Shown here piece by piece: positions 1 through 64,000 of a stretch of DNA of 64,000 nt. This DNA is from Geobacter sp. SVR (lineage in GTDB: Bacteria > Desulfobacterota > Desulfuromonadia > Geobacterales > Pseudopelobacteraceae). The stretch lies in NCBI RefSeq assembly GCF_016865365.1, contig NZ_AP024469.1, positions 186,001-250,000 on the forward strand, given 5' to 3'. The first letter of the stretch is position 1. Each line of letters starts with the position of its first letter. A program made the translations under genes and the position numbers. The notes below the pieces were generated by a model. It saw nothing but the letters and a program-made list of their open reading frames with translations. It was not told the origin of the DNA and searched no databases.

Positions 1-1448
1 CCGGCATACTCTTCGAGGGTCGCCCCTAAAAAAGAGAACTTGCAGGCAACCAGTGAATCTACTACTGCATTTGTATCCTCTGCAATCTTGATTATTCTCG
101 CTTTCCCTGAGAAAGAAAAGCGGTCAGTGGGCACCGGCTTGCGCAGGATCTCGTGAGAAATAGTGTAGGCACGCAGGTGGCACCCACCCCGATTACTGGT
201 GCAGTAGGCAAGCGCCATGCCATACGCGCCGCGAGGGTCGTAGGCGGGAAGTTCAAGGGACTTCACGCTGATGGAGAGTTCCGGGCGCCCAAGCTCTACG
301 GTCAAGCGTCTCGAACCAAGCGCCAGCAACTCTCCTGAACCGCGTCTGAGTGCGGTGTCATTCAGCAGGCCCGGCAGTTCTTCGGCATCCTGAAAGCGCC
401 CCAATGCCTCACCCCATGCAGAGATGGTGGCAGCGGCGGAGATGGTGTCCATCCCCAGTTCGTTGCAGAGAGTGTTAGCCCTGACAATCGCGGCAAGATT
501 CGAGATTTTATTTAATCCGCCAAAATGAGAGACTGTCTCGTATTCCGGCAGATGTTCTCCATTTGGGGTGCTCTTCTTACACTGGATCGGACAGCCATAG
601 CAGCCATCCTTCTTTGCTTCAAAATTCAGATTTATCGCCGGACCGGAGTAGTTGTCAGATTCTTCAAAAACTGTCTTGGTAAAGTTCTCTGTGGGGGCCA
701 TCCTCCTTTGCCTCATGATATCGACTAAAGCCGGAGTGCCAAACCTGGCGATACCCATTTCGCCGAATATGACCGGAGAAGCATTAAAAAGTCTCATGAC
801 GTCGCTTCGTGCACGATAGAAACGCACAGGATCAACAACAGTAACCTTTGCATCGCCGTTAACAGCAATTGCCTTCAGCCCCTTGGCTCCCATCAGGGCA
901 CCAAGGCCGCCACGCCCAAGCGAGTTGCCTTCTCCCATCATTATGTTGGCGTAAAGAACACCATTCTCACCTGCAGGGCCTATAGCTGCGACGCTTCCAA
1001 GATCAGCCAGCAACGCGACAGTTTCCTTGATCCCCTTTCCCCAGAGGCGCTTGGCAGGGAGGAAATCAGATTTCTCCCCTTGAATAGAAAGGACTACAGG
1101 CCTAGAGCTGCAACCGGTTATCCGAATCGCATCAAGTCCGGCGGCTTTCAACCGCCATGCAAAGCGTCCGCCTGCCGAGCAATCAAAGATGGTACCGGTA
1201 AGTGGCGATCTGGATATTACAGAGAGCCTTGCAGAAGTGGGCGCTTGTGTGCCACATAGCGGACCAACAGCAAAGACCAATGGCATATTGGAATCGAACG
1301 GGGCAAGGGAATAGTAATCCCGCATCAATCGTACTCCAAGCCCACGCCCACCCAGGTACAGGTGCAGGAAGTCGACGGGGATATCCTCACGCCATATTCG
1401 ACCAGACGTCAGGTCTACATTGAGCATTTTTCCTGTCCAACCTGTCAT
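1..1448 (-). CDS. Aldehyde:ferredoxin oxidoreductase family tungstoenzyme (partial)
   Basis: The frame is open from an ATG at 1448 to the window edge, giving 482 codons without a stop; the C-terminus lies outside. The start MTGWTGKMLNVDLT is typical of the family. The Cys motif GCYGCPIQC (C283, C286, C290) and a fourth Cys in SLVACKF (C469) match the four [4Fe-4S] ligands of AOR enzymes, which oxidise aldehydes to acids with ferredoxin using a tungsten bis-pterin cofactor in the cytoplasm. The run GEGNSLGRGGLGALMGAKGLKA around residue 173 is the usual pterin/cluster contact region. Substrate cannot be told. It is followed in coordinates by a small AhpD-like gene on the same strand. Confidence 0.9.
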   Translation of the reverse strand, partial: MTGWTGKMLNVDLTSGRIWREDIPVDFLHLYLGGRGLGVRLMRDYYSLAPFDSNMPLVFAVGPLCGTQAPTSARLSVISRSPLTGTIFDCSAGGRFAWRLKAAGLDAIRITGCSSRPVVLSIQGEKSDFLPAKRLWGKGIKETVALLADLGSVAAIGPAGENGVLYANIMMGEGNSLGRGGLGALMGAKGLKAIAVNGDAKVTVVDPVRFYRARSDVMRLFNASPVIFGEMGIARFGTPALVDIMRQRRMAPTENFTKTVFEESDNYSGPAINLNFEAKKDGCYGCPIQCKKSTPNGEHLPEYETVSHFGGLNKISNLAAIVRANTLCNELGMDTISAAATISAWGEALGRFQDAEELPGLLNDTALRRGSGELLALGSRRLTVELGRPELSISVKSLELPAYDPRGAYGMALAYCTSNRGGCHLRAYTISHEILRKPVPTDRFSFSGKARIIKIAEDTNAVVDSLVACKFSFLGATLEEYA

Positions 1449-1518
1449 ATTACCTTATGCAACTCCTTGTATTGGTACGAAGTCCGCATTTGCTGGATTC
1501 AATGAAGTCTTTGCTTAT

Positions 1519-1797
1519 TCACGCACTATGCTCGTCGTGAACACCAAATGACTTCAACGCCTCACAAACTTTATGTACTGTGCATTCTGTTTTTGTTTCA
1601 AGGACATCTGCGGAAAACTTCCGCATGGCACTCATGGCCCCTTTTTCGACCATATGACCAGTTTCAATAGCTTCACGTATAGTCTCATCGTCAATGCCAA
1701 TTTCACGAGCTTTTCCAACGTGCCAGGTGAGGCAGGGTTGGCAGTGAGCGCTGACAGATGCTCCGATGGCTATCAGTTCCTTGGTTCGTTCATCCAT
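1519..1797 (-). CDS. Carboxymuconolactone decarboxylase (AhpD-like) family protein
   Basis: A 92-residue protein with the AhpD-type motif C19-x2-C22-x3-H26 (HCQPCLTWH). Members are small all-helical disulfide reductases or peroxidase partners, or decarboxylases. An ATG at 1797 is preceded by a strong GGGAGG ribosome site. The length fits single-domain members. It may support peroxide or thiol defence, which would suit the redox-heavy neighbourhood, but no partner AhpC is seen. Confidence 0.82.
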   Translation of the reverse strand: MDERTKELIAIGASVSAHCQPCLTWHVGKAREIGIDDETIREAIETGHMVEKGAMSAMRKFSADVLETKTECTVHKVCEALKSFGVHDEHSA

Positions 1798-1915
1798 AAT
1801 GTTACCTCCCTTTCTCGGTAGAATTCATACTTACACAAGTCAAAAATTTATAAATAATGACTTTGAAATATTTGTCAGGTTAATCATTGCCACTAATGGC
1901 ACTATGTACAATAAA

Positions 1916-2356
1916 TCAACATGATAACTTCTTCTTCATTTCCAGAACATTCCCACCATTTGCTTTTTTGTAAACAACCGAATCCATCAACGACTTGATG
2001 ATAAATATTCCACGTCCTGATTCATCAAGACTGCCTGAAATAAGGTCAGGAGTGGAAATTGTATTCAGTTCAAACCCTTGTCCACTATCGTAAACATTAA
2101 TTGAAAGTTCTTTGTCGGAAACGTTGATAATAATCTTTACAAACGTATCAGGATCAGCGGTATTTGCATGTTTAATTGCATTCACTACAGCCTCTGTTGC
2201 AACTACGTTTATTATATTGGCACATAATTCATTTTTGTCCGGTAATTGACATATCTCCTTAACCAAATTTTCGCTTATTTGACCTATAAGGCTCAAATAG
2301 CGGGTTTGGTTTGGTACCTTAATCTGTATTTCTATACCGTTATCTATTTTATCCAC
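1916..2356 (-). CDS. RsbW-like anti-sigma factor / serine kinase ATPase
   Basis: A 146-aa GHKL-type ATPase domain standing alone. The N box is EAVVNAIKHAN, followed by the G1 box YDSGQGF and the G2 box GRGIFIIKSLMD. This is the layout of RsbW/SpoIIAB-type anti-sigma kinases, which bind a sigma factor or phosphorylate an anti-sigma antagonist. No antagonist or sigma gene is adjacent. It starts at GTG (2356) behind GAGGTGGGG. The gene is more AT-rich than its surroundings. Confidence 0.8.
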   Translation of the reverse strand: MDKIDNGIEIQIKVPNQTRYLSLIGQISENLVKEICQLPDKNELCANIINVVATEAVVNAIKHANTADPDTFVKIIINVSDKELSINVYDSGQGFELNTISTPDLISGSLDESGRGIFIIKSLMDSVVYKKANGGNVLEMKKKLSC

Positions 2357-2449
2357 GACCCCACCTCAACTTCACGAAACACACGGAGTGGCCAACAGAA
2401 TTATTGGCATTTTAAAGCCATTCTTGACTAATTACTTCTGTCCTGACGG

Positions 2450-3220
2450 TTACGACTGGTGCATCACGAAACTGAACTCAGCTGTTGCGCTGCTCGAACG
2501 CTGAGGATCATGACTTCGTTCTACGAATCTCAATCCGTTCTCTCTGTCGATAAAGAGAAGTGTTGTGAAACAAGTTCCATACGTCCTGCTGGTCATGAAT
2601 ATCGAAGAGAGAAACCGCTCCCGCTTGATCCCTACGCCGGTTTCAGGCAGCGTGTCATCGGGAAAAGGAGCCCCATCAGCCAAAACGGCAAAAAACTCTT
2701 CCGGTTCTTCCGTATCCTTGTTGAGAAGAGCTTCGAACCTCTTCTTGGCAGATGTCACCTTTGGCCACGGTGTGTCGAGAAGATGGTTACTGAGTCCATG
2801 GATTCCTGGTGATACAACATTTTCAGCCTCACCGCGGTTGGAATAGTAGAATATGCCGGAACTATCCCCAAAGAGGAGGTTGAACCCATCGTAGCGGTGT
2901 CCTCTTGTTTTGAGGTTTTCCAGATACTCCGGCGGAGACATATTTCCAGACAGGTACTCAGCAACAAGCAAACCTCGTGAAGGCGGATTCTCGACATGCC
3001 ATTTCGTGTCACGATAGTTGGTTACCGCCGCCAGTCGCCCTGTTGTCGTCACCCCCAGCCACGTTCCCCCTGATTGTAAATCCCGTCCAGCTAGAATTGA
3101 AGGATTATCAGGCCAATATCCAGCGGGAATTGTCGGGCGATCGAAATACTCGTCACGGTTTGCAGCAAGGACAAGACGGTATTTCGGATGATATTCCAAC
3201 GCAAAGACGATAAGACACAT
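2450..3220 (-). CDS. NRDE family protein (TANGO2-like)
   Basis: A 256-aa protein beginning MCLIVFALE and carrying NRDEY at about residues 21-25, the motif that names the family. Bacterial members are cytoplasmic Ntn-hydrolase-like proteins of unclear function (TANGO2 in animals, linked to haem handling). Cys2 would be the candidate N-terminal nucleophile after Met removal. The first 30 bp of a second, decayed copy is found at 4181-4210. Confidence 0.88.
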   Translation of the reverse strand: MCLIVFALEYHPKYRLVLAANRDEYFDRPTIPAGYWPDNPSILAGRDLQSGGTWLGVTTTGRLAAVTNYRDTKWHVENPPSRGLLVAEYLSGNMSPPEYLENLKTRGHRYDGFNLLFGDSSGIFYYSNRGEAENVVSPGIHGLSNHLLDTPWPKVTSAKKRFEALLNKDTEEPEEFFAVLADGAPFPDDTLPETGVGIKRERFLSSIFMTSRTYGTCFTTLLFIDRENGLRFVERSHDPQRSSSATAEFSFVMHQS

Positions 3221-3230
3221 AGAGTTATCC

Positions 3231-3301
3231 TACCCACCCAGAGATAGTTGCGCAGTCTGGCCGAGCGATGCTCAGCCCTTTTTCATTCAGGGTACGACTG
3301 A
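3231..3301 (-). pseudogene. Fused scar of the 20.0-20.6 kb locus
   Basis: Positions 3231-3264 are identical to 20035-20068, inside the CcdA-like gene. Positions 3269-3293 are identical to 20563-20587, inside the Cys-rich membrane protein gene, and similarity continues about 8 bp further with a 4-bp gap. Order and orientation are kept but the roughly 500 bp between them is missing. This is a deletion remnant of a second copy of that locus and has no coding capacity. Confidence 0.85.
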
Positions 3302-3329
3302 TTATCTCCTCCGAATCTTTCAAGCCGGG

Positions 3330-4070
3330 TTACCTAAGAAGCGTATAAATCTTGTACAGTGTGACAATGATGATCAGAATACCGAACATTTGCTTTATCC
3401 GAGCACCTGGCACATAGAGGCTCGTCACCCTTGCGCCTATAAACGAACCGGCTGCTCCGACGAGTAGTAGTGTAGTAGTCAGGAATGGGTTGAACTGTGC
3501 GGTGGCAAGGTGTGGCACGAGGGCCGAGAAAGATGGCGGGGTCACCGCAAGGGCATTGATGCCGGCTGCCTTCTTTGCGTTGAACCCCGCAATCATAAGG
3601 GTAGGCATGAGCAGAAATCCCGGCCCGACTCCGAGAAAACCGCTCAATACAGCAATCGGGAACGCCAGCAAGAGAGCGAGGCGGAAATTTTCAGTGCAGC
3701 AAGGTTTTTCCTGAATCGGTCGGAAGAGCCGATAGGATAGATACACAACAGCAGCGAAGTAGATGATCCAGATTGTGGTCTGATTGATGAACTGGGCCAG
3801 CCATGAGCCGAGAGGAGCGGCAACCGTAGTGATAACGGCCAAGATAGCTGCCTTTTTCCAGACTATGTTGCCGCTCTTGGCGAAACCGAAAACCGAAAAC
3901 AGGGCCGTTACCCCGTTTAATAAGAGGCTGAGTGGTTGAACCTGATGGACCAGATCGGGCAGAAAAAGCCCGAGAAAAGGAATTGCCGCAAAGGCAACTC
4001 CAAGACCGAGCATACCGGAGACGACAGAAAGGACTATGAGTCCTGCTATAATGATCCAGTTTTCGTTCAT
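3330..4070 (-). CDS. TSUP/TauE-SafE family anion exporter
   Basis: A 246-aa, very hydrophobic protein with about eight membrane segments in two similar halves, each opening with a Gly-rich turn (VVSGMLGLGVAF near residue 16 and LSGFLGVGPGF near 141). This is the plan of sulfite exporter TauE/SafE and other TSUP carriers that move small sulfur-containing or organic anions across the inner membrane. The ATG at 4070 is clear. The substrate is unknown; a sulfur compound is plausible. Confidence 0.85.
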   Translation of the reverse strand: MNENWIIIAGLIVLSVVSGMLGLGVAFAAIPFLGLFLPDLVHQVQPLSLLLNGVTALFSVFGFAKSGNIVWKKAAILAVITTVAAPLGSWLAQFINQTTIWIIYFAAVVYLSYRLFRPIQEKPCCTENFRLALLLAFPIAVLSGFLGVGPGFLLMPTLMIAGFNAKKAAGINALAVTPPSFSALVPHLATAQFNPFLTTTLLLVGAAGSFIGARVTSLYVPGARIKQMFGILIIIVTLYKIYTLLR

Positions 4071-4180
4071 TTTTGGAACTTCTCATTCCAACGGAAGAAG
4101 GTATTAAATAACGTGTTCCGCAACGATGCTTTGCCAATAATGTGATGGCTGATTATTAAGATAGTTCTAGCTTTAATTTG

Positions 4181-4210
4181 ACATTCCGACGCAAAAACTA
4201 TCAGGCACAT
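4181..4210 (-). pseudogene. 5' remnant of a second NRDE gene
   Basis: Read on the minus strand from an ATG at 4210 it gives MCLIVFASE, matching the first nine residues of the intact NRDE protein (MCLIVFALE) at 3220. About 80% of bases match over some 40 bp, then similarity stops. Confidence 0.7.
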
Positions 4211-4216
4211 AGATTC

Positions 4217-4984
4217 TTACCTTTGTTGACAATTACAGAAATTTTCAACTAGGTTTCTTCCTCTTTCTTTGGCTGAATACATGGCCTCATCAGCTCGTTT
4301 GATAATACTTTCGCTTGTATCGCCAAGCTCAAACTGGCTAACGCCGAAGCTACAGGTAACAATGCCCACTATTGTAAAGCGATGTTGATCAACAGCACTC
4401 CGGATCTTTTCGGCGAGTTCGCATCCCGCATTGACGTCATTGTTATGTGCTAGAATGACAAACTCTTCTCCACCAAAGCGTGCGAAGATATCTGCCTCGC
4501 GAATCGTACTGGCAACAAGTTGGGTTAGTTCACGTAATACGCTGTCTCCGGCATCGTGCCCATATTTGTCGTTGATGTCCTTGAAGCGATCGATGTCAAA
4601 GAAAATGAGCACCAACGGAACGCCATATCGCTTTGATTCCTGAATTTCCAATTGAAGCAGATCCAAAAATCTACGTCGGTTGAAGATGCCGGTCAGAGAG
4701 TCGGTGGTAGCCTGTAATTCAAGCAGATCATTCACCCGCCGCAGTTCGTTTTCAGCTAAATTGCACTCTTGGCTTCGGCGCTTAATCATTTTGGCCCCAA
4801 TGTACAGACAAATAAGACCGACAATCCAGATGACCGCATGGGTAGCAAAGAGCAAACCCGTTTGCTTCATCATAATGTTCACTATAAGTGATACGGAAAT
4901 AACAAATGTCCAAAAGCAAACAAGAACCAGTGAATTCGCAATGGTCTTGGTAATGGGTAATTTTTGGAATATTTTTATCAGCAT
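4217..4984 (-). CDS. Membrane-bound GGDEF diguanylate cyclase
   Basis: A 255-aa protein with two N-terminal membrane helices (about 17-38 and 47-65), a short linker and a GGDEF domain. The active site is GGEEF (171-175), and the product-inhibition site R162-x2-D165 sits five residues before it, so an active, feedback-controlled enzyme making cyclic di-GMP is expected. There is no obvious sensory domain beyond the membrane hairpin. ATG 4984 is preferred to the TTG at 5005. The gene ends close to the NRDE remnant. Confidence 0.88.
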   Translation of the reverse strand: MLIKIFQKLPITKTIANSLVLVCFWTFVISVSLIVNIMMKQTGLLFATHAVIWIVGLICLYIGAKMIKRRSQECNLAENELRRVNDLLELQATTDSLTGIFNRRRFLDLLQLEIQESKRYGVPLVLIFFDIDRFKDINDKYGHDAGDSVLRELTQLVASTIREADIFARFGGEEFVILAHNNDVNAGCELAEKIRSAVDQHRFTIVGIVTCSFGVSQFELGDTSESIIKRADEAMYSAKERGRNLVENFCNCQQR

Positions 4985-5008
4985 GGTGTTGTTCCAAACT
5001 GGCAATAG

Positions 5009-5038
5009 CTGAGGGTTGCATATGTCTGCAACCTTCAG
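5009..5038 (-). terminator. Hairpin downstream of the arsD-arsA-ylbF operon
   Basis: Arms CTGAGGGTTGCA and TGCAACCTTCAG pair over 12 bp with one mismatch around a 6-base loop. It lies after the hsp20 remnant and before the diguanylate cyclase, but lacks a clear U tract, so termination is only likely. Confidence 0.4.
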
Positions 5039-5075
5039 GGCAGAACACTTATAGGCATAACTGCATCTCCAGGTT

Positions 5076-5170
5076 TTACACTGCCTTGATCGCTATCTTT
5101 TGCTGTTTATCCGCCTCTGCCTTGATTAGATGCAGGGCAAGCATCCCGTTGGCAAAATCGTCTTTTACTT
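5076..5170 (-). pseudogene. 3' remnant of an hsp20 gene
   Basis: The minus strand encodes LALHLIKAEADKQQKIAIKAV followed by TAA, aligning with the C-terminus of the intact small heat-shock protein at 8987-9385 (LTLHLTKAEAAKPHKIAIKAA). No start and no alpha-crystallin core remain. It lies directly after the flavoprotein gene on the same strand. Confidence 0.8.
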
Positions 5171-5185
5171 ATAAGATCTGTACAA

Positions 5186-5776
5186 TCATTTGGTGAGTGA
5201 GCTGGGTCCGCCTTCTTCCTTTTCTGAGATTGTTTTTGTCATCTCGCCTAAAGCAACAATAATGGCATTCATGCTTGCCATGCGGCCCTCCCCCGAATCA
5301 CCGCTCGCCTGAATGCCAATTTCTGGTTGCACGATCCTGTAACCAACACTCTCCAGTATCCCAAGATTTCGTTTTAAAATCGGTTTGCTCCACATAGTAT
5401 CGTGCATTGCGGGAGCCAGCAGAACTGGGGCAGGCGTAGCAGCCAGGAGCAGGGATACCGGATCATCGGCTCGACCAGCGGCAACTTTCCCAATGAAGTC
5501 GAACGTTGCCGGGGCAACCAGAACCAGATCGGCCAGGTGCGCCAGGTGAATATGAGCCAGAGGATCTCGTTGGGCAGCAACAAAGATTTCTGTATCGACT
5601 GGAGTCCCTGTAGCAGCTGCCACCATCAGGGGGGATATAAATTGGGCTGCGGCCGGAGTCATCACCGCATAGACAACAGCAAAGTGCCGAAACCGCAACT
5701 GACCAATCAACTCGGGCAGATAATGCGCCGCCACGCCTCCAGTGATGCCAACAACGATGTTTTTCCCGGCCAACAT
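5186..5776 (-). CDS. HFCD-family flavoprotein (PPC decarboxylase-like)
   Basis: A 196-aa single-domain flavoprotein. GKNIVVGITGGVAAH near the N-terminus is the FMN-binding strand-loop, APATFDFIGKVAAGRADD the second flavin loop, and APAMHDTMW matches the PxMNxxMW substrate motif with His in place of Asn. The family includes CoaC, UbiX-like and lantibiotic EpiD decarboxylases. Without the CoaB synthetase half it is not the normal CoaBC. ATG 5776 is chosen because it overlaps the upstream stop (TGACATG), implying coupling with the ylbF pair. A role in the arsDA operon is unknown; the Asn-to-His change suggests a different substrate. Confidence 0.8.
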   Translation of the reverse strand: MLAGKNIVVGITGGVAAHYLPELIGQLRFRHFAVVYAVMTPAAAQFISPLMVAAATGTPVDTEIFVAAQRDPLAHIHLAHLADLVLVAPATFDFIGKVAAGRADDPVSLLLAATPAPVLLAPAMHDTMWSKPILKRNLGILESVGYRIVQPEIGIQASGDSGEGRMASMNAIIVALGEMTKTISEKEEGGPSSLTK

Positions 5777-5777
5777 G

Positions 5778-6161
5778 TCAACAGCTCGCAGGGCCGGCCA
5801 GCGAGGCAAAATCTACACCAAGCGACTGACTGATTTCTTGGTTCACTGCGGACAGATATGCCATAGCCTCTTGTTGGGTTTGGGCAAAATCCATAATCCT
5901 CTGATTAGATTGAATCTGGCGTTGAAGGGAACGTAGCTGATCTACATCCTCTTGTGAAACTGCATTCCGTAATTGGCGCATGCGCAGGTCGACTTGTGCT
6001 TCCGAAAGGCTTTTAATCAATTTAAGCGCCTCCAGATCGGCGTCCAGACGTGCTTTAGCTTGCTGATAAGCAGTGATGGGTTTTGCACGCAATAGTGCAG
6101 TAGCCAACCGCTCAGCCGTTGATATGATATTTTCAGGATTTTTTTCAGTATTAGTTTCCAT
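5778..6161 (-). CDS. YlbF/YmcA-family helical protein, second copy
   Basis: A 127-aa helical, coiled-coil-rich protein resembling the Com_YlbF domain, paralogous to the preceding gene. YlbF-type proteins in Firmicutes form complexes (with YmcA and YaaT) that carry [4Fe-4S] clusters and tune RNA processing; no such partners are seen here. It ends in GPASC, so a terminal Cys is kept. ATG 6161 follows AAGGAG. It is probably translated with the flavoprotein and with the first YlbF gene 16 bp upstream. Confidence 0.72.
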   Translation of the reverse strand: METNTEKNPENIISTAERLATALLRAKPITAYQQAKARLDADLEALKLIKSLSEAQVDLRMRQLRNAVSQEDVDQLRSLQRQIQSNQRIMDFAQTQQEAMAYLSAVNQEISQSLGVDFASLAGPASC

Positions 6162-6177
6162 CTTGTAACTCCTTACC

Positions 6178-6582
6178 TTAGCAGCTTCCCGGGCCACAGG
6201 CGGCAGCAAAGCTCAGTCCGATGCGTTCAGAAAGCAGCGCAGCGGCTGCCTTACATAATGTGGTAAGCTCGTCCTGAGCCTGCAGATAGGCAACAACGGA
6301 AGGCTCATTCAGGAAAGCTTTCTGTAAGCGGTCCATTTCTGCCTGATCCTTCTCGCTAACTGCGTTCAGCATCAACATCACCTGAAGAGACTTTTGCTGA
6401 TTTTGAAACGCCTGGATTGCCTCCAGAGCGGTTTTATCCTGTTTCAGGCGCTCTGCTGCCTGCTCAAAAGCTTTAAATTCAGCTGATTCGGATAGAGCCT
6501 TCGCAAAGGTGTGTGCTGCAATGTGCACCTCCGCTTCTTGGGTGTCGGTTGCGGCTTGGATAAATTCAGCACTCTGTGACAT
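6178..6582 (-). CDS. YlbF/YmcA-family helical protein with CGPGSC tail
   Basis: 134 aa, predominantly helical, same family as its downstream neighbour. The C-terminus ACGPGSC resembles the metalloid-binding tail of ArsD proteins in this window (CCGPGCC). It directly follows arsA in the operon. I infer a thiol or metalloid-linked function; it could instead be a cluster-binding adaptor. ATG 6582 is clear. Confidence 0.72.
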   Translation of the reverse strand: MSQSAEFIQAATDTQEAEVHIAAHTFAKALSESAEFKAFEQAAERLKQDKTALEAIQAFQNQQKSLQVMLMLNAVSEKDQAEMDRLQKAFLNEPSVVAYLQAQDELTTLCKAAAALLSERIGLSFAAACGPGSC

Positions 6583-6627
6583 AGGTTTCTCCTTATCACC
6601 TTAAGGACGGACATGGGGTTTGATTGG

Positions 6628-8505
6628 TCATTTCTGGTTCCAGTCCTTTGGCTTCAGGCTGGGCAGCCTTGATTCATTACCATAGGCCAACACCCCTATT
6701 TCAACCAACATCTCCAGTCCCTTTACTTCTTGCGGCAGGAGCGGAATTTCAAGTACGGGCACGGCAAAGCGCTCGCGGATTTCAGCTAGATACTTGACCT
6801 GCATGGCGCGTCGCGCTCGCGCAAAAGGAGTCACCTGCTCCGGCGGGATGACAAAGTTCGCCACGACCAGCCCGGTGTGAATCCCGACTGTTGCCAGTTC
6901 CTGCGACGCACGCCAGGCTTCCAAAACCGGCGTCGACTCCGGATACATCACAAACGCGAAGGTGCTTTGCTCCTGGTCGCGCATCATCTCAATCACCTTG
7001 CCAAAGCGCTGCTTGGCCACGTTGTCCGCGGCATTACCCTCTACTGAAGCAAACACCTTAACGTCAATTTGCTGGCTCCAATCCATCGGCAGTTCCAGAA
7101 GGCGCATGGTGTGGCCGGTTGGAGCGGTATCGAATACCATCGCATCCCACTGTGACTGCGAGGCGTAATCAATAAACTGGTCGAAAGCTGCCATTTCCTC
7201 GGTGCAGGGCGACTCAAGTTCTTCTTCCATCACCTTGAGAGCGCTTTCCGGACGCCCGCGTTGACGGGCATCCCCAAGAATACGTGCCTTGTAGGTCTCC
7301 GCAGCCGCCTTGGGGTCAATCTTGACTGCCCATAGAGATGTTTGTCCACTAACAACCGTAACATTATCGCCCACGGGCTGACCAAGCACATCACCCAGAT
7401 GGGCTGCGGGGTCAGTCGTCAGCAGTAGGGTCTTGTGTCCCTGACGAGCCAGCCAGACGGCCGTCATGCACGAGGCGACCGTCTTGCCGACGCCGCCTTT
7501 GCCGGCGAAAAATACAGTGCGGCGTTGCCCCTTCGGGAGGATTCGAGCAGTGACTTCCTCGATGGAGGAAGTCACTATTTTTACAGGTTTCCCCCTGGCC
7601 GCCTCAAGCTCCACTGGGGTTGGTTCACCATCAAAGAAAATCTTCCCTACCTGACGGAGCCGTGCCGCGCCCTGAATCTCGCCCGAAAGCAAAATCATGC
7701 TCTGACTTGGGTATGGCAGTTCAGCCTGGATCTGTGCCAGGTAGCGCGTCTGCATCTGGGAGCGGGCGGCGAATAGCGGGTTAGCTTTCTCGCTGGCCGG
7801 GATGATGCCGTTGATAATTAAGCGGAAGGCATGGATTTCCAGTTTACCCAGTTCGCCAATTGCACGCTTGGTTTCACGGATGGCAATCGCTTCTGGGTGC
7901 AACACAAAGATAAAGGTCGCAAGCGTTTCGTCGCGCAGGGCTCCCAAGGCATGCTCATATTTACGTTTTGCGTCCTGAATTGCGGCGGCCGGCCCGATAC
8001 AGGTTTGTCCACTGCCTGCGCTGGCCGTGGCAATAGACTGACTCCACTCGGCAGGAAGTTCCAGCAAGCGAATAGTGTGACCCGTTGGCGCAGTGTCAAA
8101 GATAACAACATCGAAATCGGGGGCGCCCTTATCGCTAACGATGAAGTCAGTGAAGCGGTCGAACGCTGCCACTTCCGCCGTACAGGGGCCGCTCATCTGC
8201 TCTTCCATCACTTTTACTACTTGAGGAGGAAAGGCAGCGCGCAGTGGCGCCATAGCGCGGTCAATGTATTCCCGCGTGGCGGTATCGGGATCGATTTCCA
8301 TAGCAGATAAATTCGATACGCCCGAAACAGGTGTAATCTGATGGCCGATTTTCTGTTCGAACACATCTGCTAAATTGGATGCCGGGTCGGTAGTGACAAT
8401 CAGCGTGCGCCTGCCCTCATCCGCGTAACGGACAGCATGTGTGCACGCCATGCTGGTCTTGCCTACGCCACCCTTGCCCGAAAAAAAGATGAATTGAGTA
8501 CTCAT
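6628..8505 (-). CDS. arsA: ArsA arsenite/antimonite pump-driving ATPase
   Basis: 625 aa with two homologous ATPase halves. P-loops GKGGVGKT lie at 10-17 and 335-342, and each half has a DTAPTGHT signature (137-144 in the first). The As(III)/Sb(III) cysteines of the allosteric site are present: C108 (GPCTAE), C169 (TCIGP) and C434 (SPCTEE). ArsA energises an ArsB-type membrane pump, and ArsD hands it trivalent metalloid. Its ATG overlaps the arsD stop by 4 bp. No ArsB or Acr3 gene is visible in the window, so its membrane partner must be elsewhere or a different transporter here. Confidence 0.96.
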   Translation of the reverse strand: MSTQFIFFSGKGGVGKTSMACTHAVRYADEGRRTLIVTTDPASNLADVFEQKIGHQITPVSGVSNLSAMEIDPDTATREYIDRAMAPLRAAFPPQVVKVMEEQMSGPCTAEVAAFDRFTDFIVSDKGAPDFDVVIFDTAPTGHTIRLLELPAEWSQSIATASAGSGQTCIGPAAAIQDAKRKYEHALGALRDETLATFIFVLHPEAIAIRETKRAIGELGKLEIHAFRLIINGIIPASEKANPLFAARSQMQTRYLAQIQAELPYPSQSMILLSGEIQGAARLRQVGKIFFDGEPTPVELEAARGKPVKIVTSSIEEVTARILPKGQRRTVFFAGKGGVGKTVASCMTAVWLARQGHKTLLLTTDPAAHLGDVLGQPVGDNVTVVSGQTSLWAVKIDPKAAAETYKARILGDARQRGRPESALKVMEEELESPCTEEMAAFDQFIDYASQSQWDAMVFDTAPTGHTMRLLELPMDWSQQIDVKVFASVEGNAADNVAKQRFGKVIEMMRDQEQSTFAFVMYPESTPVLEAWRASQELATVGIHTGLVVANFVIPPEQVTPFARARRAMQVKYLAEIRERFAVPVLEIPLLPQEVKGLEMLVEIGVLAYGNESRLPSLKPKDWNQK

Positions 8506-8852
8506 ACGTTTGCTCCGTTTAGATTTGCTTTGATCTCATCCAAAGTAGGATATGCTCCGACCTTGATCACCTTGCCGCGCACGACAATAATAGGCAGGGC
8601 CTCCATTTGCTTCTCGCCCAGCAGTTTCATGACCTCGGCATTTCCTAAAAAGGCCCCGGAGTTGCTGCTCATTTGATAGCGTTCCACATGCAGATTTTCG
8701 CGCTGGAGGGACATTATCATTTCGTTTACATCCAGCAACAACTGGTCGAGAGCGGGTCCGCATAACCCGGTGGGACAGCACATCGGAGGGTCGAATAATT
8801 CCACGTCTGGCGGTGCAATTGAAGTTGACAAGGTGTTCGGCACAGGAGTCAT
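8502..8852 (-). CDS. arsD: ArsD metallochaperone (tail-less form)
   Basis: A 116-aa thioredoxin-fold arsenite chaperone. C25, C26 and C31 (MCCPTGLCGP) are the three cysteines that deliver As(III) to ArsA. Unlike the other two ArsD proteins in this window it has an N-terminal extension of about 14 residues and lacks the C-terminal CC pairs. AGGAGG precedes ATG 8852. It opens the arsD-arsA-ylbF-ylbF-flavoprotein operon. Confidence 0.93.
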   Translation of the reverse strand: MTPVPNTLSTSIAPPDVELFDPPMCCPTGLCGPALDQLLLDVNEMIMSLQRENLHVERYQMSSNSGAFLGNAEVMKLLGEKQMEALPIIVVRGKVIKVGAYPTLDEIKANLNGANV

Positions 8853-8929
8853 GACGTTTCGGCCTCCTTCAGCACCTGCAAGGGCAAGTGACAGTTTCTC
8901 TTTTAAATCGTTTTGCTACCTCGTGGAAA

Positions 8930-8965
8930 GCTACGCCAACCAGCGATCCATTAGGTTGGCGTAGC
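8930..8965. terminator. Perfect 12-bp inverted repeat between hsp20 and arsD
   Basis: Arms GCTACGCCAACC and GGTTGGCGTAGC are exactly complementary around a 12-base loop. It may terminate or attenuate the upstream chaperone transcript (only TTT follows on the minus strand) or act as an operator for arsD. Confidence 0.5.
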
Positions 8966-8986
8966 AATCAAACAGCAACCGTTCTT

Positions 8987-9385
8987 TTACGCCGCCTTGA
9001 TCGCTATCTTGTGCGGTTTGGCTGCCTCTGCCTTGGTAAGATGCAGGGTAAGAATTCCGCATTCGAATTCTGCTTTTACTTTCTTAAGGTCCAGGACCTC
9101 CGGGATGGTGAATTGGCGATAATATGGGGCCAGTTCGAATTCGGTATATACAGGCTGACCGCACATACTGCGCGATACCGGCGCGTTGATAGTCAGAACC
9201 CCATTATCCACATTGATATCGACGGTCTCTTTAGCGGCACCGGGGATATCGGCGGTCAAAGTCAGCCCGTTTTCTGTCTCTATGATATTGACCGATGGTT
9301 TGATGTAACGTTCACTGGCCCTGGTTTCTTCGCGGGTCTGGACACTTTTATCCTCATTGCGTGCAGTTATATTTTTGTCTGCCAT
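8987..9385 (-). CDS. Small heat-shock protein Hsp20
   Basis: 132 aa. An alpha-crystallin domain (about 28-115) with VDINVDNGVLTINA and ECGILTLHL strands, and a short C-terminal KIAIKA tail serving as the I-x-I anchor. Hsp20 oligomers hold unfolding proteins in the cytoplasm for DnaK. AGGAGG precedes ATG 9385, 52 bp after the other hsp20. Its C-terminal end exists as a decayed duplicate at 5076-5170. Confidence 0.92.
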   Translation of the reverse strand: MADKNITARNEDKSVQTREETRASERYIKPSVNIIETENGLTLTADIPGAAKETVDINVDNGVLTINAPVSRSMCGQPVYTEFELAPYYRQFTIPEVLDLKKVKAEFECGILTLHLTKAEAAKPHKIAIKAA

Positions 9386-9437
9386 GATGATAACCTCCTT
9401 TCATAGTGAAGCGTGTTAAGTGCTTACTGAAATCTGG

Positions 9438-9887
9438 TTACGAAAGTTTGATACCGATCTTTTTCGGTTTTGCATGTTCGGCCTTGGCAAGGCAAATGCT
9501 TAATATGCCATCAATGCACTCGGCTTCTATCTTGTTGGGGTCGATATCAGCCGGCAGTTCCACTGTTCTGGAGAACGTGCCTGAACCGAGTTCGCACCTG
9601 TGCACAGTCTGACCTTTCTGTTCATCAAACGGCTTCCGCTCGCCACTTATGGTGATGGTATCTCTCAGCACAGAAAGGTCGATCTGTTTCGGATCGACTC
9701 CGGGTACGAGCGCATTAACATACACATGGTCTTTGTCTTCACTGAGATTGACAAGAGGAAAACATCGTGAAGCTTCCTGTGAAAGGAATGTGGTTCCAAG
9801 CGGACGATTGAATCCATACCCCTGGAAGGCCTGGTTGATTTCCCTGCGCAAATTATCCATCTCTCTCAATAGATCCCAGCTTCTCAT
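9438..9887 (-). CDS. Small heat-shock protein Hsp20
   Basis: 149 aa. The N-terminus MRSWDLLREMDNLRREINQAF is typical of class-A bacterial Hsp20, followed by the alpha-crystallin domain (about 42-140) and a KKIGIKL tail with the I-x-I motif. ATG 9887 with AAGGAGG is chosen over an in-frame GTG at 9971, which overlaps another AAAGGAGG. That upstream site could alternatively translate a 23-codon TTG-started leader ending just before the gene. Confidence 0.92.
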   Translation of the reverse strand: MRSWDLLREMDNLRREINQAFQGYGFNRPLGTTFLSQEASRCFPLVNLSEDKDHVYVNALVPGVDPKQIDLSVLRDTITISGERKPFDEQKGQTVHRCELGSGTFSRTVELPADIDPNKIEAECIDGILSICLAKAEHAKPKKIGIKLS

Positions 9888-10082
9888 GTTTATTACCTCC
9901 TTGTTGTTATTGACGTTTCCTGCCTGCATAACCACGGTTTCGGTTTTACTTGTATTTCCTTCAATTACCACCTCCTTTCGGTCCAGTCATCATCTCGCAT
10001 TGTTCACCACAAGGAAAGTGTACGGCCACTTTGGTCAGATGCCGCTACATGGCCAAGAAGCGGCCGGATAACAGTCACACTC

Positions 10083-10472
10083 TTACCGACTAAGTATTTG
10101 CGCCGCTGCGAGGAGCCCGGCCTTGACGATCAGTTCCGCCGGGATAACCTCCAAGACCTCGCTCTCCACTGTCATGGTGCGGCAATCGTTGGGGCCGCAG
10201 ACCTCGCAGCACTGGCTCTGCCCGGTCTCCCCGCCGATCCATTCCTCCAGCAGTTTGCCATCGATCTGGATTCTGTTCGATTGAAGAGTGTCCTTTGCGA
10301 ACTGCTCAGCGTTCAGATCACTCTTTGCGAGGACGACTGTGATACCCAGCGGCGCGAGGGACTGGGTGAGGAGCGCTACGGCTTTTTCGACCTCGATTTC
10401 CGTAGACCCACAGCGGGGGCAGGTTTTCCCATCGTCCAATAGTCTCTGCCATGTGATAGATAGCGTTTTCAT
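10083..10472 (-). CDS. DUF2703 Cys-rich protein
   Basis: 129 aa. C18-x2-C21 (CPRC) near the N-terminus and a second cluster C88 C89, C92, C97 (CCEVCGPNDC) suggest zinc or soft-metal binding on a thioredoxin-like core. DUF2703 proteins have no settled function and commonly occur near metal or mercury/arsenic genes. ATG 10472 is preceded by AAAGGAG; the longer frame to 10547 is rejected. It lies between dnaK and the hsp20 pair. Confidence 0.75.
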   Translation of the reverse strand: MKTLSITWQRLLDDGKTCPRCGSTEIEVEKAVALLTQSLAPLGITVVLAKSDLNAEQFAKDTLQSNRIQIDGKLLEEWIGGETGQSQCCEVCGPNDCRTMTVESEVLEVIPAELIVKAGLLAAAQILSR

Positions 10473-10493
10473 GAGGTTCTCCTTTCTGCAAAT

Positions 10494-10512
10494 ACTTGCA
10501 CACCGTGCAAGT
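10494..10512. promoter_or_regulatory. Palindrome upstream of the DUF2703 gene
   Basis: ACTTGCAC-ACC-GTGCAAGT is a perfect 8-bp inverted repeat 22 bp upstream of the start codon. Size and place suit a dimeric repressor. It resembles but does not match the HspR HAIR spacing (CTTG-N9-CAAG here, N13 in HAIR). Confidence 0.4.
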
Positions 10513-10610
10513 GTCTTTAAATGCTCTCTTTTCTCTCGGCTTCTCATAAATTCAGACCATTCTAAAATTTGGTAGGAAGATCATGTTTGGCTATGTATGC
10601 ATGGACATGA

Positions 10611-12539
10611 CTACTTCTTGTCGCTCTTCACTTCGTCAAATTCAGCGTCTACCACGTTGTCATTAATGGGTTTTGAGCCCCCCGGTCGCTCTGCTGCGCC
10701 GCAGGAAGTGCCGCAGTCCCCGCCTCCGCAGCCAGATTCCTTTGGGTACATGGCCTCGGCCAGTTTGTGAGCCGATTGGGCAAGAGCTTCGGTGGCCTTT
10801 TTGATAGCTTCGGCGTCTTCGACTTCCATGAGCTTTTTCAGTTCGGACAGCTTGTTTTCGATGTTGTCCTTTTCCAAGGTGCCGATCTTGTCGCCAAACT
10901 CCTTGACTGACTTCTCGGTGCTGTAGATCATGGTGTTGGCATGATTACGTGCTTCGATCACCTCACGCTTCTTTTTATCCTCATCAGCATGAGCCTCGGC
11001 GTCTCGGACCATCTTGTTGATCTCTTCTTTGGACAGGCCAGACGATGCGGTGATCCTGATCGACTGTTCCTTGCCGGTGCCGAGATCCTTGGCAGAAACA
11101 TGCACTATGCCGTTAGCGTCTATGTCGAAGGTCACTTCGATCTGCGGAATGCCGCGCGGTGCTGGCGGGATGCCGGTCAGTTCGAAGTTGCCAAGGGTCT
11201 TGTTGTTGAGTGACATTTCGCGCTCACCTTGCAAAACATGGATCGAAACCGCTGCCTGGTTGTCGGCGGCGGTCGAAAAAACCTGGCTCTTGCGACAAGG
11301 GATGGTAGTGTTCTTTTCGATCAGTCTGGTCATGACGCTGCCCAAGGTTTCGATACCGAGTGAGAGCGGGGTCACATCCAGCAGAAGGACGCCCTTGACC
11401 TCACCTATAAGAACGCCGCCCTGGATAGCAGCGCCGATGGCAACCACCTCGTCGGGGTTGACACCCTTGCTGGGTATCTTGCCAAAGACGTTCTCTACCA
11501 TTTTCTGAACAGCCGGCATGCGGGTCATGCCGCCTACCAGCAGGACCTCATCAATCTCGTTGGCAGACAGCCCGGCATCCTTGAGCGCAGTTCGGCAGGG
11601 GCCGTCAAGCTTGGTCAGCAGATTGGCACAGATCGACTCCAGCTTGGCACGAGAGAGTTTAAGTATCAGGTGCTTCGGCCCTGAGGCATCGGCAGTTATG
11701 AAGGGCAGATTGATGTCGGTCTCCATTGATGTAGACAGTTCGCATTTGGCTTTTTCTGCTGCTTCCTTCAGGCGTTGCAAGGCCATATTGTCGCCGCGCA
11801 GATCGATGCCCTGGTCTTTTTTGAATTCATCTGAGATCCAGTCAATGACCAGCTGATCGAAATCCTCGCCCCCCAGGAACGTGTCACCGTTGGTGGATTT
11901 GACTTCGAAGACGCCGTCACCCACTTCCAGAATAGAGATGTCGAAGGTGCCCCCTCCCAGGTCGAATACGGCTATTTTCTCATCCTTTTTCTTGTCGAGC
12001 CCGTATGCCAGAGCGGCTGCTGTCGGTTCGTTGATGATGCGCAGGACGTTTAATCCTGCGATTTTCCCGGCATCTTTGGTGGCCTGACGCTGGGAATCGT
12101 CGAAATAGGCCGGTACGGTAATGACCGCATCGGTAACCGTACTCCCCAGGTGATCCTCGGCGGTTTTTTTCATCTTCTGCAGAACCATGGCTGAGATCTC
12201 CGGTGGGGAATAGTGCTTGCCGCGAACCTCAACCCAGGCATCTCCGTTGTCTGCCTTGACGATCTTGAAAGGGGAGTTAGCGATATCCTTTTTGACCGCT
12301 TCCGTATCGAACTTGCGTCCAATTAGCCGTTTTATTGAATAGAGGGTGTTTTCCGGATTGGTGACCGCCTGTCGTTTGGCCTGCTGCCCCACCAGACGTT
12401 CCCCATTCTCTGAAATTGCCACCATCGAAGGAGTTGTGCGGCCCCCCTCGGAGTTGGCGATAACGACCGGCTCACCACCCTCCATGATCGAGACGCAGGA
12501 ATTGGTTGTTCCGAGATCAATCCCGATTACTTTACTCAT
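10611..12539 (-). CDS. dnaK: DnaK (Hsp70) with Cys-rich tail
   Basis: 642 aa. The ATPase domain starts [16 protein letters not shown], with phosphate loop [13 protein letters not shown] and hinge [11 protein letters not shown]; substrate and lid domains follow. The usual acidic tail ([11 protein letters not shown]) is preceded by an unusual insertion [14 protein letters not shown] with C604, C609 and C613. It folds proteins with DnaJ and GrpE in the cytoplasm. Here it follows cbpM and dnaJ instead of grpE, suggesting a stress-specific second DnaK set. No CIRCE element was seen upstream. Confidence 0.95.
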
Positions 12540-12634
12540 ATTGCTTAACCCCCCTTTCGATTATTCGTTGTTGACTTTGCGGAAGATCACTCGTCCATAT
12601 AAATATTCTATCGAAATGAGATGAGCTCGCCTTT

Positions 12635-12973
12635 TCAATGGTGACGCAAGAAGCGCAACTCGGAGCGCAGACGTTCCACCTCTTCGATCAGTTCGAACAC
12701 GGTTTTGATCATGGCCAGATCCAGACCGTGACAGGAACGCACGTGTTCAATGCGCCGAACGGTGTAGATCGCTTCTTCCGTAAATGCCATGACGCCATAC
12801 GGCGGCTGAAAAACAGAACGTATAAAACCGGCACGGCAGTAGATCAGAATTGAACGACGGGGTACACCAGCGATACGGGCAGCTGCATCGAGGCTGTACA
12901 GGAGGTCCGGTTTCGGCTGAAACAACTCCAGTGACATATGCGAGGGGCTGTCTGAATCATTTCGTTTACACAT
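12635..12973 (-). CDS. cbpM: CbpM-like MerR-type chaperone modulator
   Basis: 112 aa with a MerR-like helix-turn-helix (YSLDAAARIAGVPRRSILIYCRAGFI, about 26-51) and a C-terminal helix EVERLRSELRFLRHH. CbpM proteins bind the J domain of CbpA and restrain it; some act as HspR-like regulators. It sits between dnaJ and dnaK. The first 130 bp overlap the dnaJ frame; a later ATG at 12937 (MSLELFQPK) is an alternative start. Confidence 0.8.
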   Translation of the reverse strand: MCKRNDSDSPSHMSLELFQPKPDLLYSLDAAARIAGVPRRSILIYCRAGFIRSVFQPPYGVMAFTEEAIYTVRRIEHVRSCHGLDLAMIKTVFELIEEVERLRSELRFLRHH

Positions 12974-13893
12974 GGTGCACTCCTCGGTTTAAACGTCGAA
13001 AGTCCAGCTAACTGCTCCCACAGAGCTTTTTCTTTCGAATTAAGAACTGCCGGAACCTGGATCTTGGCAATAGCGTGCAAGTCGCCCCGCATCCCGTTTC
13101 CCGTGGGCAATCCCTTGCCACGCAGACGGAATTCGCGATCAGCAGTTGTGCCTGGCGGCACTTTCAAGGCTACCGTTCCATCAAGCGTCGTGATGTGGAC
13201 GGTTGCGCCAAGCACCGCTTCCCATGGAGACAACTCCAGATCAAAATACAAGTTGGCACCCTGTACCCGGAAATCAGGATGTTTGGCGAACTGGACACGC
13301 AAATAAAGGTCACCGGCATTACCTCCGCCACTACCTTCCTGCCCTTTGCCACAGAGACGGATGAGCTGTGCTTCCCGCACTCCTGGTGGTATTTTTACCC
13401 GCAATGTCTGCAGAGACACTTGCCCGCTGCGCGAATCGACACGTTGCAGATTGATCGTGCGCATCGAACCGTGCAAGGCTTCAGCAAGCGTTACCAGAAT
13501 GTCACTCTCGATATCCTGCCCCCGCTGAGCAAATGAGCCACCGGGCGGGTGGACGCGACTGCCGAAGAACTGCTCAAAGAAATCACTGAAGCCCGTGCCT
13601 TCGAAATGGAATTCGGAGCCATTTTCCGCACCTCTTCGAAATCCGCTTGATTGCCGTTCGGGTCGGTTCCAGTCTGCTCCCAGAGCATCATACTTCCGCC
13701 GTTTATCAGGGTCGCTGAGAACCTCATTGGCCTCGTTGATTTCCTTAAATTTTATTTCTGAGGCAGTCTTGTCTTTGGCTATATCAGGATGGTGTTTACG
13801 AGCCAGACTCCGGAAGGCTTTCTTGATTTCCGCGTCGCTCGCATTTGAGCTCACGCCGAGAATGTCATAATAGTTCTTGAACTCAACGGGCAT
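12844..13893 (-). CDS. CbpA-type DnaJ co-chaperone
   Basis: 349 aa. J domain at about 7-72 with H35-P36-D37, a Gly/Phe linker, then two beta-barrel substrate domains and no zinc finger, as in CbpA. The family normally ends near LAGLSTFKPR (about residue 310). Here the frame runs about 40 residues further, out of frame with the start of cbpM. That is either a true extension or the result of a small frameshift. ATG 13893 has AGGAG upstream; the 26-codon extension to 13971 has no ribosome site. Confidence 0.88.
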   Translation of the reverse strand: MPVEFKNYYDILGVSSNASDAEIKKAFRSLARKHHPDIAKDKTASEIKFKEINEANEVLSDPDKRRKYDALGADWNRPERQSSGFRRGAENGSEFHFEGTGFSDFFEQFFGSRVHPPGGSFAQRGQDIESDILVTLAEALHGSMRTINLQRVDSRSGQVSLQTLRVKIPPGVREAQLIRLCGKGQEGSGGGNAGDLYLRVQFAKHPDFRVQGANLYFDLELSPWEAVLGATVHITTLDGTVALKVPPGTTADREFRLRGKGLPTGNGMRGDLHAIAKIQVPAVLNSKEKALWEQLAGLSTFKPRSAPCVNEMIQTAPRICHWSCFSRNRTSCTASMQLPVSLVYPVVQF

Positions 13894-14204
13894 GACCGGC
13901 TCCTGATCAAGCAGGGTGACACATTGCATCCGCATTAGCGAATATATTTTACTATATCGCTGCTTTTTCAACTTGCAACAATAAATTATGAATAATTAAT
14001 AAAGAGCTATGGAGTAGTACCCGGAGAGAAATAAATTTGGCAAGACTATGAGGATAAACTGTTGGTAAGTAATTGTTCAGTCCAGTAAAGTAAGAGTTCT
14101 GCTGGTGTGGCAAAAAAGGCAGTGCCGTTCCTGCGTAAAAATCTGCATCCCCTCCCGAGAAAAGCCCCGAAATGCCGATGTCAGAAGGAAATGCAAGACA
14201 TCAC
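13894..14204. other. Non-coding gap between ccdA and dnaJ
   Basis: About 310 bp, AT-rich in its left half. It contains the putative dnaJ promoter described separately. I see no ORF, repeat or RNA gene in the remainder. Confidence 0.5.
13937..13971 (-). promoter_or_regulatory. Putative dnaJ promoter with operator-like palindrome
   Basis: On the minus strand TTGAAA (13971-13966) is followed after 17 bp by AATATA (13948-13943), a weak sigma-70-like pair. An imperfect inverted repeat AGCGAATATA/TATATCGCT (13937-13961, one bulge) covers the -10 region. This is pattern-based only. Confidence 0.3.
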
Positions 14205-14933
14205 TTATTTGGGCAGAAAAAGCATGTTGGCATAGCCGGAAAGGAGTGAAAGCCAGTTGGTAAATATCAGTATTCCTACTAACACAAGAAACAGTCCGGT
14301 GATGATCTCAAAGATGCGAATATATCGCTTGAATCGGTTGAATAAAATGATGAAGCGATGAAGCGCCAGGGAGGAGACCAAAAATGGAATCCCCAGGCCG
14401 ATGGAGTAGAGCAGCAACAGCACAATCCCTTGCCCCACTTTTCCCTCTGTGGCCGCGATCATCAGGATCGATCCTAGGATTGGGCCGATACAGGGTGTCC
14501 AGCCGGCAGCAAAGGCCAGGCCCACCAGGAAACTTCCCAGATAACCGGCAGGCTTGTGACGGATGTTGATCCGTTTCTCCCCAAGCAGCCAGAGTATTGG
14601 TAAAAGACCGGCGACATGCAGACCAAACATAATTACAAGCAGACCGCCAGTTTTGCGGATTATGGACATATGCTCCTGAAGGAACGAGCCAAGAAGTGTA
14701 GCGGAGGCTCCCAGGAGAACAAATACGAATGTAAATCCCGAAATGAAAGCCAGGGAATGCAGTATCGTTTTCTGACGAACGACATGGCCAGGGCGTTCAT
14801 TCTGAAGGTCACCAAGAGAAAGGCCGGTGATGTAGGTAATGTATGAGGGTATCAGGGGAAGCACGCAGGGGGATAGAAAGGATAGTAGTCCTGCCACAAA
14901 TGCACTCAGATAGGTTATTGATTGTGATTCCAT
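14205..14933 (-). CDS. ccdA: CcdA cytochrome c biogenesis / thiol-reductant transporter
   Basis: 242 aa with six membrane helices. The paired cysteines are in FLSPCVLPLIPSYI and AAGWTPCIGPILG, the CcdA signature. CcdA carries electrons from cytoplasmic thioredoxin to periplasmic thiol proteins. It is the last gene of the MarR-thioredoxin-VKOR set and starts right at the stop of the VKOR-DsbA gene (an adjacent GTG at 14936 is an alternative). Confidence 0.93.
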   Translation of the reverse strand: MESQSITYLSAFVAGLLSFLSPCVLPLIPSYITYITGLSLGDLQNERPGHVVRQKTILHSLAFISGFTFVFVLLGASATLLGSFLQEHMSIIRKTGGLLVIMFGLHVAGLLPILWLLGEKRINIRHKPAGYLGSFLVGLAFAAGWTPCIGPILGSILMIAATEGKVGQGIVLLLLYSIGLGIPFLVSSLALHRFIILFNRFKRYIRIFEIITGLFLVLVGILIFTNWLSLLSGYANMLFLPK

Positions 14934-14935
14934 CA

Positions 14936-15949
14936 CTACTTTTTGCCAACCTCAAGAAGCGCAGACTGGATAGCTTGAAGTGTTATTTGCTTGTCGCCGA
15001 CAAGGATCTTTTTCCTCCCGGTTTTAGAGTGCGTCACTACTACTGAAGGGGTGGCAGTGACGCCGAAGCCTCGATAGGTAGTGAGGTTGGTCTGAAGGCC
15101 GTAAAGGATGTCAGCGTAGTTCATCTGCCGCAAAGTAACACCAAGTGGAGCTACCACCTCTTGAACCTGTTCGGCCGTCGGAGTTTTTGTTTTCATTGCA
15201 AGTGTTGCCAGGGCGGCGCGCAGTTTTGGGTACTTCTCTTTTTCAAAAGCCAGAAATTGCAGATTGTACGGGGTGAAGTTGTTAGTCTCCGCATGGATTG
15301 GGTAGTCGATGAAGGCTACACGGGCATCGCTAGCCACCTGGCTATAAATCTGCGCGATACGAGGCTCCACCTTTCGACAGACAGGACAGAACCAATCACT
15401 GATGAAGTAGACTGTCACCGGACTCTTTTCGTTGCCCAGGTAAAAATCAAGAGCTGCCTGGCTCTCTCTGACAACACCGAATGTGGCGGTGATAGTGCCC
15501 ACAACAAGCGCCACGATCATGACGGCAATACGATTGAATCTGTTTTTCACTGTTTTACTCCTTAATGATTCATATAGCAGGACACCACAGCCCAGGTAGA
15601 CTGTCGCCGCAATGGTCAGACAGATAGGGCACCACTTTCCGATTTCGTACTTTTGCAGCCAGATAAAATGCAGTTCAGCCCCGGCAGCGCCAAACAGTAG
15701 CAGCGACAGGATCAAGCGCGCAATGGGCAACCGGTTTCGAACGGCAAGAATCACCAGCACAGTCGCAAAAAAGGCCAGTCCGAACAAGCCGAAATTAAGT
15801 CCGAAAATGGTATATTTTGCGTTCTCGCTGCATGCCTCGGTGCAGATTTCAAGAAGATCCATAAGTGACAGAGCAAAGCCTGCAATGACAGCAAGCCAGA
15901 GGATTCCCGAAGTCACCCGGTTCTGCCCCCCTTGAAGAGAGGATTTCAT
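14936..15949 (-). CDS. VKOR-DsbA-type fusion protein
   Basis: 337 aa. The N-terminal half has four to five membrane helices with the VKOR Cys pattern C36, C40 and C107-P-I-C110. The C-terminal half is a periplasmic thioredoxin/DsbA-like domain with C188-P-V-C191 and a cis-Pro loop VTATPSVVV. VKOR proteins use quinone to make disulfides, so this is a self-contained disulfide-forming oxidase. Its pairing with a reducing CcdA/thioredoxin in one operon is notable. It overlaps the upstream thioredoxin by 4 bp. Confidence 0.9.
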   Translation of the reverse strand: MKSSLQGGQNRVTSGILWLAVIAGFALSLMDLLEICTEACSENAKYTIFGLNFGLFGLAFFATVLVILAVRNRLPIARLILSLLLFGAAGAELHFIWLQKYEIGKWCPICLTIAATVYLGCGVLLYESLRSKTVKNRFNRIAVMIVALVVGTITATFGVVRESQAALDFYLGNEKSPVTVYFISDWFCPVCRKVEPRIAQIYSQVASDARVAFIDYPIHAETNNFTPYNLQFLAFEKEKYPKLRAALATLAMKTKTPTAEQVQEVVAPLGVTLRQMNYADILYGLQTNLTTYRGFGVTATPSVVVTHSKTGRKKILVGDKQITLQAIQSALLEVGKK

Positions 15950-16341
15950 TTCATCCCTGCGGCCGTAAGTTCTTTCAGGATGTCAGCTTTGTCCAAGAAG
16001 CCGATATGCCGCTTTACTTCCTTGCCTTTGGCATCGAAAAAAATCTGCGTCGGCATCATCTGGATTCTATATGGACTTGCCACATCCCGAGACTCGTTGA
16101 GGTCGGAAAACAGAACATTGGCTTTGCCTTTAAGCTCATTGTTCAGTTCTTCCAGAATCGGCGCCATCCTTTTGCAGGGGATGCAACTGCGGGCGCCAAA
16201 GTCAGCCACAGTCGGCTTACCCGAGGCCAGGGCAGCACGGATGGTAAATACGTTGGCTGAGGGGAGTCCGGCGGCAAAAGAAAAAACAGGGAACAAAAGG
16301 AATGCTACAGTGACAAAAGATAATCGGAGAACAGACTTCAT
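15946..16341 (-). CDS. Exported thioredoxin-family protein
   Basis: 131 aa with a signal peptide (about 1-23), then a thioredoxin fold with C53-I-P-C56 (SCIPCKRMAP) and cis-Pro IQMMPTQIFF. It is expected to act as a periplasmic thiol reductant fed by CcdA. It is a clear paralogue of the thioredoxin in the amplified module (24484-24867), sharing CIPCK and PTQIFF. GGGAGG precedes ATG 16341; the upstream extension to 16452 would overlap marR. Confidence 0.9.
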   Translation of the reverse strand: MKSVLRLSFVTVAFLLFPVFSFAAGLPSANVFTIRAALASGKPTVADFGARSCIPCKRMAPILEELNNELKGKANVLFSDLNESRDVASPYRIQMMPTQIFFDAKGKEVKRHIGFLDKADILKELTAAGMK

Positions 16342-16384
16342 AAGCCTCCCTGGGATGAAATGAAGTTGATTACTCTGGCCCTTT

Positions 16385-16855
16385 TTACTTGCAACATACA
16401 ATATTAATGTCTTGGTTCCTGTCTGACTTGCCAGTGGTAGCCATGGAATCATTCAAAAACTCCAGTGAGCGTGCCACCGTTTCCTGCTCAAAACGACTCA
16501 TTCTTTCAAATATTCCTGCAGTCCGTTTTGCGATGTAATTGTCAATCGAGCATAATACCTCAACTCCTGCAGGGGTCAAATCCAGAAGGCTTACCCTCCG
16601 GTCGTAGGGTGAAGCTCGCCTGATTACGAGTTTTTTAGCCTCCATTTTCTTAACCTGGCGGCTGAATGTGGTAATATCCACGCCCAACTCCTCGGCTATC
16701 TGCTGCATTGATGAGCCGGGGCGTCTACTCACTTCACGAAGTATACTGCAATGAGTCATGGAGACCTGCTCGCCGCAGCACTCGTCGCAACATGAGGCAT
16801 TTAAATGACTGTAGCGTCGGAAAAGTATCCGCAATTGCTCTATGAACAGCTCCAT
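16385..16855 (-). CDS. MarR-family regulator, Cys-rich
   Basis: 156 aa. A winged helix-turn-helix (about 50-115; SMQQIAEELGVDITTFSRQVKKME is the recognition region, wing SPYDRR). The N-terminus holds CCDECC (22-27) and the protein ends VCCK, so vicinal thiols could sense metalloid or oxidation. It heads the thioredoxin-VKOR-ccdA operon and probably controls it. A palindrome lies 10 bp upstream of the start. Confidence 0.88.
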   Translation of the reverse strand: MELFIEQLRILFRRYSHLNASCCDECCGEQVSMTHCSILREVSRRPGSSMQQIAEELGVDITTFSRQVKKMEAKKLVIRRASPYDRRVSLLDLTPAGVEVLCSIDNYIAKRTAGIFERMSRFEQETVARSLEFLNDSMATTGKSDRNQDINIVCCK

Positions 16856-16865
16856 TTACCTTTTT

Positions 16866-16880
16866 CCTGTAATGTACAGG
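16866..16880. promoter_or_regulatory. Candidate MarR operator
   Basis: CCTGTA-ATG-TACAGG, a perfect 6-bp inverted repeat immediately upstream of marR and overlapping its ribosome-site region. Autoregulation by the adjacent gene product is the simplest reading. Confidence 0.4.
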
Positions 16881-16915
16881 CTGGGGAAGAGGACCTTCTC
16901 CACCCGCGTACTTCA

Positions 16916-18136
16916 TCAAACCTTTTTGGGCTGCGGGGCGATACAGTTGCAGCGCATATAGTCGCGCGTCAGCGGCAATACAGCTGCACCTGCCTTGACT
17001 GCTAAAATTTGGTGAACTGATATCCAATGGCGAGTGAACCCGTAGGCGCATCCGGCCAGGTAGACCCGCCAGATTCGCCAACGTTTTTCGCCAACCATAG
17101 TCCGCAACTGATCTCCCACCGCCTCGAACCGTTCCGTCCAGTGTTTTAGGGTCATGGAGTAGTGACGACGCAGACTTTCCACGTCCACCGGCTCAAGCCC
17201 GGCAGCCCCCATCTCTTTAAGTGCCAGGCTGATATGCGGCAGTGCTCCGTGAGGGAATACGTAACGGTCGATGAAACTCCCACCTCCCCAAGGGGATTCA
17301 CCGGATTCAGGATCTGTAGAGGTAATGCCATGGTTCAAAACTATGCCGTCATCCTCCAGCAATGTATGAATTTTGTCGAAGTACCCGCGCAGATTATTGA
17401 GCCCAACATGCTCGAACATACCGACGCTGGAGATACGGTCAAACTTGCCTGTGACATCCCGATAGTCTTCAAGGCGCACTTCGCAACGATCCGTGAGACC
17501 TGCATCTCTGATTCTTTCCTTCGCCAGTTCGTATTGGTTGCGGGACAGGGTGATACCCACCGCTTTTGCGCCAAATTTTTCCGCAGCTCGCATGACCAGT
17601 GCACCCCAGCCGCAACCGATATCAAGCAGCCTGTCACCAGGGCGCAGACTGAGTTTTCGGAGGATACGATCAATTTTCTGTACCTGAGCCGCCTCCAAAG
17701 GGTCGTCTTCGTTGCAAAAATATCCGCATGAATACACCATGCCGGGGTCGAGCCAGAGGCTGTAGAACTCATTCGATACGTCATAATGGTAGGCGATGGC
17801 TTCAGCGTCTATCTTTCTGGTATGGTGTACAATCTCTAGGACTCGGGATGTCTTTCCGACTTTCTCAGAGGCACTCTCGGCAAGCCGCGCAGCGATATCT
17901 ACCACATCCGCGATCCGGCCCTCCACGTCGATCTCCCCCTCCACATACGCATGCCCGAGTGTGTCCAGGGAAGGATTGAGAAGATGCTGTAATGCCTTGA
18001 TCGAAGGAACTTTTATTGTTACGCGCGGGTTGTGGCCCAGATCTACTTCAGTGCCTTTCCAGAGGTGAATACGTGCGGGAATGCCTTTGTCGCGCATTCG
18101 CATAACGAAATCATTAAATGGCTTGTGCCAGAACAT
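16916..18136 (-). CDS. cfa: Cyclopropane-fatty-acyl-phospholipid synthase
   Basis: 406 aa. The SAM-binding motif LDIGCGWGALVMRAAEKFG lies near residue 173, with the family signatures YHYDVSNEFYSLWLDPGMVYSCGYF before it and MFEHVGLNNLRGYF after it. It methylenates unsaturated phospholipid acyl chains at the inner membrane, a stress-hardening step. It is preceded by arsD on the same strand. AGGAGGGAG precedes ATG 18136. Confidence 0.93.
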   Translation of the reverse strand: MFWHKPFNDFVMRMRDKGIPARIHLWKGTEVDLGHNPRVTIKVPSIKALQHLLNPSLDTLGHAYVEGEIDVEGRIADVVDIAARLAESASEKVGKTSRVLEIVHHTRKIDAEAIAYHYDVSNEFYSLWLDPGMVYSCGYFCNEDDPLEAAQVQKIDRILRKLSLRPGDRLLDIGCGWGALVMRAAEKFGAKAVGITLSRNQYELAKERIRDAGLTDRCEVRLEDYRDVTGKFDRISSVGMFEHVGLNNLRGYFDKIHTLLEDDGIVLNHGITSTDPESGESPWGGGSFIDRYVFPHGALPHISLALKEMGAAGLEPVDVESLRRHYSMTLKHWTERFEAVGDQLRTMVGEKRWRIWRVYLAGCAYGFTRHWISVHQILAVKAGAAVLPLTRDYMRCNCIAPQPKKV

Positions 18137-18173
18137 GATCTCCCTCCTGATTTCATCAACTCTGCAAGAGAGT

Positions 18174-18545
18174 TCAGCAGCAACCTGGACCGCAGCATCG
18201 TGATGCTTGTTTATCCTCTTCCAGTGTTACACTAAATCCACGGTTTTTAAGTATTAATCTTAACTGTTCATTCCCTGGGTATTGTCCTTTGAGGATGAAC
18301 ATCCCGTCCACAAACAGGAGCGGCAAACACTCCGGCCCCTCGTTCTGCAACAGTTCGGCCACAGCGGAGTTGACGATAAAAACCTCCGGATTTGAGGTGA
18401 GCCCGTAGCGCAGAACCTGAACTTCCGGAACCTGCTTCTGTATCTGGCGCAACACCTCTTGGATTCTAACCAGTTCAGGATCGACGCTTGGTCCGCATAC
18501 CCCGGTTGAACAGCACATTGCAGGGTCGTAAATTTCAATCTTCAA
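18174..18545 (-). CDS. arsD: ArsD metallochaperone (full Cys set)
   Basis: 123 aa with C11, C12, C17 (MCCSTGVCGP) and the C-terminal pairs C117-C118 and C122-C123 (CCGPGCC), the arrangement of the classic plasmid ArsD. The frame starts at TTG behind AGAGGAG, whereas its close paralogue at 21045-21416 starts at ATG. It is not next to an arsA; it lies between the fabH-like gene and cfa. Confidence 0.93.
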   Translation of the reverse strand: MKIEIYDPAMCCSTGVCGPSVDPELVRIQEVLRQIQKQVPEVQVLRYGLTSNPEVFIVNSAVAELLQNEGPECLPLLFVDGMFILKGQYPGNEQLRLILKNRGFSVTLEEDKQASRCCGPGCC

Positions 18546-18580
18546 GGGTAATCTCCTCTACTGGGCAATCGCGTACATAG

Positions 18581-19561
18581 TTAAAACTGGATAAGTATTC
18601 CACCCCAGGACAAACCGCCGCCGAATCCCATCATCAGTACCTTTTCCCCTGTCTTGATCACGCCGTTACGGAGGCTCTCATCAAGCACCAATCCTACTGA
18701 AGCTGCTGCAGTATTGCCATAGCGGTCGAGATTGAGGAGAAACTTGTTTTTGGGGAACCCGAGTTTCTTAGAGATGAAATCGATGATCCGGATATTTGCC
18801 TGGTGGGGTATGATGTGATCAAGCTGGTCGGGTGTTATCCCGGCTTTGGCGGTTACTTCTTCGATAATTTTCGGGATGATGTCGGTGGCGAAAACAAAGA
18901 CCGGCTTTCCTTCCATCTTGAAGGTGTTTTCCCGCATAGCGATGGTTTCGACTGTGATCGGCTTCCTGGAGCCCGAAGAAGCGACCTGGATGAGTTCCCA
19001 CCCCTTGCCGTCGCTCTTGACGATGCTCTGAATAATTCCCTTCCGTTCTTCCGTCACCCCTAAAATTACCGCACCGGCACCGTCTCCAAACAATGGACAG
19101 GTAGTCTTGTCCTGAAAATCGAGGATCTTTGAGTAGGTGTCGGCGCCAATAACAAGGATTTTCCTGTATTTACCTGACCGAATGAAATTATCGGCAATTT
19201 CAACGGCATAGATGAAGCTGCTGCAGACTGCGTTCATGTCAAATGCGAAGGCATTGACAGCCCCGATATTCTTTTGAACCATACATGCGGTAGCAGGAAG
19301 AATCATGTCAGCAGTAGATGTGCCAACAATAATGCAGTCAAGTTCAGCCGGGGTAATTCCACCTCGTTCCATGGCGTTTCTCGCGGCACGGGTTGCCAAG
19401 TCTGAGGTCGCCTCATCGGGAGCAACAAAACGCCTTTCCCGTATTCCGGTTCTGGAGGAAATCCAATTGTCAGCATCCTCAACCAGGTAACTAAAGTAAT
19501 CGTTTGTAACCACTCTGCCCGGAATACCCGAACCAGTTGAGAGAACCTGTGAATAAAACAT
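18581..19561 (-). CDS. fabH: FabH-like 3-oxoacyl-ACP synthase III
   Basis: 326 aa. The Cys-His-Asn triad is visible: C113 (AVCSSF), HQAN, and Asn in GNTAAAS. FabH starts fatty-acid synthesis by condensing acetyl-CoA with malonyl-ACP; secondary-metabolism KASIII and HMG-CoA-like enzymes are alternatives. ATG 19561 with AGGTG is preferred to GTG 19570. Its placement with arsD and cfa suggests membrane lipid remodelling under stress, or a chance neighbour. Confidence 0.88.
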   Translation of the reverse strand: MFYSQVLSTGSGIPGRVVTNDYFSYLVEDADNWISSRTGIRERRFVAPDEATSDLATRAARNAMERGGITPAELDCIIVGTSTADMILPATACMVQKNIGAVNAFAFDMNAVCSSFIYAVEIADNFIRSGKYRKILVIGADTYSKILDFQDKTTCPLFGDGAGAVILGVTEERKGIIQSIVKSDGKGWELIQVASSGSRKPITVETIAMRENTFKMEGKPVFVFATDIIPKIIEEVTAKAGITPDQLDHIIPHQANIRIIDFISKKLGFPKNKFLLNLDRYGNTAAASVGLVLDESLRNGVIKTGEKVLMMGFGGGLSWGGILIQF

Positions 19562-19622
19562 TGTCGTCACCTAATCCCCAGATGGGGTTATTGTTGAATC
19601 CAGTCTTCGGATAGGAACTTCT

Positions 19623-20318
19623 TTAAAAAGTTACCAGGAGATAGAATCCAGCGATAAGGAGGATACACCCTGAAACCCAGCGGATGGCTTTGTCAGCATT
19701 TTGTGATAGTAGTGCGGTTTTACCCAGAGAAACTCCCAGTAAAACAGCTCCTAGCGGGATGCTGAAACCGATTGCATACATGGCAAGTAAGAGTATCGCC
19801 CATATTACCTGCCCCTGTAAGATCGCCGCGCCGAGCACAATGAAAATGCCAGGATTGCAGGGGAGAGAACATGCTGCGAGGCCGCCGCCTAAGAGCAGCC
19901 CCGCTGCAGCCGGCCTGAGCTTGCCGATGCGGTTTGTTGACAGTGTGCTGCTTGACGCAGGGAGTTTAAAGGGGAGCAGCTTCAGAGTCACCAGACCAAA
20001 GAGAATCGCGATAATGCCGGCAAATATTTTCCAGTACCCACCCAGAGATAGTTGCGCAGTCTGGCCGACAAAACCGGCGATGCCGCCGATAATCATCAAA
20101 GACAAGACTGTGCCCACAGTGAAAAATATGACAGAACTGACAGCCGCTCGATGGTTTTTTTCTTGCCGCGCCCCTGAATAGCCGATAAGTATCCCCATTG
20201 CCGGCAGCGTGCAGCAGGCGCTGGTGGCTGCGCTCACTGTGCCGAGCAGCAGGGCAAAGAACAGCCCGATCGGCTGGGAAGCCGCGTTTTGCAGCGTTGT
20301 GATACAATAGTCAAGCAT
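19623..20318 (-). CDS. CcdA/DsbD-like membrane protein
   Basis: 231 aa with six to seven hydrophobic segments. Cys residues sit where CcdA keeps its pairs but in altered contexts: SACCTLPAMG (first half) and AACSLPCNPG (second half). It may transfer electrons or transport thiol-bound metalloid. It starts 11 bp after the Cys-rich membrane protein gene, so the two probably work together. A 34-bp piece of this gene is found in the scar at 3231-3264. Confidence 0.78.
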   Translation of the reverse strand: MLDYCITTLQNAASQPIGLFFALLLGTVSAATSACCTLPAMGILIGYSGARQEKNHRAAVSSVIFFTVGTVLSLMIIGGIAGFVGQTAQLSLGGYWKIFAGIIAILFGLVTLKLLPFKLPASSSTLSTNRIGKLRPAAAGLLLGGGLAACSLPCNPGIFIVLGAAILQGQVIWAILLLAMYAIGFSIPLGAVLLGVSLGKTALLSQNADKAIRWVSGCILLIAGFYLLVTF

Positions 20319-20329
20319 CTGTCACCCCG

Positions 20330-21004
20330 TCAGTTGCACGGTACGGCAGCTTTGCCGCCACCGGGCGGCGGGCAACCGCTCGGACCACAGCCGCCACCTC
20401 TTGTGGAGGCCACATATGCCTGCATCAGCTTATTTTCCGACATTCCTCCAGAAACAAAACCGATGCCGCGCCCCTTGGTCAACACCGCAATTCCTGGTGG
20501 TGTCACTTTGGCGGCAACATCGGGGTAGTCGGGCGACGTGGCTTTCAAGGTGTAGATGCCAGTGCTCAGCCCTTTTTCATTCAGGGTTCGCTCGACTGAT
20601 GCCAGTACGTCACCAGTTTCATTACTGGCAGGGGCATTGTCTTTGCTCGGAATAACGAGAAAAACAGTGTCGAGTTTGGCAGCAAGGTCATTGAGGTCGG
20701 CAATTGCGGAAATAGCCGCCCCGCTGCCTCCTCCCTGCACTGAACTGTTCGTTACAGGCCCTTTACGCGCGAACGAAGCTGAAAACCCGGCTGCCGGATT
20801 CTGCCGGGCGTTCATAGCTTTGAAAAGCAGGATACCTGCGATTATCGCGACAACAACACAACAAATGACAATCTTTGCTGTTGCGCTGGTTTTGCTGGTA
20901 GGACTCCCGCAGTCGCACCCCGGTCCGCAACTGGGGAATTCCCCGGTAGATACTTCGTCACTTGTATCTGATAAATTCCCATTTTTGTTTGCTTTTGCTG
21001 CCAT
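20330..21004 (-). CDS. Cys-rich single-pass membrane protein
   Basis: 224 aa, no family recognised. The N-terminal cytoplasmic part has SCGPGCDCG (C26, C30, C32), a membrane helix spans about 44-62 (with vicinal C48-C49), and a thioredoxin-like domain without CxxC (TPPGIAVLTKGRG as cis-Pro-like loop) follows. The tail is GGGCGPSGCPPPGGG, ending VPCN. Both ends therefore carry CGP-type metal or metalloid ligands. It is between arsD and the CcdA-like gene. I infer a metalloid-handling or thiol-relay partner of the CcdA-like protein. Confidence 0.7.
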   Translation of the reverse strand: MAAKANKNGNLSDTSDEVSTGEFPSCGPGCDCGSPTSKTSATAKIVICCVVVAIIAGILLFKAMNARQNPAAGFSASFARKGPVTNSSVQGGGSGAAISAIADLNDLAAKLDTVFLVIPSKDNAPASNETGDVLASVERTLNEKGLSTGIYTLKATSPDYPDVAAKVTPPGIAVLTKGRGIGFVSGGMSENKLMQAYVASTRGGGCGPSGCPPPGGGKAAVPCN

Positions 21005-21044
21005 TCCAATCTCCTTGTTTACCGATTCTGCTACTATATCGGAT

Positions 21045-21416
21045 TTAGCAGCAGCCGGGACCGCAGCAACCAGTGGCTCTTTTCTTCTCGGTCATCTTCA
21101 CAGTGATTCCAGCTCGATTCAGGATTGCCTGGAGTTGTTCATTGCCCGGATACTTACCCTTACTGGCCAGTTCACCATCAACAAAGGTGAGAGGCAGGCA
21201 TTCGGGTCCTTCGCTTTTCAGAAGCTCAGCAACGACACTGTTGGCAACAAAGGCTTGCGGATCTGAGGTGAGGCCGGAGCGCACAACCTGGACTTCCGGC
21301 GCCTGTTTCTGAATCTGACGTAGCGTTTCCTGAATTCTGACAAGTTCAGAATCGACGCTTGGTCCGCAGACGCCAGTTGAGCAGCACATTGCAGGGTCAT
21401 AAATTTCAATCTTCAT
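21045..21416 (-). CDS. arsD: ArsD metallochaperone (full Cys set)
   Basis: 123 aa, closely related to the ArsD at 18174-18545, with C11, C12, C17 and C-terminal CCGPGCC. ATG 21416 has AAGGAG upstream. It follows the truncated arsA on the same strand, the reverse of the usual arsD-arsA order. Confidence 0.93.
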   Translation of the reverse strand: MKIEIYDPAMCCSTGVCGPSVDSELVRIQETLRQIQKQAPEVQVVRSGLTSDPQAFVANSVVAELLKSEGPECLPLTFVDGELASKGKYPGNEQLQAILNRAGITVKMTEKKRATGCCGPGCC

Positions 21417-21485
21417 GGCAAATCTCCTTTTTGTTTGGTGTTGATAAATTTGTAGAGCCGCTTTGCAATGCGTTCCAATATGTCT

Positions 21486-22466
21486 CTATTGCCAGGGAAT
21501 GAGGAAGGTCGGCAGACCTTCATGGACGACCTCATCGATATAGCGGAATTCGCGGACACGGCGTTGGTCAAGGATCGGATCGGTAACCGCCAGCGGCGCC
21601 AGGCTCTGGTTAATGATCCAACCTGCTGGTTCTATGCCTGCGCGGCGCAGATCCTGTTGGAGCGCCAGCGCCTCATGAACCGGAGTTGCCTCCGGCAGAG
21701 TCACCAAAAAAACCTTGGTGAACACGGGATCACGCAGGCGCGGTAGCAATTGGCGCACCGCCTCAGGGATATCGCTCATGGAACGCGACACCTCACGGTG
21801 GTATGATTCGGAAGCGTCCAGTAGCAGCAACGTATGTCCGGTGGGAGCGGTGTCGATTACCACGAAGCGATCGGTACCCTGGTCTACGATTTTGGCAAAA
21901 GCCCGGAATACAGCAATCTCTTCCGTACAGGGTGAGCGCAGGTCTTCTTCCATCAGCGCCCGGGCTTCATCATCCAGACTCGTCCCGGCAGTTGCGAGGA
22001 CTTCGTTGCGGTAGGCCTCGGTTTCCGCTTCCGGGTCAATACGGCTGACCTGCATTTCCGCCGCTGCTTCACCGAGGGTTAGGGCAACATGAGCAGCCGG
22101 ATCGGTGGTGGTTAGATGCACCTTTTTGCCACGGCCAGCTAAAGCGGTTGCAATGTTCACTGCAAGGGTGGTTTTCCCGACCCCCCCTTTCCCCATGGTC
22201 ATAATCACTCCGCCGGGCATGGATGCCAGCATATCGAGAAGATTGTTCAGTGGTGCCGGCAAAGTAGTTGAGTGCCCAACGCTTCTGGTTGACGGCACAC
22301 CGCTTTCAGTTGAAAAGAATGCCCGCAATGCAGGAATGCCGACCAGTTCAGTGCCGCGCAACGGCAGTTCTGTTCGCGGCAGCAGGGTCAACGCCTGCGG
22401 GATTTCAGCGAGCGCTTTCATGTTCCGCTCGCGCAGTGCAACAGCGACAGAATCGCTTGGATCGGT
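21486..22466 (-). pseudogene. arsA: arsA truncated at the IS200 junction (A2 half remains)
   Basis: The frame stays open from 22466, where the IS-adjacent sequence begins, to the stop at 21486. It starts with the end of an A1 domain (DSVAVALRERNMKALAEIP) and keeps one complete ATPase half with GKGGVGKT, SPCTEE and DTAPTGHT. The missing A1 half is not next to the other end of the IS array. An internal ATG at 22421 could yield a 311-aa single-domain ATPase. Confidence 0.88.
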
Positions 22467-23116
22467 TAATTTCCTTAGGGTAAACCCCCGGCTCTGCCGG
22501 GGGACCCCAATAGTTTGACAGTTCCTGAAATATGTAGAAGCCTCCCTAACGTGAACCGCTCAAAGTACACGAAAAGGAGGCTTCAATGGACGACACACAA
22601 AGTTTATGCCACACGAAATGGGATTGCAAGTATCACGTTGTATGGATTCCAAAATGTCGCCGCAAGGTGCTGTTTGGTCGAATCCGGAAATATCTTGCCG
22701 ACTTGTTTCATAGTCTAGCCAGGCAGAAAGAGTGCAAGATAGTGGAAGGGCACCTTCAACCTGATCATATTCACATATTGATATCGATCCCACCAAAATA
22801 CTCCGTTGCACAGGTGATCGGTTTCATCAAGGGCAAAAGTGCAATCCATATTGCGCGAATGTACCTTGGTCAGAAGAAGAACTTTGCTGGTATGAGCTTT
22901 TGGGCACGTGGCTACTTTGTATCCACTGTCGGTGCTGACGAGGAAACAATTGCCAACTACATCAGGAACCAGGAAGACGAAGACAAACGTCTGGATCAAT
23001 TGACATTTTTGCCCGAAGAATGACCACCACTCGTGGTGGTCAGATAATCTTTTGAAAAAACCGCTTCGAGCGGTTCACGACTTTGAAAGCCCCCGGCTTT
23101 GCCGGGGGATGCTTAC
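22467..23116 (+). mobile_element. IS200/IS605-family element, copy 1
   Basis: 650 bp. The limits are taken as the sequence shared by all five copies despite different flanks. Both ends carry a hairpin with stem CCCCCGGC/GCCGGGGG (22485-22503, loop TCT; 23090-23108, loop TTT), the structures that Y1 transposases recognise. An 11-bp subterminal inverted repeat GTGAACCGCTC/GAGCGGTTCAC is also present. No target duplication and no tnpB are seen. It interrupts arsA. Confidence 0.9.
22586..23023 (+). CDS. tnpA: IS200-type Y1 transposase TnpA
   Basis: 145 aa. The HUH motif is HIH in QPDHIHILISIPP, and the catalytic Tyr is in ETIANYIRNQ. It cuts and rejoins single-stranded DNA at the terminal hairpins. 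AAAGGAGG precedes ATG 22586. A hairpin GACCACCA-CTCG-TGGTGGTC (23022-23041) overlaps the stop codon and likely ends the transcript. Confidence 0.95.
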   Translation: MDDTQSLCHTKWDCKYHVVWIPKCRRKVLFGRIRKYLADLFHSLARQKECKIVEGHLQPDHIHILISIPPKYSVAQVIGFIKGKSAIHIARMYLGQKKNFAGMSFWARGYFVSTVGADEETIANYIRNQEDEDKRLDQLTFLPEE

Positions 23117-23134
23117 AATATAAAGGAGTCGCAT

Positions 23135-23521
23135 ATGAAAAATTCCAAAAATACACGATCACCTGATTTGATAGCAAAATTACTCCAGCTCATCTATAGC
23201 AAATCTTTTAACAGCACCAGTTTTTGTATGTTTTGTTTGGAGCCGTCTGAACTGGCAAGCCTTGCTGGTGTTGAAAATCTAACCGATAATGATATTAAGG
23301 CTATTGATAAGCACCTAAAAAGCTCTGACTTTGCATTGGTTCCATTATTTGATTGTTTTGTTGTGACTGAAGCTCCAGAAATAGATTTATTGCGGTCAGT
23401 CCCTTCCAAACTTCTTAAAAAGTATCAGATTGGTAGTGACGATAGCATTGAAAATGAATATGCGGCTGAGATGTCGCATAAACATGGATTTGGGCAGGGT
23501 GATAACCGTAATTATGATTAG
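23135..23521 (+). CDS. Unknown 128-aa protein, unit 1
   Basis: No family recognised. Starts MKNSKNTRSPDLIAKLL behind AAAGGAG; Lys/Ser-rich, AT-rich compared with its neighbours, with a CMFC motif (about 29-32) and a charged C-terminus ending GQGDNRNYD. No signal peptide. The start lies only 18 bp outside the IS right end, so its promoter may come from the IS or have been replaced by it. Confidence 0.6.
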   Translation: MKNSKNTRSPDLIAKLLQLIYSKSFNSTSFCMFCLEPSELASLAGVENLTDNDIKAIDKHLKSSDFALVPLFDCFVVTEAPEIDLLRSVPSKLLKKYQIGSDDSIENEYAAEMSHKHGFGQGDNRNYD

Positions 23522-23542
23522 TGTTTACTTGCCAATGTCATC

Positions 23543-23574
23543 TGGCTATACGGAGTTAAAATGTCGTATAGCCA
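23543..23574 (+). terminator. Hairpin after the 128-aa gene
   Basis: Perfect 10-bp arms TGGCTATACG/CGTATAGCCA with a 12-base loop, 21 bp after the stop. No U tract follows. The same hairpin occurs in the other three units. Confidence 0.45.
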
Positions 23575-23750
23575 GGACCAAAACATCATGAAAGTGCAGC
23601 CATTTCACCACGGCTATCTTTCCTGCAATGATTTTATGACTCCCACCAGTATCTTATACGCAACTTTCTGATCCTCATCATTAAGTTGTGAATGAGATGG
23701 TTTCATGAAGTATCAAGTTTTATGTTATGAACATGCAATCATATAGCTGG

Positions 23751-23779
23751 CAAAAAATAAGCGTCCGATGCACGGACGC
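23751..23779 (-). terminator. Rho-independent terminator of the redox operon, unit 1
   Basis: Minus strand GCGTCCG-TGCAT-CGGACGC followed by TTATTTTTT, 22 bp beyond the ccdA stop. Equivalent sites are at 30700-30728, 37645-37673 and 44593-44621. Confidence 0.85.
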
Positions 23780-23800
23780 AGACAGACTTCGCGCAGGATC

Positions 23801-24487
23801 TCAAAAATACTGCCAAACGAACCAACCTCCAACCAAAGCTACTATAGACCCACTTACTCGTTTTGCCCAAAGGGAGAAGTTTACGACTCCCCGTGCTTTG
23901 ACAAATCCTTCGACAAAGCCGGTGAACGTGCCAGCAAAGAGCATCAGCAGGCAATGGCCTATGGCATAGCTGAACAGGAGTGCGATACCATAAAACACCT
24001 GACCTTTTCCGGCGACCAGCGTCAGCAGTACTACCAGTACCGGAGTGGCGCAGGGTGAGGAAACAATCCCGAAGAATAGCCCCAGCAGAAACGCACCGAC
24101 AATTCCGCCTTGCTTTGGTTTGAAGTCCCGTTTAATCGGCAGTCGAATCTCATACAACCCCATCAACTGGCCACCCATGACCAATGCAATGGTTCCTGCG
24201 ATCAAATACCAAGGCCCTCCCAGAGTGCCGAACATGGTCCCCAAAAGACCGGCTGCCGCACCAAAGGCGGTGAAGGTCAGCGACAACCCAAGAACAAAAA
24301 CCAGGGAATAACGAAAGGCCTTCCACTTGTCGCCATCGCTGTAGCCGCCTACAAATCCGACCACCAGCGGGATGGTTGCCAGCACGCAGGGGGAGGCGGA
24401 TGAAAGCACCCCGGCCAGGAACACCGCCCCGAAAGCCACCAGCGGATAGAGCGTAATAATCTGTTCGATATTATCGAGAAAGGTCAT
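23801..24487 (-). CDS. CcdA/ArsG-like membrane transporter, unit 1
   Basis: 228 aa with six membrane helices. Cys lie in SSASPCVLATIP and VSSPCATPVLV. DsbD-core proteins of this kind pass electrons to periplasmic thioredoxins; the ArsG permeases of arsEFG loci belong to the same fold and stand after two thioredoxin-like genes, as here. It overlaps the exported thioredoxin gene by 4 bp. Both readings, thiol reductant transport or arsenical export, remain open. Confidence 0.88.
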   Translation of the reverse strand: MTFLDNIEQIITLYPLVAFGAVFLAGVLSSASPCVLATIPLVVGFVGGYSDGDKWKAFRYSLVFVLGLSLTFTAFGAAAGLLGTMFGTLGGPWYLIAGTIALVMGGQLMGLYEIRLPIKRDFKPKQGGIVGAFLLGLFFGIVSSPCATPVLVVLLTLVAGKGQVFYGIALLFSYAIGHCLLMLFAGTFTGFVEGFVKARGVVNFSLWAKRVSGSIVALVGGWFVWQYF

Positions 24488-24867
24488 CTGAGCCCTGCTG
24501 TCTTCAATTCCTTTAGAATGTCCGACTTTTCCATAAATCCGGTATGACGCTTCACCTCTTTGCCCTGGGCATTGAAGAAGATCTGGGTCGGGATCATCTG
24601 AATTCTGAATTTTTTAGCAGCAGCCTCGTTTTCCCACACATCAATGAACAGCACTCCGGCTTTCCCTTTGTATTCAGTGGAAAGTCCCTCCAGAATCGGC
24701 GCCATTTTCTTGCAGGGAATGCAGGCACGGGCGCCTAGGTCAATGACCGTCGGTTTACCGGATGACAGGGCTTGTTTGACTGCGGCATCGGTTGCAGATG
24801 GAAGTTCGGCGTATGCCGTGGCTGTTGTCAGCATGATCAATATGAGCAGTTGAAGTGTCTTCATCAT
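24484..24867 (-). CDS. Exported thioredoxin-family protein, unit 1
   Basis: 127 aa: signal peptide to about residue 20 (ATAYA/ELP), then a thioredoxin domain with C49-I-P-C52 and cis-Pro IQMIPTQIFF. Paralogue of 15946-16341. Likely reduced by the co-encoded CcdA-like protein; its place also matches ArsF in arsEFG-type clusters. The start overlaps the small thioredoxin gene by 4 bp. Confidence 0.9.
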   Translation of the reverse strand: MMKTLQLLILIMLTTATAYAELPSATDAAVKQALSSGKPTVIDLGARACIPCKKMAPILEGLSTEYKGKAGVLFIDVWENEAAAKKFRIQMIPTQIFFNAQGKEVKRHTGFMEKSDILKELKTAGLR

Positions 24868-25094
24868 GACAGCACCCCCATGATTTCCGCCACGGAAGCG
24901 ACCTTGCCGGAAAACTTTACCTGTCCATCAACCACCAGCGCCGGTGTGCTCATGACACCGTAAGACATGATTTTAGATATCTCTTCAACCTTGACGACAT
25001 CTGCCGTCTTGCCACTCTCTTCCACTGCTTTCTTCACATTTTCATAAAGGGTCTTGCATTTAGAACAGCCAGTGCCGAGCACTTCGATCTTCAT
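24864..25094 (-). CDS. TM0996/MTH895-type small thioredoxin, unit 1
   Basis: 76 aa, cytoplasmic (no signal), with C10-S-K-C13 in GTGCSKCKTLYENV and cis-Pro VMSTPALVVDG. This compact glutaredoxin-like family often accompanies CcdA-like permeases in metal and arsenic loci and could hand electrons to the transporter. In unit 1 it overlaps the BFD-like gene by 4 bp. Confidence 0.88.
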   Translation of the reverse strand: MKIEVLGTGCSKCKTLYENVKKAVEESGKTADVVKVEEISKIMSYGVMSTPALVVDGQVKFSGKVASVAEIMGVLS

Positions 25095-25309
25095 GATTCA
25101 TTCTCCTGTGTTGATTTGATCTCTGCTTCAAGCAGTATTTTAATTTCTTTTGAGCAGCAGCGGCCACGGGGGGATAGCTCCTTGCAACGCCCCTCTGTGC
25201 AGGCTCCAGTCATTCGGCGGATATCATCCATGTTTCGGGCACCGTTTTGAATTGCTTCCAAAATTGATCCCTTGCTGACATTACTGCACCAGCAGACCGG
25301 CTCATTCAT
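25091..25309 (-). CDS. BFD-like [2Fe-2S] protein, intact in unit 1
   Basis: 72 aa from ATG 25309 (a GTG at 25348 would add 13 residues). C6-x-C8 (CWC) and C37-x4-C42 (CTEGRC) are the BFD-type cluster ligands, followed by a PRGRCC motif (C51, C52) as seen after such domains in CopZ-like proteins. Only this unit has the six-G run (25168-25173) that keeps the frame through GRCC; the other three are frameshifted. Likely electron or metal transfer for the neighbouring thioredoxins. Confidence 0.8.
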   Translation of the reverse strand: MNEPVCWCSNVSKGSILEAIQNGARNMDDIRRMTGACTEGRCKELSPRGRCCSKEIKILLEAEIKSTQENES

Positions 25310-25397
25310 GGGTGCTTCCAAGATGTTTTCAGTAAAGTATTGGCTCACAGTGGTTTAGTTCCTCTTTTCGTGTTTAGTTCCATGCTTACCTCTTGCT

Positions 25398-25428
25398 AAA
25401 TGGGGACCTCGGACTATAGGCCCCCATT
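25398..25428 (-). terminator. Weak hairpin between the 102-aa and BFD-like genes
   Basis: AATGGGG and CCCCATT arms separated by about 16 bases, without a U tract. It may reduce read-through into the thioredoxin genes. Repeated in all units. Confidence 0.3.
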
Positions 25429-25447
25429 ATTCTCGAAAGGCCAAAAC

Positions 25448-25756
25448 CTATTTGAGAACACCTTTAGCTTTCATCATGTCGCAGGGATTCTGACGCATGA
25501 CCGGCACGGCAACACCTTTTTCTTTGGCCCGGTCTTCCATCTTTTTGTGATGTTCCTCAACGTACTCCTTGCAAGCGCCATACTCAGTGAAACTGCGCAT
25601 TTTGGTCTGGTGTTCAGTACGTTCCGCCGAGGTCATCAATTGCCAACCGGCGGTATTCTGCTGGTTGCTGCTCCAGCGCCACTGTTTGGCCATGGCTGTG
25701 GTGGCAAAAAGTGCTGCTACAAGGATTGCAATTAGTGTTGTTGTGATGGTTTTCAT
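25448..25756 (-). CDS. Secreted 102-aa protein of unknown function, unit 1
   Basis: Signal peptide MKTITTTLIAILVAALFATTAMA, then a small Trp/Lys/Met-rich domain with two Cys (YGACKEY, QNPCDMM) and a WRW segment. No family recognised; size and charge resemble small periplasmic stress or metal-binding proteins. AAAGGAG precedes ATG 25756. Belongs to the operon led by the Spy-like gene. Confidence 0.7.
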   Translation of the reverse strand: MKTITTTLIAILVAALFATTAMAKQWRWSSNQQNTAGWQLMTSAERTEHQTKMRSFTEYGACKEYVEEHHKKMEDRAKEKGVAVPVMRQNPCDMMKAKGVLK

Positions 25757-25799
25757 GGTCTTTCTCCTTTTTGGGTTGTGGCAGTGGATACGCACTCAC

Positions 25800-26135
25800 T
25801 TAATAAGTGGATCTGACTCTGCCGTTGTTCTTGTGAACAATTACCACATCGCGCACCGTTCCGTTTCCATCCACTAGTTCCACCCTGAAAAACCCGGGCC
25901 GCTCATCCATAAATCCGATATGCAGATCGTGACCGATGAGAAATCCTTCGATAACCTTGCGGGCCTCAGCAGCCGTTTTGATGGTAGCCTTGGCACCGTA
26001 ACAACCGCACTTTCCGTTCTTTTGATAACCACCAAACGGTATTAGAGAATTGGGTTCTTTAGCAAAAGCGGGTGTGGTCATCAGTACGGCCAGGGTTGCA
26101 TAGAGCGTAATAGATGTTATGTGTGGCTTTTTCAT
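25800..26135 (-). CDS. Periplasmic PepSY-like protein, unit 1
   Basis: 111 aa with a signal peptide (cleavage near PAFA/KEP), a CGCYG motif (about 43-47) and a C-terminal PepSY-like strand-helix pattern (EARKVIEGFLIG ... VELVDGNGTVRDVVIV). PepSY proteins are small periplasmic domains, often linked to metal or redox systems. ATG 26135 has no good ribosome site, but the signal peptide fixes it; the longer frame to 26234 overlaps the upstream gene. Confidence 0.68.
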   Translation of the reverse strand: MKKPHITSITLYATLAVLMTTPAFAKEPNSLIPFGGYQKNGKCGCYGAKATIKTAAEARKVIEGFLIGHDLHIGFMDERPGFFRVELVDGNGTVRDVVIVHKNNGRVRSTY

Positions 26136-26175
26136 GACAGAGTACCATTGTTGTCTGTTGTTGGTGTGTACGTCC

Positions 26176-26571
26176 TTACCTGTTTTGATAGGCCGCCTGC
26201 ATCCTTCCCATCCCTCTGCCCATTCCCATTCCACAGCCCATACCGCATCCTCCCCCGCCCGGACCCGGCAGGCCGTTACTGGTTGCGATGGTGGTAATTT
26301 TAGCCTGTAGATCGGTCATTTCTTTGGTGAGTGTCGCAACCCTGCCTGCGTCAACCGGCTGCTTGAGATACTCGTTGCGCAACTCAACTTTCTTGAGCAT
26401 CATTTCGTTACGCAGAGTCGTGGTCTCGTCCTGAAACTTCTTGACAGCCTCGACACTGACCGGCGTCCCTTGAGCGACCATGCCACCTCCGTACCCCCAC
26501 GGCCCGGCAAAAGCTGTGCCTGCAAATGCCAAAAGCCCTACCCCGATTACTGTTGCTATGTTTGTTTTCAT
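26176..26571 (-). CDS. Spy/ZraP-like periplasmic metal-stress protein, unit 1
   Basis: 131 aa: signal peptide (to about residue 22, AFA/GPW), a helical core (ETTTLRNEMMLKKVELRNEYLK ... LTKEMTDLQAKI) typical of Spy/CnrX/ZraP proteins, and a Gly/Met/Cys tail CGMGCGMGMGRGMG that could bind soft metal. AAGGAGG precedes ATG 26571. First gene of the operon and 47 bp from the four 11-bp repeats. Confidence 0.82.
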   Translation of the reverse strand: MKTNIATVIGVGLLAFAGTAFAGPWGYGGGMVAQGTPVSVEAVKKFQDETTTLRNEMMLKKVELRNEYLKQPVDAGRVATLTKEMTDLQAKITTIATSNGLPGPGGGGCGMGCGMGMGRGMGRMQAAYQNR

Positions 26572-26618
26572 GGCCAATTACCTCCTTACAAGATGTTTGA
26601 TACAGTTGAACAGTAACA

Positions 26619-26662
26619 GGTAAGAGTGAAATGAGTGTGAGCAAATTGTGAAAGAATTGTGA
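26619..26662 (-). promoter_or_regulatory. Four tandem 11-bp repeats, response-regulator site, unit 1
   Basis: On the minus strand: TCACAATTCTT, TCACAATTTGC, TCACACTCATT, TCACTCTTACC, in exact 11-bp phase. The same arrangement lies upstream of the operon encoding the adjacent two-component system (54769-54812). This is the geometry bound by OmpR/PhoB-type dimers. Copies: 33565-33608, 40511-40554, 47459-47502. Confidence 0.75.
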
Positions 26663-26683
26663 TATCAGTCCGGGGAAGAGAGC

Positions 26684-26722
26684 TTGACAAGCTCGGTAAT
26701 ACACAATACCATGTAATAGTGT
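26684..26722 (+). promoter_or_regulatory. arsR promoter and operator, unit 1
   Basis: TTGACA (26684-26689), 17-bp spacer, TACCAT (26707-26712). An imperfect inverted repeat ACACAAT...AATAGTGT (26701-26722) covers the -10 box, where an ArsR-type repressor would bind. AAGGAGG follows just before the arsR ATG. Confidence 0.65.
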
Positions 26723-26740
26723 TTTGCCCAAGGAGGCACA

Positions 26741-27118
26741 ATGAATCAAAAAGAGAAAACGGAACTACCTGCTTGTACCCTCAAGCCCACCCTGGAGGAA
26801 CGGAGTCTGATTACTTCCACGGAGAGTGGAGAACTCGTAGCTTTGTTCAAAGTTCTCGCCAACGAGACACGGCTTCGTTTGCTTCACGCCTTGGCTCGCG
26901 CGGGAGAGTTGTGTGTGACGGAGCTGGCGGCTGCCGTGGGGATGAAGCCACAAGCTGTTTCCAATCAGTTGCAACGCCTTGCTGACCGAGGCATCATCAT
27001 GTCCACCCGACAAGGAAACAACATATATTACCGTGTAGCTGACCCGTGTGCGCTCAGTCTCCTCAGCCTCGGTTTCTGCCTTGTCGAGGAGGCCAAGCAG
27101 CGCGTCGGCGGATTATAA
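26741..27118 (+). CDS. ArsR/SmtB-family metalloregulator, unit 1
   Basis: 125 aa with a winged helix (about 34-110; recognition helix GMKPQAVSNQLQRLADRGII). Cys at 12, 58 (ELCVTEL in the metal-binding helix), 103 (DPC) and 113 (GFC) suggest a CadC/CmtR-like soft-metal site instead of the ELCVCDL arsenite motif. It presumably represses its own operon with the ATPase. Confidence 0.92.
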   Translation: MNQKEKTELPACTLKPTLEERSLITSTESGELVALFKVLANETRLRLLHALARAGELCVTELAAAVGMKPQAVSNQLQRLADRGIIMSTRQGNNIYYRVADPCALSLLSLGFCLVEEAKQRVGGL

Positions 27119-27208
27119 GGACGGGTTCGATAATGAAGAGGACGTATGCGTTCCAAGGTGAAACGGTAACGCTTAACAAAAAGTCCTAAACAACAAGGAG
27201 GTCAAATC

Positions 27209-27373
27209 ATGGAAAAGAAACCCAATGAAGTGAATCCAGGCAAAAAAGGACTCTGGACAATACTCAAGGAGTCAATGAATAAGTCGAGCAGCGGTTGCGG
27301 TCCAGGGTGTGGTTGCCATGTCGAGAATCAGGATAAAGAGAAGCAACAGAAAGATGCGCCGGAAAAACCGTAA
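27209..27373 (+). CDS. 54-aa CGPGC protein, unit 1
   Basis: A short gene with AAGGAGG and ATG 27209. Lys-rich, with GCGPGCGCH (C30, C34, C36, H37) in the middle and no signal or membrane segment. It lies between arsR and the P-type ATPase, 18 bp before the latter. The ATPase has no N-terminal metal-binding domain, so this peptide may supply one in trans (inference). Confidence 0.75.
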   Translation: MEKKPNEVNPGKKGLWTILKESMNKSSSGCGPGCGCHVENQDKEKQQKDAPEKP

Positions 27374-27391
27374 ACGACAAGGAGCAAGCTG

Positions 27392-29314
27392 ATGGTTCGA
27401 CAAGATGATTCGCGAAACGTGCAGGAAATCCTGATCTTTACGCTTGTTCCGGTAATAGTGGGAGTGCTGACCCTGGCCGCTTGGCTATTGGGGCGTTGGC
27501 AGGTCGACCCTGCGTTTCTGGCTGCCGGACTTGCCCTAATTGCCACTGTTTTCGGTGGATGGCAGCGCTTTCTGGCGGGCTTTCGTGACATCGCACACCG
27601 CAAGATCACGGTCAACGTATTCGTGACAATAGCTATTTTCGTTACCATAGCCGCCGGAGAGTTTGTACCTGCGGCGGTGATCATTCTGATTATGGCCGTG
27701 GTCGGAGCTTTGGAGTCGTACACGCTCGACAAGACACGCCGGAGTATCCGTGGCCTGCTTGACCTCACCCCGCCGATGGCAAACGTGCGGCGCGGCGATG
27801 AGGAAGTCTCAGTTTCCGTAGCCGAACTGCAGACCGGAGATATCGTGATAGTACGACCGGGTGATCGCATTCCAGTGGACGGCATAATCACCGTGGGCTC
27901 GGCGACCGTTAACCAGGCACCCATCACCGGAGAATCCATGCCGGTGGAGAAACTCAAGGGCCACGAGGTCTTTGCCGGTACCCTGAATGAGAGCGGTCGT
28001 CTTGAGATACGCACCACCAAGATCGGCGCAGACACCACTCTTGCCAGAATAGTTCACTTGGTCGAAGAAGCGCAGGAGTCCAAAGCGCCCATTCAAGGGA
28101 TCGCCGACCGTTTTACCGTATGGTTCCTTCCTACCGTGCTCATACTTGCAGGTATCGGGTATCTGACTTCAGGCGAGGTCAAAATAGCCGTCGCCATTCT
28201 GCTGGTTGCATGTCCCTGCGCTTTCGCCATCGCGACACCTTCGGCAGTGGCAGCAGGAATTGCCAATATGGCCCGCCGGTCTGTGCTCATCAAAGGTGGT
28301 ATCTTCTTCGAAATCGCGGGTAAGATTAACTCTCTGGTCATTGACAAAACCGGTACTCTCACCTTGGGTCGTCCGAAAGTCCTGGAAGTGATCAGCTGCG
28401 AATGCGTGTCGGAAAACGAGGTGCTTCGTCTGGCTGCCATAACTGAAAAGTACTCGGAGCATCCTTTGGCAAAAGCGGTGATGGCTTTGGCCAAGGAACG
28501 AGCACTTGAGATACCGGACCCCGATGAGTTCAGAATCGAGGTTGGCAAAGGAGTCGAAACTACCCAGGATGGACGGGAGATTGTTGTTGGGAGGGATGTT
28601 TTTCTACGAGGACGGGGGATCGCTATTCCCGCTCAAATTGAACAGGCCCTGACTGCTCAATCCGAGTTAGGAAGGACGGCGATCCTGGTCGCCTGTGACC
28701 ACAAAGTTGTTGGACTCCTGTCAATCGCGGATGAAGTAAAGCCGGAGACAGCAGACGCGATTGCTTCACTCAAGTCGCTTGGCGTGGGCAACATTACCAT
28801 GTTGACCGGCGATAATGCCAGGGTTGCACAGGCCGTAGCGGCCCAGATCGGGGTGGACGAATTCCGGGCCGAGCTCATGCCGCAGGATAAGCAGTCCGCC
28901 ATCCAGGAGATGAAAAACGAAGGCAAGACCGTAGCCATGGTCGGTGATGGCATCAATGATGCTCCTGCTCTGGCGCTCGCCGATGTAGGCATTGTGATGG
29001 GAGGGACCGGCTCAGACATCGCCATTGAGGCGGCGGATGTGACACTGATGGACGGCAACCTCTCGCGTCTAGTCGAATTTGTGCAGATGTCCCGGAAGGT
29101 GTTGCGGCGGATCAAGCTCAATATATTCTTTTCCATAATCTATAACGCTATCGGCCTGACCTTGGCTATGCTCGGGCACCTGACGCCGGTTATGGCGGTC
29201 ATATTCCAGGAAGCGGGCTGTGTCACAGTCGTACTCAGCTCCACGTTGCTCCTCTGGGCCAAGGTTCCCGGCCCGAAGTTACGACATGCACCTGCGCTTA
29301 AAGGAACCACATGA
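27392..29314 (+). CDS. P1B-type heavy-metal ATPase, unit 1 (intact)
   Basis: 640 aa. TGES (179-182), membrane CPC (274-276), DKTGT phosphorylation site (318-322), SEHP (355-358) and GDGIND (518-523) are all present, so it should be an active metal exporter. There is no N-terminal HMA domain. TM7 keeps the Cu-type N-x6-YN (N577, Y584-N585) but TM8 has QEAGC (606-610) where Cu pumps have MxxSS, and lacks the Lys/Asp of Zn/Cd pumps. Specificity is therefore unclear. Confidence 0.93.
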   Translation: MVRQDDSRNVQEILIFTLVPVIVGVLTLAAWLLGRWQVDPAFLAAGLALIATVFGGWQRFLAGFRDIAHRKITVNVFVTIAIFVTIAAGEFVPAAVIILIMAVVGALESYTLDKTRRSIRGLLDLTPPMANVRRGDEEVSVSVAELQTGDIVIVRPGDRIPVDGIITVGSATVNQAPITGESMPVEKLKGHEVFAGTLNESGRLEIRTTKIGADTTLARIVHLVEEAQESKAPIQGIADRFTVWFLPTVLILAGIGYLTSGEVKIAVAILLVACPCAFAIATPSAVAAGIANMARRSVLIKGGIFFEIAGKINSLVIDKTGTLTLGRPKVLEVISCECVSENEVLRLAAITEKYSEHPLAKAVMALAKERALEIPDPDEFRIEVGKGVETTQDGREIVVGRDVFLRGRGIAIPAQIEQALTAQSELGRTAILVACDHKVVGLLSIADEVKPETADAIASLKSLGVGNITMLTGDNARVAQAVAAQIGVDEFRAELMPQDKQSAIQEMKNEGKTVAMVGDGINDAPALALADVGIVMGGTGSDIAIEAADVTLMDGNLSRLVEFVQMSRKVLRRIKLNIFFSIIYNAIGLTLAMLGHLTPVMAVIFQEAGCVTVVLSSTLLLWAKVPGPKLRHAPALKGTT

Positions 29315-29416
29315 GAACCCAAATTTGAATAGCTGAAAAGGAATGCCTATTTCATTCATCCGCAAAACTGTAGTCAAAACCTCCTTCCCTTCAGAGGGAG
29401 GGTTAGGGTTGGAGGG

Positions 29417-30065
29417 TAATTTCCTTAGGGTAAACCCCGGCTCTGCCGGGGGACCCCAATAGTTTGACAGTTCCTGAAATATGTAGAAGCCTCCCTAACG
29501 TGAACCGCTCAAAGTACACGAAAAGGAGGCTTCAATGGACGACACACAAAGTTTATGCCACACGAAATGGGATTGCAAGTATCACGTTGTATGGATTCCA
29601 AAATGTCGCCGCAAGGTGCTGTTTGGTCGAATCCGGAAATATCTTGCCGACTTGTTTCATAGTCTAGCCAGGCAGAAAGAGTGCAAGATAGTGGAAGGGC
29701 ACCTTCAACCTGATCATATTCACATATTGATATCGATCCCACCAAAATACTCCGTTGCACAGGTGATCGGTTTCATCAAGGGCAAAAGTGCAATCCATAT
29801 TGCGCGAATGTACCTTGGTCAGAAGAAGAACTTTGCTGGTATGAGCTTTTGGGCACGTGGCTACTTTGTATCCACTGTCGGTGCTGACGAGGAAACAATT
29901 GCCAACTACATCAGGAACCAGGAAGACGAAGACAAACGTCTGGATCAATTGACATTTTTGCCCGAAGAATGACCACCACTCGTGGTGGTCAGATAATCTT
30001 TTGAAAAAACCGCTTCGAGCGGTTCACGACTTTGAAAGCCCCCGGCTTTGCCGGGGGATGCTTAC
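29417..30065 (+). mobile_element. IS200/IS605-family element, copy 2
   Basis: 649 bp; one C shorter in the left hairpin than copy 1. Joins units 1 and 2. Confidence 0.9.
29535..29972 (+). CDS. tnpA: IS200-type transposase TnpA, copy 2
   Basis: Same protein as copy 1 (22586-23023). Confidence 0.95.
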   Translation: MDDTQSLCHTKWDCKYHVVWIPKCRRKVLFGRIRKYLADLFHSLARQKECKIVEGHLQPDHIHILISIPPKYSVAQVIGFIKGKSAIHIARMYLGQKKNFAGMSFWARGYFVSTVGADEETIANYIRNQEDEDKRLDQLTFLPEE

Positions 30066-30083
30066 AATATAAAGGAGTCGCAT

Positions 30084-30470
30084 ATGAAAAATTCCAAAAA
30101 TACACGATCACCTGATTTGATAGCAAAATTACTCCAGCTCATCTATAGCAAATCTTTTAACAGCACCAGTTTTTGTATGTTTTGTTTGGAGCCGTCTGAA
30201 CTGGCAAGCCTTGCTGGTGTTGAAAATCTAACCGATAATGATATTAAGGCTATTGATAAGCACCTAAAAAGCTCTGACTTTGCATTGGTTCCATTATTTG
30301 ATTGTTTTGTTGTGACTGAAGCTCCAGAAATAGATTTATTGCGGTCAGTCCCTTCCAAACTTCTTAAAAAGTATCAGATTGGTAGTGACGATAGCATTGA
30401 AAATGAATATGCGGCTGAGATGTCGCATAAACATGGATTTGGGCAGGGTGATAACCGTAATTATGATTAG
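30084..30470 (+). CDS. Unknown 128-aa protein, unit 2
   Basis: Identical in translation to unit 1 (23135-23521). Confidence 0.6.
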   Translation: MKNSKNTRSPDLIAKLLQLIYSKSFNSTSFCMFCLEPSELASLAGVENLTDNDIKAIDKHLKSSDFALVPLFDCFVVTEAPEIDLLRSVPSKLLKKYQIGSDDSIENEYAAEMSHKHGFGQGDNRNYD

Positions 30471-30749
30471 TGTTTACTTGCCAATGTCATCTGGCTATAC
30501 GGAGTTAAAATGTCGTATAGCCAGGACCAAAACATCATGAAAGTGCAGCCATTTCACCACGGCTATCTTTCCTGCAATGATTTTATGACTCCCACCAGTA
30601 TCTTATACGCAACTTTCTGATCCTCATCATTAAGTTGTGAATGAGATGGTTTCATGAAGTATCAAGTTTTATGTTATGAACATGCAATCATATAGCTGGC
30701 AAAAAATAAGCGTCCGATGCACGGACGCAGACAGACTTCGCGCAGGATC

Positions 30750-31435
30750 TCAAAAATACTGCCAAACGAACCAACCTCCAACCAAAGCTACTATAGACCC
30801 ACTTACTCGTTTTGCCCAAAGGGAGAAGTTTACGACTCCCCGTGCTTTGACAAATCCTTCGACAAAGCCGGTGAACGTGCCAGCAAAGAGCATCAGCAGG
30901 CAATGGCCTATGGCATAGCTGAACAGGAGTGCGATACCATAAAACACCTGACCTTTTCCGGCGACCAGCGTCAGCAGTACTACCAGTACCGGAGTGGCGC
31001 AGGGTGAGGAAACAATCCCGAAGAATAGCCCCAGCAGAAACGCACCGACAATTCCGCCTTGCTTTGGTTTGAAGTCCCGTTTAATCGGCAGTCGAATCTC
31101 ATACAACCCCATCAACTGGCCACCCATGACCAATGCAATGGTTCCTGCGATCAAATACCAAGGCCCTCCCAGAGTGCCGAACATGGTCCCCAAAGACCGG
31201 CTGCCGCACCAAAGGCGGTGAAGGTCAGCGACAACCCAAGAACAAAAACCAGGGAATAACGAAAGGCCTTCCACTTGTCGCCATCGCTGTAGCCGCCTAC
31301 AAATCCGACCACCAGCGGGATGGTTGCCAGCACGCAGGGGGAGGCGGATGAAAGCACCCCGGCCAGGAACACCGCCCCGAAAGCCACCAGCGGATAGAGC
31401 GTAATAATCTGTTCGATATTATCGAGAAAGGTCAT
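30750..31435 (-). pseudogene. CcdA/ArsG-like transporter, unit 2, frameshifted
   Basis: A run of four A in unit 1 is three here (31192-31194), shifting the frame after about residue 80. Two overlapping pieces remain: 31151-31435 (N-terminal) and 30750-31274 (C-terminal). Units 1, 3 and 4 are intact, so an assembly error is possible. Confidence 0.8.
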
Positions 31436-31815
31436 CTGAGCCCTGCTGTCTTCAATTCCTTTAGAATGTCCGACTTTTCCATAAATCCGGTATGACGCTT
31501 CACCTCTTTGCCCTGGGCATTGAAGAAGATCTGGGTCGGGATCATCTGAATTCTGAATTTTTTAGCAGCAGCCTCGTTTTCCCACACATCAATGAACAGC
31601 ACTCCGGCTTTCCCTTTGTATTCAGTGGAAAGTCCCTCCAGAATCGGCGCCATTTTCTTGCAGGGAATGCAGGCACGGGCGCCTAGGTCAATGACCGTCG
31701 GTTTACCGGATGACAGGGCTTGTTTGACTGCGGCATCGGTTGCAGATGGAAGTTCGGCGTATGCCGTGGCTGTTGTCAGCATGATCAATATGAGCAGTTG
31801 AAGTGTCTTCATCAT
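31432..31815 (-). CDS. Exported thioredoxin-family protein, unit 2
   Basis: Same as 24484-24867. Confidence 0.9.
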   Translation of the reverse strand: MMKTLQLLILIMLTTATAYAELPSATDAAVKQALSSGKPTVIDLGARACIPCKKMAPILEGLSTEYKGKAGVLFIDVWENEAAAKKFRIQMIPTQIFFNAQGKEVKRHTGFMEKSDILKELKTAGLR

Positions 31816-32042
31816 GACAGCACCCCCATGATTTCCGCCACGGAAGCGACCTTGCCGGAAAACTTTACCTGTCCATCAACCACCAGCGCCGGTGTGCTCA
31901 TGACACCGTAAGACATGATTTTAGATATCTCTTCAACCTTGACGACATCTGCCGTCTTGCCACTCTCTTCCACTGCTTTCTTCACATTTTCATAAAGGGT
32001 CTTGCATTTAGAACAGCCAGTGCCGAGCACTTCGATCTTCAT
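31812..32042 (-). CDS. TM0996-type small thioredoxin, unit 2
   Basis: Same as 24864-25094, but no longer overlapped by the BFD-like gene, whose frame now stops 45 bp earlier. Confidence 0.88.
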   Translation of the reverse strand: MKIEVLGTGCSKCKTLYENVKKAVEESGKTADVVKVEEISKIMSYGVMSTPALVVDGQVKFSGKVASVAEIMGVLS

Positions 32043-32087
32043 GATTCATTCTCCTGTGTTGATTTGATCTCTGCTTCAAGCAGTATT

Positions 32088-32255
32088 TTAATTTCTTTTG
32101 AGCAGCAGCGGCCACGGGGATAGCTCCTTGCAACGCCCCTCTGTGCAGGCTCCAGTCATTCGGCGGATATCATCCATGTTTCGGGCACCGTTTTGAATTG
32201 CTTCCAAAATTGATCCCTTGCTGACATTACTGCACCAGCAGACCGGCTCATTCAT
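32088..32255 (-). pseudogene. BFD-like [2Fe-2S] protein, unit 2, 3' frameshift
   Basis: The G run is four (32116-32119) instead of six. The four cluster Cys survive, but GRCC and the C-terminal helix are replaced by WPLLLKRN. Confidence 0.75.
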
Positions 32256-32393
32256 GGGTGCTTCCAAGATGTTTTCAGTAAAGTATTGGCTCACAGTGGT
32301 TTAGTTCCTCTTTTCGTGTTTAGTTCCATGCTTACCTCTTGCTAAATGGGGACCTCGGACTATAGGCCCCCATTATTCTCGAAAGGCCAAAAC

Positions 32394-32702
32394 CTATTTG
32401 AGAACACCTTTAGCTTTCATCATGTCGCAGGGATTCTGACGCATGACCGGCACGGCAACACCTTTTTCTTTGGCCCGGTCTTCCATCTTTTTGTGATGTT
32501 CCTCAACGTACTCCTTGCAAGCGCCATACTCAGTGAAACTGCGCATTTTGGTCTGGTGTTCAGTACGTTCCGCCGAGGTCATCAATTGCCAACCGGCGGT
32601 ATTCTGCTGGTTGCTGCTCCAGCGCCACTGTTTGGCCATGGCTGTGGTGGCAAAAAGTGCTGCTACAAGGATTGCAATTAGTGTTGTTGTGATGGTTTTC
32701 AT
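32394..32702 (-). CDS. Secreted 102-aa protein, unit 2
   Basis: Same as 25448-25756. Confidence 0.7.
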   Translation of the reverse strand: MKTITTTLIAILVAALFATTAMAKQWRWSSNQQNTAGWQLMTSAERTEHQTKMRSFTEYGACKEYVEEHHKKMEDRAKEKGVAVPVMRQNPCDMMKAKGVLK

Positions 32703-32745
32703 GGTCTTTCTCCTTTTTGGGTTGTGGCAGTGGATACGCACTCAC

Positions 32746-33081
32746 TTAATAAGTGGATCTGACTCTGCCGTTGTTCTTGTGAACAATTACCACATCGCGC
32801 ACCGTTCCGTTTCCATCCACTAGTTCCACCCTGAAAAACCCGGGCCGCTCATCCATAAATCCGATATGCAGATCGTGACCGATGAGAAATCCTTCGATAA
32901 CCTTGCGGGCCTCAGCAGCCGTTTTGATGGTAGCCTTGGCACCGTAACAACCGCACTTTCCGTTCTTTTGATAACCACCAAACGGTATTAGAGAATTGGG
33001 TTCTTTAGCAAAAGCGGGTGTGGTCATCAGTACGGCCAGGGTTGCATAGAGCGTAATAGATGTTATGTGTGGCTTTTTCAT
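32746..33081 (-). CDS. Periplasmic PepSY-like protein, unit 2
   Basis: Same as 25800-26135. Confidence 0.68.
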   Translation of the reverse strand: MKKPHITSITLYATLAVLMTTPAFAKEPNSLIPFGGYQKNGKCGCYGAKATIKTAAEARKVIEGFLIGHDLHIGFMDERPGFFRVELVDGNGTVRDVVIVHKNNGRVRSTY

Positions 33082-33121
33082 GACAGAGTACCATTGTTGT
33101 CTGTTGTTGGTGTGTACGTCC

Positions 33122-33517
33122 TTACCTGTTTTGATAGGCCGCCTGCATCCTTCCCATCCCTCTGCCCATTCCCATTCCACAGCCCATACCGCATCCTCCC
33201 CCGCCCGGACCCGGCAGGCCGTTACTGGTTGCGATGGTGGTAATTTTAGCCTGTAGATCGGTCATTTCTTTGGTGAGTGTCGCAACCCTGCCTGCGTCAA
33301 CCGGCTGCTTGAGATACTCGTTGCGCAACTCAACTTTCTTGAGCATCATTTCGTTACGCAGAGTCGTGGTCTCGTCCTGAAACTTCTTGACAGCCTCGAC
33401 ACTGACCGGCGTCCCTTGAGCGACCATGCCACCTCCGTACCCCCACGGCCCGGCAAAAGCTGTGCCTGCAAATGCCAAAAGCCCTACCCCGATTACTGTT
33501 GCTATGTTTGTTTTCAT
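33122..33517 (-). CDS. Spy/ZraP-like periplasmic protein, unit 2
   Basis: Same as 26176-26571; the 11-bp repeat array upstream is kept. Confidence 0.82.
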   Translation of the reverse strand: MKTNIATVIGVGLLAFAGTAFAGPWGYGGGMVAQGTPVSVEAVKKFQDETTTLRNEMMLKKVELRNEYLKQPVDAGRVATLTKEMTDLQAKITTIATSNGLPGPGGGGCGMGCGMGMGRGMGRMQAAYQNR

Positions 33518-33686
33518 GGCCAATTACCTCCTTACAAGATGTTTGATACAGTTGAACAGTAACAGGTAAGAGTGAAATGAGTGTGAGCAAATTGTGAAAG
33601 AATTGTGATATCAGTCCGGGGAAGAGAGCTTGACAAGCTCGGTAATACACAATACCATGTAATAGTGTTTTGCCCAAGGAGGCACA

Positions 33687-34064
33687 ATGAATCAAAAAGA
33701 GAAAACGGAACTACCTGCTTGTACCCTCAAGCCCACCCTGGAGGAACGGAGTCTGATTACTTCCACGGAGAGTGGAGAACTCGTAGCTTTGTTCAAAGTT
33801 CTCGCCAACGAGACACGGCTTCGTTTGCTTCACGCCTTGGCTCGCGCGGGAGAGTTGTGTGTGACGGAGCTGGCGGCTGCCGTGGGGATGAAGCCACAAG
33901 CTGTTTCCAATCAGTTGCAACGCCTTGCTGACCGAGGCATCATCATGTCCACCCGACAAGGAAACAACATATATTACCGTGTAGCTGACCCGTGTGCGCT
34001 CAGTCTCCTCAGCCTCGGTTTCTGCCTTGTCGAGGAGGCCAAGCAGCGCGTCGGCGGATTATAA
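33687..34064 (+). CDS. ArsR-family metalloregulator, unit 2
   Basis: Same as 26741-27118, with the same promoter. Confidence 0.92.
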   Translation: MNQKEKTELPACTLKPTLEERSLITSTESGELVALFKVLANETRLRLLHALARAGELCVTELAAAVGMKPQAVSNQLQRLADRGIIMSTRQGNNIYYRVADPCALSLLSLGFCLVEEAKQRVGGL

Positions 34065-34154
34065 GGACGGGTTCGATAATGAAGAGGACGTATGCGTTCC
34101 AAGGTGAAACGGTAACGCTTAACAAAAAGTCCTAAACAACAAGGAGGTCAAATC

Positions 34155-34319
34155 ATGGAAAAGAAACCCAATGAAGTGAATCCAGGCAAAAAAGGACTCT
34201 GGACAATACTCAAGGAGTCAATGAATAAGTCGAGCAGCGGTTGCGGTCCAGGGTGTGGTTGCCATGTCGAGAATCAGGATAAAGAGAAGCAACAGAAAGA
34301 TGCGCCGGAAAAACCGTAA
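34155..34319 (+). CDS. 54-aa CGPGC protein, unit 2
   Basis: Same as 27209-27373. Confidence 0.75.
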   Translation: MEKKPNEVNPGKKGLWTILKESMNKSSSGCGPGCGCHVENQDKEKQQKDAPEKP

Positions 34320-34337
34320 ACGACAAGGAGCAAGCTG

Positions 34338-36259
34338 ATGGTTCGACAAGATGATTCGCGAAACGTGCAGGAAATCCTGATCTTTACGCTTGTTCCGGTA
34401 ATAGTGGGAGTGCTGACCCTGGCCGCTTGGCTATTGGGGCGTTGGCAGGTCGACCCTGCGTTTCTGGCTGCCGGACTTGCCCTAATTGCCACTGTTTTCG
34501 GTGGATGGCAGCGCTTTCTGGCGGGCTTTCGTGACATCGCACACCGCAAGATCACGGTCAACGTATTCGTGACAATAGCTATTTTCGTTACCATAGCCGC
34601 CGGAGAGTTTGTACCTGCGGCGGTGATCATTCTGATTATGGCCGTGGTCGGAGCTTTGGAGTCGTACACGCTCGACAAGACACGCCGGAGTATCCGTGGC
34701 CTGCTTGACCTCACCCCGCCGATGGCAAACGTGCGGCGCGGCGATGAGGAAGTCTCAGTTTCCGTAGCCGAACTGCAGACCGGAGATATCGTGATAGTAC
34801 GACCGGGTGATCGCATTCCAGTGGACGGCATAATCACCGTGGGCTCGGCGACCGTTAACCAGGCACCCATCACCGGAGAATCCATGCCGGTGGAGAAACT
34901 CAAGGGCCACGAGGTCTTTGCCGGTACCCTGAATGAGAGCGGTCGTCTTGAGATACGCACCACCAAGATCGGCGCAGACACCACTCTTGCCAGAATAGTT
35001 CACTTGGTCGAAGAAGCGCAGGAGTCCAAAGCGCCCATTCAAGGGATCGCCGACCGTTTTACCGTATGGTTCCTTCCTACCGTGCTCATACTTGCAGGTA
35101 TCGGGTATCTGACTTCAGGCGAGGTCAAAATAGCCGTCGCCATTCTGCTGGTTGCATGTCCCTGCGCTTTCGCCATCGCGACACCTTCGGCAGTGGCAGC
35201 AGGAATTGCCAATATGGCCCGCCGGTCTGTGCTCATCAAAGGTGGTATCTTCTTCGAAATCGCGGGTAAGATTAACTCTCTGGTCATTGACAAAACCGGT
35301 ACTCTCACCTTGGGTCGTCCGAAAGTCCTGGAAGTGATCAGCTGCGAATGCGTGTCGGAAAACGAGGTGCTTCGTCTGGCTGCCATAACTGAAAAGTACT
35401 CGGAGCATCCTTTGGCAAAAGCGGTGATGGCTTTGGCCAAGGAACGAGCACTTGAGATACCGGACCCCGATGAGTTCAGAATCGAGGTTGGCAAAGGAGT
35501 CGAAACTACCCAGGATGGACGGGAGATTGTTGTTGGGAGGGATGTTTTTCTACGAGGACGGGGATCGCTATTCCCGCTCAAATTGAACAGGCCCTGACTG
35601 CTCAATCCGAGTTAGGAAGGACGGCGATCCTGGTCGCCTGTGACCACAAAGTTGTTGGACTCCTGTCAATCGCGGATGAAGTAAAGCCGGAGACAGCAGA
35701 CGCGATTGCTTCACTCAAGTCGCTTGGCGTGGGCAACATTACCATGTTGACCGGCGATAATGCCAGGGTTGCACAGGCCGTAGCGGCCCAGATCGGGGTG
35801 GACGAATTCCGGGCCGAGCTCATGCCGCAGGATAAGCAGTCCGCCATCCAGGAGATGAAAAACGAAGGCAAGACCGTAGCCATGGTCGGTGATGGCATCA
35901 ATGATGCTCCTGCTCTGGCGCTCGCCGATGTAGGCATTGTGATGGGAGGGACCGGCTCAGACATCGCCATTGAGGCGGCGGATGTGACACTGATGGACGG
36001 CAACCTCTCGCGTCTAGTCGAATTTGTGCAGATGTCCCGGAAGGTGTTGCGGCGGATCAAGCTCAATATATTCTTTTCCATAATCTATAACGCTATCGGC
36101 CTGACCTTGGCTATGCTCGGGCACCTGACGCCGGTTATGGCGGTCATATTCCAGGAAGCGGGCTGTGTCACAGTCGTACTCAGCTCCACGTTGCTCCTCT
36201 GGGCCAAGGTTCCCGGCCCGAAGTTACGACATGCACCTGCGCTTAAAGGAACCACATGA
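34338..36259 (+). pseudogene. P1B-type ATPase, unit 2, frameshifted
   Basis: Four G instead of five (35560-35563) shift the frame after residue 409 and stop it at 35597. The first piece keeps CPC and DKTGT but loses GDGIND and TM7/TM8; the rest is readable from about 35598 to 36259. Confidence 0.85.
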
Positions 36260-36361
36260 GAACCCAAATTTGAATAGCTGAAAAGGAATGCCTATTTCAT
36301 TCATCCGCAAAACTGTAGTCAAAACCTCCTTCCCTTCAGAGGGAGGGTTAGGGTTGGAGGG

Positions 36362-37010
36362 TAATTTCCTTAGGGTAAACCCCGGCTCTGCCGGGGGACC
36401 CCAATAGTTTGACAGTTCCTGAAATATGTAGAAGCCTCCCTAACGTGAACCGCTCAAAGTACACGAAAAGGAGGCTTCAATGGACGACACACAAAGTTTA
36501 TGCCACACGAAATGGGATTGCAAGTATCACGTTGTATGGATTCCAAAATGTCGCCGCAAGGTGCTGTTTGGTCGAATCCGGAAATATCTTGCCGACTTGT
36601 TTCATAGTCTAGCCAGGCAGAAAGAGTGCAAGATAGTGGAAGGGCACCTTCAACCTGATCATATTCACATATTGATATCGATCCCACCAAAATACTCCGT
36701 TGCACAGGTGATCGGTTTCATCAAGGGCAAAAGTGCAATCCATATTGCGCGAATGTACCTTGGTCAGAAGAAGAACTTTGCTGGTATGAGCTTTTGGGCA
36801 CGTGGCTACTTTGTATCCACTGTCGGTGCTGACGAGGAAACAATTGCCAACTACATCAGGAACCAGGAAGACGAAGACAAACGTCTGGATCAATTGACAT
36901 TTTTGCCCGAAGAATGACCACCACTCGTGGTGGTCAGATAATCTTTTGAAAAAACCGCTTCGAGCGGTTCACGACTTTGAAAGCCCCCGGCTTTGCCGGG
37001 GGATGCTTAC
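36362..37010 (+). mobile_element. IS200/IS605-family element, copy 3
   Basis: 649 bp; shares the shorter C run with copy 2. Joins units 2 and 3. Confidence 0.9.
36480..36917 (+). CDS. tnpA: IS200-type transposase TnpA, copy 3
   Basis: Same protein as copy 1. Confidence 0.95.
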   Translation: MDDTQSLCHTKWDCKYHVVWIPKCRRKVLFGRIRKYLADLFHSLARQKECKIVEGHLQPDHIHILISIPPKYSVAQVIGFIKGKSAIHIARMYLGQKKNFAGMSFWARGYFVSTVGADEETIANYIRNQEDEDKRLDQLTFLPEE

Positions 37011-37028
37011 AATATAAAGGAGTCGCAT

Positions 37029-37415
37029 ATGAAAAATTCCAAAAATACACGATCACCTGATTTGATAGCAAAATTACTCCAGCTCATCTATAGCAAATCT
37101 TTTAACAGCACCAGTTTTTGTATGTTTTGTTTGGAGCCGTCTGAACTGGCAAGCCTTGCTGGTGTTGAAAATCTAACCGATAATGATATTAAGGCTATTG
37201 ATAAGCACCTAAAAAGCTCTGACTTTGCATTGGTTCCATTATTTGATTGTTTTGTTGTGACTGAAGCTCCAGAAATAGATTTATTGCGGTCAGTCCCTTC
37301 CAAACTTCTTAAAAAGTATCAGATTGGTAGTGACGATAGCATTGAAAATGAATATGCGGCTGAGATGTCGCATAAACATGGATTTGGGCAGGGTGATAAC
37401 CGTAATTATGATTAG
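37029..37415 (+). CDS. Unknown 128-aa protein, unit 3
   Basis: Identical in translation to unit 1. Confidence 0.6.
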   Translation: MKNSKNTRSPDLIAKLLQLIYSKSFNSTSFCMFCLEPSELASLAGVENLTDNDIKAIDKHLKSSDFALVPLFDCFVVTEAPEIDLLRSVPSKLLKKYQIGSDDSIENEYAAEMSHKHGFGQGDNRNYD

Positions 37416-37694
37416 TGTTTACTTGCCAATGTCATCTGGCTATACGGAGTTAAAATGTCGTATAGCCAGGACCAAAACATCATGAAAGTGCAGCCATTTC
37501 ACCACGGCTATCTTTCCTGCAATGATTTTATGACTCCCACCAGTATCTTATACGCAACTTTCTGATCCTCATCATTAAGTTGTGAATGAGATGGTTTCAT
37601 GAAGTATCAAGTTTTATGTTATGAACATGCAATCATATAGCTGGCAAAAAATAAGCGTCCGATGCACGGACGCAGACAGACTTCGCGCAGGATC

Positions 37695-38381
37695 TCAAAA
37701 ATACTGCCAAACGAACCAACCTCCAACCAAAGCTACTATAGACCCACTTACTCGTTTTGCCCAAAGGGAGAAGTTTACGACTCCCCGTGCTTTGACAAAT
37801 CCTTCGACAAAGCCGGTGAACGTGCCAGCAAAGAGCATCAGCAGGCAATGGCCTATGGCATAGCTGAACAGGAGTGCGATACCATAAAACACCTGACCTT
37901 TTCCGGCGACCAGCGTCAGCAGTACTACCAGTACCGGAGTGGCGCAGGGTGAGGAAACAATCCCGAAGAATAGCCCCAGCAGAAACGCACCGACAATTCC
38001 GCCTTGCTTTGGTTTGAAGTCCCGTTTAATCGGCAGTCGAATCTCATACAACCCCATCAACTGGCCACCCATGACCAATGCAATGGTTCCTGCGATCAAA
38101 TACCAAGGCCCTCCCAGAGTGCCGAACATGGTCCCCAAAAGACCGGCTGCCGCACCAAAGGCGGTGAAGGTCAGCGACAACCCAAGAACAAAAACCAGGG
38201 AATAACGAAAGGCCTTCCACTTGTCGCCATCGCTGTAGCCGCCTACAAATCCGACCACCAGCGGGATGGTTGCCAGCACGCAGGGGGAGGCGGATGAAAG
38301 CACCCCGGCCAGGAACACCGCCCCGAAAGCCACCAGCGGATAGAGCGTAATAATCTGTTCGATATTATCGAGAAAGGTCAT
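37695..38381 (-). CDS. CcdA/ArsG-like transporter, unit 3
   Basis: Intact, same as 23801-24487. Confidence 0.88.
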   Translation of the reverse strand: MTFLDNIEQIITLYPLVAFGAVFLAGVLSSASPCVLATIPLVVGFVGGYSDGDKWKAFRYSLVFVLGLSLTFTAFGAAAGLLGTMFGTLGGPWYLIAGTIALVMGGQLMGLYEIRLPIKRDFKPKQGGIVGAFLLGLFFGIVSSPCATPVLVVLLTLVAGKGQVFYGIALLFSYAIGHCLLMLFAGTFTGFVEGFVKARGVVNFSLWAKRVSGSIVALVGGWFVWQYF

Positions 38382-38761
38382 CTGAGCCCTGCTGTCTTCA
38401 ATTCCTTTAGAATGTCCGACTTTTCCATAAATCCGGTATGACGCTTCACCTCTTTGCCCTGGGCATTGAAGAAGATCTGGGTCGGGATCATCTGAATTCT
38501 GAATTTTTTAGCAGCAGCCTCGTTTTCCCACACATCAATGAACAGCACTCCGGCTTTCCCTTTGTATTCAGTGGAAAGTCCCTCCAGAATCGGCGCCATT
38601 TTCTTGCAGGGAATGCAGGCACGGGCGCCTAGGTCAATGACCGTCGGTTTACCGGATGACAGGGCTTGTTTGACTGCGGCATCGGTTGCAGATGGAAGTT
38701 CGGCGTATGCCGTGGCTGTTGTCAGCATGATCAATATGAGCAGTTGAAGTGTCTTCATCAT
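38378..38761 (-). CDS. Exported thioredoxin-family protein, unit 3
   Basis: Same as 24484-24867. Confidence 0.9.
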   Translation of the reverse strand: MMKTLQLLILIMLTTATAYAELPSATDAAVKQALSSGKPTVIDLGARACIPCKKMAPILEGLSTEYKGKAGVLFIDVWENEAAAKKFRIQMIPTQIFFNAQGKEVKRHTGFMEKSDILKELKTAGLR

Positions 38762-38988
38762 GACAGCACCCCCATGATTTCCGCCACGGAAGCGACCTTG
38801 CCGGAAAACTTTACCTGTCCATCAACCACCAGCGCCGGTGTGCTCATGACACCGTAAGACATGATTTTAGATATCTCTTCAACCTTGACGACATCTGCCG
38901 TCTTGCCACTCTCTTCCACTGCTTTCTTCACATTTTCATAAAGGGTCTTGCATTTAGAACAGCCAGTGCCGAGCACTTCGATCTTCAT
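38758..38988 (-). CDS. TM0996-type small thioredoxin, unit 3
   Basis: Same as 24864-25094. Confidence 0.88.
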   Translation of the reverse strand: MKIEVLGTGCSKCKTLYENVKKAVEESGKTADVVKVEEISKIMSYGVMSTPALVVDGQVKFSGKVASVAEIMGVLS

Positions 38989-39033
38989 GATTCATTCTCC
39001 TGTGTTGATTTGATCTCTGCTTCAAGCAGTATT

Positions 39034-39201
39034 TTAATTTCTTTTGAGCAGCAGCGGCCACGGGGATAGCTCCTTGCAACGCCCCTCTGTGCAGGCTCCA
39101 GTCATTCGGCGGATATCATCCATGTTTCGGGCACCGTTTTGAATTGCTTCCAAAATTGATCCCTTGCTGACATTACTGCACCAGCAGACCGGCTCATTCA
39201 T
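39034..39201 (-). pseudogene. BFD-like [2Fe-2S] protein, unit 3, 3' frameshift
   Basis: Same two-base G-run deletion as unit 2 (39062-39065). Confidence 0.75.
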
Positions 39202-39339
39202 GGGTGCTTCCAAGATGTTTTCAGTAAAGTATTGGCTCACAGTGGTTTAGTTCCTCTTTTCGTGTTTAGTTCCATGCTTACCTCTTGCTAAATGGGGACC
39301 TCGGACTATAGGCCCCCATTATTCTCGAAAGGCCAAAAC

Positions 39340-39648
39340 CTATTTGAGAACACCTTTAGCTTTCATCATGTCGCAGGGATTCTGACGCATGACCGGCACG
39401 GCAACACCTTTTTCTTTGGCCCGGTCTTCCATCTTTTTGTGATGTTCCTCAACGTACTCCTTGCAAGCGCCATACTCAGTGAAACTGCGCATTTTGGTCT
39501 GGTGTTCAGTACGTTCCGCCGAGGTCATCAATTGCCAACCGGCGGTATTCTGCTGGTTGCTGCTCCAGCGCCACTGTTTGGCCATGGCTGTGGTGGCAAA
39601 AAGTGCTGCTACAAGGATTGCAATTAGTGTTGTTGTGATGGTTTTCAT
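39340..39648 (-). CDS. Secreted 102-aa protein, unit 3
   Basis: Same as 25448-25756. Confidence 0.7.
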   Translation of the reverse strand: MKTITTTLIAILVAALFATTAMAKQWRWSSNQQNTAGWQLMTSAERTEHQTKMRSFTEYGACKEYVEEHHKKMEDRAKEKGVAVPVMRQNPCDMMKAKGVLK

Positions 39649-39691
39649 GGTCTTTCTCCTTTTTGGGTTGTGGCAGTGGATACGCACTCAC

Positions 39692-40027
39692 TTAATAAGT
39701 GGATCTGACTCTGCCGTTGTTCTTGTGAACAATTACCACATCGCGCACCGTTCCGTTTCCATCCACTAGTTCCACCCTGAAAAACCCGGGCCGCTCATCC
39801 ATAAATCCGATATGCAGATCGTGACCGATGAGAAATCCTTCGATAACCTTGCGGGCCTCAGCAGCCGTTTTGATGGTAGCCTTGGCACCGTAACAACCGC
39901 ACTTTCCGTTCTTTTGATAACCACCAAACGGTATTAGAGAATTGGGTTCTTTAGCAAAAGCGGGTGTGGTCATCAGTACGGCCAGGGTTGCATAGAGCGT
40001 AATAGATGTTATGTGTGGCTTTTTCAT
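39692..40027 (-). CDS. Periplasmic PepSY-like protein, unit 3
   Basis: Same as 25800-26135. Confidence 0.68.
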   Translation of the reverse strand: MKKPHITSITLYATLAVLMTTPAFAKEPNSLIPFGGYQKNGKCGCYGAKATIKTAAEARKVIEGFLIGHDLHIGFMDERPGFFRVELVDGNGTVRDVVIVHKNNGRVRSTY

Positions 40028-40067
40028 GACAGAGTACCATTGTTGTCTGTTGTTGGTGTGTACGTCC

Positions 40068-40463
40068 TTACCTGTTTTGATAGGCCGCCTGCATCCTTCC
40101 CATCCCTCTGCCCATTCCCATTCCACAGCCCATACCGCATCCTCCCCCGCCCGGACCCGGCAGGCCGTTACTGGTTGCGATGGTGGTAATTTTAGCCTGT
40201 AGATCGGTCATTTCTTTGGTGAGTGTCGCAACCCTGCCTGCGTCAACCGGCTGCTTGAGATACTCGTTGCGCAACTCAACTTTCTTGAGCATCATTTCGT
40301 TACGCAGAGTCGTGGTCTCGTCCTGAAACTTCTTGACAGCCTCGACACTGACCGGCGTCCCTTGAGCGACCATGCCACCTCCGTACCCCCACGGCCCGGC
40401 AAAAGCTGTGCCTGCAAATGCCAAAAGCCCTACCCCGATTACTGTTGCTATGTTTGTTTTCAT
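40068..40463 (-). CDS. Spy/ZraP-like periplasmic protein, unit 3
   Basis: Same as 26176-26571. Confidence 0.82.
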   Translation of the reverse strand: MKTNIATVIGVGLLAFAGTAFAGPWGYGGGMVAQGTPVSVEAVKKFQDETTTLRNEMMLKKVELRNEYLKQPVDAGRVATLTKEMTDLQAKITTIATSNGLPGPGGGGCGMGCGMGMGRGMGRMQAAYQNR

Positions 40464-40632
40464 GGCCAATTACCTCCTTACAAGATGTTTGATACAGTTG
40501 AACAGTAACAGGTAAGAGTGAAATGAGTGTGAGCAAATTGTGAAAGAATTGTGATATCAGTCCGGGGAAGAGAGCTTGACAAGCTCGGTAATACACAATA
40601 CCATGTAATAGTGTTTTGCCCAAGGAGGCACA

Positions 40633-41010
40633 ATGAATCAAAAAGAGAAAACGGAACTACCTGCTTGTACCCTCAAGCCCACCCTGGAGGAACGGAGTCT
40701 GATTACTTCCACGGAGAGTGGAGAACTCGTAGCTTTGTTCAAAGTTCTCGCCAACGAGACACGGCTTCGTTTGCTTCACGCCTTGGCTCGCGCGGGAGAG
40801 TTGTGTGTGACGGAGCTGGCGGCTGCCGTGGGGATGAAGCCACAAGCTGTTTCCAATCAGTTGCAACGCCTTGCTGACCGAGGCATCATCATGTCCACCC
40901 GACAAGGAAACAACATATATTACCGTGTAGCTGACCCGTGTGCGCTCAGTCTCCTCAGCCTCGGTTTCTGCCTTGTCGAGGAGGCCAAGCAGCGCGTCGG
41001 CGGATTATAA
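40633..41010 (+). CDS. ArsR-family metalloregulator, unit 3
   Basis: Same as 26741-27118. Confidence 0.92.
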   Translation: MNQKEKTELPACTLKPTLEERSLITSTESGELVALFKVLANETRLRLLHALARAGELCVTELAAAVGMKPQAVSNQLQRLADRGIIMSTRQGNNIYYRVADPCALSLLSLGFCLVEEAKQRVGGL

Positions 41011-41100
41011 GGACGGGTTCGATAATGAAGAGGACGTATGCGTTCCAAGGTGAAACGGTAACGCTTAACAAAAAGTCCTAAACAACAAGGAGGTCAAATC

Positions 41101-41265
41101 ATGGAAAAGAAACCCAATGAAGTGAATCCAGGCAAAAAAGGACTCTGGACAATACTCAAGGAGTCAATGAATAAGTCGAGCAGCGGTTGCGGTCCAGGGT
41201 GTGGTTGCCATGTCGAGAATCAGGATAAAGAGAAGCAACAGAAAGATGCGCCGGAAAAACCGTAA
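41101..41265 (+). CDS. 54-aa CGPGC protein, unit 3
   Basis: Same as 27209-27373. Confidence 0.75.
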   Translation: MEKKPNEVNPGKKGLWTILKESMNKSSSGCGPGCGCHVENQDKEKQQKDAPEKP

Positions 41266-41283
41266 ACGACAAGGAGCAAGCTG

Positions 41284-43205
41284 ATGGTTCGACAAGATGA
41301 TTCGCGAAACGTGCAGGAAATCCTGATCTTTACGCTTGTTCCGGTAATAGTGGGAGTGCTGACCCTGGCCGCTTGGCTATTGGGGCGTTGGCAGGTCGAC
41401 CCTGCGTTTCTGGCTGCCGGACTTGCCCTAATTGCCACTGTTTTCGGTGGATGGCAGCGCTTTCTGGCGGGCTTTCGTGACATCGCACACCGCAAGATCA
41501 CGGTCAACGTATTCGTGACAATAGCTATTTTCGTTACCATAGCCGCCGGAGAGTTTGTACCTGCGGCGGTGATCATTCTGATTATGGCCGTGGTCGGAGC
41601 TTTGGAGTCGTACACGCTCGACAAGACACGCCGGAGTATCCGTGGCCTGCTTGACCTCACCCCGCCGATGGCAAACGTGCGGCGCGGCGATGAGGAAGTC
41701 TCAGTTTCCGTAGCCGAACTGCAGACCGGAGATATCGTGATAGTACGACCGGGTGATCGCATTCCAGTGGACGGCATAATCACCGTGGGCTCGGCGACCG
41801 TTAACCAGGCACCCATCACCGGAGAATCCATGCCGGTGGAGAAACTCAAGGGCCACGAGGTCTTTGCCGGTACCCTGAATGAGAGCGGTCGTCTTGAGAT
41901 ACGCACCACCAAGATCGGCGCAGACACCACTCTTGCCAGAATAGTTCACTTGGTCGAAGAAGCGCAGGAGTCCAAAGCGCCCATTCAAGGGATCGCCGAC
42001 CGTTTTACCGTATGGTTCCTTCCTACCGTGCTCATACTTGCAGGTATCGGGTATCTGACTTCAGGCGAGGTCAAAATAGCCGTCGCCATTCTGCTGGTTG
42101 CATGTCCCTGCGCTTTCGCCATCGCGACACCTTCGGCAGTGGCAGCAGGAATTGCCAATATGGCCCGCCGGTCTGTGCTCATCAAAGGTGGTATCTTCTT
42201 CGAAATCGCGGGTAAGATTAACTCTCTGGTCATTGACAAAACCGGTACTCTCACCTTGGGTCGTCCGAAAGTCCTGGAAGTGATCAGCTGCGAATGCGTG
42301 TCGGAAAACGAGGTGCTTCGTCTGGCTGCCATAACTGAAAAGTACTCGGAGCATCCTTTGGCAAAAGCGGTGATGGCTTTGGCCAAGGAACGAGCACTTG
42401 AGATACCGGACCCCGATGAGTTCAGAATCGAGGTTGGCAAAGGAGTCGAAACTACCCAGGATGGACGGGAGATTGTTGTTGGGAGGGATGTTTTTCTACG
42501 AGGACGGGGATCGCTATTCCCGCTCAAATTGAACAGGCCCTGACTGCTCAATCCGAGTTAGGAAGGACGGCGATCCTGGTCGCCTGTGACCACAAAGTTG
42601 TTGGACTCCTGTCAATCGCGGATGAAGTAAAGCCGGAGACAGCAGACGCGATTGCTTCACTCAAGTCGCTTGGCGTGGGCAACATTACCATGTTGACCGG
42701 CGATAATGCCAGGGTTGCACAGGCCGTAGCGGCCCAGATCGGGGTGGACGAATTCCGGGCCGAGCTCATGCCGCAGGATAAGCAGTCCGCCATCCAGGAG
42801 ATGAAAAACGAAGGCAAGACCGTAGCCATGGTCGGTGATGGCATCAATGATGCTCCTGCTCTGGCGCTCGCCGATGTAGGCATTGTGATGGGAGGGACCG
42901 GCTCAGACATCGCCATTGAGGCGGCGGATGTGACACTGATGGACGGCAACCTCTCGCGTCTAGTCGAATTTGTGCAGATGTCCCGGAAGGTGTTGCGGCG
43001 GATCAAGCTCAATATATTCTTTTCCATAATCTATAACGCTATCGGCCTGACCTTGGCTATGCTCGGGCACCTGACGCCGGTTATGGCGGTCATATTCCAG
43101 GAAGCGGGCTGTGTCACAGTCGTACTCAGCTCCACGTTGCTCCTCTGGGCCAAGGTTCCCGGCCCGAAGTTACGACATGCACCTGCGCTTAAAGGAACCA
43201 CATGA
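41284..43205 (+). pseudogene. P1B-type ATPase, unit 3, frameshifted
   Basis: Same one-G deletion as unit 2 (42506-42509); the first frame stops at 42543. Confidence 0.85.
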
Positions 43206-43308
43206 GAACCCAAATTTGAATAGCTGAAAAGGAATGCCTATTTCATTCATCCGCAAAACTGTAGTCAAAACCTCCTTCCCTTCAGAGGGAGGGTTAGGGT
43301 TGGAGGGG

Positions 43309-43958
43309 TAATTTCCTTAGGGTAAACCCCCGGCTCTGCCGGGGGACCCCAATAGTTTGACAGTTCCTGAAATATGTAGAAGCCTCCCTAACGTGAACCG
43401 CTCAAAGTACACGAAAAGGAGGCTTCAATGGACGACACACAAAGTTTATGCCACACGAAATGGGATTGCAAGTATCACGTTGTATGGATTCCAAAATGTC
43501 GCCGCAAGGTGCTGTTTGGTCGAATCCGGAAATATCTTGCCGACTTGTTTCATAGTCTAGCCAGGCAGAAAGAGTGCAAGATAGTGGAAGGGCACCTTCA
43601 ACCTGATCATATTCACATATTGATATCGATCCCACCAAAATACTCCGTTGCACAGGTGATCGGTTTCATCAAGGGCAAAAGTGCAATCCATATTGCGCGA
43701 ATGTACCTTGGTCAGAAGAAGAACTTTGCTGGTATGAGCTTTTGGGCACGTGGCTACTTTGTATCCACTGTCGGTGCTGACGAGGAAACAATTGCCAACT
43801 ACATCAGGAACCAGGAAGACGAAGACAAACGTCTGGATCAATTGACATTTTTGCCCGAAGAATGACCACCACTCGTGGTGGTCAGATAATCTTTTGAAAA
43901 AACCGCTTCGAGCGGTTCACGACTTTGAAAGCCCCCGGCTTTGCCGGGGGATGCTTAC
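43309..43958 (+). mobile_element. IS200/IS605-family element, copy 4
   Basis: 650 bp, full-length left hairpin. Joins units 3 and 4. Confidence 0.9.
43428..43865 (+). CDS. tnpA: IS200-type transposase TnpA, copy 4
   Basis: Same protein as copy 1. Confidence 0.95.
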   Translation: MDDTQSLCHTKWDCKYHVVWIPKCRRKVLFGRIRKYLADLFHSLARQKECKIVEGHLQPDHIHILISIPPKYSVAQVIGFIKGKSAIHIARMYLGQKKNFAGMSFWARGYFVSTVGADEETIANYIRNQEDEDKRLDQLTFLPEE

Positions 43959-43976
43959 AATATAAAGGAGTCGCAT

Positions 43977-44363
43977 ATGAAAAATTCCAAAAATACACGA
44001 TCACCTGATTTGATAGCAAAATTACTCCAGCTCATCTATAGCAAATCTTTTAACAGCACCAGTTTTTGTATGTTTTGTTTGGAGCCGTCTGAACTGGCAA
44101 GCCTTGCTGGTGTTGAAAATCTAACCGATAATGATATTAAGGCTATTGATAAGCACCTAAAAAGCTCTGACTTTGCATTGGTTCCATTATTTGATTGTTT
44201 TGTTGTGACTGAAGCTCCAGAAATAGATTTATTGCGGTCAGTCCCTTCCAAACTTCTTAAAAAGTATCAGATTGGTAGTGACGATAGCATTGAAAATGAA
44301 TATGCGGCTGAGATGTCGCATAAACATGGATTTGGGCAGGGTGATAACCGTAATTATGATTAG
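43977..44363 (+). CDS. Unknown 128-aa protein, unit 4
   Basis: Identical in translation to unit 1. Confidence 0.6.
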   Translation: MKNSKNTRSPDLIAKLLQLIYSKSFNSTSFCMFCLEPSELASLAGVENLTDNDIKAIDKHLKSSDFALVPLFDCFVVTEAPEIDLLRSVPSKLLKKYQIGSDDSIENEYAAEMSHKHGFGQGDNRNYD

Positions 44364-44642
44364 TGTTTACTTGCCAATGTCATCTGGCTATACGGAGTTA
44401 AAATGTCGTATAGCCAGGACCAAAACATCATGAAAGTGCAGCCATTTCACCACGGCTATCTTTCCTGCAATGATTTTATGACTCCCACCAGTATCTTATA
44501 CGCAACTTTCTGATCCTCATCATTAAGTTGTGAATGAGATGGTTTCATGAAGTATCAAGTTTTATGTTATGAACATGCAATCATATAGCTGGCAAAAAAT
44601 AAGCGTCCGATGCACGGACGCAGACAGACTTCGCGCAGGATC

Positions 44643-45329
44643 TCAAAAATACTGCCAAACGAACCAACCTCCAACCAAAGCTACTATAGACCCACTTACT
44701 CGTTTTGCCCAAAGGGAGAAGTTTACGACTCCCCGTGCTTTGACAAATCCTTCGACAAAGCCGGTGAACGTGCCAGCAAAGAGCATCAGCAGGCAATGGC
44801 CTATGGCATAGCTGAACAGGAGTGCGATACCATAAAACACCTGACCTTTTCCGGCGACCAGCGTCAGCAGTACTACCAGTACCGGAGTGGCGCAGGGTGA
44901 GGAAACAATCCCGAAGAATAGCCCCAGCAGAAACGCACCGACAATTCCGCCTTGCTTTGGTTTGAAGTCCCGTTTAATCGGCAGTCGAATCTCATACAAC
45001 CCCATCAACTGGCCACCCATGACCAATGCAATGGTTCCTGCGATCAAATACCAAGGCCCTCCCAGAGTGCCGAACATGGTCCCCAAAAGACCGGCTGCCG
45101 CACCAAAGGCGGTGAAGGTCAGCGACAACCCAAGAACAAAAACCAGGGAATAACGAAAGGCCTTCCACTTGTCGCCATCGCTGTAGCCGCCTACAAATCC
45201 GACCACCAGCGGGATGGTTGCCAGCACGCAGGGGGAGGCGGATGAAAGCACCCCGGCCAGGAACACCGCCCCGAAAGCCACCAGCGGATAGAGCGTAATA
45301 ATCTGTTCGATATTATCGAGAAAGGTCAT
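44643..45329 (-). CDS. CcdA/ArsG-like transporter, unit 4
   Basis: Intact, same as 23801-24487. Confidence 0.88.
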   Translation of the reverse strand: MTFLDNIEQIITLYPLVAFGAVFLAGVLSSASPCVLATIPLVVGFVGGYSDGDKWKAFRYSLVFVLGLSLTFTAFGAAAGLLGTMFGTLGGPWYLIAGTIALVMGGQLMGLYEIRLPIKRDFKPKQGGIVGAFLLGLFFGIVSSPCATPVLVVLLTLVAGKGQVFYGIALLFSYAIGHCLLMLFAGTFTGFVEGFVKARGVVNFSLWAKRVSGSIVALVGGWFVWQYF

Positions 45330-45709
45330 CTGAGCCCTGCTGTCTTCAATTCCTTTAGAATGTCCGACTTTTCCATAAATCCGGTATGACGCTTCACCTC
45401 TTTGCCCTGGGCATTGAAGAAGATCTGGGTCGGGATCATCTGAATTCTGAATTTTTTAGCAGCAGCCTCGTTTTCCCACACATCAATGAACAGCACTCCG
45501 GCTTTCCCTTTGTATTCAGTGGAAAGTCCCTCCAGAATCGGCGCCATTTTCTTGCAGGGAATGCAGGCACGGGCGCCTAGGTCAATGACCGTCGGTTTAC
45601 CGGATGACAGGGCTTGTTTGACTGCGGCATCGGTTGCAGATGGAAGTTCGGCGTATGCCGTGGCTGTTGTCAGCATGATCAATATGAGCAGTTGAAGTGT
45701 CTTCATCAT
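45326..45709 (-). CDS. Exported thioredoxin-family protein, unit 4
   Basis: Same as 24484-24867. Confidence 0.9.
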   Translation of the reverse strand: MMKTLQLLILIMLTTATAYAELPSATDAAVKQALSSGKPTVIDLGARACIPCKKMAPILEGLSTEYKGKAGVLFIDVWENEAAAKKFRIQMIPTQIFFNAQGKEVKRHTGFMEKSDILKELKTAGLR

Positions 45710-45936
45710 GACAGCACCCCCATGATTTCCGCCACGGAAGCGACCTTGCCGGAAAACTTTACCTGTCCATCAACCACCAGCGCCGGTGTGCTCATGACAC
45801 CGTAAGACATGATTTTAGATATCTCTTCAACCTTGACGACATCTGCCGTCTTGCCACTCTCTTCCACTGCTTTCTTCACATTTTCATAAAGGGTCTTGCA
45901 TTTAGAACAGCCAGTGCCGAGCACTTCGATCTTCAT
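45706..45936 (-). CDS. TM0996-type small thioredoxin, unit 4
   Basis: Same as 24864-25094. Confidence 0.88.
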   Translation of the reverse strand: MKIEVLGTGCSKCKTLYENVKKAVEESGKTADVVKVEEISKIMSYGVMSTPALVVDGQVKFSGKVASVAEIMGVLS

Positions 45937-45981
45937 GATTCATTCTCCTGTGTTGATTTGATCTCTGCTTCAAGCAGTATT

Positions 45982-46149
45982 TTAATTTCTTTTGAGCAGC
46001 AGCGGCCACGGGGATAGCTCCTTGCAACGCCCCTCTGTGCAGGCTCCAGTCATTCGGCGGATATCATCCATGTTTCGGGCACCGTTTTGAATTGCTTCCA
46101 AAATTGATCCCTTGCTGACATTACTGCACCAGCAGACCGGCTCATTCAT
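45982..46149 (-). pseudogene. BFD-like [2Fe-2S] protein, unit 4, 3' frameshift
   Basis: Same two-base G-run deletion (46010-46013), although the ATPase of this unit is intact. Confidence 0.75.
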
Positions 46150-46287
46150 GGGTGCTTCCAAGATGTTTTCAGTAAAGTATTGGCTCACAGTGGTTTAGTT
46201 CCTCTTTTCGTGTTTAGTTCCATGCTTACCTCTTGCTAAATGGGGACCTCGGACTATAGGCCCCCATTATTCTCGAAAGGCCAAAAC

Positions 46288-46596
46288 CTATTTGAGAACA
46301 CCTTTAGCTTTCATCATGTCGCAGGGATTCTGACGCATGACCGGCACGGCAACACCTTTTTCTTTGGCCCGGTCTTCCATCTTTTTGTGATGTTCCTCAA
46401 CGTACTCCTTGCAAGCGCCATACTCAGTGAAACTGCGCATTTTGGTCTGGTGTTCAGTACGTTCCGCCGAGGTCATCAATTGCCAACCGGCGGTATTCTG
46501 CTGGTTGCTGCTCCAGCGCCACTGTTTGGCCATGGCTGTGGTGGCAAAAAGTGCTGCTACAAGGATTGCAATTAGTGTTGTTGTGATGGTTTTCAT
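46288..46596 (-). CDS. Secreted 102-aa protein, unit 4
   Basis: Same as 25448-25756. Confidence 0.7.
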   Translation of the reverse strand: MKTITTTLIAILVAALFATTAMAKQWRWSSNQQNTAGWQLMTSAERTEHQTKMRSFTEYGACKEYVEEHHKKMEDRAKEKGVAVPVMRQNPCDMMKAKGVLK

Positions 46597-46639
46597 GGTC
46601 TTTCTCCTTTTTGGGTTGTGGCAGTGGATACGCACTCAC

Positions 46640-46975
46640 TTAATAAGTGGATCTGACTCTGCCGTTGTTCTTGTGAACAATTACCACATCGCGCACCGTT
46701 CCGTTTCCATCCACTAGTTCCACCCTGAAAAACCCGGGCCGCTCATCCATAAATCCGATATGCAGATCGTGACCGATGAGAAATCCTTCGATAACCTTGC
46801 GGGCCTCAGCAGCCGTTTTGATGGTAGCCTTGGCACCGTAACAACCGCACTTTCCGTTCTTTTGATAACCACCAAACGGTATTAGAGAATTGGGTTCTTT
46901 AGCAAAAGCGGGTGTGGTCATCAGTACGGCCAGGGTTGCATAGAGCGTAATAGATGTTATGTGTGGCTTTTTCAT
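46640..46975 (-). CDS. Periplasmic PepSY-like protein, unit 4
   Basis: Same as 25800-26135. Confidence 0.68.
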   Translation of the reverse strand: MKKPHITSITLYATLAVLMTTPAFAKEPNSLIPFGGYQKNGKCGCYGAKATIKTAAEARKVIEGFLIGHDLHIGFMDERPGFFRVELVDGNGTVRDVVIVHKNNGRVRSTY

Positions 46976-47015
46976 GACAGAGTACCATTGTTGTCTGTTG
47001 TTGGTGTGTACGTCC

Positions 47016-47411
47016 TTACCTGTTTTGATAGGCCGCCTGCATCCTTCCCATCCCTCTGCCCATTCCCATTCCACAGCCCATACCGCATCCTCCCCCGCCC
47101 GGACCCGGCAGGCCGTTACTGGTTGCGATGGTGGTAATTTTAGCCTGTAGATCGGTCATTTCTTTGGTGAGTGTCGCAACCCTGCCTGCGTCAACCGGCT
47201 GCTTGAGATACTCGTTGCGCAACTCAACTTTCTTGAGCATCATTTCGTTACGCAGAGTCGTGGTCTCGTCCTGAAACTTCTTGACAGCCTCGACACTGAC
47301 CGGCGTCCCTTGAGCGACCATGCCACCTCCGTACCCCCACGGCCCGGCAAAAGCTGTGCCTGCAAATGCCAAAAGCCCTACCCCGATTACTGTTGCTATG
47401 TTTGTTTTCAT
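47016..47411 (-). CDS. Spy/ZraP-like periplasmic protein, unit 4
   Basis: Same as 26176-26571. Confidence 0.82.
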   Translation of the reverse strand: MKTNIATVIGVGLLAFAGTAFAGPWGYGGGMVAQGTPVSVEAVKKFQDETTTLRNEMMLKKVELRNEYLKQPVDAGRVATLTKEMTDLQAKITTIATSNGLPGPGGGGCGMGCGMGMGRGMGRMQAAYQNR

Positions 47412-47580
47412 GGCCAATTACCTCCTTACAAGATGTTTGATACAGTTGAACAGTAACAGGTAAGAGTGAAATGAGTGTGAGCAAATTGTGAAAGAATTGT
47501 GATATCAGTCCGGGGAAGAGAGCTTGACAAGCTCGGTAATACACAATACCATGTAATAGTGTTTTGCCCAAGGAGGCACA

Positions 47581-47958
47581 ATGAATCAAAAAGAGAAAAC
47601 GGAACTACCTGCTTGTACCCTCAAGCCCACCCTGGAGGAACGGAGTCTGATTACTTCCACGGAGAGTGGAGAACTCGTAGCTTTGTTCAAAGTTCTCGCC
47701 AACGAGACACGGCTTCGTTTGCTTCACGCCTTGGCTCGCGCGGGAGAGTTGTGTGTGACGGAGCTGGCGGCTGCCGTGGGGATGAAGCCACAAGCTGTTT
47801 CCAATCAGTTGCAACGCCTTGCTGACCGAGGCATCATCATGTCCACCCGACAAGGAAACAACATATATTACCGTGTAGCTGACCCGTGTGCGCTCAGTCT
47901 CCTCAGCCTCGGTTTCTGCCTTGTCGAGGAGGCCAAGCAGCGCGTCGGCGGATTATAA
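47581..47958 (+). CDS. ArsR-family metalloregulator, unit 4
   Basis: Same as 26741-27118. Confidence 0.92.
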   Translation: MNQKEKTELPACTLKPTLEERSLITSTESGELVALFKVLANETRLRLLHALARAGELCVTELAAAVGMKPQAVSNQLQRLADRGIIMSTRQGNNIYYRVADPCALSLLSLGFCLVEEAKQRVGGL

Positions 47959-48048
47959 GGACGGGTTCGATAATGAAGAGGACGTATGCGTTCCAAGGTG
48001 AAACGGTAACGCTTAACAAAAAGTCCTAAACAACAAGGAGGTCAAATC

Positions 48049-48213
48049 ATGGAAAAGAAACCCAATGAAGTGAATCCAGGCAAAAAAGGACTCTGGACAA
48101 TACTCAAGGAGTCAATGAATAAGTCGAGCAGCGGTTGCGGTCCAGGGTGTGGTTGCCATGTCGAGAATCAGGATAAAGAGAAGCAACAGAAAGATGCGCC
48201 GGAAAAACCGTAA
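48049..48213 (+). CDS. 54-aa CGPGC protein, unit 4
   Basis: Same as 27209-27373. Confidence 0.75.
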   Translation: MEKKPNEVNPGKKGLWTILKESMNKSSSGCGPGCGCHVENQDKEKQQKDAPEKP

Positions 48214-48231
48214 ACGACAAGGAGCAAGCTG

Positions 48232-50154
48232 ATGGTTCGACAAGATGATTCGCGAAACGTGCAGGAAATCCTGATCTTTACGCTTGTTCCGGTAATAGTG
48301 GGAGTGCTGACCCTGGCCGCTTGGCTATTGGGGCGTTGGCAGGTCGACCCTGCGTTTCTGGCTGCCGGACTTGCCCTAATTGCCACTGTTTTCGGTGGAT
48401 GGCAGCGCTTTCTGGCGGGCTTTCGTGACATCGCACACCGCAAGATCACGGTCAACGTATTCGTGACAATAGCTATTTTCGTTACCATAGCCGCCGGAGA
48501 GTTTGTACCTGCGGCGGTGATCATTCTGATTATGGCCGTGGTCGGAGCTTTGGAGTCGTACACGCTCGACAAGACACGCCGGAGTATCCGTGGCCTGCTT
48601 GACCTCACCCCGCCGATGGCAAACGTGCGGCGCGGCGATGAGGAAGTCTCAGTTTCCGTAGCCGAACTGCAGACCGGAGATATCGTGATAGTACGACCGG
48701 GTGATCGCATTCCAGTGGACGGCATAATCACCGTGGGCTCGGCGACCGTTAACCAGGCACCCATCACCGGAGAATCCATGCCGGTGGAGAAACTCAAGGG
48801 CCACGAGGTCTTTGCCGGTACCCTGAATGAGAGCGGTCGTCTTGAGATACGCACCACCAAGATCGGCGCAGACACCACTCTTGCCAGAATAGTTCACTTG
48901 GTCGAAGAAGCGCAGGAGTCCAAAGCGCCCATTCAAGGGATCGCCGACCGTTTTACCGTATGGTTCCTTCCTACCGTGCTCATACTTGCAGGTATCGGGT
49001 ATCTGACTTCAGGCGAGGTCAAAATAGCCGTCGCCATTCTGCTGGTTGCATGTCCCTGCGCTTTCGCCATCGCGACACCTTCGGCAGTGGCAGCAGGAAT
49101 TGCCAATATGGCCCGCCGGTCTGTGCTCATCAAAGGTGGTATCTTCTTCGAAATCGCGGGTAAGATTAACTCTCTGGTCATTGACAAAACCGGTACTCTC
49201 ACCTTGGGTCGTCCGAAAGTCCTGGAAGTGATCAGCTGCGAATGCGTGTCGGAAAACGAGGTGCTTCGTCTGGCTGCCATAACTGAAAAGTACTCGGAGC
49301 ATCCTTTGGCAAAAGCGGTGATGGCTTTGGCCAAGGAACGAGCACTTGAGATACCGGACCCCGATGAGTTCAGAATCGAGGTTGGCAAAGGAGTCGAAAC
49401 TACCCAGGATGGACGGGAGATTGTTGTTGGGAGGGATGTTTTTCTACGAGGACGGGGGATCGCTATTCCCGCTCAAATTGAACAGGCCCTGACTGCTCAA
49501 TCCGAGTTAGGAAGGACGGCGATCCTGGTCGCCTGTGACCACAAAGTTGTTGGACTCCTGTCAATCGCGGATGAAGTAAAGCCGGAGACAGCAGACGCGA
49601 TTGCTTCACTCAAGTCGCTTGGCGTGGGCAACATTACCATGTTGACCGGCGATAATGCCAGGGTTGCACAGGCCGTAGCGGCCCAGATCGGGGTGGACGA
49701 ATTCCGGGCCGAGCTCATGCCGCAGGATAAGCAGTCCGCCATCCAGGAGATGAAAAACGAAGGCAAGACCGTAGCCATGGTCGGTGATGGCATCAATGAT
49801 GCTCCTGCTCTGGCGCTCGCCGATGTAGGCATTGTGATGGGAGGGACCGGCTCAGACATCGCCATTGAGGCGGCGGATGTGACACTGATGGACGGCAACC
49901 TCTCGCGTCTAGTCGAATTTGTGCAGATGTCCCGGAAGGTGTTGCGGCGGATCAAGCTCAATATATTCTTTTCCATAATCTATAACGCTATCGGCCTGAC
50001 CTTGGCTATGCTCGGGCACCTGACGCCGGTTATGGCGGTCATATTCCAGGAAGCGGGCTGTGTCACAGTCGTACTCAGCTCCACGTTGCTCCTCTGGGCC
50101 AAGGTTCCCGGCCCGAAGTTACGACATGCACCTGCGCTTAAAGGAACCACATGA
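48232..50154 (+). CDS. P1B-type heavy-metal ATPase, unit 4 (intact)
   Basis: Same as 27392-29314; with unit 1 the only complete copies. Confidence 0.93.
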   Translation: MVRQDDSRNVQEILIFTLVPVIVGVLTLAAWLLGRWQVDPAFLAAGLALIATVFGGWQRFLAGFRDIAHRKITVNVFVTIAIFVTIAAGEFVPAAVIILIMAVVGALESYTLDKTRRSIRGLLDLTPPMANVRRGDEEVSVSVAELQTGDIVIVRPGDRIPVDGIITVGSATVNQAPITGESMPVEKLKGHEVFAGTLNESGRLEIRTTKIGADTTLARIVHLVEEAQESKAPIQGIADRFTVWFLPTVLILAGIGYLTSGEVKIAVAILLVACPCAFAIATPSAVAAGIANMARRSVLIKGGIFFEIAGKINSLVIDKTGTLTLGRPKVLEVISCECVSENEVLRLAAITEKYSEHPLAKAVMALAKERALEIPDPDEFRIEVGKGVETTQDGREIVVGRDVFLRGRGIAIPAQIEQALTAQSELGRTAILVACDHKVVGLLSIADEVKPETADAIASLKSLGVGNITMLTGDNARVAQAVAAQIGVDEFRAELMPQDKQSAIQEMKNEGKTVAMVGDGINDAPALALADVGIVMGGTGSDIAIEAADVTLMDGNLSRLVEFVQMSRKVLRRIKLNIFFSIIYNAIGLTLAMLGHLTPVMAVIFQEAGCVTVVLSSTLLLWAKVPGPKLRHAPALKGTT

Positions 50155-50257
50155 GAACCCAAATTTGAATAGCTGAAAAGGAATGCCTATTTCATTCATC
50201 CGCAAAACTGTAGTCAAAACCTCCTTCCCTTCAGAGGGAGGGTTAGGGTTGGAGGGG

Positions 50258-50907
50258 TAATTTCCTTAGGGTAAACCCCCGGCTCTGCCGGGGGACCCCA
50301 ATAGTTTGACAGTTCCTGAAATATGTAGAAGCCTCCCTAACGTGAACCGCTCAAAGTACACGAAAAGGAGGCTTCAATGGACGACACACAAAGTTTATGC
50401 CACACGAAATGGGATTGCAAGTATCACGTTGTATGGATTCCAAAATGTCGCCGCAAGGTGCTGTTTGGTCGAATCCGGAAATATCTTGCCGACTTGTTTC
50501 ATAGTCTAGCCAGGCAGAAAGAGTGCAAGATAGTGGAAGGGCACCTTCAACCTGATCATATTCACATATTGATATCGATCCCACCAAAATACTCCGTTGC
50601 ACAGGTGATCGGTTTCATCAAGGGCAAAAGTGCAATCCATATTGCGCGAATGTACCTTGGTCAGAAGAAGAACTTTGCTGGTATGAGCTTTTGGGCACGT
50701 GGCTACTTTGTATCCACTGTCGGTGCTGACGAGGAAACAATTGCCAACTACATCAGGAACCAGGAAGACGAAGACAAACGTCTGGATCAATTGACATTTT
50801 TGCCCGAAGAATGACCACCACTCGTGGTGGTCAGATAATCTTTTGAAAAAACCGCTTCGAGCGGTTCACGACTTTGAAAGCCCCCGGCTTTGCCGGGGGA
50901 TGCTTAC
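50258..50907 (+). mobile_element. IS200/IS605-family element, copy 5 (right border)
   Basis: 650 bp. After its right end the sequence changes to TGTTTATCTG, 21 bp before the histidine kinase stop codon. This marks the right limit of the array. Confidence 0.9.
50377..50814 (+). CDS. tnpA: IS200-type transposase TnpA, copy 5
   Basis: Same protein as copy 1. Confidence 0.95.
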   Translation: MDDTQSLCHTKWDCKYHVVWIPKCRRKVLFGRIRKYLADLFHSLARQKECKIVEGHLQPDHIHILISIPPKYSVAQVIGFIKGKSAIHIARMYLGQKKNFAGMSFWARGYFVSTVGADEETIANYIRNQEDEDKRLDQLTFLPEE

Positions 50908-50928
50908 TGTTTATCTGTCTGAGTAATA

Positions 50929-52281
50929 TCAATCCGGAATAAAAACTTGGAAACAGGCACCGTCTCCCGAATTATTAGCGGCAGTGATTGTGCCACCGTG
51001 AGCTTCGACAAGTTGCTTGACAATAGCCAACCCAACCCCCATCCCACTCTGAAATCCCCGGTAAAAACGCTCGAATATGAAGGGAAGGTCTTCTACTCGA
51101 ATCCCCCTTCCTGAGTCTTCAACGCTCATGACAACTCCATTCACGTTACGTCGTGCCCGAAGCGCAATACGTCCGTTCCCATCCACAGCCTTGACGGCGT
51201 TGCTGATGAGATTGAGAATGATCTGACTCAAACGGTCGGGATCGGCGTCAATGGTAATTTCCTCAGGAACGTCGAGTGTGAAGGCAACCTCTTGAGCCGA
51301 ACAGACAAAGCGCTCCACAATCGGTTCCAGAAAACTCCGGAGCCGGATCGACTCTTTTTTGAGGTTCATCGCGCTCGCTTCGGCCTGGCTTAGATCGTCC
51401 AGCGCACCAAGAATGCCGCGAAAGCGGTCCATCTCCCCCATGAGGAGGGTGAGTCGTCTCTGGTCGGCAGGGACCATGCCGTCAGCCATCTGCTCCACCT
51501 GCAGTCGCATGACGGTAAGCGGTGTGCGCAACTCATGGGCTGCGTTGGTCAACAGCCTTTTGCGGAGCAATTCCTGAGCGGCCAGGGCATCAGCCATCCG
51601 GTTGAAGGTGTCGGCCATGGTTCTGAATTCCCGCGTTCCCTCTTCTTTGATTCGCACGGTCATGTCACCGTCACGCAGGGATTGGGCAGCAGCAGTTAGC
51701 CGCTCGACAGGGCGAGTGATACGGCGGGAGAGAAATATACTCAATAGCATCGTCAATGAGCCGACAATCAACAGGGAGAGGAGCAGCAGGCGGTTACTGC
51801 GGGTCACAAAAACAAGGTCTTTATCAGGATTGGTGCAAAGTATCTCCAGTTGGCCAATCTCCTGGCCGTTATGGAAGAGCGGATATGCCGTGCCGGTACC
51901 AAAATCACATTTAATACCCCCTTTGGCATAGGAGAACACCCTTTTCTTCATTTGTGGCGACATCTGCTCGACCGCTTGTTGGACATCGATCACGGAATGT
52001 TTTTTAGTATCACTGACCCGGACTGCCAGTCCCATCATGTATGCCCAGACAACGTCGTCGGCCAGCGTGGCGGCATCCCAGCGACCCGTCTCGGCGTATT
52101 TCCCCTCCAGCCGCGCCATGACCCAATAGCTGCGATCCTCCATACGACCGCTCATAAAGGAACGGAAGTCGTTGACGATAAGTTGACGAACCAGCAGACC
52201 CGAGGAGAGACCGGCCAGGGCTATCAGCAGTAACAGGGCCGACAATCGTGACCAGAGAGTATCAGGAATCTTTAACGCCAT
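50929..52281 (-). CDS. Sensor histidine kinase with HAMP domain
   Basis: 450 aa: TM1 about 11-33, a periplasmic sensor region (34-163) containing two cysteines (C125, C149), TM2 about 164-185, HAMP, a HisKA domain with phospho-acceptor H249 (NAAHELRTPL) and a HATPase domain (NLISNAVKA, DSGRGI, GVGLAIVKQL). Its start overlaps the response-regulator gene by 20 bp, so they form a pair. The stop lies 21 bp from the IS array. A thiol- or metal-sensing role is suggested by the periplasmic Cys pair and context only. Confidence 0.93.
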   Translation of the reverse strand: MALKIPDTLWSRLSALLLLIALAGLSSGLLVRQLIVNDFRSFMSGRMEDRSYWVMARLEGKYAETGRWDAATLADDVVWAYMMGLAVRVSDTKKHSVIDVQQAVEQMSPQMKKRVFSYAKGGIKCDFGTGTAYPLFHNGQEIGQLEILCTNPDKDLVFVTRSNRLLLLSLLIVGSLTMLLSIFLSRRITRPVERLTAAAQSLRDGDMTVRIKEEGTREFRTMADTFNRMADALAAQELLRKRLLTNAAHELRTPLTVMRLQVEQMADGMVPADQRRLTLLMGEMDRFRGILGALDDLSQAEASAMNLKKESIRLRSFLEPIVERFVCSAQEVAFTLDVPEEITIDADPDRLSQIILNLISNAVKAVDGNGRIALRARRNVNGVVMSVEDSGRGIRVEDLPFIFERFYRGFQSGMGVGLAIVKQLVEAHGGTITAANNSGDGACFQVFIPD

Positions 52282-52972
52282 TGAAGCGATACCCCACGCC
52301 GTACACCGACTCGATGTAGACCGGATTCTTCGGCCGGTCGCCGATCTTGTGGCGGATGTTCTTGATATGGGCGTCTATGCAGCGGTCATAACCGTCGCAT
52401 GTGTACCCGAGTACTTTTTCCAGCAGTTCCTCGCGGCTGAAGACCTTGCCCGGAGTTGCAGCGATCCGCAGAAGCAATTTGAACTCTGTTGCCGAGAGTT
52501 CCACAGGGTTTCCGGATACGATGGCGTGAAAGCATTCAGGGTCGAGTAGTAGCGCTCCCTTGTTGAAGCTTAATTTTCCTGTCGCAGTTTCATGTATGGT
52601 GTCGATAGTACGCCTGAGCGCTATTTTCACCCGATACACCAGTTCACGGGCACTGAACGGCTTAACCACATAGTCGTCTGCGCCAAGCGAAAATCCGATC
52701 AGACGCTGTTCCTCGGAAGATTTGGCCGTGAGCATGATGACCGGGAAGTCTCCCAACCGTTTCAGTTCCTGGCAGACCAGTTCACCGGGGATGTCGGGGA
52801 GTGACAAATCGAGTACCACCAGCAAGGGTTGCTGATTCCGAGCATGCTCCAGCGCCTCTTGCCCACGTTCGTAGTGGTTCACCCGGTAGCCCGCCTCGGC
52901 CAGGTAGGCCGTCACTACTTCGGCAATTGTGGCATCGTCTTCAATAAGAAGAATGTAATCAGCTACTGACAT
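52262..52972 (-). CDS. OmpR/PhoB-family response regulator
   Basis: 236 aa. Receiver domain with phospho-acceptor D55 (VVLDLSLPD), acidic pocket E11-D12-D13, then a winged-helix DNA-binding domain ending VYGVGYRFNGV. OmpR-type regulators bind 11-bp direct repeats; two such arrays are in this window (54769-54812 and in each amplified unit). It follows the ArsP_1-type permease gene by 45 bp. Confidence 0.94.
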   Translation of the reverse strand: MSVADYILLIEDDATIAEVVTAYLAEAGYRVNHYERGQEALEHARNQQPLLVVLDLSLPDIPGELVCQELKRLGDFPVIMLTAKSSEEQRLIGFSLGADDYVVKPFSARELVYRVKIALRRTIDTIHETATGKLSFNKGALLLDPECFHAIVSGNPVELSATEFKLLLRIAATPGKVFSREELLEKVLGYTCDGYDRCIDAHIKNIRHKIGDRPKNPVYIESVYGVGYRFNGVKDS

Positions 52973-53017
52973 ACTTTATCCTCAATGCCGACAAACATAT
53001 CATACCGGTTGGTATCT

Positions 53018-53965
53018 TTACAGGATTGCATTGAACAGATAACCTACGATGACAATTGCCGTCGCTACTGTGCCGAAAAAGACCGCCAGGAGACGGTTCT
53101 TTAGCACATTTTTAAGGATGATTGCCTCCGGCAGCGACAGTGCCGTTACCGCCATCATAAAAGCCAACACCGTACCTATTGCCATACCCTTCTCCATAAG
53201 AGCATGCACAATCGGAATTACCCCAGCAGCGTTAGAATAGAGCGGGACCCCGAGTGCAACAGCAATTGGAACGGCAAAGGGATTGTCACGCCCGGCCCAG
53301 CGCACCAGAAAATCGGCCGGTACATAGCCGTGGATGAAGGCCCCCAGGCCGACCCCGACCACCACATAAGGCCAGATCTTCTTCAGCAGATCCAGAGTGT
53401 ATTCACGGGCATAATTCAGTTTCTCCCGGAAATTCATCTGTACAATTTCAGCATTTCCGACTTGCATTTCCCAAACATAATCCTGAACGTACTTTTCCAT
53501 CTTCAGTTTGCCGATGACGATACCCGCGATAATCGCCACGACCAAGCCGGTGCCGATGTAGATAAGAGCAATCTTCCAGCCGAACAGCCCCCACAGCATG
53601 ATAAGTGCCACCTCGTTGACCATCGGCGAGGAGATCAGGAAGGAGAAGGTCACGCCCAACGGTACACCCGACTCAACAAAACCGATGAAGAGCGGAACCG
53701 CCGAGCAAGAACAGAAGGGGGTCACAATGCCCAGCAGAGCTGCCAGGATGTTACCCACATACTCCCGCTTGTGAGACAGCATGCGCTTGGTCTTTTCTGG
53801 AGGAAATGATGTGCGGATGACCGCTACAACATAGATGATAGTCGTTAACAGCAGGAAAATCTTCAGGGTGTCATAAATGAAGAAGTTGAGGGCCTCACCA
53901 GTTTGGCTGCCCTTCAGCAGGCCAAAAAGGGAAAAAGTAACGTAGTCAGCAAAGTTTTTGAGCAT
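53018..53965 (-). CDS. ArsP_1-family permease
   Basis: 315 aa with about eight to ten membrane segments. The conserved TPFCSCSAVPLFIGF motif (near residue 80) and ISSPMVNEVAL identify the PF03773 permeases, some of which (ArsP) export trivalent organoarsenicals through the paired Cys; others are linked to thioredoxin-like partners and unknown cargo. Located in one operon with a CcdA-like transporter and the two-component genes. Confidence 0.85.
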   Translation of the reverse strand: MLKNFADYVTFSLFGLLKGSQTGEALNFFIYDTLKIFLLLTTIIYVVAVIRTSFPPEKTKRMLSHKREYVGNILAALLGIVTPFCSCSAVPLFIGFVESGVPLGVTFSFLISSPMVNEVALIMLWGLFGWKIALIYIGTGLVVAIIAGIVIGKLKMEKYVQDYVWEMQVGNAEIVQMNFREKLNYAREYTLDLLKKIWPYVVVGVGLGAFIHGYVPADFLVRWAGRDNPFAVPIAVALGVPLYSNAAGVIPIVHALMEKGMAIGTVLAFMMAVTALSLPEAIILKNVLKNRLLAVFFGTVATAIVIVGYLFNAIL

Positions 53966-53979
53966 GATGCATACTCCTA

Positions 53980-54726
53980 CTAGAAGAACATTTTCAGCAG
54001 ATCAATTTTAAGGATGGACTTGAAAATGAAATAGACCCCGATAGTAATCATAACCAAACCACCAATCTTTTCCATCACAAACTGGATCTTGTCAAACCTC
54101 CTGATCCCCTTGATAAACCCGGTACATGTCCCAGCCAGAAGTATCGGTATGCTGCGTCCGGCTGCATAGCTGAACATTAACAGCGCGCCAAGCACAAAGC
54201 TGCCCTTAGCCGCAAGAAAGATAAGAACGGCAATAGTCACCGGGAGGGTACAGGGGGAGGCGGCAATGCCAAACGGCAGGCCAAGCAAAAAGGCACCGAC
54301 CGGGCCGCTTTGTTGTCGTACACCAATCCTTTCCATCAGATTAACTCCGTTGAAATTGATCAGATTGAGCATCCAAAATCCTAGCATGATGAAAATAAAG
54401 CAAACTGATCCTAGGAAAATTTTCATACCGATGGAGCCTTTTGCAAACAGTAGTTTGCTTTGCAGCAGCAGACCACCGGCATATCCTGAAATTCCACCCA
54501 AAACGGTTAGTACGATCGCAATTCCCATCACAAAACTTAAGGCCAGCAGAAACCCGTGCAGTCGTCGCGTATTATCCGCCTTGCTGACATATCCAACCAC
54601 CAGTGCAACTGTAGGAATGCTACAGGGGCTCAGACCACTCATGAGCCCCATGGTGAAGATTACCGGCAGAACCGTGAAAAGCCCGGCACCGACTATCATG
54701 TCCAGTTGACTAATTCCTGTTGTCAT
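53980..54726 (-). CDS. CcdA/DsbD-like transporter
   Basis: 248 aa with six membrane helices. Both Cys contexts are SPC: LMSGLSPCSIPTVALVVGYV and IAASPCTLPVTIAVL. It is related to the amplified CcdA/ArsG-like protein. ATG 54726 follows GGAGGAAC; the 88-codon extension to 54990 runs through the promoter repeats and is rejected. First gene of the operon with the permease and the two-component pair, so thiol reduction or metalloid export is under that system's control. Confidence 0.87.
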   Translation of the reverse strand: MTTGISQLDMIVGAGLFTVLPVIFTMGLMSGLSPCSIPTVALVVGYVSKADNTRRLHGFLLALSFVMGIAIVLTVLGGISGYAGGLLLQSKLLFAKGSIGMKIFLGSVCFIFIMLGFWMLNLINFNGVNLMERIGVRQQSGPVGAFLLGLPFGIAASPCTLPVTIAVLIFLAAKGSFVLGALLMFSYAAGRSIPILLAGTCTGFIKGIRRFDKIQFVMEKIGGLVMITIGVYFIFKSILKIDLLKMFF

Positions 54727-55029
54727 ACGATGTTCCTCCGTGCTAGCGTAGTTGCATGGAGGATCACACATCAATGTGAAACGAGCATGAGCTAAATGTG
54801 AAAACATTGTGAATTTGCACGGCGACGACATTACGCCAGGCTGTCCAGCAGTATGGCAGCACCTTTGTAATGCCCTTAAAGGGTAAATCGGCAATCTGAG
54901 TTGCAAACTACTGGAATGAAAGGTCATAAAATCAGCATTTGCCAGTATCTGTTGAATACTACGAATCATTTTGGCAGTGTTAGTCAACATTATAGACGGT
55001 ATTCTAGTAGCGCAGTGTCGAAGAGCGAT
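54727..55029. other. Non-coding gap between MOSC gene and CcdA-like operon
   Basis: About 300 bp. It holds the ribosome site and the 44-bp repeat array of the CcdA-like operon, plus a small CCCTT/AAGGG hairpin near 54870. No gene seen. Confidence 0.55.
54769..54812 (-). promoter_or_regulatory. Four tandem 11-bp repeats upstream of the CcdA-like/ArsP/two-component operon
   Basis: Minus strand: TCACAATGTTT, TCACATTTAGC, TCATGCTCGTT, TCACATTGATG. Each matches the corresponding repeat upstream of the amplified Spy-like gene in most positions and in exact 11-bp phase. This suggests one OmpR-type regulator for both, with autoregulation here. Confidence 0.75.
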
Positions 55030-55458
55030 TCAACTTATTACTATTTCGTCCTCGCGTCGTACCATACCACCGGTGATTACTTTTGTGAAAATGCCCTCCT
55101 TGGGCATGACACAGTCGCCGGCCTGGTAAAAGATGGCGCAGCGGGTGTGGCACTCCTTGCCGATCTGGGTTACCTCCAGCAAAGTTTCGCCGATCTGTAA
55201 CCGTGTACCGATCAGCAGTTTGACCAGGTCAATGCCGCTGGTAGTGATGTTCTCGGCAAAATCACCGGCAGTTACATCCAGCCCCAGAACTCGCATCTTG
55301 TCGATGCTTTCCTGTGCCAACAGGCTCACTTGGCGATGCCAGTCACCGGCATGGGCATCGCCGACAATTCCATGGTTCTCGCGCATTTCCACCGATTCTA
55401 CCGGCTTCTTGCGCTCCCCTTTATTCTCGCTGATACAGACCGCCAGTACCTGAGCCAT
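55030..55458 (-). CDS. MOSC-domain protein
   Basis: 142 aa. MOSC domain with the start of the fold at VLAVCISENKGERK, the GIVGDAHAG loop and GKECHTRCAIFYQAGDCVMP, which carries the conserved Cys. MOSC proteins bind or hand on sulfurated molybdenum cofactor. Four bp after moaA, completing the cofactor part of the molybdoenzyme island. Confidence 0.88.
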   Translation of the reverse strand: MAQVLAVCISENKGERKKPVESVEMRENHGIVGDAHAGDWHRQVSLLAQESIDKMRVLGLDVTAGDFAENITTSGIDLVKLLIGTRLQIGETLLEVTQIGKECHTRCAIFYQAGDCVMPKEGIFTKVITGGMVRREDEIVIS

Positions 55459-55462
55459 CTCG

Positions 55463-56443
55463 TTATCCCCCTACCTGCGACATCGTAAAATTCTTATGGG
55501 TGTAGCCATCCTGCGAGATATTATGGCGCTCCGGTTTTCTGGTAACGATTCTCCTCAGCACCTCGGCCAGTCCTTCGCGATCCGGTGGCCGCAGCCAGGG
55601 GAGCAGGTCCGTTTTTGCGTCGCTGAAGAGACACCCCTTGGCCTGACCGGTGGAGGTGACCCGGATGCGGTTGCATTCGCAGCAGAAATGACCGGACACG
55701 GCGGTGATGATGCCGATGCTGCCCCGTGCACCGGGGATGCGAAAATCCCGTGACGGTCCGGCAAACGGCCCCTTGTCCACCTGCTCCAGGGTGTAACGTT
55801 CAGCAATTTGCTCAAGGATTTCTTCACCGGAGATGCAGTAGCGCTGCCAGTCATCTTCCTTAGCCGCAGGCATATACTCTATGAAGCGGATTGAATTGCC
55901 GTGCGACAGGGTCTTGTCGGCAAAATCGAGTATTTCAGCATCGTTGACCCCACGCATAATAACGCAATTGATCTTGGGTGGAGGAAATCCGGCCTGCTCT
56001 GCGGCGTCCAGTCCGGACAGTACCCGCTTCAGGTCGCCGCCACGGGTAATCTCACTGAAGGTCTGGGGATTGAGGGAATCGAGGCTGACGTTCAGTCGCT
56101 GCACTCCAGCCTTGTGCAGGTCCGCCGCCATCTCTGCAAGCAACAGACCGTTGGTGGTCAGGGCCAGATGTCGCAGCCCGCGAATAGCAGATAGTTTCCC
56201 CAGAAAACTGACAATTCCGGCTCGGACCAGCGGCTCACCGCCGGTGATACGGATCTTCTCGATGCCCAGCTCCAGTGCGGTTTCAGCAATCAGTAGCAAC
56301 TCTTCATAACTGAGCACCGCTGCATGCCCCTTCTTTACGACGCCCTCCTTGGGCATGCAGTAGAAACAACGCAGGTTACAGCGATCAGTCACGGACAAAC
56401 GCAGGTAATTTATAGTCCTACCGTATGAATCAAGAAGTGCCAT
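55463..56443 (-). CDS. moaA: MoaA, GTP 3',8-cyclase
   Basis: 326 aa radical-SAM enzyme for the first step of molybdopterin synthesis. The N-terminal cluster is C22-x3-C26-x2-C29 (RCNLRCFYC); the C-terminal cluster is CCECNRIRVTSTGQAKGCLF; the chain ends in the activating GG. ATG 56443 overlaps the moeA end by 14 bp and follows GGGGGAAAC. Confidence 0.96.
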   Translation of the reverse strand: MALLDSYGRTINYLRLSVTDRCNLRCFYCMPKEGVVKKGHAAVLSYEELLLIAETALELGIEKIRITGGEPLVRAGIVSFLGKLSAIRGLRHLALTTNGLLLAEMAADLHKAGVQRLNVSLDSLNPQTFSEITRGGDLKRVLSGLDAAEQAGFPPPKINCVIMRGVNDAEILDFADKTLSHGNSIRFIEYMPAAKEDDWQRYCISGEEILEQIAERYTLEQVDKGPFAGPSRDFRIPGARGSIGIITAVSGHFCCECNRIRVTSTGQAKGCLFSDAKTDLLPWLRPPDREGLAEVLRRIVTRKPERHNISQDGYTHKNFTMSQVGG

Positions 56444-57653
56444 ATGCGGTTTCCCCCATCTCGAAACCGCGATCCAGCAGAGTAATTTCAGCGGAACTTC
56501 CAGATGTAATAGTAGTGTTCGCATCCAGCTTCATCAGACCGTTGCACTGGGTAAGAGATGTCAGGTTGGCGGAACTCTGGTTGCCGGTACTTGTTGCCAT
56601 GTAGACGCCATGTTTCAGTGTAACCTGCATCCTGACAAGATGGGGACGCCCCCCCCCGTTCTTCATCTCTTCGAGCAAATTAGCCCTGACTACTGGCCTG
56701 AAGATGCGGGTATGCCCCATCATCTTCAGCATGGCCGGACGGACGAACATTTCGAAGGCAACCATTGCCGCCACCGGATTACCTGGCAAGGCAAATACCG
56801 GTTTTTCCTCAAGTATTGCAAATGCCACAGGCTTTCCCGGTTTCATATTCACCTTCCAGAAGAGCAATTCCCCACTCAAAGCCTGTATGGATTCCTTGAC
56901 GAAATCTCGATCACCGACCGACACTCCGCCGGTGGTGATGAGAATATCAGCATGAAGCCCCTCAAGAATTTTCTCTCTGGTTGCTTCTCCGCTGTCTGCA
57001 GCGACACCGATCAAAATCGGCTCGCCTCCTACTTCCAGCACCTGCGCTGCCAAGCTGTAACTGTTACTGTTGATGATTCTGCCGGATACAGGGATTGAAC
57101 CCGCATCAAGCAGTTCATCGCCGGTGGCCAGAATGGCGACTCGCACTTTTCGATAGACTTTGACTTCAGTTCTACCAAGCGATACCATCAAGCCAATTTC
57201 CTGGGGACGAAGCACCGATCCGGATGCGACAACAAGATCGTTTGCCCGCACATCCTCGCCCCGTCTCCTGATGTGAGCCCCCGATGTAACTTTGGCAACC
57301 AGGCGTATTCCGTTAGTGGTCTGCTCCACCTCCTCGATCGGAGCTACCGTATCGCATCCAGGCGGGATCGGAGCGCCGGTCATGATCTTGACTGCCTCAC
57401 CCGGAGCAACCAGCGTTGTCTGTTCACTTCCCGCTGGAATGAAACCAGCGACTACCCACTGTTCGCGAACCGATGTAGTTGAGGAAAAAGCATACCCATC
57501 CATAGCGGAATTGTCCGTCATGGGGATATCCCATGGGGCATGGACGTTTTCGGCAATAACCCTCCCCGCAGCTTGCAAAAGCGGCACGTCCTCCATCGGC
57601 ATAAACCTTGTGCGACTCAAAACAATCTGTTGTGCTTCTTCAATAGCAATCAC
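56430..57653 (-). CDS. moeA: MoeA molybdopterin molybdenumtransferase
   Basis: 407 aa. PMTDNSAMDGYAF near residue 45 and TTGGVSVGDRDF, with LPGNPVAAMVAFEMFV, are MoeA hallmarks. It inserts molybdate into adenylylated molybdopterin. A GTG at 57653 directly after the tatA stop (TAACGTG), with GAGG upstream, is the likely start; longer frames overlap tatA. Frequent partner of moaA in such islands. Confidence 0.92.
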   Translation of the reverse strand: MIAIEEAQQIVLSRTRFMPMEDVPLLQAAGRVIAENVHAPWDIPMTDNSAMDGYAFSSTTSVREQWVVAGFIPAGSEQTTLVAPGEAVKIMTGAPIPPGCDTVAPIEEVEQTTNGIRLVAKVTSGAHIRRRGEDVRANDLVVASGSVLRPQEIGLMVSLGRTEVKVYRKVRVAILATGDELLDAGSIPVSGRIINSNSYSLAAQVLEVGGEPILIGVAADSGEATREKILEGLHADILITTGGVSVGDRDFVKESIQALSGELLFWKVNMKPGKPVAFAILEEKPVFALPGNPVAAMVAFEMFVRPAMLKMMGHTRIFRPVVRANLLEEMKNGGGRPHLVRMQVTLKHGVYMATSTGNQSSANLTSLTQCNGLMKLDANTTITSGSSAEITLLDRGFEMGETAYGTS

Positions 57654-57654
57654 G

Positions 57655-57837
57655 TTAAACCTCAATATTTTTGTGCTGCTCGGTCTCGATGGTCGTCGGT
57701 TCACCTTCGGCTGCTTTCTTGAAGCCGCGAATCGCGCCGCCCAATGAGGAACCAAGCTGCGGTAATTTACCCGGACCAACGATCACCACCAAAATAACAA
57801 GAATTATTATCAACTCCGGCATTCCGATTCCAAACAT
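57655..57837 (-). CDS. tatA: TatA/TatE-like twin-arginine translocase subunit
   Basis: 60 aa: MFGIGMPELIIILVILVVIVGPGKLPQLGSSLG, one membrane helix with the GPGKLPQLG hinge, then an amphipathic helix and charged tail. Forms the Tat pore. Located between tatC and moeA. Confidence 0.92.
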   Translation of the reverse strand: MFGIGMPELIIILVILVVIVGPGKLPQLGSSLGGAIRGFKKAAEGEPTTIETEQHKNIEV

Positions 57838-57913
57838 GGAATTTCTCCTTTTCGTGTTTCACCACGCATATTTCACGGTGACTTGCATGTGAATTACCAA
57901 ACAATTATCAAAG

Positions 57914-58756
57914 TTAAACTGTAATAGGCTCCAGAGAGAGTTCCTTCTTCTTTCCGAAGATCAGGGCCACCCAGATGCTGATTTCATACATCAGGTACAT
58001 AGGAATCATAATGACGAACATAGTGATCAAGTCGGCGTGGAAAGCAGATACAATAGAACTGGCCAGAAGGGCATATTTGCGCTTAGGGGCCAGTATATGG
58101 TAGCTGACCAGCCCGAAACGCGACAGGATCAGAGTCAGAATTGGAAGCTCGAAGATCAGGCCAAAAACCAGTATCAAGCGCAGGCAGAAGTTGATGTAGG
58201 CGCTGATGTTAAACCAACTCTGCAACCCCTCGGCCTCGTAGGAGAGTGAAAAATTGATGATCACCGGCCAGATCACAATAAGGAAGAACATGGCCCCGAG
58301 ACAGAAAGTGAGCGAAGCGGCGGTGACAAAAGGGACGACCAGACGTCGTTCCTTACGGGTGAGTCCAGGCGCGATAAATTGCCACAACTGGTGGAACACA
58401 ACCGGCAGGACCAGAATGAAACCGGCCAGCATGGAAATCTTGCACTGAATGAAGAACGGCTCCAGAGGTGCGCTGTAGTTAAGGAGGTGCTTCTTCGGTG
58501 GGGCTGAAATCTCCTGCTCCAGCTTGTAGTGCCTGTAAAGCGCCGGAGCGTGCTGTTTGACCTGGAGGTATACTAGTTTCTTAATCTCGGTCAGGTAGGT
58601 CCGGCCGGTTAGCGGGCGTTCCACGAATTCCAGAATAGCGCCGGAAAAGTTCCATGCCACGCCCATGCCGATCACCACGGCCACAACGATGATGATCAGC
58701 CTTTTTCTCAGCTCGGTTAGGTGTTCTATAAAGGGAATGGTTTTGCTTTCAGTCAT
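57914..58756 (-). CDS. tatC: TatC twin-arginine translocase subunit
   Basis: 280 aa with six helices. HLTELRKRLI at the N-terminus, the conserved FHQLWQFIAPGLTRKERR loop and a central periplasmic insertion are typical. TatC reads the RR signal peptide. Here it serves, at least by location, the molybdoenzyme with SRRLFLQ. Confidence 0.95.
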   Translation of the reverse strand: MTESKTIPFIEHLTELRKRLIIIVVAVVIGMGVAWNFSGAILEFVERPLTGRTYLTEIKKLVYLQVKQHAPALYRHYKLEQEISAPPKKHLLNYSAPLEPFFIQCKISMLAGFILVLPVVFHQLWQFIAPGLTRKERRLVVPFVTAASLTFCLGAMFFLIVIWPVIINFSLSYEAEGLQSWFNISAYINFCLRLILVFGLIFELPILTLILSRFGLVSYHILAPKRKYALLASSIVSAFHADLITMFVIMIPMYLMYEISIWVALIFGKKKELSLEPITV

Positions 58757-58865
58757 GCGTGAACCTATTTGTCGGACAAACTAAGCGGAAAAACTGAGTC
58801 GTCGGTCAGCGGGATAGAATAAAAAACATTTATGCAGCATGTTATAACTGCCGAAAGAAAGCCGG

Positions 58866-59036
58866 TCAGCTTTCTTTCGGTTTGATTTCGATCTCGTCCT
58901 TACCTTCAGACGCCTTCTTGAAATTACGAATCGACTTGCCCACCGCTCCGCCAATCTCCGGCAGACGACCGGCCCCAAACACAACCATGACTATGACAAG
59001 TATAATAATCATCTCCGGCATTCCGAATCCAAACAT
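58866..59036 (-). CDS. tatA: TatA-like translocase subunit (56 aa)
   Basis: Too short for many gene callers. It reads [20 protein letters not shown], then [21 protein letters not shown] and a charged end [18 protein letters not shown] precedes ATG 59036. A paralogue of the tatA at 57655-57837; the two flank tatC. Confidence 0.9.
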
Positions 59037-59064
59037 GAGAGGCCTCCTTTTATAACTGCTCGTG

Positions 59065-59116
59065 TTAACCTCCTGTTAAATGCCACAACAACGTGACATT
59101 CAACAGGAGGTGTTAA
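59065..59116. promoter_or_regulatory. Long imperfect hairpin between torD-like gene and tatA
   Basis: Arms TTAACCTCCTGTTAAATG and CATTCAACAGGAGGTGTTAA pair with two extra bases on one side. It contains ribosome-site-like AGGAGG sequence on both strands and could attenuate transcription into the tat genes or terminate the catalytic operon. Confidence 0.4.
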
Positions 59117-59206
59117 TCAGGCTAGTGACAAACGTTGTGTGTAACGTCTTCACCATATCCCTTCTTTGTCCTGATAATGGGGATAATGAGTAAATCTCTC
59201 TGCATC

Positions 59207-59818
59207 TCAGGCAATCATCAAAACCTCATCAAGGAGCAGGGCCGCACCTTTATAAAACTTGTTTGCATCAGAATCAGTAATCGTAGCAATAAATGCGGGA
59301 GCCCACTGTTTCATGTGGTCGTTGATAAACCCGCCCCTAGCGTTTTCAAGCGCCTGCAACATTTCCTGCTGCCCCGTTTCATGGGCAGCAATCATCTCTC
59401 CGGCCAGATAGCTCAGAAACTCAAGCTCAATACTGATATGGTCGTCCGGAGTACTGTACAGATCCTTCACCGCCATCCCGGCTTCAAGATATCTCCGCCT
59501 AACATCGATAGTTTCATCAGTCATAAGTTGATGTGATTCCGAGAGATACCAGGATGCATATGGAATTGCTACCTGCTTGATTGGCCCAAGAAACAGGCGG
59601 GTAAATTCCATAGCAAGTTCGTCTTGTAATTCTTCGAGGTTGTTGCTGTGAAGACGGGCCACTTCAACCATCTGAAGCATCCCCTTTGAAGCATCAGCTT
59701 CTGTCTCCGATGGTAGTTTCATCGCTGCCAGTTCACGCAAAAGTTCCAGAGTTGGTTCACTGTAAAAAATCCGGGCCAGCATGTTGTAAACAAATATCTC
59801 TCCATGTAATTCCTGCAT
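59207..59818 (-). CDS. TorD/DmsD-like molybdoenzyme chaperone
   Basis: 203 aa, all-helical. Family features: YNMLARIFYSEPTLELL at the start, EFTRLFLGP and PYASWYLSE in the middle, and HISIELEFLSYLAGEM. These chaperones hold the apo-catalytic subunit and its Tat signal until the cofactor is in. AAGGAGG precedes ATG 59818; it follows the catalytic subunit by 89 bp. Confidence 0.9.
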   Translation of the reverse strand: MQELHGEIFVYNMLARIFYSEPTLELLRELAAMKLPSETEADASKGMLQMVEVARLHSNNLEELQDELAMEFTRLFLGPIKQVAIPYASWYLSESHQLMTDETIDVRRRYLEAGMAVKDLYSTPDDHISIELEFLSYLAGEMIAAHETGQQEMLQALENARGGFINDHMKQWAPAFIATITDSDANKFYKGAALLLDEVLMIA

Positions 59819-59907
59819 ACAGATCCTCCTTATTATCGTAAAAAAGCGGTGCCTGCTTGTTCTTGGCAGGCACCGCCATCTTTGAAGCATCTGCTAACCA
59901 ACGTTGC

Positions 59908-62754
59908 TTAGGCCTTCTTTACCCGCACGACCATATCGGCATAGGCCGGGAAACCCATGACCGGACTCAAGGCATCCGGATCAACCAGATCATTGTGGCT
60001 CGGGGTATAGCCCCTGCTTTCGTACGCAGGCCCCATCCCTTTGCTGAACCTTCCGCCTGAAGCAAAGGCCATCTTGACAATGCCCGGTCGCATACCACCG
60101 GAAGCAAACACTTTGCCTTTGGTTGACTTACCCAAAGGGTTTTCCACAACAATGAGGTCGCCATTCTTGATCTTCAGCTTCTTGGCGTCATCATCGTTCA
60201 TCCAGATGGTAGCAACTGAGTACGTATTCTTTTTGAACTTCATCTTGATGGTTTTCATCGGTTCATTACCGGTCGGCATCGCCTCAGGAACCTCTGACTC
60301 AAACTCGTTGTTCATCGGTTGCCAATGGCCTTCAGCCTTGACTTCACCCAGCCAGGGCACCATCTGGGTGCCGCTCATGCTTTGGTGTATGCGACCGCAA
60401 ATCAACTGGAACGGATAATCCTTCGCATATTTCTGGTAGGCAGGGTTGGTGTAAGGGTTCCACTTGGTCTCAAACCAGAAGAAGGTTGTGGGGAATTTTG
60501 CAAAGCCGATCTCTTTCAACCCCATCGGTACATCTCCGCCAGCCTTCTCGATCTTCTCGTTATGCGATTTGTAACCGCCATACCGCTTGCCGCCTTCGGT
60601 CCAGTCAAACACGAACTCGATCATTTTGGTGGAGGTATTGGGGAAAAACTTGTTCGGCTCATCGGCATTGTGTTTCTTGTAGCGATGCCAGCTCATCGGC
60701 CAGATGGCAACGCCGTTGTTGTTGCGCAACCACTGGACGGTCACCGGCTTGCCCTTGACCGTCTTTTTCTCATTGTCTACAGATGCATCTCCTTTTTCCA
60801 GAGATTCCGGTGTGCCGATAAGCTTGTATCCCTCCGGATATTGAGGATACGGAAGCGGCGTACCGACGTTGACGCGACCGGGGGATACCGCCAGCATCTC
60901 ATTGACAAAATCCTCTTCTGACTTGTACTTTTCCCAGAAATCAGAACCCTTGATATCCTTGTCGCCATAATCCACCAGCTTCTTTGCCAGCATGTTCATG
61001 ATATCGGTCGGCTTCTTGGATTGGTGCAGCGGCTCTATCACCGCATCACGGTTATAGATTACCTGATGGGAAGGATAGATGTCTGAAAGACTCATCCTCT
61101 CCGCATAACTAGCCTCCGGCAGGATCACGTCTGCATAGAGGGCGCTCTCCAGATTGAGTGAGTCGATGAATACCGTCAACTCAACCTTGTAGTTACCTTT
61201 TGTATCCTTTGCCGTCAGCGAATCTATCCAGCGATCAGGGCGACTTCCGGTCAAAACAGCGTTGCCGGTGCGCAATACGAACGCCTTGATCGGGTATTTG
61301 TGGCCACGGAACGGACCATACTTGATCTCGACGCCATCTTTGAAGGCATTGGGGTAATCGGCCACCACATCATCCCATCCAGCTGGGTACTTGCTGCCGA
61401 AGAGGTCCATATGCAGGTGCTCAACCTCGCCTTCAACCTCCTTGCCGCCGATCATTCGTTTAATCTTCTTGCCCTTGAATTGCTTGCCGGAGGCCGAGCC
61501 GCCCTTGTCGGACTTGACCAGTTCGGTATCAATGGCACCACCGGGGGCATCAAAGTTACCGGTAATGATGTTCAGCACCGTACCGATGATGGAGCAGCAG
61601 TAGCCATTGTAGTGATGACCAGGAGACTGCATGCCCCAGACCAGTGCAGCCGGCTTGGTAATGCCGAACAGATGTGACAGATCTTCAATCTGTTTTTTGT
61701 CAAGACCTGTCCTGTTGGCGGCCCATTCGGTACTGAAATAACTCAAGCCGTTGATCGGGTCTTTCTTGCCCCACCATACCTTGAATTCCGCCATGAACTC
61801 GTCCCATCCCTTGACGAACTTTTTCATGTTCCAATCGATGTATTTCCGGTTCGGATCGTTTTGGTTATCGTTCTCAAGGATGTAGCGCAGCATGGCGGCG
61901 AACAGGTCGCCGTCGGTGCCGGCGCGGGGTGACAACCACATATCGGCACGGGCTGCCGTATTGCTCAGAGACGGGTCAATTACAACCACCTTGCAGCCAT
62001 TCTCAACCTGGGCAGCAAGGGTGCCGCGCTGTTCGTAGTAAATACGTGTAGCGACAAAAGGGTTCCAGCCGTTGTAGATAATCAGCTTGGACTTGTACTC
62101 ATAGTTCTGTTTGAGCGAACCATCAGGTTGACGCACCAGTTGCGGTCGCATGATATCCGGCTCAATCCGCTTGCCACCCAACATCAGCTTGGGACCATGG
62201 CGGCGTGGCGTGTCACAGATGGAGCCGTGCTCCACGCAGTTGGGTGTGCCGAGGGCGAAGAAGAGCCGGTGATACTGGTCGCGGTCGGTGACGTCGCCGG
62301 CGTCCATAATTATCGATTCAGCCCCGTAGTTTTTCTTGATCTTGGTCAGCTTTTCGGCGATATAGTCGGTCGCCTCTTCCCAACTTACCCGCTTGAACTT
62401 TCCTTCCCCCCTGGCGCCGACCCGGATCATTGGATACTTCAGGCGATAGGGAGAATAGACCAGTTGCTGGCCTGCCGCTCCTTTGGCGCAGCAGGTTCCG
62501 GCATTCATGGGCACTGCCTTGTTGCCGTAAATTTTGGCGATCTTGCCGTCCTTCACCCACATCTCCATGCCGCATTCAGCCGGGCACATGGCATCAGCGG
62601 TATACTTGACGGTGTACTTTCCCATCTCAACCTGCATAGCTTCAGCTTCGGCCGGAGAGAGTTTTTTTAAGTGGAGCAGGCCGCTCTGGGTAACAGCCGT
62701 TGCCCCGGCCAGCGCACCGGCATATTGTAAAAAGAGTCTTCTTGATATCTGCAT
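59908..62754 (-). CDS. DMSO-reductase-family molybdoenzyme, Tat-exported catalytic subunit
   Basis: 948 aa. Tat signal SRRLFLQYAGALAGATA (4-20), then a cluster-binding region with C57-x3-C61 and C88-C89, but Met65 where the third Cys normally stands. GSICDTPRRHG (C180) is a likely molybdenum ligand region. The mature enzyme would be periplasmic with an exported ferredoxin subunit. Phs/Psr, Arr, Srd and antimonate reductases share this plan; I cannot assign the oxidant. The arsenic-rich surroundings make a metalloid possible but do not prove it. Confidence 0.9.
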   Translation of the reverse strand: MQISRRLFLQYAGALAGATAVTQSGLLHLKKLSPAEAEAMQVEMGKYTVKYTADAMCPAECGMEMWVKDGKIAKIYGNKAVPMNAGTCCAKGAAGQQLVYSPYRLKYPMIRVGARGEGKFKRVSWEEATDYIAEKLTKIKKNYGAESIIMDAGDVTDRDQYHRLFFALGTPNCVEHGSICDTPRRHGPKLMLGGKRIEPDIMRPQLVRQPDGSLKQNYEYKSKLIIYNGWNPFVATRIYYEQRGTLAAQVENGCKVVVIDPSLSNTAARADMWLSPRAGTDGDLFAAMLRYILENDNQNDPNRKYIDWNMKKFVKGWDEFMAEFKVWWGKKDPINGLSYFSTEWAANRTGLDKKQIEDLSHLFGITKPAALVWGMQSPGHHYNGYCCSIIGTVLNIITGNFDAPGGAIDTELVKSDKGGSASGKQFKGKKIKRMIGGKEVEGEVEHLHMDLFGSKYPAGWDDVVADYPNAFKDGVEIKYGPFRGHKYPIKAFVLRTGNAVLTGSRPDRWIDSLTAKDTKGNYKVELTVFIDSLNLESALYADVILPEASYAERMSLSDIYPSHQVIYNRDAVIEPLHQSKKPTDIMNMLAKKLVDYGDKDIKGSDFWEKYKSEEDFVNEMLAVSPGRVNVGTPLPYPQYPEGYKLIGTPESLEKGDASVDNEKKTVKGKPVTVQWLRNNNGVAIWPMSWHRYKKHNADEPNKFFPNTSTKMIEFVFDWTEGGKRYGGYKSHNEKIEKAGGDVPMGLKEIGFAKFPTTFFWFETKWNPYTNPAYQKYAKDYPFQLICGRIHQSMSGTQMVPWLGEVKAEGHWQPMNNEFESEVPEAMPTGNEPMKTIKMKFKKNTYSVATIWMNDDDAKKLKIKNGDLIVVENPLGKSTKGKVFASGGMRPGIVKMAFASGGRFSKGMGPAYESRGYTPSHNDLVDPDALSPVMGFPAYADMVVRVKKA

Positions 62755-62765
62755 GGATTCCCTCC

Positions 62766-63431
62766 TTATTTATTAAGATCGCCGTCGGCAAGTTTGAACA
62801 GATTGGCATCGCGAAGGATATATGGACTCTTCGGCTTGGTGTCAAATTCCGGGTGCCAGAGTTCCGTCTTGTTGTCACGGACCAATTTGGCAATTTCGCT
62901 GTTTGGATCGTTCAAGTCGCCGAAAATACGCGCTAAACCTGGGCAGTTCCTGACGCAGGCCGGCTCCTCGATTCCCTGGGCGAGACGATGACTACAGTAA
63001 TCGCATTTGTCCACCATCCTAAGTTCTTTGGCAGTTTTGCCGCTGACTTCCTTGACCTTTTTGGCAAAAGGTTTCGGATCGTTTTTCACCGGGAGATGCG
63101 GATGGAGATAGCGGGCACCGTAGGGACATCCATTTACGCACCGGCCGCAGCCGATGCAGAGATCCCTGTTCACCATAACAACGCCATCCTCGCGCTTGTA
63201 GGTTGCTCCTTTTACCGGGCAGGGCTCAATGCAGGGCGGTTCTGCACAGTTGTTGCATAATTTGGGGAAAAAATGACGTTTTGCATCAGGATAAGCCCCC
63301 TCTTCGGCAAAATCCACTTTCGAGCGGAATTTACCCATCGGTACGGCATTTTCCATCTTGCAACTTACCTGGCACGAGGTGCAACCGACGCACCTGCGCA
63401 GATCCACCAGTAATCCGTACTGTTTGGACAT
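62766..63431 (-). CDS. Four [4Fe-4S] cluster electron-transfer subunit (PsrB/ArrB-like)
   Basis: 221 aa with four Cys sets: CVGCTSCQVSCKMEN, CNNCAEPPCIEPCP, CIGCGRCVNGCPYG and CDYCSHRLAQG...CVRNCP. No signal peptide, so it would be exported by hitch-hiking on the Tat-bearing catalytic subunit. It precedes that gene by 11 bp. No NrfD-like membrane anchor gene is visible; electrons may come from a c-type cytochrome or an anchor elsewhere. Confidence 0.94.
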   Translation of the reverse strand: MSKQYGLLVDLRRCVGCTSCQVSCKMENAVPMGKFRSKVDFAEEGAYPDAKRHFFPKLCNNCAEPPCIEPCPVKGATYKREDGVVMVNRDLCIGCGRCVNGCPYGARYLHPHLPVKNDPKPFAKKVKEVSGKTAKELRMVDKCDYCSHRLAQGIEEPACVRNCPGLARIFGDLNDPNSEIAKLVRDNKTELWHPEFDTKPKSPYILRDANLFKLADGDLNK

Positions 63432-63468
63432 GTGTACTCCTCCTTTGAAAGATTAATCTTTACTACGC

Positions 63469-63485
63469 CATCAAGAAACATGCCG
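63469..63485 (-). promoter_or_regulatory. Possible sigma-54 promoter of the molybdoenzyme operon
   Basis: Minus strand CGGCATGTTTCTTGATG: GG and GA are spaced like the -24/-12 elements, but the -12 GC is GA. It lies 37 bp upstream of the ferredoxin subunit start, and a sigma-54 activator gene is next door. Confidence 0.35.
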
Positions 63486-63528
63486 ATTTTTTTCATCATA
63501 ATAACAGATAGTTGAACGGGACACACCT

Positions 63529-63570
63529 ATGCAGCGCCTGCGCAGGTGTGCAGCCATTGCACAGGCGCAT
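63529..63570. promoter_or_regulatory. GC-rich inverted repeats, possible enhancer site
   Basis: Contains the 10-bp palindrome CCTGCGCAGG (63537-63546) and a related half site TGCACAGGCGCA (63558-63569). Position about 60-90 bp upstream of the possible sigma-54 promoter suits activator binding. Confidence 0.4.
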
Positions 63571-63589
63571 GGAGAAAAAACGGAACCAG

Positions 63590-64000
63590 TTACTCAGGAA
63601 GACCTGAAGAACTTTCCAGCAGTTTTTTGCGGAGGGTATTGCGGGCAATACCGAGCAACCGGGCTGCCTGCACCTGATTCTGACCGGTCAAGGACAGCGA
63701 TTTTGTCACCATGCCGGTTTCAATCTGCTGAATAATATCCGGCAGACTACATGGCAGATTATTGGCAAACAGACGCTCGATAAAATCGTCAACCAGCCTG
63801 TTGCACGACTGGAGCGATTGAAAACAGCATGCATGACCATCTGAAACGGAAAGCAGCAGTTCCAGGGAGTTGTCGGTGGCCAGAAGCACAGCCTTCTGGA
63901 TGACGTTTTCAAGCTCGCGGACATTGCCCGGCCAGGTATGGTTCCTGAGACGCTCCAGACTTTCCGAGGCAATGCTGCGAATATTCTTGTTGAAAAGTTG
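63590..64000 (-). CDS. Sigma-54-dependent activator (C-terminal part)
   Basis: The frame is open to the window edge; 136 residues are visible. WPGNVRELENVIQKAVLLA is the end of the AAA+ domain of NtrC-type activators, followed by a linker and a Fis-type helix-turn-helix (NQVQAARLLGIARNTLRKKL). It is on the same strand and just upstream of the molybdoenzyme operon, so it probably switches that operon on. Sensor domain outside the window. Confidence 0.92.
   Translation of the reverse strand, partial: QLFNKNIRSIASESLERLRNHTWPGNVRELENVIQKAVLLATDNSLELLLSVSDGHACCFQSLQSCNRLVDDFIERLFANNLPCSLPDIIQQIETGMVTKSLSLTGQNQVQAARLLGIARNTLRKKLLESSSGLPE

Follow-up and report, generated by a model that had tools for sequence, protein, structure and literature searches.

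Two gene clusters in the window, by which we mean the whole 64-kb stretch of DNA analysed here, carry a common 44-bp array of four direct repeats in front of them: a single-copy operon for a CcdA-like protein, an ArsP permease, a response regulator and a histidine kinase, and a Spy-like operon that is present in four tandem copies. Because the same switch stands at both clusters and, in dozens of relatives, beside the same kind of sensor and regulator, one stress sensor very probably controls both. The array is most likely a putative BaeSR-like operator for envelope or metal stress. Its sites, their spacing, their specificity genome-wide, their conservation and their link to a particular gene neighbourhood were established by computation. 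The first-pass annotation had proposed one sensor over a single-copy and an amplified operon, and this idea gains in silico support from the conserved operator, its neighbourhood and the relocated targets in relatives.

On the minus strand, positions 54812-54769 read TCACAATGTTT TCACATTTAGC TCATGCTCGTT TCACATTGATG, four 11-mers that each begin with TCA. Upstream of the amplified Spy-like genes the sequence is TCACAATTCTT TCACAATTTGC TCACACTCATT TCACTCTTACC, identical in all four (4/4) and starting, again on the minus strand, at 47502, 40554, 33608 and 26662. The first-pass annotation was therefore right that TCA-initial four-repeat arrays precede both operons, at 54769-54812 and at the four Spy sites, and its consensus is correct position by position: the ccdA and Spy arrays have 32/44 bases in common, and 20/32 outside the TCA columns. 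Agreement of at least 20/32 was reached by 4 of 200,000 random window pairs and by 3 of 200,000 letter shuffles. A search of the window for TCA-N8 x4 gave exactly five matches, the ccdA array and the four Spy arrays. The putative four-half-site operator of the CcdA-like/ArsP/regulator/kinase operon thus occupies 54769-54812 (patterns; model, 27.1 bits), and those of the amplified units lie at 47459-47502 in unit 4 (pattern; model, 27.5 bits), 40511-40554 in unit 3, 33565-33608 in unit 2 and 26619-26662 in unit 1 (pattern and model for each), all on the minus strand. Aligned sequence places an extended -10-like element, TGTGATCCT, directly after the ccdA array (54760-54768, minus strand), and another, TGTTACTGT, after the unit 4 array (47450-47458, minus strand). 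The ccdA hexamer, GATCCT, departs in its first base from the family's TANNNT, and a scan of the ccdA array found no sigma-70-type hexamer pair there.

The single-copy operon lies on the minus strand and begins with a 248-aa CcdA/DsbD_TM-like membrane protein (53980-54726; PF02683). Its open frame extends further upstream, through the array; homologues among the matches listed start at residue 3 or later of the 248-aa form. It is followed by an ArsP_1 family permease (53018-53965; PF03773, 277.9 bits), a BaeR-like response regulator of the OmpR/PhoB type (52262-52972; Pfam, NCBIfam and structure match) and a BaeS-like HAMP sensor histidine kinase (50929-52281; Pfam and NCBIfam). The regulator has a receiver domain (PF00072, 88.5 bits) and a winged-helix Trans_reg_C domain (PF00486, 84 bits), both above gathering, which bears out its earlier assignment to the OmpR/PhoB type. 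Full-length CcdA-like matches in relatives are at most 36% identical among the matches listed, and many of them are DsbD orthologues; a plasmid search for CcdA relatives returned 253 records, all below 60% identity, with the best 10 of the 253 below 33%. For the ccdA promoter there is no orthologous promoter for comparison. Of 147 genomes searched, counting this one, 114 have an ArsP match, at widely differing identities that reach 91% in relatives. Thioredoxin and DsbD orthologues of the amplified unit come after ArsP on the same strand in 17 of the 20 ArsP loci that we fetched; in the other three (L146, L149 and L156) they do not follow it.

The amplified region (22586-50814) consists of four tandem units of 6945-6949 bp, bounded by five identical copies of a 145-aa transposase. 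Each unit has a copy at its start (22586, 29535, 36480 and 43428), and a fifth, at 50377-50814 on the plus strand, closes the tandem array; we take the element to be of the IS200 type. Genome-wide there are 14 identical transposase copies, five of them in the window. In unit 4, the minus strand encodes a Spy/ZraP-like periplasmic protein (47016-47411), whose matches are weak: the identical unit-3 copy scores 22.5 bits with PF13801, below the gathering cut-off of 29.2, and 23.7 bits with the ZraP equivalog, below its cut-off of 200. Then come two secreted-looking conserved neighbours with no Pfam family in their unit-3 copies, P112 (46640-46975) and P103 (46288-46596), a 76-aa thiol-redox-like protein with a CxxC motif seen by eye (45706-45936), a thioredoxin with a signal-like start (45326-45709; Pfam and NCBIfam, unit-3 copy) and a DsbD-like membrane protein (44643-45329; NCBIfam, unit-3 copy), all on the same strand. 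Divergent from the Spy-like gene, on the plus strand, is an ArsR/SmtB-family regulator (47581-47958; NF033788 above cut-off, unit-3 copy), and a heavy-metal P-type ATPase (48232-50154, plus strand; TIGR01525 above cut-off) lies beyond it.

The units differ only in six single-base indel columns, all within short A, C or G runs, and show zero substitutions. Frameshifts, in each case at homopolymer runs, affect the P-type ATPase in units 2 and 3 (34338-36259 and 41284-43205) and DsbD in unit 2 (30750-31274); they may reflect noise in the sequencing or the decay of surplus copies. The amplification likely arose through recombination between flanking mobile-element copies. It copied the targets together with their putative operators and left the sensor in single copy. 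As the first-pass annotation had anticipated, it also multiplied the operator sites, since an identical array stands ahead of each of the four Spy-like genes.

A homologous island has been amplified again in G044 and G062 (L225 and L226), there together with the regulator. In these genomes a tandem duplication with a 6248-bp offset spans an ArsR-like gene, the regulator, the kinase, Spy and P112, operator included. The two copies in G044 are nearly identical, and the kinase genes of G044 and G062 differ at 1 of 1332 bases, so the duplication may be one event.

Across the 4,717,360-base genome, TCA-N8 x4 has 6 matches, the five window sites and C1:154036; the reversed pattern gave 0 matches in the whole genome, and simple arithmetic puts the chance expectation at about 0.6. 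A fuller pattern with up to three mismatches found only the five window sites, and a looser one added a single three-mismatch match, C1:2056753, where its reversed control gave 4. We also built a model, R1, of 57 positions from 39 sequences, using sequence only. It recovered the five window sites at E 1.4e-5 to 1.8e-5 and reported no further site in the genome up to E 10 (150 of 669 first-look candidates scored). Because 2 of the 39 training sequences are window sites, the scores of those sites are not independent, and the absence of other sites is the informative part. A motif scattered genome-wide had been named beforehand as a result that would speak against the regulon; it is not scattered, and the matches at C1:154036 and C1:2056753 are unrelated.

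By our count, relatives hold 51 strong kinase matches, 37-73% identical, of which the 40 loci that we fetched cover 42. A matrix of the window half-sites plus those of G091 found the array in 39 of these 40 loci, and a Spy-like or P112-like match lies close to the kinase in 39/40. No array overlaps a matched gene (0/39), and for 34 of the 39 the next Spy or P112 match is no more than 300 bp downstream. Of the remaining five, L224, L232 and L241 have a first frame after the array that is Spy-like by eye; no Spy-like frame was found after the array in L218 and L236. This matrix scored L233 lower than its shuffled versions and set L238 and L249 off by one repeat; these two were repositioned by eye for the alignment. 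L219 (G078) has no array in the fetched stretch; another part of its contig carries one next to a Spy gene. When the matrix was restricted to the eight window half-sites, its best match beat the reverse-complement and reversed-sequence controls in 40/40 loci each, the complement control in 39/40 (L233 loses) and the best of five Markov resamples in 39/40 (L219 loses). The restricted matrix missed the L233 array, and for 33 of its 40 best matches a Spy or P112 match lay at most 300 bp downstream. The loci are partly non-independent, with L225/L226 and L234/L242/L245 near-identical at the array. Nine kinase matches were left out (G072, G039, G034:C58, G069, G075, G061, G060, G073 and G037); eight of these nine genomes have a model match on the same contig, in G037 only at E 0.0097, and G072 has none.

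Going by gene order, we count 28 of the 40 loci in which the array comes ahead of the regulator-kinase pair and 11 in which it comes behind; autoregulation would thus be common, not universal. In G091 the regulator (82% identical), the kinase (73%), the array, Spy, P112, P103, thioredoxin and DsbD form one contiguous locus. Neither G001 nor G002, the two relatives from the same genus, has a strong kinase match or a model match, so the system is patchy close to home.

The alignment of 39 rows, A1, from which the near-identical L226 and L242 were omitted, has the consensus TCTTCACAATTGTTCACAATTnCTTCATAAnnnCTTCnCAnTnnTTTGnTAnnGTG with nine invariant columns. The first two half-sites are spaced 10 bp apart in 36 of the 39 rows, and only both window arrays and G091 have 11 bp here; the second and third spacings are normally 11 bp. 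The exact 11-bp phase described in the first-pass annotation therefore holds for both window versions and for G091, and not for the other 36 of the 39 sequences. A TANNNT -10-like hexamer stands at fixed columns in 37/39 rows, the exceptions being L240 and the ccdA site. As at sites of OmpR/PhoB-type regulators, the half-sites lie on the same strand 10-11 bp apart and, in silico, the array adjoins a -10 without a good -35, as scanned at the ccdA array only. This arrangement, a hexamer at fixed columns and no sigma-70 pair, fits an activator standing in for the -35. A strict TCAC-type pattern was also run over the 147 genomes (146 relatives and the window's own) and matched in 8 relatives; the matches in G062, G110, G115 and G128 are perfect or near-perfect tandem repeats, and the other four are in G017, G037, G053 and G117. 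It was too narrow a pattern, since a first spacing of 10 bp is the rule.

Model matches at E<=0.1 were present in 91 of the 147 genomes, many of them weak. Outside the training set, and with near-identical duplicates excluded, 15 of 16 matches at E<=1e-6 precede a Spy match by 49-154 bp; the sixteenth, G027:C13, is ahead of a membrane-protein and ABC-type gene pair. We fetched twenty stretches, mostly around second matches, and read the products by eye unless tblastn had matched them. In G022, G030, G042, G061 and G068 the array is directly upstream of P103, then thioredoxin and DsbD. These operons do not share a contig with the kinase, except in G022, where about 1.9 Mb separate the two; the window's target genes thus recur at another location. 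Two arrays in G053 stand upstream of Spy-like genes, and one in G049 is ahead of a membrane protein and a cation-efflux-like gene. Seven arrays stand ahead of ABC-transporter-like or outer-membrane/efflux-like genes (G022, G027 twice, G039, G043, G047 and G091). Arrays before efflux-like or ABC-transporter-like operons, seen at L292 (site 1594), L299 (site 3503), L291, L293, L295, L296 and L302, are possible extra members of the regulon. No clear target gene was found at the arrays of G005, G006 and G041.

Arrays in G105 and G121 are ahead of periplasmic-protein genes near a different kinase. Weak matches beside kinase matches were also seen in G096, G111, G115 and G116. Weak matches covering positions 13-56 were first read as Pho boxes; this reading was dropped as unproven, because the related array in G105 (L308, site 2479), the one member of that group examined closely, sits before a periplasmic-protein gene, divergent from another regulator-kinase pair. 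Among named genomes, for which 80 loci were fetched, the array was found in 3 of 31 loci searched. In L030, a Nitrospiraceae bin (regulator 59% identical), it precedes c-type-cytochrome-like and P112-like genes, and in L031 (regulator 56%) a Spy-like gene, both by eye; in both, it comes right after the kinase gene. L039 (Dethiobacter) gave a weak match, E 0.005, and the other 28 of the 31 loci had no array.

The system that this one most resembles is BaeSR of E. coli and Salmonella, which the accessible part of one account describes as an envelope-stress system with spy, mdtABCD and acrD as targets (PMC7657598). Two BaeR boxes, TTTTTCTCCATDATTGGC and TCTNCANAA, are given in the available portion of another (PMC3799227). 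Among solved structures, BaeR (4b09) matches the window regulator best. BaeR and BaeS are also the best NCBIfam models for the two proteins, which nevertheless fall far below the equivalog cut-offs: 200.7 bits vs 380 for the regulator and 195.6 (NF012163) vs 500 for the kinase. The regulators and E. coli BaeR have a recognition-helix motif in common, (D/E)R-x-(I/V)-D-(A/S)-H-(I/V)-K-N, which takes the form DRxIDxHIKN in the window regulator and is found in that form in E. coli BaeR as well. The half-site resembles the BaeR boxes. The exact sequence TCTNCANAA occurs in 27 of the 39 alignment rows, where the shuffled mean is 0.4, and in neither window array. A spy-like gene belongs to the putative regulon, as the array lies upstream of the Spy-like genes. 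Unlike BaeSR, the family here has four half-sites, its putative targets include ArsP, thioredoxin and DsbD, and no mdtABCD efflux operon is attached, the neighbours being CcdA, ArsP, Spy and redox genes.

When applied to E. coli K-12, the model scored the mdtA promoter at 16.5 bits, an ungapped match to half-sites 2-4 and the -10 (L252, 1931-1973); its best score on 100 kb of other K-12 control DNA was 7.4 bits. The spy gene, a known BaeR target, stayed at 7.2 bits, about as high as the control DNA itself came, and acrD at 5.3 bits, the top match of its 7-kb stretch and just upstream of the gene. Only mdtA stands out, then, and the system is like BaeR in its mode of action without belonging to that family. 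In ZraPSR and CpxP-CpxRA, too, a periplasmic Spy-fold protein is paired with a two-component system, much as a Spy/ZraP-like periplasmic protein is encoded beside the sensor pair here. ZraR, however, is an NtrC-type regulator, unlike the OmpR-type regulator of the window, and the Spy-like protein scores below the ZraP cut-off. The open-access titles and passages listed on BaeR/spy binding sites, on Geobacter regulators and on tandem amplification in Geobacter do not describe this operator. Our open-access searches returned nothing on Geobacter with ArsP, on a BaeR footprint at mdtA, on Spy/CpxP/ZraP in Deltaproteobacteria or on titration with gene amplification.

PhoB arrays sit where a -35 would be, as does the array here, and PhoB is likewise an OmpR-type regulator of direct repeats with an 11-bp period. 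The arrays could accordingly be bound by PhoB or another member of the OmpR/PhoB family, a reading that the weak matches beside a different two-component system, such as that of G105, would suit. We consider it unlikely. The arrays stand beside this one kind of kinase and regulator in 39/40 fetched loci, and a PhoB regulon would be expected to give several sites in the genome, where no other was found up to E 10. The genes are also different, and the Pho box, as set out in the available text of one source, consists of two 7-bp repeats, CTGTCAT, with a 4-bp spacer (PMC3333781), in contrast to the half-site TTCAYAATT of the present family.

The two window arrays might also be alike by descent only, as a copied promoter fragment, and one of them, more likely that of ccdA, might have ceased to function as a target. 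A recent common origin would agree with the extra base in the first spacing, which only these two arrays and G091 have, and the -10 of ccdA deviates. Against this, the likeness, judged by eye, ends at the array edges, and the TCA cores are kept in all four repeats of both, so that we regard descent alone as improbable too. A third reading assigns the array to the divergent ArsR-family regulator of the ATPase, since the Spy array falls within the Spy-ArsR intergenic region. This is very improbable: the array also occurs without a divergent ArsR gene, at the ccdA promoter and in loci of the order regulator, kinase, array such as L210. ArsR-family sites, moreover, are inverted repeats, unlike these four direct repeats. 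Chance resemblance of T/C/A-rich sequence, which the unrelated matches at C1:154036 and C1:2056753 and the 4 hits of the reversed control might suggest, is scarcely credible, because five of the six TCA-N8 x4 matches genome-wide are these very sites, and conservation across relatives, the genome-wide scans and the matrix controls already refute it.

We therefore return to the reading that the array is the operator of the regulator at 52262-52972, which would activate the CcdA and Spy operons, and that these targets were amplified without it; taken as a whole, this explanation is in our judgement highly likely. The response regulator is predicted to bind the 44-bp array as two dimers, head to tail on the four half-sites and on one helix face. 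Once bound next to a -10 that lacks a good -35, it would activate transcription. One operator would drive CcdA-ArsP-regulator-kinase, and because this operon includes the regulator and kinase themselves, we propose that the system is autoregulated. The other would drive Spy-P112-P103-redox-Trx-DsbD. As with BaeS, the signal that the kinase perceives is probably envelope stress caused by metal or misfolding, and a chaperone for the periplasm, thiol-redox proteins and a permease would come from the targets. Through tandem amplification between identical copies of the mobile element, the target operon would then have reached four copies, each with its operator, while the regulator stayed single.

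More tentatively, four phased BaeR-like half-sites and a -10 could form an ancient module that controls a periplasmic chaperone, thiol-redox and metal regulon from E. coli mdtA to Nitrospirota and, weakly, Dethiobacter. Autoregulation of the sensor might in that case offset titration by the three extra operators (twelve half-sites), and amplification of the targets without the sensor might be tolerated because the sensor is under the same operator.

Sequence by itself is enough to recognise this pair of regulator and putative operator throughout an order of bacteria, and the 57-position model points to no further site in this genome. The array ties the thioredoxin/DsbD module, and in this genome also the ArsP permease, to a Spy-type stress sensor. 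With four-fold targets and a single sensor, the window is a natural experiment on the way in which a two-component system deals with additional binding sites, and G044 and G062, where the regulator was duplicated with its target, are the contrast case.
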